Shown piece by piece: positions 1 through 44,625 of a stretch of 44,625 bases of DNA. The notes below the pieces were generated by a model. The model was given only the letters and a program-made list of their open reading frames with translations, ran no database searches and was not told the origin of the DNA. The stretch is taken from positions 1-44,625 of the IMG/VR virus record IMGVR_UViG_3300037246_000745. The stretch is one strand, 5' to 3'. The position numbers and the translations under genes were made by a program. The stretch comes from a virus. Each line of letters opens with the position of its first letter. Position 1 is the first letter of the stretch.

Positions 1-719
1 CGCTGACTGAAGGCGTGGACATGACGCAGGCCCAGCAGATCACCGACCAGGTGATGACCATTACCCCCGCCGAATTCGGCGCACAGGTGGTGCTCACTGA
101 CCTGATGCTCGACCAGTCGAAGGATGAGTTCTTCGCCGTGGCCGGCCGCATTCTCGGTGAATCGTTTGATCGCCAGCGCGAGCAGACGCTGGTTGACGAC
201 TTCGACGCGTACTCCAGCGTGATCGGGTCAGGCGGAACTTCGATGACCGCCGGTCACATCATGGCTGGTCGCGCATCGATCGCATACAACGGTCCGGCTG
301 ACAGCTCGGCTGGTCGTGGCGGCGAGCCCGCTCCTGGTCGTGTGTACTGCGTGCAGACGCCCGCAGCCTTCCACACAGTCAAGAAGGGCCTCAGCGGTGC
401 TGTTAGCTCCGTTGGTGCGACGACGGCGGTTGCCCCGGGCACGATCCAGGGCTTCACGATGGAGTTCTCGATTGATGACGTGACCTGTCGGTCCAGCATC
501 AACATCAGCAAGGACTCCAGCGATGACGCGAAGGGCGGCCTCTTCTCGGAGGATGCGCAGATTCTCGTCAACCACGGTGGCGGACCGGGCGCAGAGCGCG
601 AACGAGACGCATCACTCAGGGCCTGGGAAGTCAACTTCGTTGGCCGCTGGGCGCGTGGCGAGTACGACGACGACTGGGGACGAGAAGCGATTTTCGACTC
701 GGCGTTGCCGACCTCCTAA
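1..719 (+). CDS. Major capsid protein, 3' part (variant copy)
   Basis: This is the last 238 codons of the major capsid gene, cut by the window start. The reading frame begins at base 3 and ends with TAA at 717-719. It matches the complete gene at 43638-44537 almost throughout, with four amino-acid changes (S/G, A/G, D/E and A/M) and many synonymous ones, including a serine codon changed at all three bases (AGC to TCG). The first 60 residues are missing because the contig was opened here. An HK97-fold capsid identity is inferred from position after the portal and scaffold-like genes, length and sequence character. Either it is the same gene seen in a second strain, or it is a real second copy; see the terminal repeat. 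Confidence 0.8.
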   Translation, partial: LTEGVDMTQAQQITDQVMTITPAEFGAQVVLTDLMLDQSKDEFFAVAGRILGESFDRQREQTLVDDFDAYSSVIGSGGTSMTAGHIMAGRASIAYNGPADSSAGRGGEPAPGRVYCVQTPAAFHTVKKGLSGAVSSVGATTAVAPGTIQGFTMEFSIDDVTCRSSINISKDSSDDAKGGLFSEDAQILVNHGGGPGAERERDASLRAWEVNFVGRWARGEYDDDWGREAIFDSALPTS

Positions 720-728
720 CGAATAGCA

Positions 729-779
729 ACCTGCAATCACGCCCGGGGAAGCGCCGGGGTGCGCCGATAGGTGGCAGGT
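729..779 (+). promoter_or_regulatory. GC-rich inverted repeats between capsid gene and next gene
   Basis: The 74-nt spacer between the capsid stop and the next start contains an outer inverted repeat (ACCTGC at 729-734, GCAGGT at 774-779) enclosing a GC-rich segment that can form a second short stem (CCCGG/CCGGG). It is identical in both copies of the terminal repeat although the neighbouring gene varies. No T-run follows, so it is more likely an mRNA-stabilising or partial attenuating hairpin than a full terminator. The function is inferred. Confidence 0.35.
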
Positions 780-793
780 GAAAGGGAATTGAG

Positions 794-1237
794 ATGGGTT
801 TCAACCCACGCTTGGGTCCGTATTCGTTGACTTACCTGTTCGAGGGGACCACCCCTGGAGCAGATGAGATCTTCGAACTCTACCGGTTTCCGGTAGCGGG
901 ACAGTTCATCAACGCGTACGCGACGAACTCCTCGGCGATTGCGACCGCGACCAATACGCTCGCGCTTTTTGTAACGAAGTCTAGTTCTGCGGCCACTCCG
1001 GTGATCCAGGGCACGCTGGCTTCGTTTGCAGCGGGTGTGGATTGGGTGGCGGACATCACGCGGACTGGGACGAAGACGGCTTTCGGGTCTACCGCACTGG
1101 CTGTGGCCGGTGAGCACGTCAAGCTTGAGTACGACGAAACGTCCACTGGCACGTGGACCGAAATGGGTTTCCAGGTCGACTACGTGCTGGGCTACGAGAC
1201 TGGCGAGACGCCGACAGCGGCGACGGAACCAGCCTAA
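794..1237 (+). CDS. Probable capsid decoration or minor head protein
   Basis: This 147-residue protein starts at ATG 794 behind an AAAGGGA ribosome binding site. It is rich in Thr, Ala, Ser and Gly with alternating hydrophobic residues, which suggests an all-beta fold; no catalytic motif or membrane segment is visible. Its place directly after the major capsid gene is where head decoration or stabilisation proteins are usually encoded. That role is inferred from position only. A head-tail joining protein is an alternative. Confidence 0.5.
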   Translation: MGFNPRLGPYSLTYLFEGTTPGADEIFELYRFPVAGQFINAYATNSSAIATATNTLALFVTKSSSAATPVIQGTLASFAAGVDWVADITRTGTKTAFGSTALAVAGEHVKLEYDETSTGTWTEMGFQVDYVLGYETGETPTAATEPA

Positions 1238-1246
1238 GCAACTAGA

Positions 1247-1296
1247 CATGGGGTGGGACGTTACCCCAATGGCGCCCCACCCCATGAACATTGGGG
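1247..1296 (+). promoter_or_regulatory. Interleaved inverted repeats over the RBS of the fusion gene
   Basis: Two inverted repeats interlock. CATGGGGTGGG (1247-1257) pairs with CCCACCCCATG (1276-1286) over 11 bp. CCCCAATG inside that loop (1264-1271) pairs with CATTGGGG (1289-1296) over 8 bp. The second stem would cover the GGGGA that looks like the ribosome binding site of the gene starting at 1307. The two stems cannot easily coexist because only two bases link them, so they look like alternative structures. A translational switch is inferred. Confidence 0.55.
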
Positions 1297-1306
1297 AAAA
1301 GAGCAA

Positions 1307-3499
1307 ATGCGAATATTGATCGCCAGCAACGCTCCGTGGACGAAGACCGGATACGGTGTTCAGGGGGCTTCGCTTGCTCGCAGATTGCGTGACGACGGCC
1401 ACAAGGTCGTCTATCACTGTAACTACGGACTTCGAGGCGGAGTGCAGGAGTGGGAAGGCATTCAGTGCCTCCCGTCTGCGCAAGACAACGGCTACACCGA
1501 TCTGATCCTCCAGTCCCACATCCGATACGCGGAACCAGACTTGCTGATCTCTATTCATGATCTCTGGCCGTGGCAAGGGCTCGAACTTCCGCAGAGGCTC
1601 AACGAACAGCGCAAGGTGGCGTGGGCCGCATGGACGCCAGTCGACCATTCACCGCTGAGTGACGCGAACGCCGACGTACTCTCGAGAGTCGATTACCCGA
1701 TCGCGATGAGCCAGCACGGTCAGCAGATGATGGCGGACAAAGGCTTCGCTTCCACGCTGATCCCGCATGGGGTGGAGAAGGCGTACGGGTACACCGCGAA
1801 TGGTCGACGTGAGTTCCGCAGACTGAATCTGATCCCCGAAGACGCGTTCCTGTTCGGCACCGTGGGTATCAACTATGGCGTACCGAACCGCAAGGGCACT
1901 GAACGTCTCATGGAGGCCCTCGCGAAGGTTGAGGGATATCTCTACATCCACGGCTCACCCATCCCCATGTCAGGGGCCGGATTAGACTTGATGGAAGTGG
2001 CAAAGTTCTACGGTGTCGAGGATCGTGTCCGATTCGCTGACCCGTACAACTACGTGATGGGCTACTCCCAGAACGGCATGAACGCCCTCTACTCAGCGCT
2101 GGACTGCTACGTGCAGCCGACGATGGGTGAGGGTTTCGGCATTCCCGTGATCGAGGCGCAGGCATGCGGCGCCATCGTGATCGCCACCGACTCTACATCG
2201 ATGCCTGAACTGCTGTGTCCTGACGCATCGCAGCTCGTCGAGGCGATCGACTACCTCGTACCGGATCTCGCACACCGTCAAATCATCCTGCATGAGCCGC
2301 TGGTGGCGGCAATGAAGGAGGTGATCCAACTCAAGGCTGACGACCCGACAGGATTCCGGGGGATGAAAGCCCGGGTCGGTCTTCATGCCAATATCTACGA
2401 CTGGGACACAATTTGGGAAGAGGCATGGAAGCCCTTCCTGGCTGAAGTTGAGACAGAGATTGAGTCCACTGTACGTAACACATGGCATCGCGGGCAGGGG
2501 GTCGTGCAAGTACGCGACCACGACGTGATGAAACGCGATTCCACGCTCAAGAGCCCCGCGGTACAGAAGGAGCTCGACATGCTCCATCGCGTACGCGGGA
2601 ACATGGGCGTGATTCCCATCCTCGAGCACGGTGAGGACGAAGAGGGCAGGACTTGGTTTACCATGCCTCGCCTGACGCCGCTGTTTGAGGCAGAGATCGA
2701 AGACGTGGACCTGTTCATCGATAAGCTCCGAATAGCGCTCGTCACACTGCACGAACAGGGAATTGCTCACCGTGATGTGCACCCTTCGAACGTCATGGTG
2801 GGGAGTAACGAAACGCCGTACCTGATCGATTTCGAGTGGGCCTCGTCCTGTGACGGGGAGATCGGCGTGAACTGCGTTGATTTCGAGCCCTGGGCGGCCC
2901 TGAACCACGCTGTGCCGTCCGTACAGCTTGGAGTGGACGAACGGGGCCTTCACACCGTCATCAACTACCTGAGAGGGCTCCCACTGTCTGAGAAGACACA
3001 CGGCTACAAAGGCGTCCCGTACCAGCAGATCGACGGGGTGGGCGAACGCGACTGTCAACTGCGCTGGGATCTGATGGAGCCAGATGTTGAGGGCAAGGAC
3101 GTGCTCGACATCGGCTGCAATTTGGGATGGTTCGTACGCAAATCTCTTGACGAAGGAGCAGCGCACGCAGAAGGCGTGGACAATGACCGCGCTGTCGTCA
3201 AAACGGCAACCCAATTAGGGCGTGGAGCGTTTTATTACGTGGACATCGACGCCAACTTGAACTCCGATCGGTCTCCGTTCGACGTGATCTTCTGCCTCTC
3301 CGTCCTTCAACATCTGAAATCTCCAGACCTCACTTTTCAATGGATGCTCGATCACGGCAAAGTGCTCTACATCGAGATCCCACAGCGCTCGATTACGTCA
3401 CTGATGGCTGAGCACCTCCAGAACGCCGACTTGCTGGGCGAATCCGAGCGTGGCCGCCCGATTTACCGGTTGAAGGTACGAGAGGCGGTGCCCGCGTGA
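1307..3499 (+). CDS. Glycosyltransferase (GT4) - kinase-like - methyltransferase fusion
   Basis: This 730-residue protein shows three enzymatic modules. Residues 1-380 are a GT-B glycosyltransferase of family 4 type: a Gly-rich N-terminal strand (MRILIASNAPWTKTGYG) and the nucleotide-sugar motif EGFGIPVIE at 275-283. Residues 395-535 resemble a protein kinase or aminoglycoside-phosphotransferase fold with the catalytic set intact: K409 (VMK), E422, HRD at 488-490, N495 and D508 in DFE. Residues 585-725 are a Rossmann SAM methyltransferase with motif I VLDIGCNLGWF (599-609), an acidic residue near 625 and FDVIFCLSVLQHL at 658-670. ATG 1307 is chosen because an in-frame upstream start at 1253 lies inside the hairpin and has no ribosome binding site. 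The gene lies among virion genes, so the sugar may go onto capsid or tail proteins, or onto host surface polymers. The substrate is unknown. Confidence 0.85.
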   Translation: MRILIASNAPWTKTGYGVQGASLARRLRDDGHKVVYHCNYGLRGGVQEWEGIQCLPSAQDNGYTDLILQSHIRYAEPDLLISIHDLWPWQGLELPQRLNEQRKVAWAAWTPVDHSPLSDANADVLSRVDYPIAMSQHGQQMMADKGFASTLIPHGVEKAYGYTANGRREFRRLNLIPEDAFLFGTVGINYGVPNRKGTERLMEALAKVEGYLYIHGSPIPMSGAGLDLMEVAKFYGVEDRVRFADPYNYVMGYSQNGMNALYSALDCYVQPTMGEGFGIPVIEAQACGAIVIATDSTSMPELLCPDASQLVEAIDYLVPDLAHRQIILHEPLVAAMKEVIQLKADDPTGFRGMKARVGLHANIYDWDTIWEEAWKPFLAEVETEIESTVRNTWHRGQGVVQVRDHDVMKRDSTLKSPAVQKELDMLHRVRGNMGVIPILEHGEDEEGRTWFTMPRLTPLFEAEIEDVDLFIDKLRIALVTLHEQGIAHRDVHPSNVMVGSNETPYLIDFEWASSCDGEIGVNCVDFEPWAALNHAVPSVQLGVDERGLHTVINYLRGLPLSEKTHGYKGVPYQQIDGVGERDCQLRWDLMEPDVEGKDVLDIGCNLGWFVRKSLDEGAAHAEGVDNDRAVVKTATQLGRGAFYYVDIDANLNSDRSPFDVIFCLSVLQHLKSPDLTFQWMLDHGKVLYIEIPQRSITSLMAEHLQNADLLGESERGRPIYRLKVREAVPA

Positions 3500-3948
3500 G
3501 GCTCATCACCGATCCCGAAGAACGGAACTTCGACCCGCTGCACCCGCTGATCAAAGATGCCAACGAGGTGACACCGGTTTTCACCATGATCACGCACGGG
3601 CGTAGAGCACTGGGTGAGGACTGGAACAAGGTCACCATTGGGCACGACGCCGACGAGATGACGCTGGAGATTGAGCCGGCTGAGGCCCCTGTTGGGGGCA
3701 AGCCGATTGTCGTAGTCCACGAGGGCGAGGTGGAGATGATCGACTACATCATCACCGCTGCTCGAGAGAAGGCCGCGGCACGTGCCGCGCAACCCGCGGA
3801 ACTGACCAGGCAAGAGCGATACGAAGCTGTGAACGCTGCGTGGCAGGACTACATGGCGAACAAATTGCGATGGATGCAGGGCGTATCGACGATGGGGGCC
3901 GGAGGGCTCATTCAACGTGAACGAACCCAGTTTAGGGATAACCAATGA
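3496..3948 (+). CDS. Hypothetical protein in head/tail gene block
   Basis: This 150-residue protein starts at GTG 3496, overlapping the stop of the fusion gene by GTGA, so it is probably translationally coupled to it. The middle is acidic, and the C-terminal third is basic and helical, with an Ala/Arg/Gln-rich helix around residues 85-115. No known motif, membrane segment or signal peptide is visible. Position suggests a small virion or assembly protein; I do not recognise it. Confidence 0.7.
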   Translation: MRLITDPEERNFDPLHPLIKDANEVTPVFTMITHGRRALGEDWNKVTIGHDADEMTLEIEPAEAPVGGKPIVVVHEGEVEMIDYIITAAREKAAARAAQPAELTRQERYEAVNAAWQDYMANKLRWMQGVSTMGAGGLIQRERTQFRDNQ

Positions 3949-4703
3949 CCACTCAGAACCAGAATGCCGCGATTGAAGACGAAGCGCAGTACGCTACGCC
4001 CGAAGCGATGGAAGAGTTCAACGAACTGCTGGGCGACCTCGCGACCAAGCAGCGTGACCCGAACATCCCCGAGGGAACCGTGCTTTCCGAGACGGACATC
4101 AACGGCATTCCCGTGACGTTCAAGAAGCAGAGTTCGATGCACCACATCGACGGCGTAGCGGTCCCTGACCGGCTCCCGTTGTTCCAGTTCCCCACCAACA
4201 ACGTCTCCATGATTCCGACTGCACTGGTATTCCGCCGGTTGGCCAAGATGATCGGTGGCCACCGGGTGTGGAGCCGCAGCGCATTTCCAGATGGTCAGAC
4301 TCCCGACTTCATCGAGAAGGAAGTCCCGATCATGGCGGGCGGGGCGACAACCAAGACGTTCCCAAACCAACTGGCGTATGAGCAGTTCATGAAGAACAAG
4401 CACGGTGACGCGTGGGAAGCGATGCAACGGCAGGAACAGCGCGACGAACGTGCCGAGGATCGCGCTGAGCGGGCGCAGGACCGCGAGGCAGACCGCGCAC
4501 TGGCACAGGCGGTACTGGCATCCGCAACCGGCGCCAACCCGCAGGTGACACAGCAGCCGCAGATCCCACTGGCCGCACTGGATCATCTCGATGCGGATGG
4601 GCTCAAGGCACTGGCAGACGAGTTCGATGTGACGCTGACTGATCGCCGCAGCACGGACCTGATGCGAAACGAGATGAAGCAGTACTTCGGGGGCGGAGAA
4701 TGA
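3945..4703 (+). CDS. Hypothetical protein with charged helix and C-terminal SAP/Rho-N-like segment
   Basis: This 252-residue protein is joined to the previous gene by an ATGA overlap. The N-terminus is acidic and Gln-rich. Residues about 160-190 form a highly charged Glu/Arg/Asp/Gln repeat typical of a long single helix or coiled coil. The last 40 residues (LDHLDADGLKALADEFDVTL onward) resemble the short helix-extended-helix module seen in SAP and Rho-N domains at the end of phage head proteins. A structural or assembly role is inferred from context. Confidence 0.65.
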   Translation: MTTQNQNAAIEDEAQYATPEAMEEFNELLGDLATKQRDPNIPEGTVLSETDINGIPVTFKKQSSMHHIDGVAVPDRLPLFQFPTNNVSMIPTALVFRRLAKMIGGHRVWSRSAFPDGQTPDFIEKEVPIMAGGATTKTFPNQLAYEQFMKNKHGDAWEAMQRQEQRDERAEDRAERAQDREADRALAQAVLASATGANPQVTQQPQIPLAALDHLDADGLKALADEFDVTLTDRRSTDLMRNEMKQYFGGGE

Positions 4704-4996
4704 TCGAAGCGATTAGCCAGGTCGGGGCGGAAAACCTCACCGTCCAGGAAGCGGCAGTTTCGTTTGCGGGCCGGCTCGGGACCAACGCGCTGATCTTCGT
4801 GGCGAACGCCCCGATTCGCTGGCGTGCTGATGGGACGGCTCCAACTTCAACGACCGGGATGTTCGTAGCGGCAGGAGACTACATCGACTGGACCGCAGTC
4901 CACGGGCACTACAAGTCGATCATGGATCAGGTGCAGTTCATTCGCGATACATCGGCATCTGGTGACGCGACGTTGGCAATCGCGTACTTCGAGTAG
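4700..4996 (+). CDS. Small beta-rich virion-type protein
   Basis: This 98-residue protein starts at ATG 4700 with an ATGA overlap. It has alternating hydrophobic and Thr/Ser residues and ends in a strand-like segment. It resembles small phage attachment or head proteins in composition, but I see no diagnostic motif. It sits directly before the first tail-fibre gene. Confidence 0.6.
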   Translation: MIEAISQVGAENLTVQEAAVSFAGRLGTNALIFVANAPIRWRADGTAPTSTTGMFVAAGDYIDWTAVHGHYKSIMDQVQFIRDTSASGDATLAIAYFE

Positions 4997-5005
4997 GGAG
5001 ACCTC

Positions 5006-6994
5006 ATGATCCGCCGCCATCGACAACTGCACCGGCATGGACCGATGGTGCCGCGTCAGCGTGTGTACCGTCGCGGCGTGGCTGTGTGGACTACCAGTCG
5101 CTATCGGGCAGCCACAGATGACATCCCGGACATCTCAGGGAACCCAATTCACCCTGCACAGCTCGGCTCCACGAACAGCGGAGACACCAACGACCCCACC
5201 CTCCTCCCGTATGAGGGAGAACAGTACCTGTATCTGCCGGGGGGTAGTGGGAACTTTGCAAGCGCGCCTGATACTGCGGCCCTAAGTATTACCGGCGATC
5301 TAACACTCGCCGCATACATTGAGCCCGACGACTTCACTCCCGCTGCGTCGCAGATAATCATCGCTAAGTATGTTTCAGCGGGTGATGAGCGCGGTTATGA
5401 ATTTCTCCTCAACACTAACGGAACGCTTGCGCTGGGTATTTCCACGGATGGAACTTCCGGGAATACTACCTTCGACAATAGCTCTGAGACAATTCCTACG
5501 GTTCCGCAATGGGTCGCTACTCAACTGGATGTCAGCGAGACGGAATCTTCTTTCTGGACATCTACCGACCCTCGAAGCACGCCAATCGCTGACATTACGT
5601 GGGTTGAACTTGGGATCGCGAGCGTAACAGCGCCAGCGAGCATATTTGATAATGCACAATTACTGGAGGTCGGATCGGCTCAAGCGGGCACGGGCGGCAA
5701 TTTTGTTGGGAAAATCTCTCGGGCGGTTGTACTCAGTGCATTGCGAACGGAGGCAAGTGCTTCGACAATTGAGTTCGACGCCGACTTCACCACCCAGCCC
5801 GTAGAGCCCTTTGCCACCTTCACTGAGGGCTCCAGCAACGCAGCCACCGTCACCATCAATCGCTCAGCCACTGGCCTCAAGAGCACGATGGTAGACCGCA
5901 CGATGTTCCTGCTGGGCACGGATGACTTCTTCGAGGTAGCGAACGAACCGAAGACTACGAATCTGGTGACGAATCCGCAGTTTGGGGTGGATACGACGGG
6001 CTGGACTACCAGCGGCACCAACACCATTGAACAGGTTGATCTTGCTACAGAGGGCATAACCACAGAAGGCTTGCCCTCTGGCGTAACGACAGCCCTGAAA
6101 TGCACATTTGTCGATAACAACACGATGGCAGGATTTGCGATTACGGTGACTGCTGCTGAACATTTTTTCTCAGGCCATGTGTTCATACCGACCGCGTATG
6201 ACGGTGAAATGCGTTGCACTGACGCAGGTACGTTTGCTGGTGCAACGGGAGCGCAGTCTGCGGATGCTAACTCGTCATTGAAAGACCAGTGGCAACGCAT
6301 CGATTTTGACATCACTGTCGTCGGCGGGGACTTGGCTGGACAGATGATTTGGACAGCCAACCAAGGCCCTCCCACTGCGGGTCGATTCCTGTATCTCACT
6401 GGCGAACAGATTGAACTTGCAGGCGCCGCCACCGACTTCGTATCTGGCGCTTCCCCTAACGGCTACTGGAACGGAACAGCACACGCTAGCACGAGTACAG
6501 AGCGTGCAGACCTTGACTTCGCACCAGATGACTCGTTGACGGTGGTGTACGCAGGGCGGACGTATGACAATTCGCCTGCATCCAATGAACATTTCATTGG
6601 CAAAAAGGACGCAGGCGGCGCACTAGCTGGCTGGGCTATTTATGTACGTTCATCTACAGAACGGGTGCGTGCCATCGTTGCAGACGGCACCAACTTGCCA
6701 ATCAATGAGCTGGATACTCAGTTGACAAATGGTGTGGCGTTCATAGTTGGCAATCGGCGAGATGTACTAGCGGACACCGTGCAGTCGTTTATCGATGGGG
6801 CAACCGATAAATCCCCGACGGTGGATTCGACTACGGCTACGCTTGCTAACGCATTTGCCCTGCGAATTGGCGCCGACGGTGATACGGCTCAATCGTTCAC
6901 AGACGGCGAATTCTACGCTGCTGCTCTATTCCATGAAGCATTGACTGATGAAGAGGTCCGACAGGTGGGCCTGGAACTAGTAGGGATCGGATGA
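5006..6994 (+). CDS. Tail fibre/receptor-binding protein with LamG-like modules
   Basis: This 662-residue protein starts at ATG 5006 behind AGGGAGA. Two regions, roughly 70-240 and 500-660, have the pattern of concanavalin-A/LamG-like jelly rolls: a segment such as FASAPDTAALSITGDLTLAAY, an IIIAKY strand, and near the C-terminus an ALFHEALTDEEVRQV ending. Between them a segment beginning NLVTNPQFGVDTTGWT looks like a CBM-type carbohydrate-binding module. Together these fit a virion protein that binds host surface glycans. The very basic N-terminal 30 residues are unusual and may anchor it to the virion. Confidence 0.7.
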   Translation: MIRRHRQLHRHGPMVPRQRVYRRGVAVWTTSRYRAATDDIPDISGNPIHPAQLGSTNSGDTNDPTLLPYEGEQYLYLPGGSGNFASAPDTAALSITGDLTLAAYIEPDDFTPAASQIIIAKYVSAGDERGYEFLLNTNGTLALGISTDGTSGNTTFDNSSETIPTVPQWVATQLDVSETESSFWTSTDPRSTPIADITWVELGIASVTAPASIFDNAQLLEVGSAQAGTGGNFVGKISRAVVLSALRTEASASTIEFDADFTTQPVEPFATFTEGSSNAATVTINRSATGLKSTMVDRTMFLLGTDDFFEVANEPKTTNLVTNPQFGVDTTGWTTSGTNTIEQVDLATEGITTEGLPSGVTTALKCTFVDNNTMAGFAITVTAAEHFFSGHVFIPTAYDGEMRCTDAGTFAGATGAQSADANSSLKDQWQRIDFDITVVGGDLAGQMIWTANQGPPTAGRFLYLTGEQIELAGAATDFVSGASPNGYWNGTAHASTSTERADLDFAPDDSLTVVYAGRTYDNSPASNEHFIGKKDAGGALAGWAIYVRSSTERVRAIVADGTNLPINELDTQLTNGVAFIVGNRRDVLADTVQSFIDGATDKSPTVDSTTATLANAFALRIGADGDTAQSFTDGEFYAAALFHEALTDEEVRQVGLELVGIG

Positions 6995-7302
6995 ACATGA
7001 AAAAGCTATTTCTGGCAGCAGTGGTGATTGCAGCGATGATGCCCGCATGGGTAGCTGGCACACCCACAGGTGTGGAAACACCAGCGGACACGATCCATCC
7101 TGACATCCATCAGAAGGTGGGCGACGGTTCGAACGCAAATCCGAACGGCGTGAGCCCTGCCGGCGGTGGAGAGATCCACGGTATCGGCAACGTCCCGGGT
7201 CAGGGCGGGGACAACCCGAACGATGACGGCGTGAACGGCCAGGCGAACGAACTGGAGACGATGCACGGCGGCATCGGTGATTACAACCCACAGGCGGACT
7301 GA
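6991..7302 (+). CDS. Small secreted protein with signal peptide
   Basis: This 103-residue protein starts at ATG 6991, overlapping the fibre stop. The N-terminus MNMKKLFLAAVVIAAMMPAW is a textbook signal peptide (lysines, hydrophobic core, then a small-residue cleavage region near VAG). The mature part is Gly/Asn/Asp/Pro-rich and probably disordered. No lipobox cysteine is present. An exported protein inside a tail-gene cluster is odd; superinfection exclusion or surface modification are possible, but this is inference. Confidence 0.65.
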   Translation: MNMKKLFLAAVVIAAMMPAWVAGTPTGVETPADTIHPDIHQKVGDGSNANPNGVSPAGGGEIHGIGNVPGQGGDNPNDDGVNGQANELETMHGGIGDYNPQAD

Positions 7303-7736
7303 TGACAGCTCTAGCGATTCGGAAGTCCACCTATGACGGCCTGCCCCGTCACCGCCAGACGGTGTTTCGTGTCGCCATGAGCAATATCGTGCTGGGCACT
7401 CCGGCAGTCTTCAACGACGGTGCGAACGACTGGTACGTCTACGATGACACTCGGTTCACGCTGAACGATGCCTCGTGGGTGGGGGTGCTGGCAGCGAACC
7501 TGATGGACATCCCCGACACTTATCACCTGCCCGTCATCATCAAGGGCGGGGAGTTCGTGATTGACCGCCCCACGGTGAAGGCTGAGGCGCAGGCGTTCCT
7601 CGGGCCGTCACGGGTGGCACCAGAGGGCATCACGTATACCGGGGACAACCCGTGGCAGGAGACGCTAGACGCTCAGGGCGCCCCTGCTGCGGTGCGTATG
7701 GGTGACTCAGTGCCTGCCGGGTGGACGCCGGCATGA
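7302..7736 (+). CDS. Hypothetical virion-associated protein
   Basis: This 144-residue protein begins at ATG 7302 inside TGATG, so it is coupled to the upstream gene. It is acidic and Trp/Tyr-containing with several strand-like segments, and has no recognised motif. Context (fibre genes either side) suggests a tail-associated structural protein or chaperone. Confidence 0.6.
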   Translation: MTALAIRKSTYDGLPRHRQTVFRVAMSNIVLGTPAVFNDGANDWYVYDDTRFTLNDASWVGVLAANLMDIPDTYHLPVIIKGGEFVIDRPTVKAEAQAFLGPSRVAPEGITYTGDNPWQETLDAQGAPAAVRMGDSVPAGWTPA

Positions 7737-7813
7737 TTTGGCTCGCGGCCTGGTGCGCTATCAGCTTGCCAGTCGCCCTGCTGTTCGGACGTTGGGCACG
7801 GGGGAACGCGTAA
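7733..7813 (+). CDS. 26-residue single-TM microprotein
   Basis: The peptide starts MIWLAAWCAISLPVALLFGR and ends Trp-Ala-Arg-Gly-Asn-Ala. The start ATG 7733 overlaps the previous stop by ATGA, and the TAA at 7811-7813 is immediately followed by the next ATG. The exact fit between two genes supports it being real. One hydrophobic segment followed by Arg suggests an inner-membrane peptide; the function is unknown. Confidence 0.5.
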   Translation: MIWLAAWCAISLPVALLFGRWARGNA

Positions 7814-9025
7814 ATGGGTGGCATGATCACCACTAGCGCTACCGAAGAAGCATCGGGTGCGCGCGATTCTTTTGGCCGCTTCCGTGTCTCTTCGCCCGAG
7901 GGGCTCTTCGATAACAAGCAGCTCTTCGACAAGGGACCGCTCTGGTGGTCTGAGTCGATTGTCAATGGTTCAGGCAATGCGACTTCCACACATTCCACGA
8001 CGAACGCACTGGTAGCGATGCACGTCGAGTCGGGCGACACGGTCATTCGTCAGAGCAAGACTCATTGGAACTACCAGCCTGGGAAATCCCAGTTGATCGT
8101 CATGACCGGCGTGATCGTTGACGACGATTCCGCGGCGGGGATCACCTCGCGGCTTGGACAGTTCACTGCCACTGACGGATTCTTCTTCCAGTGGAACTCG
8201 ACTACGGGCCTGTCCGTGGTCAAGCGCAAGGCCAGCTCGGATACTAGCGTGGCGCAGGCCGACTGGAACATGGACCGGCTCGACGGCACGGGTGGTTCGC
8301 GGCACACGATCGATGAAGAGAAGGAGCAGGTGTACTGGATCTCGTATGAGTGGCTGTCCGGCGGGGATCTCTCGTTCGGGATAGTCATCAACAATGAGTT
8401 CATCACCATGCACAGTTTCGACCACTTCAACGCGCTCACGTCCGGATTCTCCAGCACCCCCAACCTCCCGCTCCGCTACGAAATCGTTTCCACATCTGGG
8501 ATAGCGGAACTGAGTCATATCTGTTCACAGGTGGCGTCTGAGGGTGGCAAGGAGCGGTTCGGTCTGGTGCATTCTTTTTCCACCGGCGTCACCGACGTAG
8601 CGACCACCACAGCCGGGGTGATCTACGGGGTGGTCGGCATCAAACTCAAGTCCACCCATCTCGATGCCACCGTTACCCCGGTCTCGATCTCCATGCTGTC
8701 CACCTCCGTCGCCAAGGAGTTTGAGTGGTTTATGGCAATGAATCCAACCGTGGCCGGCCCACCTGTGTTCGCTGATCTCGCAAACAGCGCGGTGCAAACG
8801 GTGGCGGGAGCGGTTGGTAACACGATTACGGGGGGCTCGTGGGATATCCGGTTCGGCGGCGGCTACGCATCCTCGCAAGTACGGGTGGTCGATGAATTGC
8901 TGGAGTCGGTTCTGCACCTCGGCTCCACGATCGGTGGCGTGGTCGACGAGATATGGCTCTGCGTACGCCCGCTGGCGAACAACGTAGACATCCTCGGCAC
9001 GCTGAACTGGCAGGAACTGTCATGA
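7814..9025 (+). CDS. Virion structural protein of the FGRxRVS type
   Basis: This 403-residue protein carries near its N-terminus DSFGRFRVSSPEGLFDNKQL, a pattern I recognise from widespread uncultured-phage structural proteins found among tail genes, usually annotated only as structural. The rest is beta-rich with many Ser/Thr/Gly. No catalytic motif is visible. It starts directly after the stop of the 26-residue ORF and overlaps the next small gene by ATGA. A tail or baseplate role is inferred. Confidence 0.6.
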   Translation: MGGMITTSATEEASGARDSFGRFRVSSPEGLFDNKQLFDKGPLWWSESIVNGSGNATSTHSTTNALVAMHVESGDTVIRQSKTHWNYQPGKSQLIVMTGVIVDDDSAAGITSRLGQFTATDGFFFQWNSTTGLSVVKRKASSDTSVAQADWNMDRLDGTGGSRHTIDEEKEQVYWISYEWLSGGDLSFGIVINNEFITMHSFDHFNALTSGFSSTPNLPLRYEIVSTSGIAELSHICSQVASEGGKERFGLVHSFSTGVTDVATTTAGVIYGVVGIKLKSTHLDATVTPVSISMLSTSVAKEFEWFMAMNPTVAGPPVFADLANSAVQTVAGAVGNTITGGSWDIRFGGGYASSQVRVVDELLESVLHLGSTIGGVVDEIWLCVRPLANNVDILGTLNWQELS

Positions 9026-9138
9026 CCGAACTGTTGCTTGCGGGGATTCTGTTGCTTCATTTGGCGGAACTGTTTCAGCGCGGTAAGTGGTACCAGGACA
9101 ACAAGGCGAAGTTCCGACGGTGGAAGGCAAAGCGCTAG
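9022..9138 (+). CDS. 38-residue membrane microprotein
   Basis: The peptide has a Leu-rich hydrophobic helix (TELLLAGILLLHLAELF) and a strongly basic tail with Lys, Arg and Trp. The start overlaps the previous stop (ATGA), and TAG at 9136-9138 abuts the next ATG. The layout of TM helix plus cationic tail resembles small holin or pinholin-like or membrane-targeting peptides. The function is unknown. Confidence 0.55.
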   Translation: MTELLLAGILLLHLAELFQRGKWYQDNKAKFRRWKAKR

Positions 9139-10929
9139 ATGCCCACCATCGACATCAACCCGGGAGATGACTGGGGCACCAAGTTTGCTGGTGGCTCGGC
9201 CGGCGATACCTACAACATCAAGGCCGGGGTGCATCGCGGGCAGAAGATGGATATGTCTCGCACAGGCGACATCCTCAGTTGCGAGTCTTTTGTACGGATC
9301 ACAAACAGCCGAGTGCTGACCACGTGGACCAATGATGTTGGCGAAGAGTACTACGTCACCGGTGAGACTTCTGGCCCGACGCTGGATAGCGCGACGATGA
9401 TCTCTACGTGGGGGTCGAACGACTTCCTGGAGGATCTGTTCGTTGACGGGACACATTACAAGCAGATGGCTGAGAGCGACATCGACACGCTCAATCGCGG
9501 TGAATGGGCGTGGGACGCTACCGCCGACCGCATCTACGTGAGGCTCTCTGACGGCAGCGACCCGGATGACGGTGCGCTGGTCGAGGTGATCGACACGGGC
9601 GAGCAGCGGCTCTCAAGGATCACTGGCTCCGGTGTGACGTGGACGTGGGCGGACAAGCCGACCGGTAACATCCCGTGGTGGGCGCTGAAGAACTACCCCG
9701 GAATGCCGGTGATCGAGATGTACACCGGGGGCAACCCACTGGAAGCACCTGTTCGCGGTATCGGTGACGACTTCACGATCGAGTGGTTCACGTTGAAGAA
9801 CAACCACGGGATCGGCGTCACGCTGAACAACGACGGCAGCGCGATCAAGCACTGCCGCCTGATCCACAACGGGAAAAAGGGCGCGAGCGGTAGTCCGACG
9901 GATTACCTGGTCGAGAACTGCGAAGTCTCCAACAACAACAAGAACCACTTCAACGACGGCGACCAGGCCGGGATCAAGTTTACGAACACCAAGGCAACAA
10001 GCATTGGCACCGACTGGGGCGTGACCAATACAGTCCGAGGCTGTGGGTTTGTCCGTAACATCGAGGCCACGGGCATGTGGCATGACATCGATTGTGGGAA
10101 CACCCTGATCGAGGATTGCTACTTCGGCTTCAATACTCGCCGCGGCTACTTCGACGAAATCTCACTCGGCCCGACGATCGTGCGGCGCTGTCAGTTTGAC
10201 TTCAACATGCAGGGTACGACCGTGGGCGGCACCGGGGTACCAGACGGCGCCCAGATCTTCATCTCAACGTCTTCGCGGGTGGAGGTATACCACTGCGAAT
10301 TCCGCTGGAACACCTCCCATGCTGACGGTGTCACGCTGCTGCGTGCGAACAGCCGAGAGAAGAGCAACCCCGTCGCGATTACGGCGATCTCCAAGGCAGA
10401 CCCCGCAGTGTGTACGGCGGTGGGACATCTCTTCGAGACTGGCAAGGTGATCCGTTTCGATTCCGTGTCGGGGATGACGGAACTGATGGACGATCCCGAC
10501 GCAGATGGCGATAAACGCTACCGAGTGACTCGAATCGACGCCAACACATACTCGCTTGACGGCGTGGACTCGACGCTTTTCGGCACATGGACGGCCTCAA
10601 GCCACGTCCGTGAGTGGAACGCCGAGGGCAGCCACGTTCACGACAACATCTTCGACTCCGTCACCGGGGCCGGGGACATCATGTATAACCGCGATCAGTC
10701 GGTGGTGCTGATTGATGCCAACGATGACGCTTCGTCTGCAGCAGCCAACAACCGCTGGAAGGACAATGTGACTCACGTCACGGGTCTTGGCGCAACTGAT
10801 TTCCGCTGGGATTCGAACACCAACATCAGTCTGGCCGACTTCGAGACGAACTCAGGTGGCCTCGCGTCTGGGAACTCCGAGACGACTGACGCCTTCGTTC
10901 GGGGAGCAAGAGCGATGGCGCTGCGATGA
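9139..10929 (+). CDS. Tail spike with right-handed beta-helix
   Basis: This 596-residue protein has, from about residue 190 to 420, the repeating pattern of short strands with stacked Asn/Cys/Ile and turns (for example SAIKHCRLIHNGKKG, YLVENCEVSNNN, TVRGCGFVRN, TLIEDCYFGFN) typical of right-handed parallel beta-helix proteins such as polysaccharide-degrading phage spikes. The N-terminal 180 residues would be the virion anchor plus an immunoglobulin-like part. The annotated end at 10929 may not be the true end: a -1 shift on the G-run at 10901-10904 would add 17 residues and stop at 10955, exactly against the next ATG. Confidence 0.7.
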   Translation: MPTIDINPGDDWGTKFAGGSAGDTYNIKAGVHRGQKMDMSRTGDILSCESFVRITNSRVLTTWTNDVGEEYYVTGETSGPTLDSATMISTWGSNDFLEDLFVDGTHYKQMAESDIDTLNRGEWAWDATADRIYVRLSDGSDPDDGALVEVIDTGEQRLSRITGSGVTWTWADKPTGNIPWWALKNYPGMPVIEMYTGGNPLEAPVRGIGDDFTIEWFTLKNNHGIGVTLNNDGSAIKHCRLIHNGKKGASGSPTDYLVENCEVSNNNKNHFNDGDQAGIKFTNTKATSIGTDWGVTNTVRGCGFVRNIEATGMWHDIDCGNTLIEDCYFGFNTRRGYFDEISLGPTIVRRCQFDFNMQGTTVGGTGVPDGAQIFISTSSRVEVYHCEFRWNTSHADGVTLLRANSREKSNPVAITAISKADPAVCTAVGHLFETGKVIRFDSVSGMTELMDDPDADGDKRYRVTRIDANTYSLDGVDSTLFGTWTASSHVREWNAEGSHVHDNIFDSVTGAGDIMYNRDQSVVLIDANDDASSAAANNRWKDNVTHVTGLGATDFRWDSNTNISLADFETNSGGLASGNSETTDAFVRGARAMALR

Positions 10930-10955
10930 TGGCCTACATCGTGATCGACGACTAG

Positions 10956-11918
10956 ATGAAAATCGCGAAGGGCACATATACCGGCGACGGACTCGACACG
11001 CGAGTGATCGCGTCGACCGGCATCGATCCCGATCTCCTGATCATTACTGGTACCCACGTGACGAACGGGAACTACGATTCAGTGATGTCGATCCGTGGCA
11101 TGGGCGACGCTGCTAAGAGCCTCGACGAAAACGCAGAAGCGTTCGTATCCGATCGGATCCAGGCGCTCGGCACGGGCGCGTTCACGATCGGAACCGATGT
11201 CGAAGTGAACGCTTCCGGCGTGACCTATTACTGGATGGCGTTCGAGGATGACGGCGACGGGGATTTCGAGATCGGCTCGTACAGCGGCGACGGTAACGAC
11301 AACCGAAATATCGCACTGACGATGGCCGGAACACCAGCGATGGCGTGGGTGATGGGGGATTATGTAGCAGGTGCGTTCTGGCGCACCGATGAACTGGCCG
11401 GAGATCTCTCGCAGTGGTTCAACAACACCGCTGGGCCAGTCTCGAACGGAATCCAGTCGCTCGGCGCGGGCGTGTTCCAAGTCGGGACGCGCGACCAGGT
11501 CAATCGAGGGACAGACACGCCGACCTATTGGTACGCCGCGTTCGTTGAGTCGGCGGAGTTCAAGATCGTTGAGCACACGGGAACCGGCTCAGGTTCCGTG
11601 AACATCACCGGAGCCGGATTCGATCCAGACTTCTCGATCGTGCAGCGTCAATCGAATCAAACGATGGTGATCAGAACTGACAATATGGCGGCGGGTTCGT
11701 CTGAGGGAGTCTCGGGCACTGTCCTGGCGGACGGTATCACCGCGCACATCACAGACGGGATCACGGTCGCGACAGGCGCGACGATCAACCTCAATGTGGG
11801 CAGCGCGGTCTATACGGTACTGTTTTTCAAGACGACCGTCGCCAGTCCGAGTTCGACCGCTGGTTCGTTGGTAAACTCATCAAGATTGAAGAGCCTCGTG
11901 GGCGGAGGATTGGTATAA
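10956..11918 (+). CDS. Repeat-containing tail protein
   Basis: This 320-residue protein is built from about three diverged copies of a module of roughly 95-110 residues. Each copy opens with a pattern like GTYTGDGLDTRVI, GSYSGDGNDNRNI or EHTGTGSGSVNIT, followed by a strand with PDLLII, PAMAWV or PDFSIV. All-beta composition and the cluster suggest a trimeric or multimeric fibre protein. It starts at ATG 10956 directly after a TAG. Enzymatic motifs are absent. Confidence 0.6.
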   Translation: MKIAKGTYTGDGLDTRVIASTGIDPDLLIITGTHVTNGNYDSVMSIRGMGDAAKSLDENAEAFVSDRIQALGTGAFTIGTDVEVNASGVTYYWMAFEDDGDGDFEIGSYSGDGNDNRNIALTMAGTPAMAWVMGDYVAGAFWRTDELAGDLSQWFNNTAGPVSNGIQSLGAGVFQVGTRDQVNRGTDTPTYWYAAFVESAEFKIVEHTGTGSGSVNITGAGFDPDFSIVQRQSNQTMVIRTDNMAAGSSEGVSGTVLADGITAHITDGITVATGATINLNVGSAVYTVLFFKTTVASPSSTAGSLVNSSRLKSLVGGGLV

Positions 11919-11921
11919 ATC

Positions 11922-13031
11922 ATGGGTCCGTACCTGGGCGATATCGCTGAAGATGCAACTGTCCACTTCATGTGGGATTCCAATGATGGCTCCGGTGGTT
12001 CGATCACACGCTCCACTGATGGCACCGTCTCGGTCTACAAAGACAACGGCGCCACGCAGACAGTAGCGGGCGTGACAGACGACGAGGACACAGACGGCCT
12101 GACAGGTGTGCATGCTTGCACCATCGACACATCAGCCGACGGGTTCTACGTGACTGGCTCGAATTACACCGTGGTCCTCTCGGCTGCCACGATCGACACT
12201 GAGACCGTCAACGCAGTCCTCGCGCACTTCTCCATCGAGAACCGCTTCTCCGTTCCAACGGCTACGGTCGCTGACATGGTTGATGCTGTGTGGGATGAGA
12301 TTCTCACTGGCGCAACGCACAACATTGCGACTTCCGCTGGGAGGAGGCTGCGTGAATCGGCATCGGTTGTCCAGGTTAGTTCGGCTGTCAACGATGGATC
12401 TGCATCAACTACCGTGTTTGATACCGACCTCACCGAAGTTGACGATTTCTGGAACGATGCGATTCTAGTCTTCACGAGCGGGGCGTTGCTTGGTCAATCA
12501 CGAACAATCGTAGACTTCGCCAACACCAATGGCACGATTACGCTTGATGAAGCCCTGACATCGGCTCCGGCTAACGCTGTCACATTTGTACTCGTATCTA
12601 CGCATGTCCATCCAATCACCCAAATTGCTGACGGTGTGCTTGACGAACTTATCGCGGGGCACACGGATGCGGGGTCATTGGGACAGGCTGTTGCTGATAT
12701 CGAAACCGACGCAACGGCGATTCTTGCTGACACCGACGACATCGGAATAGCCGGCGCGGGGCTCACTGACCTCGGGGGCATGTCCAATGGTATGAAAGCT
12801 CAGGTGAACACACAGGTAGATATAGCATTCACGACCGAGCTGCCCGATAGCGTTTCAGCAGATGGCTCATTCCCAACTCGGGATCAGGCGTTACTGGAGA
12901 TCATCCAATTTCTCCAAGAGCGTGCTGTCTCAGGAACTACAGTCACAGTCAAGAAACCCGATGGCTCAACTTCATTGATGACGTTCACACTCGATGCTGA
13001 GACGCCTACATCAATCACGAGGGCTACGTAG
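11922..13031 (+). CDS. Tail fibre-like protein
   Basis: This 369-residue protein has an N-terminal 110-residue beta domain of a kind often seen in phage fibres (DSNDGSGGSITRSTDGTVSV). The middle contains VADMVDAVWDEILTGATHN, a short helical linker pattern common in tail proteins, and there is an Ala/Asp-rich helical region around 235-285. Four bases separate it from the previous gene. A fibre or baseplate role is inferred from composition and place. Confidence 0.55.
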   Translation: MGPYLGDIAEDATVHFMWDSNDGSGGSITRSTDGTVSVYKDNGATQTVAGVTDDEDTDGLTGVHACTIDTSADGFYVTGSNYTVVLSAATIDTETVNAVLAHFSIENRFSVPTATVADMVDAVWDEILTGATHNIATSAGRRLRESASVVQVSSAVNDGSASTTVFDTDLTEVDDFWNDAILVFTSGALLGQSRTIVDFANTNGTITLDEALTSAPANAVTFVLVSTHVHPITQIADGVLDELIAGHTDAGSLGQAVADIETDATAILADTDDIGIAGAGLTDLGGMSNGMKAQVNTQVDIAFTTELPDSVSADGSFPTRDQALLEIIQFLQERAVSGTTVTVKKPDGSTSLMTFTLDAETPTSITRAT

Positions 13032-13232
13032 ATGGCTGCCAGTTCGGGAATCATCTCGCAGGGCATTGGCCCACCGAACACGATCGCGTTGTTCATTCTG
13101 CTCGGCCTCGGGGAAACACCTGACGAGACGCCACCGCTCGCGTACATCACTGGACCGGCTACAGCAGGGCCGACATACGTCAGTGGTCCCGCGAGCACGG
13201 GGCCAACATACGTTCATCCACAGGGGGGCTAG
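13032..13232 (+). CDS. 66-residue protein with GPATAGPTYV repeats
   Basis: ATG 13032 abuts the previous TAG, and its own TAG at 13230-13232 abuts the next ATG. The C-terminal half carries two copies of a ten-residue motif (GPATAGPTYV and GPASTGPTYV). The N-terminal half has one short hydrophobic stretch (NTIALFILLGLG). Repeats rich in Pro, Gly and Thr suggest an extended or collagen-like linker. The function is unknown. Confidence 0.5.
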   Translation: MAASSGIISQGIGPPNTIALFILLGLGETPDETPPLAYITGPATAGPTYVSGPASTGPTYVHPQGG

Positions 13233-14537
13233 ATGACGCTCGTAACCCGCAGGGACATCCGCCGCAAAGCGCTCGAAATAGCCGGTGGCGAGGTTGCGGC
13301 AATCACCGGTTCCGCGGCAACGACGATCACGATGGAATCGCTGGCCTACCAGAAGTCCGGGGATGACACCGCCCGCAAAGGCCAGCAGATCTTCATGGCT
13401 GCGCAGGCTGCGACCGATACAGCGCGGCGGGTGATCACCTCATGGGACGACTCTGGGGCCATAGCGACCGTGGACACGATGGCCGAGCAGCCGCCTACAA
13501 ACGGGACCGAGTTTGCCGAACTGTACCCGCGCGATGATCCTGGTGCCACGCAGTACGACAATGCCCTGGATCGTGTTCTCCAAGAGACTCACCGGATCTC
13601 GGAAGTACAGATCCCCACCGTCACCGGGTGGCGCAGATTCCACCTCGATACCCTCGCTCCGTGGATTGAGCGCAGGCGAGACATCGTCGATGTGCAACTC
13701 CGCAATTCTCCGAACATCCTCACCAACTCAGGGTTCCAGAACTGGGGTATCGGGTCAGGCTCAGGGCTACACGGCTGGGTGTTGGCCGGGACTGGCTCGA
13801 CTGTCACCCGAGTGGATGGCCCCTACGGTTACGCCGCTCAGGTAGCACGCTCCTCGAACGATGCCACCCTAACGCAGACTGTGCCGATCCCGATCATCGC
13901 GCTCTACGGGCTGGAGATCAGCTTGTTTGGGCGAATCAAGTCCAGTACCGCGAACATCGCGAAGATCCGCATCAACGACGGCACCGACACCACGGACACA
14001 TCCTTGCACGACGGGGGTGGGGACTGGGACGAGTTCACCGCCACCCACACCGTCAACGCAGACGCCGTCGGGCCGCTCACGATCGAGGGGCACGTCATCA
14101 CCTCGGACGGTAACGCCACTTTTGAGAACGTGGTGTCGATCGTCGGCGCGAACATCCCCGAGTGGCTCACGCTGCACGGCGATCAACATCAACCCACAGG
14201 GCCTCTGAGGCACACGAAGCAGATGTATGGGCCTGTCCCGGTGATCGAAACCACTCCCTTGCTTACGCAGGGCCGGCAGATCGTCGTCCTGTCCCGCCAG
14301 CCGTACTTCAAGCTCACCGCGGACACCGGTACCGGCGGAGTCACGGACATGCCGATCGACTGTGCCGTCTCGGGCATCATCACGAAACTGGCAGAGCAGC
14401 AGATCGGGAAGGCGAACGCTGCCAGGTGGGCGGTACTACACGCAGAGCACAAGCCGCTCTATGACGCATGGAAGCGACAACTGAAGGAAGTTCCTCGAGT
14501 TCCTACCCCGGTAGGTGCGGTGATTGGTCCGGCATGA
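13233..14537 (+). CDS. Probable tail adaptor protein with inserted CBM-like domain
   Basis: This 434-residue protein has a helical N-terminus (TRRDIRRKALEIAGGE, and later YDNALDRVLQETH) like podoviral head-tail adaptors. Residues about 160-310 look like an inserted carbohydrate-binding module (NILTNSGFQNW to SIVGANIPEW). The C-terminus returns to a helical region ending in a conserved-looking WAVLHAEHKPLYDAWKRQLK. Adjacent to the large protein at 14534, the pair mimics adaptor plus nozzle genes of short-tailed phages. This is inference from architecture. Confidence 0.5.
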   Translation: MTLVTRRDIRRKALEIAGGEVAAITGSAATTITMESLAYQKSGDDTARKGQQIFMAAQAATDTARRVITSWDDSGAIATVDTMAEQPPTNGTEFAELYPRDDPGATQYDNALDRVLQETHRISEVQIPTVTGWRRFHLDTLAPWIERRRDIVDVQLRNSPNILTNSGFQNWGIGSGSGLHGWVLAGTGSTVTRVDGPYGYAAQVARSSNDATLTQTVPIPIIALYGLEISLFGRIKSSTANIAKIRINDGTDTTDTSLHDGGGDWDEFTATHTVNADAVGPLTIEGHVITSDGNATFENVVSIVGANIPEWLTLHGDQHQPTGPLRHTKQMYGPVPVIETTPLLTQGRQIVVLSRQPYFKLTADTGTGGVTDMPIDCAVSGIITKLAEQQIGKANAARWAVLHAEHKPLYDAWKRQLKEVPRVPTPVGAVIGPA

Positions 14538-16822
14538 GAGACGAAATCGAGCTCAACGGTCAGAACTACACCATCGTGGACCAGAGCAGGGTCAAGACCT
14601 CTAAGCGCGTCTTCACCCAACGCCAGCGTCCCTCACAGCCCTCTGAGAGCCGCTTGGCTGTCAAGACGTGGAAGCTATCGGGTCCGATGGGCAACAGCCG
14701 CCAGCCGTTCTTTGGTGCCCCGCTGGGGGTGGACTATACCGAGAACCTTGACCACCGGTATGAAGGACTGCTGACGAGTACCGCGAAACGCAATGCGCTC
14801 ACGCTGACGGCGCTCAGTGCGGTTGCCTACGGCGTCCCAATTTCGGATGTCACGAAAACGAACTGGTCAGAGGGGGCAGGAGACGGGAACGGCAATGCCT
14901 TCGAAGAACTTGACGAAGGCATTGAGTCGGGGACTCCAGATGATGCGACTACGTACTGGACAACCACATCTACAGACTTCTCGAACCGTATTGAGTGCAA
15001 TGCTACGTCGATGACAGACCCGGTAGTGAATACCGGGTTCACAGTTCGATTCCGAGTACGTGTAAGTGACGCCTCAGAGCGTATCGTCCCGATGTTGCTC
15101 GAAGGTTCCAATGCGCGATTTTCGGCACTGGTCACACCGAGTGCGGCAAATACGTGGATTACCGTCGTCGCCGTAATTCCAGAAGCTATAGCGGCAAATT
15201 TCAGCGACTTCACCAACTTGGAATTGGGAATATACAAGTTCGATGGTAGCGGGACTCTAGATGTATCAACTATGGAACTCGAACTCCCCGACGCCAAATC
15301 CGGCCCGGTTCGCACGATCGATAACCAGTTCGGATTCCTGTTTGCGAATCGTGGCGCGTTCATCACTCAGATTGAAACCGGGACGATGATCGAAATTGAG
15401 AACAACGACCGGACGAACCTGATCACCGACACAATCGCCGAGTGGCAGACCGAGGGCATTATTGCCTATGGTGCGGCGAAAGACGTGGATAAGCGCACGG
15501 CGGCCACATCAGGCGGCGCGACCTACGGCACCATCAGCGGAGTAGACGCTACGAAACTCGCCCTCGGCCCTGAACGCCTCTGGTTGATGGACGCCGGCAA
15601 GAACGAATCAGATGACGCAGGGAAGGCGAAGTACACCGAGAACTCCGCAGCGCTCACCTCGGCATCTCTCTCCAACCCATTCCCAGTAGCAGACCCAGGC
15701 ACACAGATCACGGGACTGTTCACCTCGGGCTTCAATACTGCGATCGGGCATTCGCGCGGCGCCAACTCGTTTACTGAGTCAGGCAAGCCCGTGAGACTAC
15801 TGGAGGCACTCAAGGATTTCCCCTCGGTTGCGAACGCGGCTGCGGGAGATTCACAGTGGGGCTGGACCTACATCGCCACCAAGCTCGGCCTCTACGCCGT
15901 TCACATTCCGTCCTTGACCGCGAACCCGGTGGGACCAGGTGAGGGACAACGAGGGCTTTCCTTCGAGGGGCCGGTGGATGGCTACCCGACGGCGGTGAAG
16001 GTGTGGAAGGAGTCGGTCTGGGTCGCGTACCTGAATCCCGATGGCACCACCTACGTGTTCCGTGGGGAGTTCGGAGCCGAGACCGGGCAGACTGGTCGTC
16101 CTGAGTGGTACCTGTTCCGCAAGCTCACTGCGCTAGAGTGTCACGCGATCGGCGCAACGGAACGCACGAATCCCACGCTGATCCTTGGCGAGAATGACAA
16201 CATCGCCTACTACACCATGTCTACGCGAGGGCGTGAGATCGCCGACGCCAACTACGAGTTCGACACAGGCGGCGGAACCTGGTTTGGGACCACATTGATG
16301 CTACCTGTCGGGCTGATTGGGAACGTCCGATACGCGAAGTTCCTCGCTGAAAACACCGCCACGAGCACCGACACATGGCAAGTCGCAGTGAGTCGTAACG
16401 AAGGTTCATTCGACAACGTGGGCGCAGCGGTAGCAACTGACGGCGTTGCGACAGTGCGTCCGGTCACCGCCAGCGTTCCAGACGATCGCTCGTTTACCAC
16501 ACTCAAGCCGAGGCTGACACAGGTGGCGAGCAGTGAGTCAGCGCCACCCCAGATTCGGGGCGATTTCACCATCGCCTATGACGAACGCCCCGAGCACGTG
16601 CGCGAGGTCTCAGTGCTGGTTGAAAGTCACGGGGAAGACCTCGCCGCGCTCGAGGCGCTGGTGGGGGATGACCAACTGATTCCCGTTACGTTCCGCAATC
16701 CGACGGACACGGATGTGAACACCGGTCGCTTTGCGTACGTGGACTCAGTCGAGATGGAAGACCTCAAGAACCTCGATGACCAGGGCATCCGCCTCACGAT
16801 CGTCGAGTGGGATCTGTCGTGA
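14534..16822 (+). CDS. Probable tail nozzle/tubular protein
   Basis: This 762-residue protein starts at ATG 14534 (ATGA overlap). The frame is open further upstream, but only inside the previous gene. It is beta-rich throughout, with a propeller-like run of strands (for example QFGFLFANRGAFITQIETG, WGWTYIATKLGLYAVHI, KVWKESVWVAYLN) and an inserted lectin-like segment near residues 120-260. The length fits nozzle proteins of podoviruses, and the C-terminus (RLTIVEWDLS) ends in a strand. The function is inferred. Confidence 0.5.
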   Translation: MRDEIELNGQNYTIVDQSRVKTSKRVFTQRQRPSQPSESRLAVKTWKLSGPMGNSRQPFFGAPLGVDYTENLDHRYEGLLTSTAKRNALTLTALSAVAYGVPISDVTKTNWSEGAGDGNGNAFEELDEGIESGTPDDATTYWTTTSTDFSNRIECNATSMTDPVVNTGFTVRFRVRVSDASERIVPMLLEGSNARFSALVTPSAANTWITVVAVIPEAIAANFSDFTNLELGIYKFDGSGTLDVSTMELELPDAKSGPVRTIDNQFGFLFANRGAFITQIETGTMIEIENNDRTNLITDTIAEWQTEGIIAYGAAKDVDKRTAATSGGATYGTISGVDATKLALGPERLWLMDAGKNESDDAGKAKYTENSAALTSASLSNPFPVADPGTQITGLFTSGFNTAIGHSRGANSFTESGKPVRLLEALKDFPSVANAAAGDSQWGWTYIATKLGLYAVHIPSLTANPVGPGEGQRGLSFEGPVDGYPTAVKVWKESVWVAYLNPDGTTYVFRGEFGAETGQTGRPEWYLFRKLTALECHAIGATERTNPTLILGENDNIAYYTMSTRGREIADANYEFDTGGGTWFGTTLMLPVGLIGNVRYAKFLAENTATSTDTWQVAVSRNEGSFDNVGAAVATDGVATVRPVTASVPDDRSFTTLKPRLTQVASSESAPPQIRGDFTIAYDERPEHVREVSVLVESHGEDLAALEALVGDDQLIPVTFRNPTDTDVNTGRFAYVDSVEMEDLKNLDDQGIRLTIVEWDLS

Positions 16823-17283
16823 CCAATGAGCAGCCAATCCCCATCATTGGTCGTGGAGATCGCGGCGCCAACGAATCACTCGTGGTCGCCGAAATGGAAG
16901 TACGCGACGCTCTCATCAAGGGCGTGCAGACATTCAAGCGCACCGACGCCGGCCGAGAGGGTGAGTTCTGGCTGTGGTACGACACCGTCTCCACTCGGCT
17001 CCGGTTGCAGGTGTGGAGCCACTCAGCGCAAGCCTGGAACGACATCACCGGCGCTTCGGGGACCGGCTCGATCACCTCTGGCGGTACGACTGACGTAATC
17101 ACGCACGGACTGGGCACGACTCCTACCATCTCCGATATCACGATCACATGGGGCGAGCAGGGGACGAACGACTACGGGCGCTGGTGGGTGGATACGTTCA
17201 CCTCAACTCAGTTCACTGTCAACGTCTCTGCTGATCCCGGTGCTTCGAACCTGGACTTCGGATGGCAGGCGGTAGTGAGATAA
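16819..17283 (+). CDS. Tail-associated protein, hypothetical
   Basis: This 154-residue protein is read from GTG 16819, giving a GTGA overlap with the nozzle-like gene; an upstream in-frame start at 16807 lies inside that gene. The N-terminal half is acidic and helical. The C-terminal half is a compact beta domain beginning TSGGTTDVITHGLGTTPTIS and ending in FGWQAVVR, which resembles the receptor-binding C-terminus of small tail proteins. Confidence 0.55.
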   Translation: MTNEQPIPIIGRGDRGANESLVVAEMEVRDALIKGVQTFKRTDAGREGEFWLWYDTVSTRLRLQVWSHSAQAWNDITGASGTGSITSGGTTDVITHGLGTTPTISDITITWGEQGTNDYGRWWVDTFTSTQFTVNVSADPGASNLDFGWQAVVR

Positions 17284-17477
17284 TGGATAACAACGAACTC
17301 TACAGATTGCTCAAAGAAGACATCACCGAGATCAAGGCTCAGGTGACTGCAACCAACGGCAGAGTGCAAACGTTGGAGATCTGGCGGGCGTGGACCTCGG
17401 GCGCGTTGAAGGCGCTGGGGGCGGTGGCTGTGATACCGTCTGTGTTGCTAACGATCGCACTGCTACTGGAGCGCTAA
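17283..17477 (+). CDS. XhlA-like coiled-coil/TM protein (holin partner)
   Basis: This 64-residue protein starts at ATG 17283. Residues 1-35 form an amphipathic coiled coil (NNELYRLLKEDITEIKAQVT) and residues 42-62 a single transmembrane helix (LKALGAVAVIPSVLLTIALL). This is the layout of the XhlA/hemolysin family that acts with holins in lysis cassettes. It lies just before the endolysin, supporting that reading. Confidence 0.65.
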   Translation: MDNNELYRLLKEDITEIKAQVTATNGRVQTLEIWRAWTSGALKALGAVAVIPSVLLTIALLLER

Positions 17478-17487
17478 GGAGGCCGCG

Positions 17488-17622
17488 ATGAAGTTCGATA
17501 CGATGTATACCGTCGTCAAGGGGGTGTGGTACGCCCAGGGGGAGGACGGTGTGGTGGCGGTCTACAAGGGGCCGGGAGAACCCCCTGAGATAAAGAAGAT
17601 GCGTCGTGAGGGGTTGATGTGA
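17488..17622 (+). CDS. 44-residue hypothetical protein in lysis cassette
   Basis: ATG 17488 follows a very strong ribosome binding site (AAGGAGG at 17476-17482). The gene ends at TGA 17620-17622, overlapping the amidase GTG. It is a small basic protein with three strand-like segments (TMYTVVKGVWYA, GVVAVYKG) and a helical end. No family is recognised. It probably serves to couple translation into the endolysin gene. Confidence 0.6.
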   Translation: MKFDTMYTVVKGVWYAQGEDGVVAVYKGPGEPPEIKKMRREGLM

Positions 17623-18257
17623 CCATCGACCTGACCGACCGCTACAACACCTCTGAGTACATGGCGCAGTTTGACCGCCGCGGCAACCGAATCGACTGGA
17701 CCATCGACCGCGAAGAGGAACCGGTCCTCGCGCTGATGATCCACCACACCGCAGGCTGGTACCTCGGCGTCACACTGGACGAAAATTCCACCGAGGAGCA
17801 GGAACGGGCACAGATTGACGAGGTGGCCATAGACCACTTCATACGATTTGACATCGGTCCTGGCTATCACTACTTCGCGTTCCCGTCAGGGCGGCTGTAC
17901 GCGGTGGGGAAGTACGGGACGCACCGAGCCCACACCAAGGGCAAAAACCCCGAGACGCAGAACTGGTGGAACCGCGAATCGATGGCGATCTGTGCGTTCG
18001 GGGATTACCAGAGCAACTTTGTGTCAGTGAAATTGATGCGCGCGATTCATGATGGGATCGATGAGATCACTGCCTACGCTGGGGAGTTGCCACTCTTCGG
18101 TCACCGGGAGGTGCCGGGCAATCCCACCGCCACTCAATGCCCGGGCGACAACCTGATGCTTGCAATCGGAGCTACGCCCCCTCCATCGCCCCCCGATCCG
18201 AATGTCCGTGTGAGAGAATTGCTCAAAGAGGCGCTGGGCCTATTGGGAGATGACTGA
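17619..18257 (+). CDS. N-acetylmuramoyl-L-alanine amidase (endolysin)
   Basis: This 212-residue protein is an Amidase_2/PGRP-like zinc amidase that cleaves the amide bond between muramic acid and L-Ala in peptidoglycan. Visible zinc-site residues are the His pair in MIHHTAGW (42-43), His162 in FGHREV and Cys174 in TQCPGD, with the conserved YHYFAFPSGRLYAVG strand at 83-97. It starts at GTG 17619 (GTGA overlap) and has no signal peptide, so it needs a holin. A Pro-rich linker (185-195) leads to a short helical tail rather than a cell-wall binding domain. Confidence 0.88.
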   Translation: MTIDLTDRYNTSEYMAQFDRRGNRIDWTIDREEEPVLALMIHHTAGWYLGVTLDENSTEEQERAQIDEVAIDHFIRFDIGPGYHYFAFPSGRLYAVGKYGTHRAHTKGKNPETQNWWNRESMAICAFGDYQSNFVSVKLMRAIHDGIDEITAYAGELPLFGHREVPGNPTATQCPGDNLMLAIGATPPPSPPDPNVRVRELLKEALGLLGDD

Positions 18258-18436
18258 TGAAGACGATCGGGTTACGCCTGTGGAGGGAGCCTGTGTTCCT
18301 CGGCACGGCCCTGCTCGCTAGCCTGGGGGCAGTTGCTGCCTTCGGGTTGGGCTGGACTGGTGAGCAGGTCTGGGGCCTCTCTACGGTCATTGCAGCCCTC
18401 ACCGGTGCCGAGCACAAGCGACAGCGCCCGAACTAG
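18257..18436 (+). CDS. Holin-like membrane protein
   Basis: This 59-residue protein starts at ATG 18257, sharing a base with the amidase stop. It has two hydrophobic segments (PVFLGTALLASLGAVAAF, then VWGLSTVIAALTGA) and a basic tail EHKRQRPN, the usual small-holin layout. Its place after the amidase and the preceding XhlA-like gene complete a lysis cassette. The stop codon overlaps a promoter-like sequence for the following RNA. Confidence 0.7.
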   Translation: MKTIGLRLWREPVFLGTALLASLGAVAAFGLGWTGEQVWGLSTVIAALTGAEHKRQRPN

Positions 18437-18450
18437 TGCTAAACTGGCGG

Positions 18451-18560
18451 CACACCGTAGAGCTAGCGGGTCCTCCTACCTCTAGCGCTGCAATCTGCGG
18501 TGTGTGACCCGGTAGTCGAGCACCGCGTACTCACGACGCAAGCTCCTACCGGGTCTTCTG
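18451..18560 (+). ncRNA. Candidate structured small RNA with CCUCCU loop
   Basis: An extended -10 (TGcTAAACT, 18437-18445) would start transcription near 18451. That is the first base of a 7-bp helix CACACCG (18451-18457)/CGGTGTG (18498-18504). An inner helix TAGAG (18458-18462)/CTCTA (18480-18484) presents CCTCCTAC (18472-18479) in its loop, exactly complementary to the GTAGGAGG ribosome binding site at 18667-18674 and nearly so to other RBSs here. A terminator hairpin at 18506-18555 would end it at about 110 nt. The RNA and its pairing role are inferred. Confidence 0.45.
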
Positions 18561-18562
18561 TT
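18506..18562 (+). terminator. Terminator after the lysis cassette
   Basis: A perfect 10-bp inverted repeat, GACCCGGTAG (18506-18515) and CTACCGGGTC (18546-18555), is followed by TTCTGTTATT. The 30-nt loop is long, but the stem is stable and the T-rich tail is right for rho-independent termination. It would end the late operon and/or the preceding small RNA. Confidence 0.65.
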
Positions 18563-18608
18563 ATTCTGAGCGTGTCCTGCTAGGGCACCCGCTGGTTCCC
18601 AGCCAGCC

Positions 18609-18653
18609 AAGGCCCGTCTCGTCTCATACGTGGGGCGCAGGCGGGCCTTTCTG
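18609..18653 (+). terminator. Second rho-independent terminator
   Basis: AAGGCCCG (18609-18616) pairs with CGGGCCTT (18642-18649), followed by TCTG. It lies just upstream of an extended -10 (TGcTAGGGT, 18652-18660) and the zinc-ribbon gene, so it insulates that gene from late transcription. Confidence 0.65.
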
Positions 18654-18674
18654 CTAGGGTGTACCCGTAGGAGG
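18652..18674 (+). promoter_or_regulatory. Extended -10 and strong RBS for zinc-ribbon gene
   Basis: TGcTAGGGT (18652-18660) has the TGnTAnnnT form of an extended -10 and is followed by GTAGGAGG (18667-18674), five bases before ATG 18680. No good -35 is visible; the upstream bases are terminator stem. The same TGcTA core recurs at 18437 and 18966. Confidence 0.4.
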
Positions 18675-18679
18675 CTCAT

Positions 18680-18976
18680 ATGGACAAATGTATTGACTGT
18701 GGCCAACAGCGTGAGCACTTGGTGTTGCGCTGTCCGCCGTGTGAAGATCACATTGAGGACGGGCACGAGCCCCGCGGCTTTGTGATCGTGGGTGAACGCG
18801 AGGATACGAACCGGCGCGGCCAGGGAGAAGACTCTGAGGGTCGGGTAGAATTCTGTCACGGCGCCGGCCCTTACGGGATTCTCTATTCTCGACTGCCCAT
18901 TCCCGTGCGTGAGTTGGCGGCGACACGATTGAGCGCTGCATTGAAAGCGTTGAAACGAGGACTCGTGCTAGACTGA
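18680..18976 (+). CDS. Small zinc-ribbon protein
   Basis: This 98-residue protein has a very strong ribosome binding site. The N-terminus has a four-cysteine zinc ribbon, CIDCG at residues 4-8 and CPPC at 18-21. The remainder is charged, with a basic C-terminal helix (RLSAALKALKRGL). It stands alone between non-coding RNA-like regions. A nucleic-acid binding role is plausible, but no specific function is indicated. Confidence 0.65.
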   Translation: MDKCIDCGQQREHLVLRCPPCEDHIEDGHEPRGFVIVGEREDTNRRGQGEDSEGRVEFCHGAGPYGILYSRLPIPVRELAATRLSAALKALKRGLVLD

Positions 18977-18980
18977 ACCC

Positions 18981-19054
18981 GTGAACGGTCGTGCGTCCAC
19001 ATGCCTGTATAAGCGGCAGCAGGAACCCTCGGTTGAAGAAGCCGGGGGTTTTCT
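18981..19054 (+). ncRNA. Candidate small RNA with its own terminator
   Basis: An extended -10 TGcTAGACT (18966-18974), overlapping the stop of the zinc-ribbon gene, would start a transcript near 18981. A terminator hairpin at 19024-19050 with a TTTTCT tail would end it after about 74 nt. No open frame with a ribosome binding site lies in it. The interval shares an imperfect direct repeat with 19082-19103. The RNA is inferred from the promoter and terminator pair. Confidence 0.4.
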
Positions 19055-19103
19055 GTATGCTCTCCGCATAGCACGACGGTTCATGCCTCTCGTAAGCGGA
19101 CAG
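19000..19103. repeat. Imperfect direct repeat pair (CATGCCT...TAAGCGG..CAG)
   Basis: CATGCCTGTATAAGCGGCAG at 19000-19019 recurs as CATGCCT, four bases, TAAGCGG, then ACAG at 19082-19103. The flanks GAACGGTCGTGC (about 18984-18995) and GCACGACGGTTC (about 19071-19082) form an imperfect inverted repeat. The copies sit either side of the terminator at 19024-19054. This may be duplicated RNA or remnants of tRNA-like sequence; the function is unknown. Confidence 0.45.
19024..19054 (+). terminator. Rho-independent terminator
   Basis: AACCCTCGG (19024-19032) pairs with CCGGGGGTT (19042-19050) over 9 bp with one G-U, around a nine-base loop. TTCT follows, giving a TTTTCT tail. It is compact and well formed. 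Confidence 0.7.
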
Positions 19104-19163
19104 CGAGCGATTGCGGGGCAGACAATGAAGTCCCACGTTCCAGTGGGCACGCGTTGAGTACAT

Positions 19164-19237
19164 GCCAAGATCGTCTAACAACGAGAGGACACCGCCTTTT
19201 CAGGGCGGAAATGCTGGTGCGACCCCGGCTCAAGGCA
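19164..19237 (+). tRNA. tRNA-Glu(UUC)-like gene with imperfect acceptor stem
   Basis: The segment matches the bacterial tRNA-Glu pattern. TCGTCTA opens the D arm (GTC/GAC stem with a GAGAGGAC end). The anticodon arm is CCGCC-TTTTCAG-GGCGG with anticodon TTC. A four-base variable region follows, then a T arm GCTGG-TGCGACC-CCGGC. The acceptor pairs GCCAAGA (19164-19170) with TCAAGGC (19230-19236) but has two A-A mismatches, and the T loop has TGC instead of TTC. The 3' CCA is not encoded. It is either a functional but diverged phage tRNA or a tRNA mimic or decayed tRNA. The ORF that reads through it is spurious. Confidence 0.7.
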
Positions 19238-19524
19238 TCAACGCATCCAGTTCCCACGACACATTGAGTGAGCGTGAGCAGCCGTTCGGCGCTGCGTGTG
19301 CTGGTACATGGGGTGAGCGAGTGGCTTGTTGGTCCTTGTCTCCTCGTTCACCCCTCCCAGCGGCTACAGGGAATGCAGGAGCACGGCCCACTGGCTGTAG
19401 CCACCCCAACACGTACCCGACTCTAGAAACAATTCCGTGGCTCCGGCCCGGGGATGTAGAGGTTAGCGATAGCCTCTTTATGTCCACCGTTCACCAACCC
19501 AGAGATGTCCATAGGAGGTACTGA
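19238..19524 (+). ncRNA. Gene-free, hairpin-rich region downstream of the tRNA
   Basis: No credible protein is encoded here, but strong inverted repeats follow one another: GCAGC/GCTGC (19278-19295); a 12-bp stem GGGGTGAGCGAG (19310-19321)/CTCGTTCACCCC (19343-19354); an 8-bp stem GGCTACAG (19362-19369)/CTGTAGCC (19395-19402); and an 8-bp stem at 19458-19477 capped by a GCGA (GNRA) tetraloop. Such a series suggests a folded RNA, possibly processed together with the tRNA, or a long leader for the gene at 19525. The identity is unknown. Confidence 0.45.
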
Positions 19525-19722
19525 ATGAACGATCAAATGTCACATCTAGTAGATGCGGACTGGGCGCTAGGCGAACTGCGCTACCGCATCGAACCACAGC
19601 ACGCACCAGATCCAAAGGATCACAACTCGTGTCCGCAATGGCTCAAGGAGCGCCCGTCGATGGCTCACTTGATCGCCGAAGCGCAGTTACGAGTGGCGAA
19701 GGCAATGGACCTAGCCGAATGA
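19525..19722 (+). CDS. 65-residue hypothetical protein
   Basis: ATG 19525 follows a strong TAGGAGGT site. It is an acidic, mostly helical protein with His and Trp residues; the last helix (AHLIAEAQLRVAKAMDLAE) is amphipathic. It is the first gene after the structured RNA region and is coupled by ATGA to the next. No family is recognised. Confidence 0.65.
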   Translation: MNDQMSHLVDADWALGELRYRIEPQHAPDPKDHNSCPQWLKERPSMAHLIAEAQLRVAKAMDLAE

Positions 19723-19988
19723 ACCAGAAGCAGATCGACACATGGTGGAGTGCCACCCAGGAACAACTCAGCCTCGAGCGACTGGCCTCGGGGAACCGGA
19801 TGATGGTTGATGGCGCTACCGCGAAGGGCAAGGGCGCAGACATTGAGATCAGAGGCGGGGAGATCCCGATCACCAGCGAGCATGTCGTGCAGTTGATCTC
19901 ACGTGACGAGGAGGGCCGTAGCATGGGGCTGGTGTTCCCTGAGATGCCTGGTCGGGGGACATTCAGCAAGAAAAGGAGGGGAGCATGA
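19719..19988 (+). CDS. 89-residue hypothetical protein
   Basis: It is read from ATG 19719 (ATGA overlap), not from the in-frame start at 19629, which lies inside the previous gene. The N-terminus is Trp/Gln-rich and helical. The C-terminus is very basic (FSKKRRGA) and overlaps the next ribosome binding site. The function is unknown. Confidence 0.6.
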   Translation: MNQKQIDTWWSATQEQLSLERLASGNRMMVDGATAKGKGADIEIRGGEIPITSEHVVQLISRDEEGRSMGLVFPEMPGRGTFSKKRRGA

Positions 19989-20350
19989 CGTTATTTTTGA
20001 CACTGCTAGCGGGGCACTACCTCGCAGATTTTCCTCTTCAGCCGCCGTTTGTTGCGGAGAAGAAAGGGCTTGTGTTCATCGAGTCCATCGGGTTTCATGC
20101 GCTCACGTCCCACGCGGCCATTCACGGCCTCGTGGCTGGCTACATCGCAGGCTCCGAGGCGGGGCTGATTGTCGCGGTGAGTCATTGGCTGATTGACTTC
20201 GGCAAGGCGTGGCAGGGATGGCCTGAGAACTGGCGCATCACCAACGGTGCTAAGTGGGCGGGCAACCCGGGCGCTCGCGGGCTTTACGGCATCAATGTCG
20301 ATCAGTCTCTGCACGTGCTCGTGCTCATCGCCGTGGTTCTCTGGGTGTGA
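19985..20350 (+). CDS. DUF3307-like membrane protein
   Basis: This 121-residue protein follows AAAAGGAGGGG. It shows the signature of DUF3307 integral membrane proteins: HYLADFPLQ near residue 11, a membrane segment with His (IGFHALTSHAAIHGLVAGYI), HWLIDFGK near 67 and DQSLHVLVLIAVVLWV at the C-terminus. The family is common in phages and is of unknown function, possibly a metal-dependent membrane enzyme given the conserved His/Asp. Confidence 0.7.
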   Translation: MTLFLTLLAGHYLADFPLQPPFVAEKKGLVFIESIGFHALTSHAAIHGLVAGYIAGSEAGLIVAVSHWLIDFGKAWQGWPENWRITNGAKWAGNPGARGLYGINVDQSLHVLVLIAVVLWV

Positions 20351-20351
20351 G

Positions 20352-20383
20352 TTGGTGTCGAAGATGTAAGTATCTGCTACCAT
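20352..20383 (+). promoter_or_regulatory. Promoter-like element with a possible leaderless start
   Basis: An extended -10 TGcTACCAT (20375-20383) ends nine bases before ATG 20393, and no ribosome binding site lies between. TTGGTG at 20352-20357 is a poorly spaced -35 candidate (20 bp). Transcription would begin at or next to the start codon, giving a leaderless mRNA. The reading is inferred from spacing. Confidence 0.4.
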
Positions 20384-20392
20384 AAGTCCATC

Positions 20393-20683
20393 ATGGTAGC
20401 GACGCTAGACCGCGCGAAGCTGTGGGATGAGGTCGATGGGCTGGTAGCTCAGTCCCGTCACGATGACCCCGTCCTTGAAGAACGCATCCGCTCAGACCTT
20501 GCGGAGTTGCGATACGTGCAGGGTGAATCCGCACCGAGTCCATCACTGACGATCACAGCAGAAGTGGCAGACCCGAATCATCCTGGGTATTCGGGTGAAT
20601 ACTGTCCCGACTGCGGATCGATGGCACTGGCCCGCGACGGCACCAACCTCCTGTGTCACAACTGCGGTAACGAAGCATCTTGA
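20393..20683 (+). CDS. Zinc-ribbon protein
   Basis: This 96-residue protein has a helical, acidic N-terminus (DRAKLWDEVDGLVAQ). The C-terminal zinc ribbon has CPDCG and CHNCG pairs about residues 70-92, like the ribbons of topoisomerase or transcription-factor tails. No ribosome binding site precedes the start; see the promoter entry. It is probably nucleic-acid binding. Confidence 0.65.
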   Translation: MVATLDRAKLWDEVDGLVAQSRHDDPVLEERIRSDLAELRYVQGESAPSPSLTITAEVADPNHPGYSGEYCPDCGSMALARDGTNLLCHNCGNEAS

Positions 20684-20698
20684 AGCGAAAGAGGTTGC

Positions 20699-20956
20699 GT
20701 GACGGTGACTGACATCCAGTTCTTGATTATGTTTTTCTCCATCATCGCTGGTCCTTGGGTGCTAGCGCTGGTTGTGGTGTTGCTGACGTTACCTCGTTCG
20801 TCTCGCCCAGTCCCTGTTCCAGAGGGGCTTCTTTCGGAGGTGCAAGCGTTGGTGGCTCTTACTCGGGCGTTCGACCCGAAGGACCGGATCACATCCGAAG
20901 ATGCAACTGACGCGATCCTTGTGGTGGTAGCCGCGGCGTATGGTTCTAAGCCTTGA
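20699..20956 (+). CDS. Small membrane-anchored protein
   Basis: This 85-residue protein is read from GTG 20699 behind AAAGAGG. A single strong transmembrane helix (FLIMFFSIIAGPWVLALVVV) lies at the N-terminus. A cytoplasmic helical part follows (PEGLLSEVQALVALTRAFD and SEDATDAILVVVAAAYG). No signal cleavage site is seen. The function is unknown. Confidence 0.65.
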   Translation: MTVTDIQFLIMFFSIIAGPWVLALVVVLLTLPRSSRPVPVPEGLLSEVQALVALTRAFDPKDRITSEDATDAILVVVAAAYGSKP

Positions 20957-21081
20957 GGCTCACGCCCGACGACATCGTTGATCTGTCTCGCTGGTACTTC
21001 ATCCAGTTCGCGACCGTCGAGCGGGCGATGGAGGCGATGGAACGCTACGAGCGCTACATGACACGGCCCAAGGCCGGCTAG
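20953..21081 (+). CDS. 42-residue hypothetical protein
   Basis: TTG 20953 overlaps the previous stop by TTGA, and the TAG at 21079-21081 is followed at once by the next GTG. The peptide is helical, with repeated Met, Glu and Tyr (RAMEAMERYERYMTRPKAG). It is supported by exact packing rather than by homology. Confidence 0.5.
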   Translation: MRLTPDDIVDLSRWYFIQFATVERAMEAMERYERYMTRPKAG

Positions 21082-22149
21082 GTGGCTGAACGCCTCTGTC
21101 TGCTGTGCGAGAAGCCACTGCCGAAGGATTCTCGGGGCAACCGTAAACGACATAAGGATTGCGCGGATGCAGAAATCCGCAACCGGCAACGCAGCAACAA
21201 TCACGAGCCTCGAGAATGCACCATCTGCGGTGATGTGTTCCGCCCCTACAACGGGAGCCATAAGGTCTGCGGCTCCAAGGAGTGCCGCAAGCAGGCGCTG
21301 GCAGAACGCCTCGGCACTACCACCGCGAAGCAGAACGACCGCCTCTACAGCCAGTGGGACCACCGAGAAGACATCGAGGTCAATGATCTTCGCGAAGGTG
21401 CAAGGCTCATAGCGATTTCCGACACCCAGTTCCCATTCGTCGATGAGCCGCTACTGAGAGCCGTGAACCGTTTCATCAAAGACTGGCAGCCGAATGAGAT
21501 CGTCTATCTGGGCGATATTTTTGACTTCTATGAGGTCTCGGCGTTCGACCGGAATCCACACCGCCAATTCACGATGCGGGATGAACTGGATCAAGGTGCC
21601 GACATGATGCGCGAGCACCGGAGGACTTGCCCGAACGCCCGTCAATGGTTCGCGGAAGGGAACCATGAGGAGCGGCTGCAACGCTATCTCGCGAAGAAGG
21701 CCGCGGAGATCGCCGGCCTGGTGCCGAGCCTAGAGGAGATCCTGAAGTTCGACGAGCACGATATTCAATCAGTGCCTTACGGGAAGTTCATCGATTTCCT
21801 CGGCTTCTCCTTCACCCACGGAAACTTTCTCAGCCAGTTCAGCGGGTACACGGCACGAAAGCACCTAGATCGCTACCACGGCTCCGGCGCCAACGGCCAC
21901 ACCCATCGTCTCGGTTCTTACTCCAACACCGACATGCGAGGCCGGGCGCATACCTGGCTAGAGATTGGCTGCCTCTGTCGTAAGGACATGGAATACGTCA
22001 AGGGCGTAGCGAACTGGCAGCAGGGATTTCTCACCGCGAGGATCCATAGGGGCGCGCTGGTCCCGACCCTCGTCCATGTGATCGAGACAGACGATGGTCG
22101 GTTCTTCGAGGCCGGCGGAAACTTCTACGACATCTTCGACCGCGATTGA
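21082..22149 (+). CDS. Zinc-finger - metallophosphoesterase fusion
   Basis: This 355-residue protein starts at GTG 21082. Residues 6-70 hold two zinc-finger-like units (CLLC..., then CTICGD with CGSKEC) resembling those before phage HNH enzymes. Residues 108-280 are a calcineurin-like metallophosphoesterase with DTQ (114-116, in place of the usual DxH), GD (144-145), GNHE (193-196), His246 and GHTHR (272-276). Such enzymes hydrolyse phosphodiesters in nucleotides or DNA. The zinc fingers suggest a nucleic-acid substrate. The Gln in place of the first His may change metal use. Confidence 0.82.
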   Translation: MAERLCLLCEKPLPKDSRGNRKRHKDCADAEIRNRQRSNNHEPRECTICGDVFRPYNGSHKVCGSKECRKQALAERLGTTTAKQNDRLYSQWDHREDIEVNDLREGARLIAISDTQFPFVDEPLLRAVNRFIKDWQPNEIVYLGDIFDFYEVSAFDRNPHRQFTMRDELDQGADMMREHRRTCPNARQWFAEGNHEERLQRYLAKKAAEIAGLVPSLEEILKFDEHDIQSVPYGKFIDFLGFSFTHGNFLSQFSGYTARKHLDRYHGSGANGHTHRLGSYSNTDMRGRAHTWLEIGCLCRKDMEYVKGVANWQQGFLTARIHRGALVPTLVHVIETDDGRFFEAGGNFYDIFDRD

Positions 22150-22174
22150 CATTCCCAGCGCTGTCCCATAACGT
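22146..22174 (+). promoter_or_regulatory. Sigma70-like promoter
   Basis: TTGACA (22146-22151) and TAACGT (22169-22174) are spaced by 17 bp, just past the metallophosphoesterase stop and 21 bases upstream of ATG 22196, which has its own AGGAGGT. Confidence 0.65.
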
Positions 22175-22195
22175 GCCGCGCACAGGAGGTACACG

Positions 22196-22408
22196 ATGGC
22201 AGACGAACGAGTGATTGCGACGGGGCAATGGTTGGGCTCAGGGAATACGGTAGGCCACCTCCAGCAGTTCAAGTACGGGTGGAAGATGTGGGATGGCACG
22301 GGCGCGACCTACCGCCAACCGGACTTCCCTGACGGGCTCAAGACGTGGGACGTGCGCACCGATGGCCGCACAGAAGCGCCGCGAACACCGTGGCCGATGC
22401 GATCATGA
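22196..22408 (+). CDS. 70-residue hypothetical protein
   Basis: It has its own promoter and a strong CAGGAGGT site. The protein is rich in Gly, Trp and Thr with strand-like segments (QFKYGWKMWDG). No motif is recognised. It starts a short operon of three overlapping genes. Confidence 0.6.
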   Translation: MADERVIATGQWLGSGNTVGHLQQFKYGWKMWDGTGATYRQPDFPDGLKTWDVRTDGRTEAPRTPWPMRS

Positions 22409-22596
22409 TCTGCATCCACCACTGGGTCATAGAGGGGCAAGGCAGCGCAGGCACGGGCACCTGTAAGCACTGCGGCGAAGAGAAGACGTTCAACCCCGAC
22501 CCTGACATGAGGGGCGCATACAACTGGAAAGATTCTGCGGTCAGGGGGCAGGCCTACGAGACAACGCGGGGCTTCAAGGCACGAGGCCCCCGGTGA
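22405..22596 (+). CDS. 63-residue zinc-ribbon-like protein
   Basis: ATG 22405 overlaps the previous stop (ATGA). CIHHW at residues 3-7 and CKHCGEEK near 20 give a C/H-rich metal site. The pattern 'C..HW...C..CG..K.F' is common in small phage proteins. The function is unknown. Confidence 0.6.
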   Translation: MICIHHWVIEGQGSAGTGTCKHCGEEKTFNPDPDMRGAYNWKDSAVRGQAYETTRGFKARGPR

Positions 22597-22790
22597 ACGC
22601 TGAACAGGCCGCAGAACAGCTCGAGCATTTCGTCAATGAACTGCGCGCTGGCCGAATGGAAGTGGTGGACGACCACCTGGGCGGCACCAAGTCCAAGCCG
22701 CTCAACATCCAGCGCCCAATCTTCTACGCTCCCGGTGTGCTCACCTTCCAGTGGAAGTACGTCGACGAAACAGGTAGTGATCTCGACTAG
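22593..22790 (+). CDS. 65-residue hypothetical protein
   Basis: GTG 22593 overlaps by GTGA. It is an acidic protein with an N-terminal helix (NAEQAAEQLEHFVNELRAG) followed by strands (GVLTFQWKYVDE). It is the last gene before the operator-promoter at 22792. No family is recognised. Confidence 0.55.
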   Translation: MNAEQAAEQLEHFVNELRAGRMEVVDDHLGGTKSKPLNIQRPIFYAPGVLTFQWKYVDETGSDLD

Positions 22791-22791
22791 C

Positions 22792-22828
22792 GTTGTCATT
22801 TGACAACGGACCAGCGGTGAGCTAGTGT
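22792..22828 (+). promoter_or_regulatory. Promoter with palindromic operator over the -35
   Basis: A perfect palindrome GTTGTCATTTGACAAC (22792-22807, two-base centre) contains the -35 TTGACA (22800-22805). A 17-bp spacer leads to TAGTGT (22823-22828). AGGAGGT follows ahead of ATG 22848. A repressor binding the palindrome would block the promoter driving the annealing protein operon. The phage's own HTH proteins (24287 +, 28134 -) are the obvious candidates, by inference. Confidence 0.7.
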
Positions 22829-22847
22829 CTGTGCCAGGAGGTACGCG

Positions 22848-23255
22848 ATGACGACAGAACGATACATGGCGATCCATGACGGGGCCATCGAATCCATCAA
22901 AAGCATGGAGGCCGCGGCACTGGAGTTGCTGAAGCTCAAGGACGAGCAGCGCCATCTTGAAACCGAGATCACCGCGATTCAATCCGGGGCGCTTTACGAA
23001 TTCGTCAAGGAGTTGGATGGTAAGCGCTCCAATGAGGACGAGCGCGCTGCTGGCCGTGACGGGCTGCTGAAGGACAATGGTACGTATCAGCAGATGGTGC
23101 TCGATGCGGTGGACAAGCGGAACGAGATCGCCGTCACCGAGATCACCGTCAGACGGACTGAGCGGCTCGAGCGGTGGGCGCGGCTGGATGCAGCGTTCAT
23201 GATCGGGCACGACAACAACGAACCAGACTGGCTCAAGACTGCGGGCACGCGATGA
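22848..23255 (+). CDS. Coiled-coil protein, operon leader
   Basis: This 135-residue protein is almost entirely helical and charged (IESIKSMEAAALELLKLKDE, and EITVRRTERLERWARL), with no cysteine cluster. It is coupled by ATGA to the Rad52-like gene and is driven by the operator-promoter. A role as partner or loader of the recombination protein is possible, but this rests only on position. It is similar in style to Gam-like or host-nuclease inhibitor proteins, though no signature is seen. Confidence 0.6.
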   Translation: MTTERYMAIHDGAIESIKSMEAAALELLKLKDEQRHLETEITAIQSGALYEFVKELDGKRSNEDERAAGRDGLLKDNGTYQQMVLDAVDKRNEIAVTEITVRRTERLERWARLDAAFMIGHDNNEPDWLKTAGTR

Positions 23256-23893
23256 CCGACGCGACGATTTGGGAGCGATTGGCCGCACCCTTCCCGGACG
23301 CGTTGGTGGAGCACCTGCCTGAAGCCGCCGGCGCCGGTAGCGCAGCGTACGTGACGATCGCGACTGTCGAGGATCGCCTAGACGAAGTTCTAGGGCCGCA
23401 GGGGTGGAGTTGCGAGTTCCGGGTGATTGCAAGCGAGGGCACGCAGGCCGCAGTCGAATGCACTCTCACAATCGGGAACGTATCAAAGGCAGACGCCGGC
23501 GAGGCAGACTTCGCCGAGCCGTTCAAGGCGGCCTACTCGGACGCACTCAAGCGAGCTGCGCGACGATTTGGAGTGGCGCGGTACCTAGCACAGTCACCGG
23601 ACCAGCCGCGGGTGAAGTTCGCAGGACCGCCATCCTCGAACGTGCAGCCCCCTGAGCCGGACGTGGTGAACGTGCCGCAGCCTGAGCCAGGGGAAGAGGT
23701 GGAGCCTCCCCGCCCAACGGATAAGTTTCTAGCGGACATTAAAGAGTCATGGAGTTACGACCCTGATCAGGTGCTGGACATTCTCGGGATCACGATGGAC
23801 CGCGTGAAGGCGCTGACGCACGACCAGCAGAACCGGGCATGGGCGAAGATTCGCGAGACTGCTGAGACAGTCGACGCAGCGATGCCGTTCTAA
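23252..23893 (+). CDS. Rad52-like single-strand annealing protein
   Basis: It is 213 residues from ATG 23252 (ATGA overlap). Residues 38-113 carry the Rad52/Rad22 family pattern: VEDRLDEVLGPQGWSCEF, a beta-rich middle (AAVECTLTIG), then AYSDALKRAARRFGVARYLA, where the helix contacts the annealed DNA in relatives. The C-terminus (about 165-213) is a separate helical domain after a Pro-rich linker. Such proteins anneal single strands during phage recombination and may support replication. No exonuclease partner is recognised nearby, apart from the PD-(D/E)XK gene at 25544. Confidence 0.75.
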   Translation: MTDATIWERLAAPFPDALVEHLPEAAGAGSAAYVTIATVEDRLDEVLGPQGWSCEFRVIASEGTQAAVECTLTIGNVSKADAGEADFAEPFKAAYSDALKRAARRFGVARYLAQSPDQPRVKFAGPPSSNVQPPEPDVVNVPQPEPGEEVEPPRPTDKFLADIKESWSYDPDQVLDILGITMDRVKALTHDQQNRAWAKIRETAETVDAAMPF

Positions 23894-24075
23894 TGGCTGT
23901 CTGGTATGCAGACGACCGGTCAGTACCCGTAGACGCCATCGGAGAACTGATCACGTGGAAGCGTGTCATCTGCCGCGCGCCGCGGAGCGACAAGTGGCGC
24001 AAGCTGTGCCAGAACTTCATCGTTCCCGGTACTGAGCGCTGCTCCCGCCATCAACCAGGTCAAACAGGGTCATGA
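23893..24075 (+). CDS. 60-residue Cys/His protein
   Basis: ATG 23893 shares a base with the previous stop. Residues such as ICRAP, LCQNF and RCSRHQPG give spaced Cys and His that could bind zinc, in a basic background. The function is unknown. It is coupled by ATGA to a further small frame. Confidence 0.55.
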   Translation: MAVWYADDRSVPVDAIGELITWKRVICRAPRSDKWRKLCQNFIVPGTERCSRHQPGQTGS

Positions 24076-24167
24076 AGCGCCTCACAACCGGGGCGGGAGC
24101 GGAGGAGACAGCAAACCGACTGCTGCTCATTGCGAAATCTGTCGCACATGAGTGTCCAGTCGGATAG
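24072..24167 (+). CDS. 31-residue candidate small ORF
   Basis: ATG 24072 overlaps the previous TGA by ATGA, and the frame ends at TAG 24165-24167. The peptide has an amphipathic helix (AEETANRLLLIAKSVAHE). Support is the overlap alone; no ribosome binding site of its own is visible. It could equally be the 5' part of the structured leader that follows. Confidence 0.35.
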   Translation: MKRLTTGAGAEETANRLLLIAKSVAHECPVG

Positions 24168-24172
24168 CAATG

Positions 24173-24281
24173 GGGGCGTGTGTGGTCGGGACTGCCCACG
24201 CCCCAACATTCACCGTTACCGATGAGGCCCCGGATGGGCTGGGGAGACATTCGGGGCTTCATCAGTGCCGGTGACAAGGAG
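24173..24281 (+). promoter_or_regulatory. Large structured leader of the HTH gene
   Basis: Two strong hairpins precede the regulator. The first is GGGGCGTG (24173-24180)/CACGCCCC (24197-24204). The second has an outer TCACCG (24210-24215)/CGGTGA (24269-24274), a symmetric five-base internal loop, then 16 bp (24221-24236 with 24248-24263, two G-U). It ends two bases before AAGGAG (24276-24281) of the gene at 24287. No T-run follows, so translational control or a ligand-binding RNA is more likely than termination. This is inference from pairing alone. Confidence 0.6.
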
Positions 24282-24286
24282 AATTG

Positions 24287-24541
24287 ATGGTTAGGTTGTT
24301 CCGGTCTCGCGAATCTGGCGTGAGCATCGAGCAGTGGGGGGCGCGCAAGCGGCGGTTCCAGAAGGGGTTGCGGCGGGAGATGAAGCGGCAGGGCTACTCG
24401 TACCGTCAATTGGCAGAGCGGGCTCAGATGGACCACTCCGCTATCTGGCGGATTGCGAAGGGCCAGAGAACGCCAGGTGATGACACTGCTCGGAAGATCG
24501 CTAAGGCGCTCGACGTGCCGCTGGGGGAGCTGATCGCATGA
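24287..24541 (+). CDS. Xre/Cro-family HTH regulator
   Basis: It is 84 residues from ATG 24287, five bases after AAGGAG; the TTG at 24284 is less well placed. The C-terminal 55 residues are a complete HTH_3 domain: YSYRQLAERAQMDHSAIWRI, AKGQRTPG, then DTARKIAKALDVPLGELI. The N-terminus is a basic arm. It likely dimerises on a palindromic operator; the one at 22792 is the best visible target. It lies behind the structured leader and is coupled by ATGA to the next gene. Confidence 0.8.
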   Translation: MVRLFRSRESGVSIEQWGARKRRFQKGLRREMKRQGYSYRQLAERAQMDHSAIWRIAKGQRTPGDDTARKIAKALDVPLGELIA

Positions 24542-24771
24542 CGCAAGCCAAGGGTCGCAGCCGGGAACCGATCGAGATGTTCAACCTGCGCACGCCACTG
24601 GACGCAATCAACCTAGAACTCACCAGGCACTACGTCGCTGTAGCCATGCTCACCATGCTCAAAGCGGATCTGATAGAGGTTCACGCTGACTATGCACCGT
24701 TGACACGTGGCATACAGATATGCAATGATGAGCCGAGGAGGTCACGATGGCACAGATGGCTGAGACGATAA
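24538..24771 (+). CDS. 77-residue hypothetical protein
   Basis: It is coupled to the HTH gene by ATGA. The N-terminus is basic, then come two helices (LDAINLELTRHYVAVAMLTM, LKADLIEVHADY) and a strongly basic C-terminus with RRSRWHRWLRR. The last 25 bases overlap the next gene, and a promoter lies inside its 3' part. The function is unknown. Confidence 0.55.
   Translation: MTQAKGRSREPIEMFNLRTPLDAINLELTRHYVAVAMLTMLKADLIEVHADYAPLTRGIQICNDEPRRSRWHRWLRR
24700..24729 (+). promoter_or_regulatory. Internal promoter
   Basis: TTGACA (24700-24705) is followed after 18 bp by AATGAT (24724-24729), ahead of the strong AGGAGGT of the gene at 24747. A small inverted repeat GCATA/TATGC lies in the spacer and could be an operator. 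Confidence 0.5.
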
Positions 24772-24980
24772 CGCTTCACGATCAAGGGCGGGGTGGCAAT
24801 GAGCTCCACTTGAACACGCGGTGGTTGATGTCGTGGAATGGGCGCGGGGCCGTAGTCGGTATGTCACTTGGGACACAGATCCTGATGGCAATGGAGTTGA
24901 TGGGCGCTCAAAAATCCCACGTCGTCAGGGAGTCCCCCGAGGAAATCATGGCCCTGCTCTACCCCGATCAGGAGGGATGA
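24747..24980 (+). CDS. 77-residue hypothetical protein
   Basis: ATG 24747 follows GAGGAGGT. It has mixed strands and helices, with an acidic end (ESPEEIMALLYPDQEG) and no metal or catalytic motif. It has its own promoter, so it may be expressed separately from the HTH operon. Confidence 0.6.
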   Translation: MAQMAETITLHDQGRGGNELHLNTRWLMSWNGRGAVVGMSLGTQILMAMELMGAQKSHVVRESPEEIMALLYPDQEG

Positions 24981-24981
24981 G

Positions 24982-25149
24982 ATGGGCGCACATCTTCGTT
25001 CGATTGTCGAGCAATGTTCGAAGCCGGGCTGCTCAAGCCGAGCGACGCAGCAACTCTACAACGCACGCAATGCCCCGCTGGAGCGATATTGCAACCAACA
25101 CGCGAAGCCCGCATTGGCCGCCCTCAAGAAGCGAGTACCGAACCAATGA
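24982..25149 (+). CDS. 55-residue zinc-finger-like protein
   Basis: ATG 24982 follows GGAGGGA. Residues QCSKPGCSSRATQQLYNARN and the following YCNQHAKPALAAL give C-x4-C...C-x2-H spacing typical of small phage zinc proteins. It overlaps the next gene by ATGA, which settles both frames; the longer frame open from 25014 is therefore not the real start of the next gene. Confidence 0.65.
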   Translation: MGAHLRSIVEQCSKPGCSSRATQQLYNARNAPLERYCNQHAKPALAALKKRVPNQ

Positions 25150-25547
25150 GATGCCCTACGTGCCATCGATTCTCGGTCAGGACCAATGGTGAAGCTGGGC
25201 GTGAGTGCGCGCTGGGCCATCGGTGGACACACCCGTATCGCCCCGGCACCGACATCGCGCGAACGACTGACCCAGAGACGAGTAAGTTAGCGGCTGAGCG
25301 GATTACAGTTACGGGCGCCAGAGCTAGCCAGAAGGCGCGCATCCTCGAGGCCGTCACTCACCACCCCGGACGCATTCGTGCAGAGGTGGCGGAGATTACG
25401 GGAATGACCGAGTACCAGGTGAGCAAGCGTGTCTCGGATCTGGTGAGCGGCGGCGATGTGGTGTACGGCACCGCTCGGGATGGACAACAGACGATCTGGC
25501 TGCCCGAGACTAGCGCACCCCTACCGGGACAGGAGCGGCTGCTGTGA
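25146..25547 (+). CDS. Zinc ribbon plus winged-helix protein
   Basis: It is 133 residues from ATG 25146. The N-terminus is a ribbon with CPTCHRFSVRT and CALGHRWTHP. Residues 60-125 are a winged helix: SQKARILEAVTHHPGRIRAE, VAEITGMTEYQVSKRVSDL, then a wing DVVYGTARDGQQTIW. The pattern fits phage transcription regulators or replication-origin binding proteins. It precedes the resolvase-like nuclease, with a GTGA overlap. Confidence 0.7.
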   Translation: MRCPTCHRFSVRTNGEAGRECALGHRWTHPYRPGTDIARTTDPETSKLAAERITVTGARASQKARILEAVTHHPGRIRAEVAEITGMTEYQVSKRVSDLVSGGDVVYGTARDGQQTIWLPETSAPLPGQERLL

Positions 25548-25849
25548 GCAAGTCCAGCATCGGTCGCAACTCCCGATCCCGCGGTCACGCGTTCGAGCGG
25601 ATCGTGGCGGAGTTGTTCGAGGGCTACCGCACCGGCTCAGACCAGGGCGGCAAGCACGGCGACGTGCAGACCACTACTGCGGTCATCGAGTGCAAGAGCC
25701 ACACCGGTCCCGTACCGAAGTGGATTGCGGACGCCATGACGCAAGCGATCGAAGCTGGTGAGGCGACGGGGAAAGAGCCGACGACGGTTCACGGCTGGGC
25801 GCGTCCCGGCCACCCTCGCGAGGTGTACGAAATTAGGAGAATCGCATGA
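25544..25849 (+). CDS. PD-(D/E)XK nuclease, Holliday-junction resolvase-like
   Basis: It is 101 residues from GTG 25544. It has the small-resolvase core: SRGHAFERIVAELFEGYRTG (Glu18), then HGDVQ (Asp40) and VIECKSH (Glu49, Lys51), the D...ExK active site. The length fits archaeal Hjc-like or phage resolvases. It would process recombination or replication intermediates, possibly before packaging, and pairs functionally with the Rad52-like protein. The assignment is from motif only. Confidence 0.7.
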   Translation: MSKSSIGRNSRSRGHAFERIVAELFEGYRTGSDQGGKHGDVQTTTAVIECKSHTGPVPKWIADAMTQAIEAGEATGKEPTTVHGWARPGHPREVYEIRRIA

Positions 25850-26166
25850 CAGACGAATGGGTGTTGCACGATTCTGAGTACGTGCGAGTGGATCTGCTGA
25901 AGAATCGGGCTTACGAGATGCGCGCCAAATTCGATCTGCTGTTCGATGAAATCCCGGGGTCGCTTCGCGCAACTGAACAGCAGGTGAGGGGCGCCCGCGG
26001 AGCTGACGATCCTGCGTGGCTGACTAAGCATCTACGCTGGCGCGGTTGTGTAGTCGCCAAGCCGTACGGATTCCCGATGTGGGTGCGCTGTCCGAACACA
26101 CCGACAGAGACGGGCTATTGCAAGTCACACAGGATGGTGCGGGAACGCCGTGCGGCTGCGGACTGA
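25846..26166 (+). CDS. 106-residue hypothetical protein
   Basis: ATG 25846 overlaps by ATGA. It has an acidic N-terminus (DEWVLHDSEYVRVDLLK) and helical middle, then a C-terminal Cys/His segment (RWRGCVVA, VRCPNT, YCKSHRM) that may bind zinc. The function is unknown. It lies between two nuclease genes. Confidence 0.6.
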   Translation: MTDEWVLHDSEYVRVDLLKNRAYEMRAKFDLLFDEIPGSLRATEQQVRGARGADDPAWLTKHLRWRGCVVAKPYGFPMWVRCPNTPTETGYCKSHRMVRERRAAAD

Positions 26167-26528
26167 TGAAGCGCTCGAGGATGTCTCGCGGCACCAAGCA
26201 GATGAAACGGGGCCGGCCAAACCCGGTCAGCAAGAGGAGGCAACGTGTCAACAGAGACTATCGTCGATTTAGAGAAGATTACCTGGGAGCGCATCCATTC
26301 TGCGAAATCCGCCGTAGCGGATGCCTTCGGCGTGCCACTGAACTTCATCACATACTCAGTCGAGGGCGGAGCGGACGAGATTCGGATCTCGTGGACCCTG
26401 ACAACGTCCTCGCGGGCTGCCGAAACTGCCACGATTGGATCGAAACCCATCGATCAGAATCACTCAAGCTAGGCTGGCTCAAGTCTGCACGTACAGATGA
26501 AGAGCGGGAATACGAGAGGAAGGCGTAG
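26166..26528 (+). CDS. HNH endonuclease
   Basis: It is 120 residues from ATG 26166 (TGATG). It has a basic N-terminus (KRSRMSRGTKQMKRGRP) and an HNH/ββα-metal core: FCEIRRSGCLRRATELHHIL, with the HH pair near residue 64, NVLAGCRNCHDWIETH near 82-97, and the Cys pairs of the zinc-supported HNH type. Such proteins often lie near terminase genes and assist packaging, or act as homing enzymes. A second open frame lies inside it; see 26245. Confidence 0.8.
   Translation: MKRSRMSRGTKQMKRGRPNPVSKRRQRVNRDYRRFREDYLGAHPFCEIRRSGCLRRATELHHILSRGRSGRDSDLVDPDNVLAGCRNCHDWIETHRSESLKLGWLKSARTDEEREYERKA
26245..26472 (+). CDS. Alternative frame inside the HNH gene (candidate overlapping gene)
   Basis: GTG 26245 lies five bases after AGAGGAGG and opens a 75-residue frame wholly within the HNH gene. 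The first 50 residues look protein-like (STETIVDLEKITWERIHSAK, GVPLNFITYSVEGGADEIRI), while the tail is Thr/Ser-rich and low in information. The ribosome binding site is itself constrained because it encodes Lys-Arg-Arg-Gln of the HNH protein, so it may be fortuitous. Confidence 0.3.
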   Translation: MSTETIVDLEKITWERIHSAKSAVADAFGVPLNFITYSVEGGADEIRISWTLTTSSRAAETATIGSKPIDQNHSS

Positions 26529-26741
26529 ATGCTGACACCACGAGATGTATTCGCGGCTGGGGCGGCACGTCGGGAGATGGCTCTTGAACGGGTGAAGGAG
26601 CGGCGAGGGCCGTACAAGGAGGCACGAGCCGATCTGGTTGCAGCCATGGGGGATCGAGACGGGGAGACGAGAGCAATGGTGGATCGTTTTGAACATGCCG
26701 CGATTGCCCTTGCATCGGCAAAGGGCGCGGCTCAACGATGA
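26529..26741 (+). CDS. 70-residue helical protein
   Basis: ATG 26529 directly follows the HNH stop. It is charged and Ala/Arg/Glu-rich, predicted all-helical (AARREMALERVKERRGPYKE, then MVDRFEHAAIALASAKGAA). No family is recognised. Confidence 0.6.
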   Translation: MLTPRDVFAAGAARREMALERVKERRGPYKEARADLVAAMGDRDGETRAMVDRFEHAAIALASAKGAAQR

Positions 26742-26766
26742 CGCAGGTAGAACAGGTGGCCGACTG

Positions 26767-26814
26767 ATGTGGCTCTCATTTCGGATCTGGCTGCTGCGGT
26801 GGTTCCCGCGATGA
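26767..26814 (+). CDS. 15-residue Trp/Arg-rich micro-ORF in a chain of three
   Basis: MWLSFRIWLLRWFPR lies between ORFs of 9 codons (26738-26767) and 7 codons (26811-26834). Each start overlaps the previous stop (ATGA, TGATG, ATGA), and the last TAG abuts ATG 26835. The peptide is amphipathic and cationic, like membrane-active peptides. Ribosomes may pass through the chain by termination-reinitiation. Real translation is unproven. Confidence 0.3.
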   Translation: MWLSFRIWLLRWFPR

Positions 26815-26834
26815 CTGAACAGGGGGTGAAGTAG

Positions 26835-26981
26835 ATGGCTGACTGGGCCGAGTGGTGGATGCTGTTGGCGTACCTTGGTGGTGGTCTGTCGGGGGCATAC
26901 CTCGGGTGGGAGCTGTCGAAGCTGGTGGATCGATCAGATGCTTGGATCAAGCGCGTGATTTGGAGGAAAACCCGTGACTGA
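26835..26981 (+). CDS. 48-residue membrane protein
   Basis: ATG 26835 follows a TAG directly. One transmembrane segment (WMLLAYLGGGLSGAYLGWEL) is followed by a basic end (IKRVIWRKTRD). The final part holds TTTGGAGG, which acts as the ribosome binding site for the next gene. It may be a small inner-membrane effector; it is unrecognised. Confidence 0.55.
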   Translation: MADWAEWWMLLAYLGGGLSGAYLGWELSKLVDRSDAWIKRVIWRKTRD

Positions 26982-27201
26982 ATCCACAGAGCGATACGAC
27001 GCAGTGCTGGATATCGTGACAGAGGCAATGCAGCACGCGAAAGAGGGGCGGCACATTGGACTGCGAAGCCACGATGCAACTGAGGCCATTATGGATCTCA
27101 TCAGCCAAGAGGTGCGGGCCGCAGAGTGTGCCGATTGCCAGCAGGTGCATTCGTTCCATGCGAGCAGCCCCTTCGAGGCACTGAGCGCGGAGGCCCCGTG
27201 A
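26974..27201 (+). CDS. 75-residue hypothetical protein
   Basis: GTG 26974 follows TGGAGG and overlaps the previous gene by 8 bp. The helical N-terminus contains HAKEGRHIGLRSHDATEAIM and there is a CADCQQVH metal-binding-like pair near residue 52. The function is unknown. Confidence 0.6.
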   Translation: MTESTERYDAVLDIVTEAMQHAKEGRHIGLRSHDATEAIMDLISQEVRAAECADCQQVHSFHASSPFEALSAEAP

Positions 27202-27437
27202 TGACTACAGAGCGTGAAGAGCCCCGAGTCCCACCAGAGGACGCAGAGAGGGCAGTGAGGGCGTGGGCGAAAGACTCACTGCTGTTGCTACACCCCGACG
27301 AACACGATCACGTCATCGATTCCATGTCCCGATTCGTTGCTGACTATGCCGCAGAGCGTGAGGCAGCAGCAGTGGAGGCGTACAAGGCGGAGCAGCGAGA
27401 ACTCGAAGCCACGTATGACCGGATTCGTGATGAATAG
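27201..27437 (+). CDS. 78-residue acidic helical protein
   Basis: It is read from ATG 27201 in TGATG; the in-frame start at 27126 lies inside the previous gene. It is Glu/Ala/Arg-rich and almost fully helical (FVADYAAEREAAAVEAYKAE). No motif is seen. Confidence 0.6.
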   Translation: MTTEREEPRVPPEDAERAVRAWAKDSLLLLHPDEHDHVIDSMSRFVADYAAEREAAAVEAYKAEQRELEATYDRIRDE

Positions 27438-27738
27438 CACCCCCACCGTCACCCGCTGCGAATGGTGGGTGAACACGACGAAACAGGTGCTCGATGCGAG
27501 CGTGGACCGTTGCCCCTACCCCATTAGAGAGGTCGAGCTAGACGGGCTGTGCGTAGTGTGCGACTACGGTGAAGCGGTAATTCTTCACGGAGCGGGGCCG
27601 TTCATGGAGCCAGACCACCCGTATCAACCAGGGACGGAGTGGCAGCACTGGACGAACATTAAAACGCTGTACGGCCAGACGATCACCCGCGTCATCACAG
27701 ACGAAGAGGCAGGGCACCCACCGGAGCCACCAGCATGA
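27430..27738 (+). CDS. 102-residue Cys-containing protein
   Basis: ATG 27430 overlaps the previous gene by 8 bp; the in-frame upstream extension to 27337 is not needed. It has RCEWW, RCPYP and LCVVCDYGE cysteines in the first half and an acidic Pro-rich end. It is probably a small zinc protein; the function is unknown. Confidence 0.6.
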   Translation: MNSTPTVTRCEWWVNTTKQVLDASVDRCPYPIREVELDGLCVVCDYGEAVILHGAGPFMEPDHPYQPGTEWQHWTNIKTLYGQTITRVITDEEAGHPPEPPA

Positions 27739-27902
27739 CGAAATCAAGGGCTGATCGCGCACTGGATCGTCTGGCCGATGACGCGTACCACGTTGACTAT
27801 GGCAGGCGTAGGGAAGACGAGGACATGGCGGCAGACATCACGTTGATCCGAAGTTCGTTCAAGCGGCGGGCGGAGCCACCACCGGGGCCTAGATTGGTGT
27901 GA
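27735..27902 (+). CDS. 55-residue hypothetical protein
   Basis: ATG 27735 overlaps by ATGA. It is a basic and acidic mixed helix (RADRALDRLADDAYHVDYGR) with a Pro-rich tail. Support is overlap and codon phase only. Confidence 0.5.
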   Translation: MTKSRADRALDRLADDAYHVDYGRRREDEDMAADITLIRSSFKRRAEPPPGPRLV

Positions 27903-27908
27903 TACGCT
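27903..27908 (+). promoter_or_regulatory. -10-like box with a leaderless-type spacing
   Basis: TACGCT ends seven bases before ATG 27916, where no ribosome binding site exists. No clear -35 is seen. It is offered as a possible leaderless start, together with 20378 and 29540. Confidence 0.3.
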
Positions 27909-27915
27909 CTGAGCC

Positions 27916-28137
27916 ATGTCGAGATGCCCGAAGTGCGGAACCCTGGCCGACTCATTCCCACGCGACGAGATGATCATCTGCATCGACGGGCACACTACGT
28001 ATCTCAGAGACGGGAAGTGGCGCCAGGCCGAGCTCGCTACCGAGCAGCCGGCCAAGCGCCAACCCTCACGCCGCTCCGAGGGGGTCCGCCTGTCCCGGGA
28101 GCGTTTCGGCTGGCAAGGCCGACGCAACTGGGCTTAG
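27916..28137 (+). CDS. Zinc-ribbon protein, last gene of the rightward early block
   Basis: This 73-residue protein starts SRCPKCGTLADSF with a later Cys/His (ICIDGH), then a basic tail (RRSEGVRLSRERFGWQGRR) likely to bind nucleic acid. It ends tail-to-tail with the leftward HTH gene, the two stops overlapping (28134-28137). Confidence 0.6.
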   Translation: MSRCPKCGTLADSFPRDEMIICIDGHTTYLRDGKWRQAELATEQPAKRQPSRRSEGVRLSRERFGWQGRRNWA

Positions 28138-28316
28138 CCCGCGTAACGTCTCAACCGTTCCTCGATAGGCTCCACGGTCCTGATCATGATGGGGAAACCG
28201 TAATCGCTAGCTAGCCAGTGGTCCACGGTAGAGGGAGCAACCTCCAGCGCAGCCGCGAGCGAGCGATTCGTGTACCCGTTGGCAGTCATCCACCATCGCA
28301 GCTCGCTAGGCGTCAC
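28134..28316 (-). CDS. Small HTH protein, last gene of the leftward operon
   Basis: It is 60 residues from GTG at 28316. It is a compact helix-turn-helix (NRSLAAALEVAPSTVDHWLA) preceded by PSELRWWMTANGY, as in minimal Cro/Xre-like or excisionase-type DNA-binding proteins. Its start overlaps the end of the 44-residue gene. With the regulator at 24287 it may form a two-repressor switch. Confidence 0.65.
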   Translation of the reverse strand: MTPSELRWWMTANGYTNRSLAAALEVAPSTVDHWLASDYGFPIMIRTVEPIEERLRRYAG

Positions 28317-28440
28317 GAGTCACCCCGATCCGCTTCAGAATTGCTTCAGCCATCTTGTGATCGATCAACTCTCGCGAGTAACAATCGTCGGCGTGCGGGT
28401 CCTGGTCGATGTTGATGCGGCAGTGAATACAAATTATCAT
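28306..28440 (-). CDS. 44-residue Cys/His peptide
   Basis: ATG at 28440 overlaps the upstream stop (ATGA), and TAG at 28306-28308 lies inside the HTH gene start. It has IICIHCRINID and a later HADDCYSRELIDHK: C-x2-C and C/H residues of a possible zinc site. The same C-I-H-C opening occurs in other small proteins here. Confidence 0.55.
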   Translation of the reverse strand: MIICIHCRINIDQDPHADDCYSRELIDHKMAEAILKRIGVTRDA

Positions 28441-28643
28441 CGTGAGGCCAGTCCATCGAGCATTGCGTCAACGATGCAATCAGAGCAGATTCGGATCTCC
28501 TGTGAGGTGTGTGGCCGACTTGCGATCGGTGCTTTGTCGTCATAGCGCCACGCCCAGAACGCCGGCGCTCGCAGACTACACAGCTCGCACAATGGTTTAT
28601 CAGCCAGATCCGCCCGTCGTAACGATTCCAGTTCGCGTATCAC
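28437..28643 (-). CDS. 68-residue zinc-ribbon protein
   Basis: GTG at 28643 has a strong GGAGGAGGT just upstream. Two Cys pairs, CELC near residue 18 and CSDC near 53, frame a Trp/Arg-rich middle, giving a four-cysteine ribbon. It overlaps its neighbours on both sides by 4 bp. The function is unknown. Confidence 0.65.
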   Translation of the reverse strand: MIRELESLRRADLADKPLCELCSLRAPAFWAWRYDDKAPIASRPHTSQEIRICSDCIVDAMLDGLASR

Positions 28644-28744
28644 GGTGTACCTCCTCCGACTCCTAATGCACTCAGCAGCACCACGGCACCCGCGGCCACT
28701 CCCCCCAGGGAGAGAATGACCACGGCTTCCCAGAAATTACGCAC
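28640..28744 (-). CDS. 34-residue single-TM microprotein
   Basis: GTG at 28744 lies in the end of the upstream gene, and TGA at 28640-28642 overlaps the next GTG (GTGA). It has one hydrophobic helix (AVVILSLGGVAAGAVVLLSA). It is supported by overlap on both sides and lies between two translated genes of the same operon. The function is unknown. Confidence 0.5.
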   Translation of the reverse strand: MRNFWEAVVILSLGGVAAGAVVLLSALGVGGGTP

Positions 28745-29180
28745 TGGCGGTTCCTAGCTGCGCTGCGCGCGTGTGTGCCTTGCCAGCGGTCGACCATTCG
28801 CCGAAGTCCCCGACCGTCTCGATTGAGCCGTCTGGGAGCGCCTCACGGACTGAGTAGCGCCGGATGCCGTCAGGTCCGCGCTCACTCGTGACGAAGTAGC
28901 GACCGGCAACCAGTACGCCGAGGATGCGCGTACGGAAAAATCGCATCGTGTCAGTGCTGAACCAGTAGCTGCCGACTTCCTCGTTACGCTCGCGAACGTC
29001 GGCCATCGTCTCGAACCCGTGCAAATCCTCGAACGGACATCGGCCAGCCGGCGTGGGAGTGATGGAAGTAATCCGCCCATCGTCCCAGGAGCGCCCGCAA
29101 GCGCCACAAGTCGCAATGTCGATCGCACCCCCTGCGCTCACCTTGCGTCGTGTCTTTACGTCGATCAGTTGCTGTTCCAT
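28737..29180 (-). CDS. 147-residue zinc-containing protein
   Basis: ATG at 29180 follows AGGAGGT. The N-terminal part has CGACGRSWDDGR and a later RCPFEDLHG, a split C/H metal site. The C-terminal half is beta-rich (ILGVLVAGRYFVTSERGPDG). It is the largest gene of the leftward operon. No family is recognised. Confidence 0.6.
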   Translation of the reverse strand: MEQQLIDVKTRRKVSAGGAIDIATCGACGRSWDDGRITSITPTPAGRCPFEDLHGFETMADVRERNEEVGSYWFSTDTMRFFRTRILGVLVAGRYFVTSERGPDGIRRYSVREALPDGSIETVGDFGEWSTAGKAHTRAAQLGTASA

Positions 29181-29255
29181 CTCATACCTCCTATGTACGA
29201 CCTATACAGCCGCGCCCAGGTCCTGAACCAGGAATTCAGGACGTGAGCGCGAATG

Positions 29256-29444
29256 CTAGGCGAGATCCGAAGGGAGTATTTGCCATCGCGGAGCGTGCTG
29301 CGGCAGTGGACAGATCCCCGCCCCATTTGCGCGCGTGATTGTCGTGATGCGGACACTGACGCGATTCGGATACGAGGACGGCCCCTCGACAATGCCGCGG
29401 AATGTGCTGGTACCTCGGGTGAACGTAACCTCGATTGTCATCAT
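29256..29444 (-). CDS. 62-residue protein, first gene of the leftward operon
   Basis: ATG at 29444, or the ATG codon directly after it (29441), follows AGGAGG; the second gives the better spacing of six bases. It has two or three strands (TIEVTFTRGTSTFRGIVEG, RVSVRITTI), then a basic Pro-rich tail. An in-frame extension upstream of the ribosome binding site is ignored. The function is unknown. Confidence 0.55.
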   Translation of the reverse strand: MMTIEVTFTRGTSTFRGIVEGPSSYPNRVSVRITTITRANGAGICPLPQHAPRWQILPSDLA

Positions 29445-29459
29445 GTTCCTCCTGGATGC

Positions 29460-29488
29460 AGTATCGGCTGCCCTCATAACAAGGGCAA
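29460..29488 (-). promoter_or_regulatory. Leftward promoter
   Basis: On the - strand, TTGCCC (29488-29483) and GATACT (29465-29460) are spaced by 17 bp, directly upstream of the AGGAGG of the first leftward gene. It is divergent from the terminase promoter about 30 bp away. Confidence 0.5.
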
Positions 29489-29516
29489 GTCCCTCAGGCT
29501 CACACATCCCGCACAC

Positions 29517-29545
29517 TTGATCTAGGTGTAGGAGTCAGAGACGAT
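29517..29545 (+). promoter_or_regulatory. Weak promoter of the terminase/late operon
   Basis: TTGATC (29517-29522), a 17-bp spacer and GACGAT (29540-29545) end six bases before ATG 29552. The only RBS-like GGAG (29531) is too far, so a leaderless mRNA is possible. The -10 is poor, as expected for a late promoter that needs an activator. Confidence 0.35.
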
Positions 29546-29551
29546 TCGCGT

Positions 29552-29980
29552 ATGACTCCCAAGCAACAACGCTTCGTCGAGGAGTACGCACTCGACTTCA
29601 ACGCGACCCAGGCTGCGATCCGTGCCGGCTACTCCCAAAACTGCGCTAAGCAGATAGGGTCGGAGAACTTGTCCAAACCTGACATAGCTCAAGCTATCGC
29701 CGCGAAACTCCAGGAAGGGACAGAGCGAGCAGGCCTGAGCGTTGACTGGGTGCTGCAGGAATTGCGCGATACATACGACCACGCTCGCGCTTCGGGCCAG
29801 CTAGGGACCGCGCACGCATCCCTAGTCAGTCTCGGGAAGCACCTGGAGATGTGGCCATCGAAGATCACCATCACCGACGCTGACCGCACCGCTGCCCGCG
29901 TGGCTGCCGCTGCCCTGGGACTCGATGAGGCTGACGTACTGGCCGAGGTAGAGCGGGAGCTCAGGGAGGCGCGCAGTTGA
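29552..29980 (+). CDS. terS: Terminase small subunit
   Basis: This 142-residue protein has the N-terminal DNA-binding helix-turn-helix of the Terminase_2 (SPP1 gp1/P22-like) family: TPKQQRFVEEYALDFNATQA, AIRAGYSQNCAKQIGSENL. A long helical oligomerisation region follows, then an acidic C-terminus (ADVLAEVERELREARS) that would meet the large subunit. It recognises the packaging start of the concatemer. It is the first gene of the rightward late block, five genes ahead of the portal and separated from the large subunit by three small genes. Confidence 0.82.
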   Translation: MTPKQQRFVEEYALDFNATQAAIRAGYSQNCAKQIGSENLSKPDIAQAIAAKLQEGTERAGLSVDWVLQELRDTYDHARASGQLGTAHASLVSLGKHLEMWPSKITITDADRTAARVAAAALGLDEADVLAEVERELREARS

Positions 29981-30144
29981 TGCACACAGTGGACCGGCTC
30001 GCGATGCCTGACAAAGTACGTGAGGCGCTGAAACAGGCGCACTATGTCAACCTGGAAGTACGCGTGAATGGCGAATCAGTCACCTTCGAGGCGGACTGGT
30101 TGAAGGAGTACGCGATTTACGGTCCGAAGGAGGCGCGCGGGTGA
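29980..30144 (+). CDS. 54-residue hypothetical protein
   Basis: ATG 29980 shares a base with the terS stop. It has a helix (PDKVREALKQAH) then strands (VNLEVRVNGESVTFEA). It is coupled to the next gene. The function is unknown. Confidence 0.5.
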   Translation: MHTVDRLAMPDKVREALKQAHYVNLEVRVNGESVTFEADWLKEYAIYGPKEARG

Positions 30145-30344
30145 TGTGCTGGTGCTCTCACGCGGAAAAACGACACTGGAAGGTCCCCGTGATCGTCTCA
30201 TTCGCCGAACATGAGATGCGGGATGTCTGCGCGCAGTGCATGGACGAGCAGGCGAAGAGTAAGGGTGAGGGGTGGGACTGGTACTGGCACAGCTACGTGC
30301 AAGAGTCGCCTGAGTACGCCGAACACTACGCCGAGGTGACATAA
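30141..30344 (+). CDS. 67-residue Cys-rich protein
   Basis: GTG 30141 (or ATG 30144) follows AAGGAGG with better spacing for GTG. CWCSHAEKRHW and VCAQC give a zinc-binding pattern at the N-terminus, and the C-terminus is Trp/Tyr/Glu-rich. It lies between the terminase subunit genes. Confidence 0.6.
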   Translation: MMCWCSHAEKRHWKVPVIVSFAEHEMRDVCAQCMDEQAKSKGEGWDWYWHSYVQESPEYAEHYAEVT

Positions 30345-30464
30345 GTGCGCGTATCATGCCGATGGTGGGGATGCCGAAAGCCCGTATCTATTGACTCTAA
30401 GCACATAGTGCCACCGGCCGGTGACCAGGGTGCGCGCTCCCCGTTACGTCAAGAGGTAGTGTGA
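30345..30464 (+). CDS. 39-residue zinc-binding peptide
   Basis: GTG 30345 follows the previous stop at once, and the TGA at 30462-30464 overlaps the GTG of terL, which fixes the frame. SCRWWGCRKPVSIDSKH gives C-x4-C with a His. The packing on both sides makes it credible. Confidence 0.5.
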   Translation: MRVSCRWWGCRKPVSIDSKHIVPPAGDQGARSPLRQEVV

Positions 30465-31978
30465 CGCTAGTTGCTGAGCGTGCCACTCGGGCAGCGCTGC
30501 GTGTCGCTGAGCGTGAACGTGGTCACTCTCAGTACGAGCTCGACCCCGTGGGATTCGTGCGTGACGTGCTGGGGGAGCACCTGTGGAGTAAACAACGCGA
30601 GATCAGCGAGTCGGTACGCGACAACCGCCATACCGCGGTCCGCTCAGCACATGACACCGGCAAGAGCTTTGTAGCCTCGCGTCTGGCCGCATGGTGGTTG
30701 AGTGTCCATGCGGCCGGCGATGCGTTCGTAGTCACTACGGCACCGACGTTCGCTCAGGTGCGGGTGATCCTATGGCGTGAGATCATCAAGGCGCATAAGA
30801 AGGGCAATCTTCCAGGCCGCACGAATCAGACGGAATGGCACATCAATGAGGAGATCGTGGCGTACGGGCGGAAGCCGGCTGACTACGATGAGGAAGCGTT
30901 CCAGGGGATTCATGCGCGGTATGTGCTGGTGATTCTGGATGAGGCTAATGGCATCCCTAAGAGCCTGTGGGACGCAGTAGAGACGATCACGACGAACGAC
31001 GGTTGCCGGGTGCTGGCGATCGGGAACCCTGATAGCCCGCTCAGTCAGTTCAAGCGCGTATGCGACCCTGGCACGACCTGGAACGTGATCCACGTAGACG
31101 GGCTCGAGTCCCCAAATTTCACTGGCGAGGACGTGCCGGACATCCTGGGAGAGCTCTTGCTGAGTCCTACGTGGGTGGAGGAGCGCAAGCTAGACTGGGG
31201 TGAGGACTCACCACTCTTTCAGTCGAAGGTGCGAGGGAACTTCCCGAAGGTGCCTGAGGGTGCGGTGTACCGGGAGCTAGCAGCATCACAGCAATGGTTC
31301 GGCCCATTACCGAAGTTCCAGCGGTTTGTGGGTGGGCTCGACTTTGGAGGAGCGAATGATCAGGCGCACAAGACAGCCGGCGTGGTTGCCGGGATTGCCA
31401 CCGATGGATCTACTGACCTTGCTCGCGTCGCGGTCGGAGGATCGAAGGGTGTCCTTGTACGAACGCATCACTTTGAGCATTCAGGACCGCTCGTCCTTGA
31501 TCAGCTCATCGAGTGGATGCGAGAGGTTGAGCGACAGTTAGGACGTCGGGTGGAGTGGCGCGCGGATAAGAGTCAGTTCGGGTGGATCAATCAGGCGTCG
31601 AAGATGTTCCTGGTCGAGCCGGCAGACGGTGGACCTGGTTCAGTGGCGCTTGGGATTGGGTTGCAGCGCCGGCGTATGCAGGTGGGGAGTTCGTTCTTTG
31701 TTGAGGAGCTGACCAGACCACCGCTGTTCCTCTCGGGTGATGAAGTAGGGCAAGAGATGGCGGGCGATGCGTGGTATGACCGCATGATGAACTACGTGTG
31801 GGAGTTGCAGCCGGACGAGACCAAGCTGGTCAAGGGTGTGCCACTGAAGCGTAACGATGACACTCCAGATGCTGATCGGTACATGCATGAAGCGGTAGAC
31901 GCGTTCCCGCAAGACCTCAGACCGGCAATCAGTCACCGTGACATGAGCGGTAGGCCCTTAGCGAAGCGAGCAGTGTGA
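30461..31978 (+). CDS. terL: Terminase large subunit
   Basis: It is 505 residues from GTG 30461 (GTGA overlap). The ATPase half has a Walker A-like SAHDTGKS (62-69), VTTAPTFAQV (91-100), a Walker B VLVILDEAN (155-163) and the coupling segment AIGNP near 187. The nuclease half begins near residue 290 (GLDFGGANDQ, with the first acidic metal ligand) and includes WRADKSQFG. It drives packaging of DNA into the prohead through the portal. The length is normal for the family. Confidence 0.9.
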   Translation: MTLVAERATRAALRVAERERGHSQYELDPVGFVRDVLGEHLWSKQREISESVRDNRHTAVRSAHDTGKSFVASRLAAWWLSVHAAGDAFVVTTAPTFAQVRVILWREIIKAHKKGNLPGRTNQTEWHINEEIVAYGRKPADYDEEAFQGIHARYVLVILDEANGIPKSLWDAVETITTNDGCRVLAIGNPDSPLSQFKRVCDPGTTWNVIHVDGLESPNFTGEDVPDILGELLLSPTWVEERKLDWGEDSPLFQSKVRGNFPKVPEGAVYRELAASQQWFGPLPKFQRFVGGLDFGGANDQAHKTAGVVAGIATDGSTDLARVAVGGSKGVLVRTHHFEHSGPLVLDQLIEWMREVERQLGRRVEWRADKSQFGWINQASKMFLVEPADGGPGSVALGIGLQRRRMQVGSSFFVEELTRPPLFLSGDEVGQEMAGDAWYDRMMNYVWELQPDETKLVKGVPLKRNDDTPDADRYMHEAVDAFPQDLRPAISHRDMSGRPLAKRAV

Positions 31979-32109
31979 TGGCATCAGTACGAGTGATACG
32001 GGAGAATATGGACCGCTGGAACGCACGAAGCGTACCCCGAATCAATGCGACATGGTGGATGCGTCCTGTGTTCGCTGTCGATCGCCTGTTCGCTAGGTTG
32101 GGGCTATGA
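31978..32109 (+). CDS. 43-residue basic peptide
   Basis: ATG 31978 shares a base with the terL stop. It is Arg/Trp-rich (RENMDRWNARSVPRINATWW). ATGA overlaps with the next frame, which supports translation. The function is unknown. Confidence 0.45.
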   Translation: MASVRVIRENMDRWNARSVPRINATWWMRPVFAVDRLFARLGL

Positions 32110-32243
32110 AGCACTGCCAGTCACTCGACGATGCGACCGCGATGCCGACTGTCGAGCGTTGGGAGCGGCTCAAACAGGCTGACAAGAATCGCTTGCTGTG
32201 GTGGGACGGGCAGATAGCACAATGGGAGCACACCCGTGGTTAG
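32106..32243 (+). CDS. 45-residue peptide
   Basis: ATG 32106 (ATGA) to TAG 32241-32243, overlapping the portal start by 8 bp. It is a Trp- and Lys-containing helix (ERWERLKQADKNRLLWWDGQ). The function is unknown. Confidence 0.45.
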   Translation: MKHCQSLDDATAMPTVERWERLKQADKNRLLWWDGQIAQWEHTRG

Positions 32244-34347
32244 CGTAGTGCGTGGCGCAGAGCAGAAGGCTAAGCCTGAGCAGGCGTATAGCGAGTCTCA
32301 GGTAGGCGAGATTCTCCGCGAGATGTGGATCGAGAACACTGAGCACCTCAACCGGCTCCACGTCCGGCGGCTGCTGCTGGATATCGTGCAAGAGACGTTG
32401 CACAACCCCAATACCGGCACCTATCTGCCCCCACCGTTCGACACATCCAAACTGATCTTCCAGGCGGTGTTGGCTGAGCCGATGCGTGCCGTGCAGAACT
32501 TCAGCTCCCGCATCGCTGCGAATGAGGTGCAGGTAGAGGTGATTCCCACCTCGCTCAAGGGCTCAGAGATTGGGAAGACGCAGGATAAGAACGCTGCCGA
32601 GCAAGAGCGGTTGTTAACTTCACAGTGGGATGCCGTAGACGGGCGGCAGGCGCAGGAACAGATCGCATGGAGTCAGAGTTGGGGTCGGGTGGGCTGGTAT
32701 CTGACGCTACCTCGTGATGTGGGTTGGGGATTGCCTGATCGGGACTACTTCGAAGACTTGACTGATGGTGAAGTGGAATCGATGAAGGCGCAGGGTGTGA
32801 TCAGCCCTCGTGCTAGCAAGTTTGGGCGAAACCCTGAGTCTGGCGAGAACTGGATGCAGCGTCGGCGGAAGGCGGCAGAGGATAACGCGATCAATGCGCG
32901 ATCCCTGTTCACGCTCGAGCCCTTGCCCCCGGATATGGTCTTACCGCGGTATGAGAAGAGTGGCACGGGTGGGAAGCGGCTGAAGTATGCGTTTGTACTG
33001 GAAGAACTGCCGCCGCAGGACTTTAGGCCCGGCTCTGACCTGCTGAAGGCAGTGGCTAAGCGGCTGGACATGAACGAGCACGACGCCTCACGGCTCTCGA
33101 TCATGATGAAAGATGGCCGGGTGACTGCCGGTATCCCCGAGGGTGGGGAACGGCTGAGTCAGCGTGACTCGACGTTTGTGCTTGCGCGGTTCATCACGCG
33201 TGACGAGATCTACTACTACATCACCACGGACGGCGGGCAGGCCGGCGGAGTGCTGGCATTCCATCAGAACTTCGGTGGGAATGATGTCCCGCTGTACCCG
33301 GCAGGCTCGAACACGACTGACTCACGCAGGCCAGGCGGGGAATTCTCCTCGCACATGGAGCAGATCTTCGCGCAGATCCCGTTACTCAACCAGATTGAGA
33401 CGCTGCTGAGCAACGTAGCGACATGGAACGCGCTTGGCCGGTTCGTGGTGGAGGATGTCGACGGGCGATTGGTTGCGGACGAAGACGGCGAACCACTGGT
33501 GATCAAGACGGGTGACGATATCGTGGGCATGGACCCATCGCAGATCGCCACCACCCGCGGCAAGATCAAACAGCTTGTGATTGATGCCCCGATGCTGCTG
33601 CAACTGCTGGAGTTCTACACTGCGCGACTTGATGCACAGATGCCGTCACAGGTCACTGAGGGCGTCACTGGGGCGTCTCAGCCGGCGTGGAGCGTGCGTC
33701 TGAGCCTTGAGGCGAGCACAGAGCTGCTCAGGAGCGCAGTACGCAACCACGCCGATGCCGTGCAGAGCGTGATGCAGCGCTGGATCTGGTGGATGCGTAC
33801 GCTGGATGAGCCCGTGTTCTCCTTCGCTGCCCCTGGACGCAGGGGGTCGAAGCGTGCCGTACGTGGATTGATTGAGTTCCAGCCTGAGAATCTGGCCGAG
33901 ACGATCATCGTGCAGCAGTCCACCGTGGATGCACAGCAGCGGATTATCTTGCAGCAGCAGGGCATTGAGCTCGAGGCCGGCGGGCATATCACACCGGAAG
34001 AGAAATTTAGAACGTACTTCCTTGCCGATGACCCTGAAGAGATGGAGATCCTGTCCATTGCGAGCAAGTTGGAGAATGCAGCGCTATTCGGCGCCTCAGA
34101 CATCATCCAGCAGGGCTCTGTGGCGTGGGATACGATGCTGGCTATCCGTGGTCAGATCACTGATCGACTGTTGCTCTTATCGCCAGCGTTCGCCCTGGAG
34201 ACGGCTACGGACATGGCGGAGAGTGCCGCGATCAACGCGAACCAGCCGAAGGGGAACGTGTCACAGGCAACCGGGCAGATTGAGCCGGGGATCGGCATGG
34301 CGCTGACTCAGAATCCGTTACAATCACCTCAAGGCGTAGCACCATAG
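32236..34347 (+). CDS. Portal protein
   Basis: It is 703 residues from GTG 32236. It has a helical stem-like region (RNHADAVQSVMQRWIWWMRT near 500) and the general layout of large podoviral portals: N-terminal helix ESQVGEILREMWIENTEHLN, central wing, and a low-complexity Gln/Asn C-terminus (about 580-703). It sits directly after the terminase and before the internal proteins. The dodecamer would form the capsid vertex through which DNA passes. The family is inferred from order and length as much as from sequence. Confidence 0.75.
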   Translation: MVSVVRGAEQKAKPEQAYSESQVGEILREMWIENTEHLNRLHVRRLLLDIVQETLHNPNTGTYLPPPFDTSKLIFQAVLAEPMRAVQNFSSRIAANEVQVEVIPTSLKGSEIGKTQDKNAAEQERLLTSQWDAVDGRQAQEQIAWSQSWGRVGWYLTLPRDVGWGLPDRDYFEDLTDGEVESMKAQGVISPRASKFGRNPESGENWMQRRRKAAEDNAINARSLFTLEPLPPDMVLPRYEKSGTGGKRLKYAFVLEELPPQDFRPGSDLLKAVAKRLDMNEHDASRLSIMMKDGRVTAGIPEGGERLSQRDSTFVLARFITRDEIYYYITTDGGQAGGVLAFHQNFGGNDVPLYPAGSNTTDSRRPGGEFSSHMEQIFAQIPLLNQIETLLSNVATWNALGRFVVEDVDGRLVADEDGEPLVIKTGDDIVGMDPSQIATTRGKIKQLVIDAPMLLQLLEFYTARLDAQMPSQVTEGVTGASQPAWSVRLSLEASTELLRSAVRNHADAVQSVMQRWIWWMRTLDEPVFSFAAPGRRGSKRAVRGLIEFQPENLAETIIVQQSTVDAQQRIILQQQGIELEAGGHITPEEKFRTYFLADDPEEMEILSIASKLENAALFGASDIIQQGSVAWDTMLAIRGQITDRLLLLSPAFALETATDMAESAAINANQPKGNVSQATGQIEPGIGMALTQNPLQSPQGVAP

Positions 34348-34356
34348 GAGGTTGAG

Positions 34357-34914
34357 ATGGAATCCGGAAACACAGATGTGAGCCAGTGGAGTATGGCTAT
34401 CACTCCGAAGGTGGAACTGGTGGACAACCAGATGATCTACGTAGAGCCTGAGCGGGTGCTGACATACATGGATGATGGCACGCCCATCACCGATTCTGCC
34501 GAGGTCGCCGCATTGTTCGCCGCCCTCTCTGCTGAGGATGTGGACCACGATTCGTTGCTAGGGCGTGTAGCGCAAGAGATTGCACGGCAGGTGGGCGAAC
34601 CTGAGTTCGTAGCAGCAGTAGCGAACGGTCAACTACAGACAGAGGCCGGTACCGAAGCGCTGTTGGAGGGGCACATCTGGGGCGCGAGCGATGAAGCCGA
34701 CAACGATATGATCGACGTGTTGGTGAAGCGCATCGAGACCCTAGAGCGGGCAGTGCTGAAGCATTGGCTGAGAGCGACTTCCGAGTGGGACATTGCTCGC
34801 AATGGCTATTGCATTCACTGTGACGTGCGAGGGCACCTGTACGACGGATTCCGCGCAGAACACGCCCCCGACTGCATCGTCCCTGCCCTACTGGAGAAAT
34901 ATCCAGATGTCTGA
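34357..34914 (+). CDS. 185-residue hypothetical protein
   Basis: ATG 34357 follows ATAGGAGGT. It is acidic with a long helical middle (residues 50-125), and ends in a zinc-like site: YCIHCDVRGH and APDCIVPA. It could be a head-assembly or cofactor protein; it is unrecognised. Confidence 0.6.
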   Translation: MESGNTDVSQWSMAITPKVELVDNQMIYVEPERVLTYMDDGTPITDSAEVAALFAALSAEDVDHDSLLGRVAQEIARQVGEPEFVAAVANGQLQTEAGTEALLEGHIWGASDEADNDMIDVLVKRIETLERAVLKHWLRATSEWDIARNGYCIHCDVRGHLYDGFRAEHAPDCIVPALLEKYPDV

Positions 34915-35125
34915 GTTCACGCATGAACTGGCAATTTGTCGTTCCTTGCTCGATCCGTTTGAGGATTGGATGGGTCGCGACGGGATGAACCAGCCGGACA
35001 ACTGCACGCACCATTGGCATGTCGAGTTTTCGAACATGGCTCAGTGCTGTGGATGCGCCTTGACTCAATACGGTGTGCCGCAGGAATTCATGGTGGCTGA
35101 GGTGACCGGTGGCGACGGGTCCTGA
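34907..35125 (+). CDS. 72-residue Cys/His protein
   Basis: It is read from ATG 34907, overlapping the previous gene by 8 bp; the frame open from 34793 lies inside it. CTHHWHVEFSNMAQCCGCAL gives a zinc-binding pattern (C-x-H-H...C-C-x-C). The function is unknown. Confidence 0.6.
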   Translation: MSEFTHELAICRSLLDPFEDWMGRDGMNQPDNCTHHWHVEFSNMAQCCGCALTQYGVPQEFMVAEVTGGDGS

Positions 35126-35489
35126 GAAGCTCGAACTTGCCTCACAACGGGCCGTAGACCACGGTGCCGATACGATGCTCGCTGCTCTCGAGCTCCAGTT
35201 AGGCCCTGACGGCAACGCATACGGGCAGCTCCCAGTACGCAACGGTGGCGACTTCATCGACTTTTACAACGACCTACGGGAACGTGACTTCGAAGTACCA
35301 GGGCCGCCGCAAGTGGATGAGAACGGCGAAGAAGTGTTGGACGAGGAGGGCAACCCGATCCTGTTGCCCGGCCCCACGGTGAAGATCAGCGTGCTGAGAA
35401 TGCTCAGGGGGGTGAATCCCAAGCTCGCGGAGCAGTTGGATCGGCAGTTCAGGAAAGAGATGGAGCGGGTACAGGAGCGGGTGAGCTGA
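35109..35489 (+). CDS. 126-residue hypothetical protein
   Basis: GTG 35109 follows GAGGTG. It has a helical N-terminus, a middle with duplicated acidic turns (DENGEEVLDEEGNPILLPGP), and a basic helical end (LAEQLDRQFRKEMERVQERV). Position suggests a head-related protein. Confidence 0.6.
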   Translation: MATGPEKLELASQRAVDHGADTMLAALELQLGPDGNAYGQLPVRNGGDFIDFYNDLRERDFEVPGPPQVDENGEEVLDEEGNPILLPGPTVKISVLRMLRGVNPKLAEQLDRQFRKEMERVQERVS

Positions 35490-35665
35490 TGGTATTGTGC
35501 GACTTTTGCAGGGAATGGAACCACGATCGCACGCGTATGCCCGTCAAGCGCGAGGGTGAATATCTGCTTGGTGAATACGGTGGGCGTGAAATCCATCTGT
35601 GTGGCTTGCACTTGGCTGAGGTGAAGCTAACCCCTGCTCCTATACAAATACGGATTAACTCCTGA
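35489..35665 (+). CDS. 58-residue zinc-ribbon protein
   Basis: ATG 35489 is in TGATG, and TGA 35663-35665 overlaps the giant gene's ATG. CDFCREWNHDR and LHLCGLHLAEV-type C/H pairs (LCGLH) indicate a ribbon. The function is unknown. Confidence 0.6.
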   Translation: MVLCDFCREWNHDRTRMPVKREGEYLLGEYGGREIHLCGLHLAEVKLTPAPIQIRINS

Positions 35666-38600
35666 TGGCTACGTTCTGGGAGAACCGCGGCAACCGTACC
35701 CGGCGTATCCGTGACGGTACCGAGCGCTTCCCCGAGTTCAACGGGCGCAACTTCGATGAGATCGCTGAGATTGACGCGTTTGCGCGATTCGGTGGCGAAC
35801 GTCCCTCACAGATGGGGCGTGACTCGGACCAGTCGCTCGCACGAATTGGGCTGACTGATGAGGAGCAGAAGGAAGTAGAGCAGCAAGCGCGGACCATCGG
35901 GGATCTCGATGTGGGTCAGCGACAGTTGTTCCGCGAAGGGTTCCCTGAACCTATTTCGTCACTGACGCCGCAGGATATTGCGGAAACACGTCGTATTGAC
36001 GTAGGCCCAACGCTCACGCAGCCAGTTCCGCAGCCAGAGCGGGTTGATAGCCCGGAATTCGTCGCAGCACAGCGCCAATTGAGTGGCAGAGCGTTCCCAG
36101 AGCGTCAGCCGGGGATCGAAGAGGCGCTGAGGGCTACGGCGGCGTTTGAACGGGCAGGCGGAGCTCCTGACAGGCCGCTTCCAGATCTCCCATTGATTGA
36201 GCGCGTCGCCAAAGCGTTCGACAAGTTCGTGGAAGACACGATTGATGAGACTGCGCGGCTAGGACAGATTGGATTTGAATCGGTACAGAGCGGCGAGAAT
36301 TTCATCAATCTGTGGGTGAATGCCGTCACGGGCAAAACTTCAGAGGATATTGTGGGTGGTGAGGGCTTCAGGATTCAGGAGCAGGACTGGTATGAGCGTC
36401 AGCCCCGTTTCTTCCATGAAGTCGTAGACGCATTCAATGTGGTCAACTTCGCTACGGTCGGCGGTGGGCTTGGCGCCGGTGCAGCGCTCAGAACAGCTGC
36501 AGCAGCGCGCACGGGAGCCTCGGCTAAAGTATTGCTCGGGCTCGCCAACGTCGTAGAACCCTTCGCTGCCAAGCCGGGTGCAGCGCTGCTGGGGGAGATT
36601 GGGGCAGAAGTAGGAGCGATTGAGGGTGTTCGTGCCGCAGGCGAGTTGACCGAAGATGCGCCAGCGCCAGTGAGGCTCGCCGCGCAGGGGGTGGGACTGC
36701 TTGCAGGTGGTGTAGCAGGTGGTGTAGCCGGTTTCAAGGGGCCAGACATCCTCAAGTCTGCCCAGGATCTCCCGATTGGGCTTTCGATCAAGCAGGTAGG
36801 CGATGGTGCGCTAACTGTGCCACCCGTACAAGGTCCACAGACGGCGCTTGAGTCAGGCCGGGTTGCGATTCTCGACGCATTGAAGCAAGAACGCACTATC
36901 GAACGGCTTGGTATTCGTGCGCGAGAGGTGCGTGAAGGACGCGCACGGCAATTTGAGACAGCGCAGGAGGCCGGAGCTGCGGCAGGACTACGAGGTGGAG
37001 ATGCCGAGGATGTCGCAGCGGCACAGTTTGCTGGACTCCGGTCTGAGCGATTACGGCAGACATTCGCGGAGCCCGTTGAACTGGTGGAACCACAGCGAAA
37101 AGCCCTGGTTGCAGAACTGCAACGGATGCTGGATGAGGGGGAGATAGATTTCCCCACATGGATCAATGCGGCCAAGGGACTGAACAACCTACTGACAGGT
37201 GAGGGATTGACTCCGTTTTTCCTTGGTCAGACTCCGCAGAAGAACGTAGCGAACGCCTTGCGTCGGTTGGTGGGCGAAGACGTGATCGCTGCTGCGGGGA
37301 CACGCGGACGGCGATTGACAGCCGAACAGGCAGCGATCAGGGCCGCAGCCGAGGATTTGCGCGCCCAGCGTCAAGTATTGCTTACGGCACGACAACAACA
37401 GCGTGAACTCAGGACTGGCCGGACTGACAAGCCCGCCTTTGGTGAGGAGCGCGCAACGGGCGGCACCATTGCTGAAGATGCCCAGATCAAGGCGCTCGAC
37501 GCTCGAATCAAGGAACTTGAGGGCGATCTCGACATCACCACCTCGACGGGCGCGCTGGCAACGCTGAGAGAACGTAGGTTCGATGTCGTCGATGACTTGC
37601 GCCGCCAGCGCGCCCGTATCGTTAGCGGAGAACAACAGGCGCGGCTAGCGCGAACCGGACGAACGGATAAGCCTGCCTTTGGAGAAGAGCGTGCAACTGG
37701 TGGGACCATCGCTCAGGATGCCCAAATCGAATCCATTGATGCGCGAATCAAGGAACTTGAATCTGACATTGACATCACGACCCCTACGGGAGCCCGTGCG
37801 GCAATCCGGGCAGGCGTTGAAGGTGATGAGGCGCTGCGTGCCGAGGAACTGATTACTCCCGGGCAACGCGCCCGTGCGCTCAAGACAGGCCGTGCCGAAA
37901 AGCCTGCGTTCGACGAACAGGCTGGAGTTGCGAGCACCAAATTAGACCAACTCATTATTGACGCGCGAATCAAGGAACTCGAAACAGACATCGACATCAC
38001 GACTCCTACCGGCGCGCGTGCTGCGCTGGGTGAAGCGCGTATCCGTGGGCAGGCAGACGAAGCGGCGCGCGAGTCGGTGAACAAAGCCGTCATCGCTGCG
38101 CGTAAGGCCCGGAACGCCGCCGAAGAGGCCCTGATACGCGAGACGCGAGACGATAACATCGAGGGTGTCGCAAGGCTGCACAATGCCAGGACCAACTTCG
38201 AGGCTAAGGAAGCGCGTAAGGCGTTCAATGCGGTAGAGGCGCTCGAACAAACGCATCCGAACAAGCAGACGCTGATGGATCGCTTCGATGCCCTGATGGA
38301 ACGCCCTCTGACGGGCACACCTGCTGGTGAGCGAGTGATTGGTGAGTCTGGCAAGCCCACAGGGGCTCGCGGTGAGACGCCATCTCCGCGGGTGCCGCGG
38401 GAGATCCGTGACGACGTGCGCAAGACGATTGAACTCTGGCTAGAGGGGACTGAAGCGCGACTAGCGCACGAGGTGGTTGAGTCTGGCCCGCTCATCCGCA
38501 CGATTGACGCACAGATTTTAGGCAAGTTGGATAGTCCCGTTTTGACACACGCAGTCTATCGCCGGACGTTGCTTGAACAAGTGTTCGTGAAACAGGGCCT

Positions 38601-40962
38601 GGAACGCAAGATTGCGGCTGACCTTGCTGACACGATGATGCAGCAGCAACTTGGGCTGCGCCTGGGTGAATCGTACCTCGCCATTCGCGAAGGGCGTAAA
38701 GTAGCCCGCGGTCAGATTCGTAAGCAGCAACGAGCAGCGACGGGTCTTCAGGCAGTGCCTGACGATGATGAATTCAAGGCGCTTGTAGATCAGAAATTGC
38801 GAGAACAGTTCGGTGAGAAATTTGGGTTGGCTGCTGTAGCGCAGGAAAAGAGTATCAATGATCAGTTGGCCCTGCTCAAAACACCCGAGGGGCTGAAGGC
38901 GTTCCGCGACATAGTGCAGCGCCACAAGAATACGATGTTCGGGGCATTCGATGTGGGAGTGCTCGGTATTCAGCTTCCAACTGCGATCAACCGCGGCGGC
39001 ATCCCCTTGATGGCAAAGATGGTGAACGACGCGCTGGCCGTGATGAAATTGCCAAATGCTCGGAACATCTATACGGACGGATTCTTGCCGAAGCAGATTC
39101 AGGCTGCGCTTGCGGGAGTTGACCAATCGGCTAGGCAAGCAGATTTCCAAGCGGATGTGGGCACCATCTTTGAGTACGGCTCGAAGCTCGGACTGCCAGG
39201 TGCGGGGACAATCGACAGATCGCTAATGGCATCTGGCGAAGCGATGTCAGAGATCCAGTTTGGTACGATTCTCGGCGCAGTGAGAAACGCAGCCTTCGAG
39301 GGCAATCTCTCCATACTGCATCTGACGGGACAAATCGCTAAGAAGTTCAATATTCCCGGGAATTTCGATATCACCGATCCTCTCGTGCAACAGACCGCCG
39401 CGGCATTCGCGAACAACATTGGTTCAACTGCAATGCCAGCCTTGCGCGGAGGTAGAAAATCCGGCGAACAGATTCTAGCGACCTCATCTCTAATGACCCG
39501 TGCCCGGTTCAATAACATCACGCTCATGGCGAAAGTGTTCACTCGGAAATCGACTGCGGCTGAACGGATGATGGCTGCAACGATGATCTCGTCGCAGATG
39601 TTCTACGCGATGGTTATTGGGTCAGCCATCAATGAGATGGTGGGGCTCACGGTGTATGAGATGGACCCGAGCAAGGGTGGGTATGGATTGATCACTGTCT
39701 CAGATGGTGAGGGCGGCACACGCATCATCGACACGATCCCGCAGGACTCCACCACACGGGCATTTGCTCGATCAATCCGTGAGATCAAGGAGCAAGGCGT
39801 CGATGGGCTCGACGAAGCCGCTTTCGCATGGGCGAAGGTGTACCTCGGCTCATCATCCAACGTCGGGAAAATCCCCACAGGGCTGATGGGGTACGGGTTC
39901 GAGCCAGGTCGCGGCTTCACAGACGATCTGTCTCGCTCACGCGCATTCGCCGATGTGTTCTTGCCCATCCCCCCGATCTTCCAGCAACTCAATGAAGAAG
40001 GCTTTGAGGCGATGGGGACTGGGCTAGAGGCGGCGGGTGTCGGGAACTTCCCTGAAGGCGCGTACGGCCACGGGAACCGTGTTCTAGAGCAGGCTGGCCT
40101 CGATCCTGACGAGCTGAACTCGCGAGAACGGCGCTCGGCGTTGGATGATCTCGGTGTGCTCCACGACATCGAAATTCAGAGCCAGGAAGAACTGGAGGCG
40201 CGTGACGACCATGAAGCCTCGGCGCTCTTGCTCAGGTACGAGAAGCGTGACGAGAAGCAGCGCATCTATGATGAAGAAGTGGATGGCGGCACGAAGTCTC
40301 AATACCGCAACCGAACGCGCGACGTGAACAAGATTTTCATCGGTAAAAACTCTGAGTTCGAGGACGTGTGGCGTAGCTTTGGGGAGTCTGAAGACGAGAC
40401 GACCAGGATCGCCGGAATGCGCTACGAGTTGATCGACCAGGCGACCACCGGCACGGAAGTTGACTTCGATGTGCTCGAGGAGTTGCAAGCCCGATTCGAT
40501 GCGGATCTCGACCCAACCGTGCGTGAGGCCGTCTATGCTTTTGTCGAATCAATCGACCCGCTAGCGAACCCGTGGGAGCAAGAATTGGACCTGCTCAATC
40601 TTGAAATCGCTGATTCCGGGTGGTACGACTTAAGGGATGCTGAATGGATCGATCGCGGATTCGCAGAGGCGACAGGGTTCGCTACGGAACGTGAGGCTGC
40701 GGACGAGTTCATTACGCGCATTGAGGCCGAGGCGAAGGCTGCCGGCCTCTCGGACGGACGGGCGCTTGAAGAGGCCCGTGAGGGTTGGCAGCAGACAGAT
40801 ACCAAGAAGTCGTTTAGCGATGCGTTGTCACTACTCAGAGAAGAGTGGGTCACCAATTCACCGAAGAACGTAGAATTGATGGACCAGATGCTCGAATGGG
40901 GGATTGTGAATAGCGTGTCAATCGATATCGAGCAGTATATAGACGCAGTGCTAGCGGAGTAG
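35665..40962 (+). CDS. Giant internal/ejection-type virion protein
   Basis: At 1765 residues this is the largest gene. It has an acidic, mostly helical N-terminus. A hydrophobic Gly/Ala region follows at about 265-355 (LAAQGVGLLAGGVAGGVAGF). Residues 580-800 carry three repeats of about 80 residues with GRTDKPAFGEERATGGTI and DARIKELESDIDITTPTGAR. A second large helical part has a membrane-like segment near 1313 (FYAMVIGSAINEMVGL), and the C-terminus is charged. Between portal and capsid genes of short-tailed phages, such proteins form the inner core that is ejected and bridges the cell envelope. No lytic transglycosylase or protease motif is recognised. Confidence 0.65.
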   Translation: MATFWENRGNRTRRIRDGTERFPEFNGRNFDEIAEIDAFARFGGERPSQMGRDSDQSLARIGLTDEEQKEVEQQARTIGDLDVGQRQLFREGFPEPISSLTPQDIAETRRIDVGPTLTQPVPQPERVDSPEFVAAQRQLSGRAFPERQPGIEEALRATAAFERAGGAPDRPLPDLPLIERVAKAFDKFVEDTIDETARLGQIGFESVQSGENFINLWVNAVTGKTSEDIVGGEGFRIQEQDWYERQPRFFHEVVDAFNVVNFATVGGGLGAGAALRTAAAARTGASAKVLLGLANVVEPFAAKPGAALLGEIGAEVGAIEGVRAAGELTEDAPAPVRLAAQGVGLLAGGVAGGVAGFKGPDILKSAQDLPIGLSIKQVGDGALTVPPVQGPQTALESGRVAILDALKQERTIERLGIRAREVREGRARQFETAQEAGAAAGLRGGDAEDVAAAQFAGLRSERLRQTFAEPVELVEPQRKALVAELQRMLDEGEIDFPTWINAAKGLNNLLTGEGLTPFFLGQTPQKNVANALRRLVGEDVIAAAGTRGRRLTAEQAAIRAAAEDLRAQRQVLLTARQQQRELRTGRTDKPAFGEERATGGTIAEDAQIKALDARIKELEGDLDITTSTGALATLRERRFDVVDDLRRQRARIVSGEQQARLARTGRTDKPAFGEERATGGTIAQDAQIESIDARIKELESDIDITTPTGARAAIRAGVEGDEALRAEELITPGQRARALKTGRAEKPAFDEQAGVASTKLDQLIIDARIKELETDIDITTPTGARAALGEARIRGQADEAARESVNKAVIAARKARNAAEEALIRETRDDNIEGVARLHNARTNFEAKEARKAFNAVEALEQTHPNKQTLMDRFDALMERPLTGTPAGERVIGESGKPTGARGETPSPRVPREIRDDVRKTIELWLEGTEARLAHEVVESGPLIRTIDAQILGKLDSPVLTHAVYRRTLLEQVFVKQGLERKIAADLADTMMQQQLGLRLGESYLAIREGRKVARGQIRKQQRAATGLQAVPDDDEFKALVDQKLREQFGEKFGLAAVAQEKSINDQLALLKTPEGLKAFRDIVQRHKNTMFGAFDVGVLGIQLPTAINRGGIPLMAKMVNDALAVMKLPNARNIYTDGFLPKQIQAALAGVDQSARQADFQADVGTIFEYGSKLGLPGAGTIDRSLMASGEAMSEIQFGTILGAVRNAAFEGNLSILHLTGQIAKKFNIPGNFDITDPLVQQTAAAFANNIGSTAMPALRGGRKSGEQILATSSLMTRARFNNITLMAKVFTRKSTAAERMMAATMISSQMFYAMVIGSAINEMVGLTVYEMDPSKGGYGLITVSDGEGGTRIIDTIPQDSTTRAFARSIREIKEQGVDGLDEAAFAWAKVYLGSSSNVGKIPTGLMGYGFEPGRGFTDDLSRSRAFADVFLPIPPIFQQLNEEGFEAMGTGLEAAGVGNFPEGAYGHGNRVLEQAGLDPDELNSRERRSALDDLGVLHDIEIQSQEELEARDDHEASALLLRYEKRDEKQRIYDEEVDGGTKSQYRNRTRDVNKIFIGKNSEFEDVWRSFGESEDETTRIAGMRYELIDQATTGTEVDFDVLEELQARFDADLDPTVREAVYAFVESIDPLANPWEQELDLLNLEIADSGWYDLRDAEWIDRGFAEATGFATEREAADEFITRIEAEAKAAGLSDGRALEEAREGWQQTDTKKSFSDALSLLREEWVTNSPKNVELMDQMLEWGIVNSVSIDIEQYIDAVLAE
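37414..38034 (+). repeat. Three tandem repeats inside the giant gene
   Basis: Units begin at about 37414, 37654 and 37885 (240 and 231 bp apart). Copies one and two are closest at protein level; copy three replaces the ERATGGTI part but keeps DARIKELE and DIDITTPTGAR. The nucleotide sequences differ at many synonymous sites, so the duplication is old and kept by selection. Confidence 0.75.
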
Positions 40963-40966
40963 AGCC

Positions 40967-42685
40967 ATGCCAATTTGCCCACCCGGAGACCCGAATGGGA
41001 AATTTCAATCTGAGCCTTGTGATTTAGGCGAACTTACGCCCGCGCAGCAACTTGCGAAAGACAAGTTCGACGCTGAACAGAAAGCGGGACCGCAACTGGA
41101 GGTTGTCGGCACTGATAACACCGGGCTTGTGGTATGGCAAGGCCCCAACGGCTTCTTTGTTCGCAATCCGACGACTAGGCAACTGGTCCCCGCGTCTGAT
41201 CGCCAGTTCCAAGAAGCACAATTCAACGCACAGGGCGGAGGCGCAACAGACGGTGGTAGTAGTGCCAGCGCGCTTGGCTTCGCGCGACTCGCGCAAGAAC
41301 AGGCAAATGCTGATCGCGTCTTCGCGCGTGAAGGCGAGGAGATTGAGAAGAATGACGCCGAGGCGCTGGTACTGCGCGAGTTCTATGAGCGTCAAGAGGC
41401 TCGCGCGGTCCACAGTGGCGACACCACCGCCGAACACAATGCCCGCACGCTGATCGAATCCATCCAGGCGCGCATTGACCGCAACGAGATCGCCCGCGAG
41501 ACGCTGACCAACAACATCAATCAGTTCAACGCGGATATGGCGTTCAAGGTTTCACAGGAGAACGAACGGCGCCGAGTCGAGAACATCCGGCTTCAGCAGG
41601 AGAACGCCATTGCGCTCTCAGAGGCCCAGCAGAACCCGGCAGACATCGGCAAGGTCGTATCCCTGCTCACCTCGCGTGACGTAGCGAGCGCTGGCCTTCG
41701 TGCCGCTGCGGAACGTGGTGAGAGCGGCATCACCGAGGAGTCGCTACAGCCGATCCAGGAGTTGATCGACACTGAGACTGAGTTGGCAGGTGGTCCAAGC
41801 GAGGTTACGTTCAACCCGACTCCCATCCCTGAGTTCGTCCCGCAGGAGCCAGCTCCAAACCTGGAAGAACTCTTCACGCCATTCGAGCCCGAACCACTGA
41901 CTGGTGCGGCTCGTGAGGCCCAGTTGCGTGAAGAGTTCTTTAGAGATTTCCCTGACCCTGATTCAGGGGGACTCAGTCTCGCGACCGGCGGTACGGCACT
42001 GATCACGAAGCCGACAACGCTGAACGTGGCTGAGAACGGCCCTGAGTTGATTACAGGTGTCCCACTGGGCTCAGGGCAGAGCACACTGCCAGAGGTCGAC
42101 CGCGGGATGTTCGATGCTGCGCTGCGTACGGGTGGAGCCGTTCGTACTACTCAAGGGGCGCTCCAGACTGCCGCTGGTGGGCCTCAAACTACCCGCGGTA
42201 CCATTCAGACTGCTACGGCGGGTATCCAAGCAGCGCCTCAAGTCGCAACTGCGGCAACTGGCGGCACCTTCGACTTCGGTGTCTACGGCAACTTGCAGGG
42301 GCTGATCAATGCCGTCACCGCTGAATCGAAATCCGGCACGCTAGGTGCAGCAGGAGCGTTGATTCAAAAGTACACCGCATTCGTGAGTGCAGGCGGTACG
42401 CCCTCAGTCGGTGACAGTGGTGGCGCAGATGCACCCGGAGGCGGCACCGCCAAGGAACGACAAGACAAACTGGTCGCGGACATCCTCGCGAAGTTGGGCC
42501 TGACGGACATTCTTCAGGCGTTTCCAATCAAAGCGTCTGCTCCAGGAACGACCAAATTCCAGCAACGCGCCTTCCAGGGAGCATTTAGCGCAGCCGGCTT
42601 CGGTGATGAGGAGTTGTTCAACCAACTGCTCGCCCGCAACCGTCCGACCGCGGTACAGGCAGGGGCAGCTCGCCGCTCCGCTTGA
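40967..42685 (+). CDS. Second internal virion protein with a tape-measure-like motif
   Basis: This 572-residue protein has an N-terminus with Cys/Gly/Pro turns, a coiled coil at about 110-215, and an acidic Pro-rich linker. Then comes ATGGTALITKPTTLNVAENG with PELITGVPLG, which resembles the 'GG..T.PT...VGE.GPE.VIPL' motif near the end of many tape-measure proteins. Short repeats with TTQGALQTAAGG and TTRGTIQTATAG follow. It may be a remnant or functional equivalent of a tape measure in a short-tailed particle. The role is inferred. Confidence 0.55.
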   Translation: MPICPPGDPNGKFQSEPCDLGELTPAQQLAKDKFDAEQKAGPQLEVVGTDNTGLVVWQGPNGFFVRNPTTRQLVPASDRQFQEAQFNAQGGGATDGGSSASALGFARLAQEQANADRVFAREGEEIEKNDAEALVLREFYERQEARAVHSGDTTAEHNARTLIESIQARIDRNEIARETLTNNINQFNADMAFKVSQENERRRVENIRLQQENAIALSEAQQNPADIGKVVSLLTSRDVASAGLRAAAERGESGITEESLQPIQELIDTETELAGGPSEVTFNPTPIPEFVPQEPAPNLEELFTPFEPEPLTGAAREAQLREEFFRDFPDPDSGGLSLATGGTALITKPTTLNVAENGPELITGVPLGSGQSTLPEVDRGMFDAALRTGGAVRTTQGALQTAAGGPQTTRGTIQTATAGIQAAPQVATAATGGTFDFGVYGNLQGLINAVTAESKSGTLGAAGALIQKYTAFVSAGGTPSVGDSGGADAPGGGTAKERQDKLVADILAKLGLTDILQAFPIKASAPGTTKFQQRAFQGAFSAAGFGDEELFNQLLARNRPTAVQAGAARRSA

Positions 42686-42736
42686 ATTCCGATCAATATG
42701 CCCACACGCTTTTGATGTAGAGCATCGGAGTAGTGT

Positions 42737-43624
42737 GTGGTAACCCCTGTGGTCGATGAAGCGGTTGGACAGACTGCGGACGACACAGCCCAGGCTGAGC
42801 CAGTAGCGTCAGAGGAGCCCGTAGCGGCATCCGAGACGGATCTGGACGGCGATGCGGCAAGTGTTGAGCCGGAGGCCGTGCCCGAGCCCGCCATCGAGAC
42901 AACTGAACCGACCCTTGATTCGCTGTTTGAGCAGCACCCAGACCTCAGAACTCAGTACGACGAGCGCCTTGCTGAACACGGTACCGTGCGTGAAAACGCC
43001 GGCGCCCAGCGACGTGAATCGGAACTGCGACGCGAGGCCGGGAGCCGCGAGCAGACAGCAGAACGAATCAAGCAGATCACTCACGAGTTGGGTGTCGAGA
43101 TCGAAGATCCCGCCAAACTCAACTTCGCGTACGACCTCGCGAACGCCAATTCCACGGAACTCGTCATGAAATCTGTGGCTAAGTCGTTCACCGGTAAGTA
43201 CGGATACAGCGCTGAGCAGCAAGCGGGCATTGACGCCACGATTGAGGCTCAGAGCGGTGACGAGTTGATCTCGTTCACGTCCAAGCTGGTTGACGGTGCG
43301 GTAGCTGCTGGTGCGGCTGCGGTGATCCGTGAACTGGACGGACCCGACGTGACCGAGGAGTCGGCCCCGAAGCTCTTCAAGTGGATCAAAGGCGAAGTTG
43401 TGAAACGCCAGGAGGCTGACATGGCAGCAGATGCCAAGGAAACGAAGCTGGTGGAAACGAAGTCTGATCCACTGCCCCAGACATCAGTAGGACCACCGCC
43501 AGGGCAATCGTTGAACGAAGACCCTGCATCCTCCTACGCGGCTGCGTCTCGGGCATACAACGAAGAACGAATTACAAACGCTGAGTACGCCGAGCTCCGA
43601 AAGGGGTTTGGTATCGGGCGTTAG
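42737..43624 (+). CDS. Scaffold-like capsid assembly protein
   Basis: It is 295 residues from GTG 42737 (GGAG at 42727-42730). It has a very acidic, disordered N-terminus (Glu/Pro/Ala/Val), a charged helical middle (RRESELRREAGSREQTAERI) and a helical C-terminus ending NAEYAELRKGFGIGR, the layout of phage scaffolding proteins that precede the major capsid gene. No protease motif is seen. The spacer to the capsid gene is 13 bases. Confidence 0.65.
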   Translation: MVTPVVDEAVGQTADDTAQAEPVASEEPVAASETDLDGDAASVEPEAVPEPAIETTEPTLDSLFEQHPDLRTQYDERLAEHGTVRENAGAQRRESELRREAGSREQTAERIKQITHELGVEIEDPAKLNFAYDLANANSTELVMKSVAKSFTGKYGYSAEQQAGIDATIEAQSGDELISFTSKLVDGAVAAGAAAVIRELDGPDVTEESAPKLFKWIKGEVVKRQEADMAADAKETKLVETKSDPLPQTSVGPPPGQSLNEDPASSYAAASRAYNEERITNAEYAELRKGFGIGR

Positions 43625-43637
43625 ATAAGGCAAATCG

Positions 43638-44537
43638 ATGGCTGGTGTCACAGGCACCGCACAGATCGACGACGCCGTTGAGAAGTTTCTAGCGGAATCC
43701 CGCTTCACGTTGCAGGAGCGCCCGGGTGTTGTTGCCCGGAGCATCCGTAACGAGACGCTTCCCACCGGTCAAGGTCCATCTGTCAACATTCCCAAGTACG
43801 GCACTGTGAACACGTTTGCGCTGACTGAAGGCGTGGACATGACGCAGGCCCAGCAGATCACCGACCAGGTGATGACCATTACCCCCGCCGAATTCGGCGC
43901 ACAGGTGGTGCTCACTGACCTGATGCTCGACCAGTCGAAGGATGAATTCTTCGCCGTGGCCGGCCGCATTCTCGGTGAATCGTTTGATCGCCAGCGTGAG
44001 CAGACGCTGGTTGACGACTTCGACGCGTATTCCGGCGTGATTGGGTCAGGCGGAACTTCGATGACCGCCGGTCACATCATGGCTGGCCGAGCATCGATCG
44101 CATACAACGGGCCGGCTGATAGCTCGGCTGGTCGTGGCGGCGAGCCCGCTCCTGGTCGTGTGTACTGCGTGCAGACGCCCGCAGGTTTCCACACGGTCAA
44201 GAAGGGCCTCAGTGGTGCTGTTAGCTCCGTTGGTGCGACAACGGCGGTTGCCCCGGGCACGATCCAGGGCTTCACGATGGAGTTCTCCATTGATGATGTG
44301 ACCTGCCGGTCCAGCATCAACATCAGCAAGGACTCCTCGGATGACGCGAAGGGCGGCCTCTTCTCGGAGGAAGCACAGATTCTCGTCAACCACGGTGGCG
44401 GACCGGGCGCAGAACGCGAACGCGACGCATCACTCAGGGCCTGGGAAGTCAACTTTGTTGGCCGCTGGGCGCGTGGTGAGTACGACGACGACTGGGGTCG
44501 AGAGATGATCTTCGACTCGGCGTTGCCGACCTCCTAA
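43638..44537 (+). CDS. Major capsid protein, complete copy
   Basis: It is 299 residues from ATG 43638. The N-terminus begins AGVTGTAQIDDAVEKFLAES, followed by beta-rich and helical segments compatible with a compact HK97 fold (N-arm, E-loop-like IPKYGTVNTFALTEGVDMTQ, long helix near 105-125). The place after the scaffold-like gene and before a decoration-type gene supports the call. The 3' 239 codons occur again, with four amino-acid changes, at the start of the window. Confidence 0.8.
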   Translation: MAGVTGTAQIDDAVEKFLAESRFTLQERPGVVARSIRNETLPTGQGPSVNIPKYGTVNTFALTEGVDMTQAQQITDQVMTITPAEFGAQVVLTDLMLDQSKDEFFAVAGRILGESFDRQREQTLVDDFDAYSGVIGSGGTSMTAGHIMAGRASIAYNGPADSSAGRGGEPAPGRVYCVQTPAGFHTVKKGLSGAVSSVGATTAVAPGTIQGFTMEFSIDDVTCRSSINISKDSSDDAKGGLFSEEAQILVNHGGGPGAERERDASLRAWEVNFVGRWARGEYDDDWGREMIFDSALPTS

Positions 44538-44625
44538 CGAATAGCAACCTGCAATCACGCCCGGGGAAGCGCCGGGGTGCGCCGATAGGTGGCAGGTGAA
44601 AGGGAATTGAGATGGGTTTCAACCC
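43819..44625. repeat. Terminal direct repeat, right copy (with 1-807)
   Basis: This is the partner of bases 1-807 with no gaps. Substitutions are confined to the capsid coding part, between 43946 and 44510. The identical stretches are 43819-43945 (127 nt) and 44511-44625 (115 nt). Confidence 0.9.
44612..44625 (+). CDS. First codons of the decoration-type gene (cut by window end)
   Basis: ATGGGTTTCAACCC matches the first 14 bases of the gene complete at 794-1237. It is the same gene reached again through the terminal repeat, not a second copy. Confidence 0.7.

Follow-up and report, generated by a model that had tools for sequence, protein, structure and literature searches.

A phage gene joining GT4 glycosyltransferase, kinase, and WbdD-related methyltransferase domains behind capsid genes, a candidate source of a methyl-phosphate-capped virion glycan

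Introduction

WbdD of Escherichia coli O9a phosphorylates the terminal mannose of the O-antigen and then methylates that phosphate (PMC3482155). Phosphate methylation is lost in mutants of Tyr16, His132, His133, and Arg203, the last of which reportedly belongs to the phosphate site and is missing from NodS and RebM; the WbdD of E. coli O8, which is without a kinase, methylates a sugar hydroxyl (PMC3482155). ORF6 of Klebsiella O7 combines glycosyltransferase modules with a methyl-phosphate-making methyltransferase-kinase in one polypeptide (PMC11231755).

Glycosylation of phage virions has been reported in a few mycobacteriophages, but little is known about the chemistry of these glycans. According to a passage in PMC12363180 that cites Freeman et al. 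2023, mycobacteriophage virions are glycosylated by phage-encoded glycosyltransferases. Cluster J mycobacteriophages have an island in which glycosyltransferases are accompanied by a kinase and by methyltransferases of unknown role (PMC3706429). Here, we describe a phage gene that encodes a GT4 glycosyltransferase, a kinase, and a WbdD-related methyltransferase as a single polypeptide.

A three-domain gene in a capsid-side cluster

The gene lies in a stretch of 44,625 nucleotides (IMG/VR record IMGVR_UViG_3300037246_000745; hereafter, the window) that represents a near-complete phage contig. The first 800 bases are 96% identical to positions 43,819–44,618 (31 mismatches in 800). Because the contig ends overlap in this way, the window has two slightly differing copies of the major capsid protein gene: a complete one homologous to phage capsid proteins (43,638–44,537, + strand) and a second, partial one at the beginning of the contig (15–719). 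The probable explanation is a circularly permuted genome whose assembly drew on a mixed population. In circular order, the capsid gene is followed by a gene for a decoration-type small protein (794–1,237, + strand), the fused gene (1,307–3,499, + strand), and further structural genes. The next gene downstream (3,496–3,948, + strand) overlaps the stop of the fused gene, and its homologue in another viral contig, L227, likewise comes right after the fused gene. Further along, positions 5,006–6,994 have a GC3 of 0.56 vs. about 0.72 in the neighboring genes, and may be a structural gene that was recently acquired.

The fused gene is one ATG-started frame of 730 amino acids with no internal stop. 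Pfam and PHROG matches place the GT4 domain at about residues 1–385, the kinase at about 400–516, and the methyltransferase at about 575–717, and GC3 differs little among them (0.72, 0.74, and 0.69, respectively). A preliminary description had claimed three modules in one 730-residue frame, and the uninterrupted reading frame and the domain assignments bear this out. The motifs that it quoted (EGFGIPVIE, VMK, HRD-N, DFE, and VLDIGCNLGWF) are all present in the sequence and exceed chance. An artifactual joining of separate genes during assembly, which that description had raised as a possible source of the long frame, is ruled out by three further contigs (L227, L148, and L147) that encode the same three-domain protein.

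Domains and active-site residues

The GT4 (GT-B) domain occupies residues 1–385 (1,307–2,461, + strand) and is recognized by Pfam (PF13692, E = 3e-14; PF00534, 1e-11) and by the PHROG 2170 glycosyltransferase profile (2.5e-30). The Glyco_trans_1_4 match is obtained with the whole protein (E = 3e-14), and the two Pfam scores of the GT4 families Glycos_transf_1 and Glyco_trans_1_4, 54.1 bits vs. 27 in one case and 45 vs. 26.4 in the other, both pass the curated cut-offs. The EX7E catalytic motif of GT4 enzymes is present as EGFGIPVIE (residues 275–283, with E275 and E283; 2,129–2,155, + strand) and is kept in L227 and L148; in L147, E275 is replaced by Lys. In the L147 gene (4,327–6,510 of that contig) the kinase catalytic loop and the methyltransferase are kept, but the GT4 domain has lost E275, the RK pair, and further conserved residues; thus, the three activities do not always persist as a set.

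The middle part (residues 386–560; 2,462–2,986, + strand) matches the Pfam kinase families Pkinase and APH (E = 1e-7 and 1e-6 on the fragment), PHROG 3297 kinase (9e-12), and the Kdo-kinase family. For Pkinase, the match falls just above the cut-off with the fragment and below it with the whole protein (1e-6). The catalytic loop HRDVHPSN (residues 488–495; 2,768–2,791, + strand) is followed by the metal-binding motif DFE, in place of DFG (residues 508–510; 2,828–2,836, + strand), and His488, Asp490, Asn495, and Asp508 are invariant in the four fused proteins. The full kinase-type catalytic set that had been read from the window stands in part: HRD-N and the DFE aspartate are conserved, but Glu422 is found in none of the three full-length relatives and Lys409, of the VMK motif at residues 407–409, only in L227. 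The domain also departs from eukaryotic-type protein kinases, in that HRD-N is present but DFE replaces DFG and only some 60 residues lie between DFE and the methyltransferase domain, a span too short for the usual activation segment and C-lobe.

Methyltransf_23 is detected in the C-terminal part (residues 565–730; 2,999–3,496, + strand) with E = 5e-10 on the fragment and, above the cut-off, with 7e-9 on the whole protein, indicating a class I S-adenosylmethionine (SAM) methyltransferase. Core residues of its SAM motif I, VLDIGCNLGWF (residues 599–609; 3,101–3,133, + strand), are invariant in the fused family. The fold of separate parts had been proposed as a check on the earlier reading. An AlphaFold model of the methyltransferase part (pLDDT 73) retrieves SAM methyltransferases in a fold search. 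For the kinase part, all 50 matches listed are kinases or kinase-containing proteins, although the model is of low confidence (pLDDT 58) and the underlying alignment included bacterial Ser/Thr kinases that may bias it, so we take this result as support rather than proof. The kinase-like reading of the middle region in the preliminary description thus stands. Two MAFFT alignments (A6 and A8) were left out of structure prediction, as their methyltransferase rows fell on the kinase region.

Comparison with WbdD and other known systems

In WbdD (E. coli O9a/Klebsiella O3; PDB 4azs and 4uw0), too, a class I methyltransferase shares its chain with a kinase from the same superfamily. WbdD is the top PDB match of the kinase-methyltransferase part of the window protein alone (E = 8e-6), and the best match of a profile of this part from four relatives against all PDB chains (E = 3e-19), in which the two domains are matched separately (2e-8 and 2e-7) and in swapped order. 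WbdD again comes first with a profile built from split-gene methyltransferases and the window sequence (4e-10), whereas the corresponding split-gene kinase profile, which also includes the window, places CK2 rather than WbdD at the top.

Residues were compared with a WbdD sequence taken from PDB-search alignments obtained with composite queries and a run of X. The segment YQQIDGVGERDCQLR (3,020–3,064, + strand) holds the counterparts of WbdD Tyr16, Arg31, Cys33, and Arg36. Tyr572, Arg581, Arg586, Asp625, His669, and Arg717 of the window correspond to Tyr16, Arg31, Arg36, Asp82, His133, and Arg203 of WbdD, respectively. Arg717 (3,455–3,457, + strand) has a counterpart in 11/11 aligned relatives. 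The phosphate-site trio of His132, His133, and Arg203 is incomplete in the window: at Gln668-His669 (3,308–3,313, + strand) His133 is kept and His132 is replaced, and all five fused proteins examined have Gln or Met at the latter position. Split-gene relatives (cluster J and contigs L123, L143, and L190) keep both histidines. We considered whether the WbdD-like arginine set is restricted to kinase-linked methyltransferases. This fails, as the set occurs in 16 of 91 related methyltransferases with no recognized kinase nearby, and it is therefore not exclusive to phosphate methylation.

The window protein differs from WbdD in several respects. It is fused to GT4, is encoded by a phage among capsid genes, has Gln for His132, and places the kinase before the methyltransferase, the reverse of the order in WbdD. 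It ends directly after the methyltransferase domain and so lacks the C-terminal coiled-coil ruler of chain length. Judging from sequence kinship, it may work like the catalytic pair of WbdD; given the reversed domain order and the missing coiled coil, we do not class it as a WbdD. Klebsiella O7 ORF6 resembles it in uniting glycosyltransferase modules with a methyltransferase-kinase, in its case one that makes methyl phosphate, but its GT2 modules are C-terminal, it has a coiled coil, its kinase is reported to be unlike that of WbdD, and it serves a bacterial O-antigen (PMC11231755).

In cluster J mycobacteriophages (Pound gp15–gp23 and Thibault gp11–gp19), homologues of the kinase and methyltransferase parts are encoded by adjoining genes that lie, together with glycosyltransferases, between the capsid and head-tail connector genes. 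The kinase homologues are annotated as Ser/Thr kinases. These islands differ from the window in that the genes are separate, the neighboring glycosyltransferases are not homologues of its GT4 domain, and both WbdD histidines are kept.

Fused and split relatives in other phages

None of 50,697 phage records has a match covering 80% of the 730-residue query, and a single-sequence scan of viral contigs with the whole protein gave no match. Full-length relatives were found with profiles only: L227 (746 amino acids, 52% identical), L148 (762, 35%), and L147 (728, 32%). The domain order, for which the preliminary description named no phage counterpart, is thus without a match of that coverage in these phage records but not unique to the window. 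A fourth related contig, L149, has a separate GT4 gene and a kinase-methyltransferase fusion.

Position is conserved as well, in agreement with the earlier placement of the gene in a virion cluster. A capsid-gene homologue lies shortly upstream of the fused gene in 3/3 contigs, and homologues of the decoration-type gene stand directly before it in L148 and L227 (two tandem copies in the latter). Among viral contigs with related GT4 genes, a decoration homologue precedes the GT4 gene in Microcystis phage Mae-JY09 and nine others. Tandem duplicates of decoration-type genes directly before a glycosyltransferase gene were seen at 423–1,334 of L227 and at 2,922–3,809 of L009.

In the phage records, the GT4 part resembles genes of Mae-JY09 and Pontimonas phage phiPsal1 (31–33% identical), where the gene lies close behind the capsid gene and, in Mae-JY09, also behind the decoration homologue, as in the window. 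In these phages GT4 is unfused, and GT2, epimerase, or methyltransferase have genes of their own. More generally, GT2, sugar-nucleotide epimerase, methyltransferase, and head-tail genes are among those that lie downstream of related GT4 genes in phages. The GT4 family is also fused to other partners, namely an FkbM methyltransferase (L008), GT2 (L017), and a methyltransferase plus GT2 (L028), so glycan-modifying domains have been joined to it more than once.

Split-gene relatives of the kinase and methyltransferase occur in capsid-side islands with several glycosyltransferases. For example, consecutive genes of a Gordonia-associated phage contig (L123) encode the kinase, the methyltransferase, two glycosyltransferase-like proteins, terminase, and portal. 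Whether fused or split, the kinase and methyltransferase remain linked, and in the window and its relatives the glycan genes lie among capsid and head-tail genes, the arrangement of a virion-glycosylation island.

A candidate route to a capped virion glycan

The fusion architecture is real and conserved, and most catalytic residues of the three domains are retained. We propose that this single polypeptide carries out three successive steps that equip a virion protein with a methyl-phosphate-capped glycan, a reading to which we assign a probability of about one half. The GT4 domain would transfer a sugar from a nucleotide-sugar donor to an acceptor. The likeliest acceptor is a virion protein encoded next door (decoration-type or major capsid), either at a site of the protein itself or at its first sugar. 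The kinase would then use ATP to phosphorylate a hydroxyl on that sugar, and the WbdD-related methyltransferase would move a methyl group from SAM to the phosphate, rather than to a sugar hydroxyl, so that the particle would bear a glycan capped with methyl phosphate. As a mechanism this is specific and plausible. The earlier suggestion of sugar addition, phosphorylation of the sugar or its carrier, and methylation is strengthened by the kinship with WbdD and by the split pairs in capsid-side glycosyltransferase islands. That the modification is on the virion is suggested by gene order and by analogy with the glycosylated virions of mycobacteriophages. Only tentatively would we go on to propose a capsid or decoration protein bearing such a glycan through the action of a single phage polypeptide, with O-antigen capping chemistry occurring in phages in both fused and split form.

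An unlikely alternative is that the kinase and methyltransferase act on different positions, one phosphorylating the sugar and the other O-methylating a hydroxyl, so that the product is not a methyl phosphate. The replacement of His132 by Gln or Met in the fused family is consistent with this, as are the occurrence of the methyltransferase family without a recognized kinase and the hydroxyl methylation by the kinase-less O8 WbdD (PMC3482155). Retention of Arg203, a phosphate-site residue absent from NodS and RebM, in every aligned relative argues against it, as does the persistent linkage of the two domains. We consider it rather more doubtful still that the target is a host surface glycan (a cell wall or envelope polymer), modified for instance to block superinfection. 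Phage glycosyltransferases that alter host receptors are known, and the substrate of WbdD is itself a polysaccharide of the bacterial surface (PMC3482155), but in the window, L227, and L148 the gene lies between capsid or decoration genes and further structural genes. Also against a host target, PHROG and Pfam scans of the window, which did not reach every small ORF, found no partner for O-antigen conversion.

The Pkinase matches, the many matches to Ser/Thr kinases, and the annotation of the cluster J homologues would fit a protein kinase with virion or host proteins as its substrates, the fusion only tethering it to virion-modifying enzymes. We regard this as improbable given DFE for DFG, the short span before the methyltransferase domain, the matches to the APH and Kdo-kinase families, and the linkage to glycosyltransferases and a WbdD-like methyltransferase. 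There is a very slight chance that one or more fused domains are catalytically dead in the window phage and serve as a scaffold. The degenerate GT4 of L147 and the loss of the HRD loop from kinase-like parts of L170 and L171 speak for this, but EX7E, HRD-N, the metal-binding Asp, and the SAM motifs are intact in both the window and L227. DNA hypermodification was dropped, since this is not a P-loop kinase and family scans, which did not take in every small ORF, revealed no base-modification partner.

From the three-step reading follows a definite chemical prediction for a set of phages, namely methyl phosphate. For the kinase and methyltransferase genes of cultured cluster J mycobacteriophages, to which the 2013 description assigned no role, the reading supplies a hypothetical function and thereby makes the question directly testable in laboratory phages of Mycobacterium smegmatis.

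Other domain combinations

Several further arrangements of the methyltransferase were encountered in viral contigs. In L171 (4,426–6,456) and L170 (5,242–6,552) it follows a kinase-like domain that has a DFG-like Asp and no HRD loop, and the N-terminus of L171 has a possible GT-A (GT8-like) domain (weak, E = 0.04). Phage ORFs in L245 (3,895–5,232), L250 (6,581–7,897), and L231 (6,581–7,639) combine a kinase-like region with a related methyltransferase and have no GT4. The same kind of methyltransferase is fused to an apparent P-loop kinase, judged by motif, in L150 (3,375–4,406), L169 (5,491–6,597), and L192 (5,416–6,528), and to a ParB-like domain with a DGHHR motif in L182 (5,404–6,504), L185 (5,458–6,561), and L199 (503–1,552). 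In L143 an HNH homing-endonuclease gene (1,888–2,481) lies between the kinase and methyltransferase genes, and in Synechococcus phage S-CBWM1 (L088, 4,743–5,621) a PknB-like kinase gene is inverted within the head-gene cluster.
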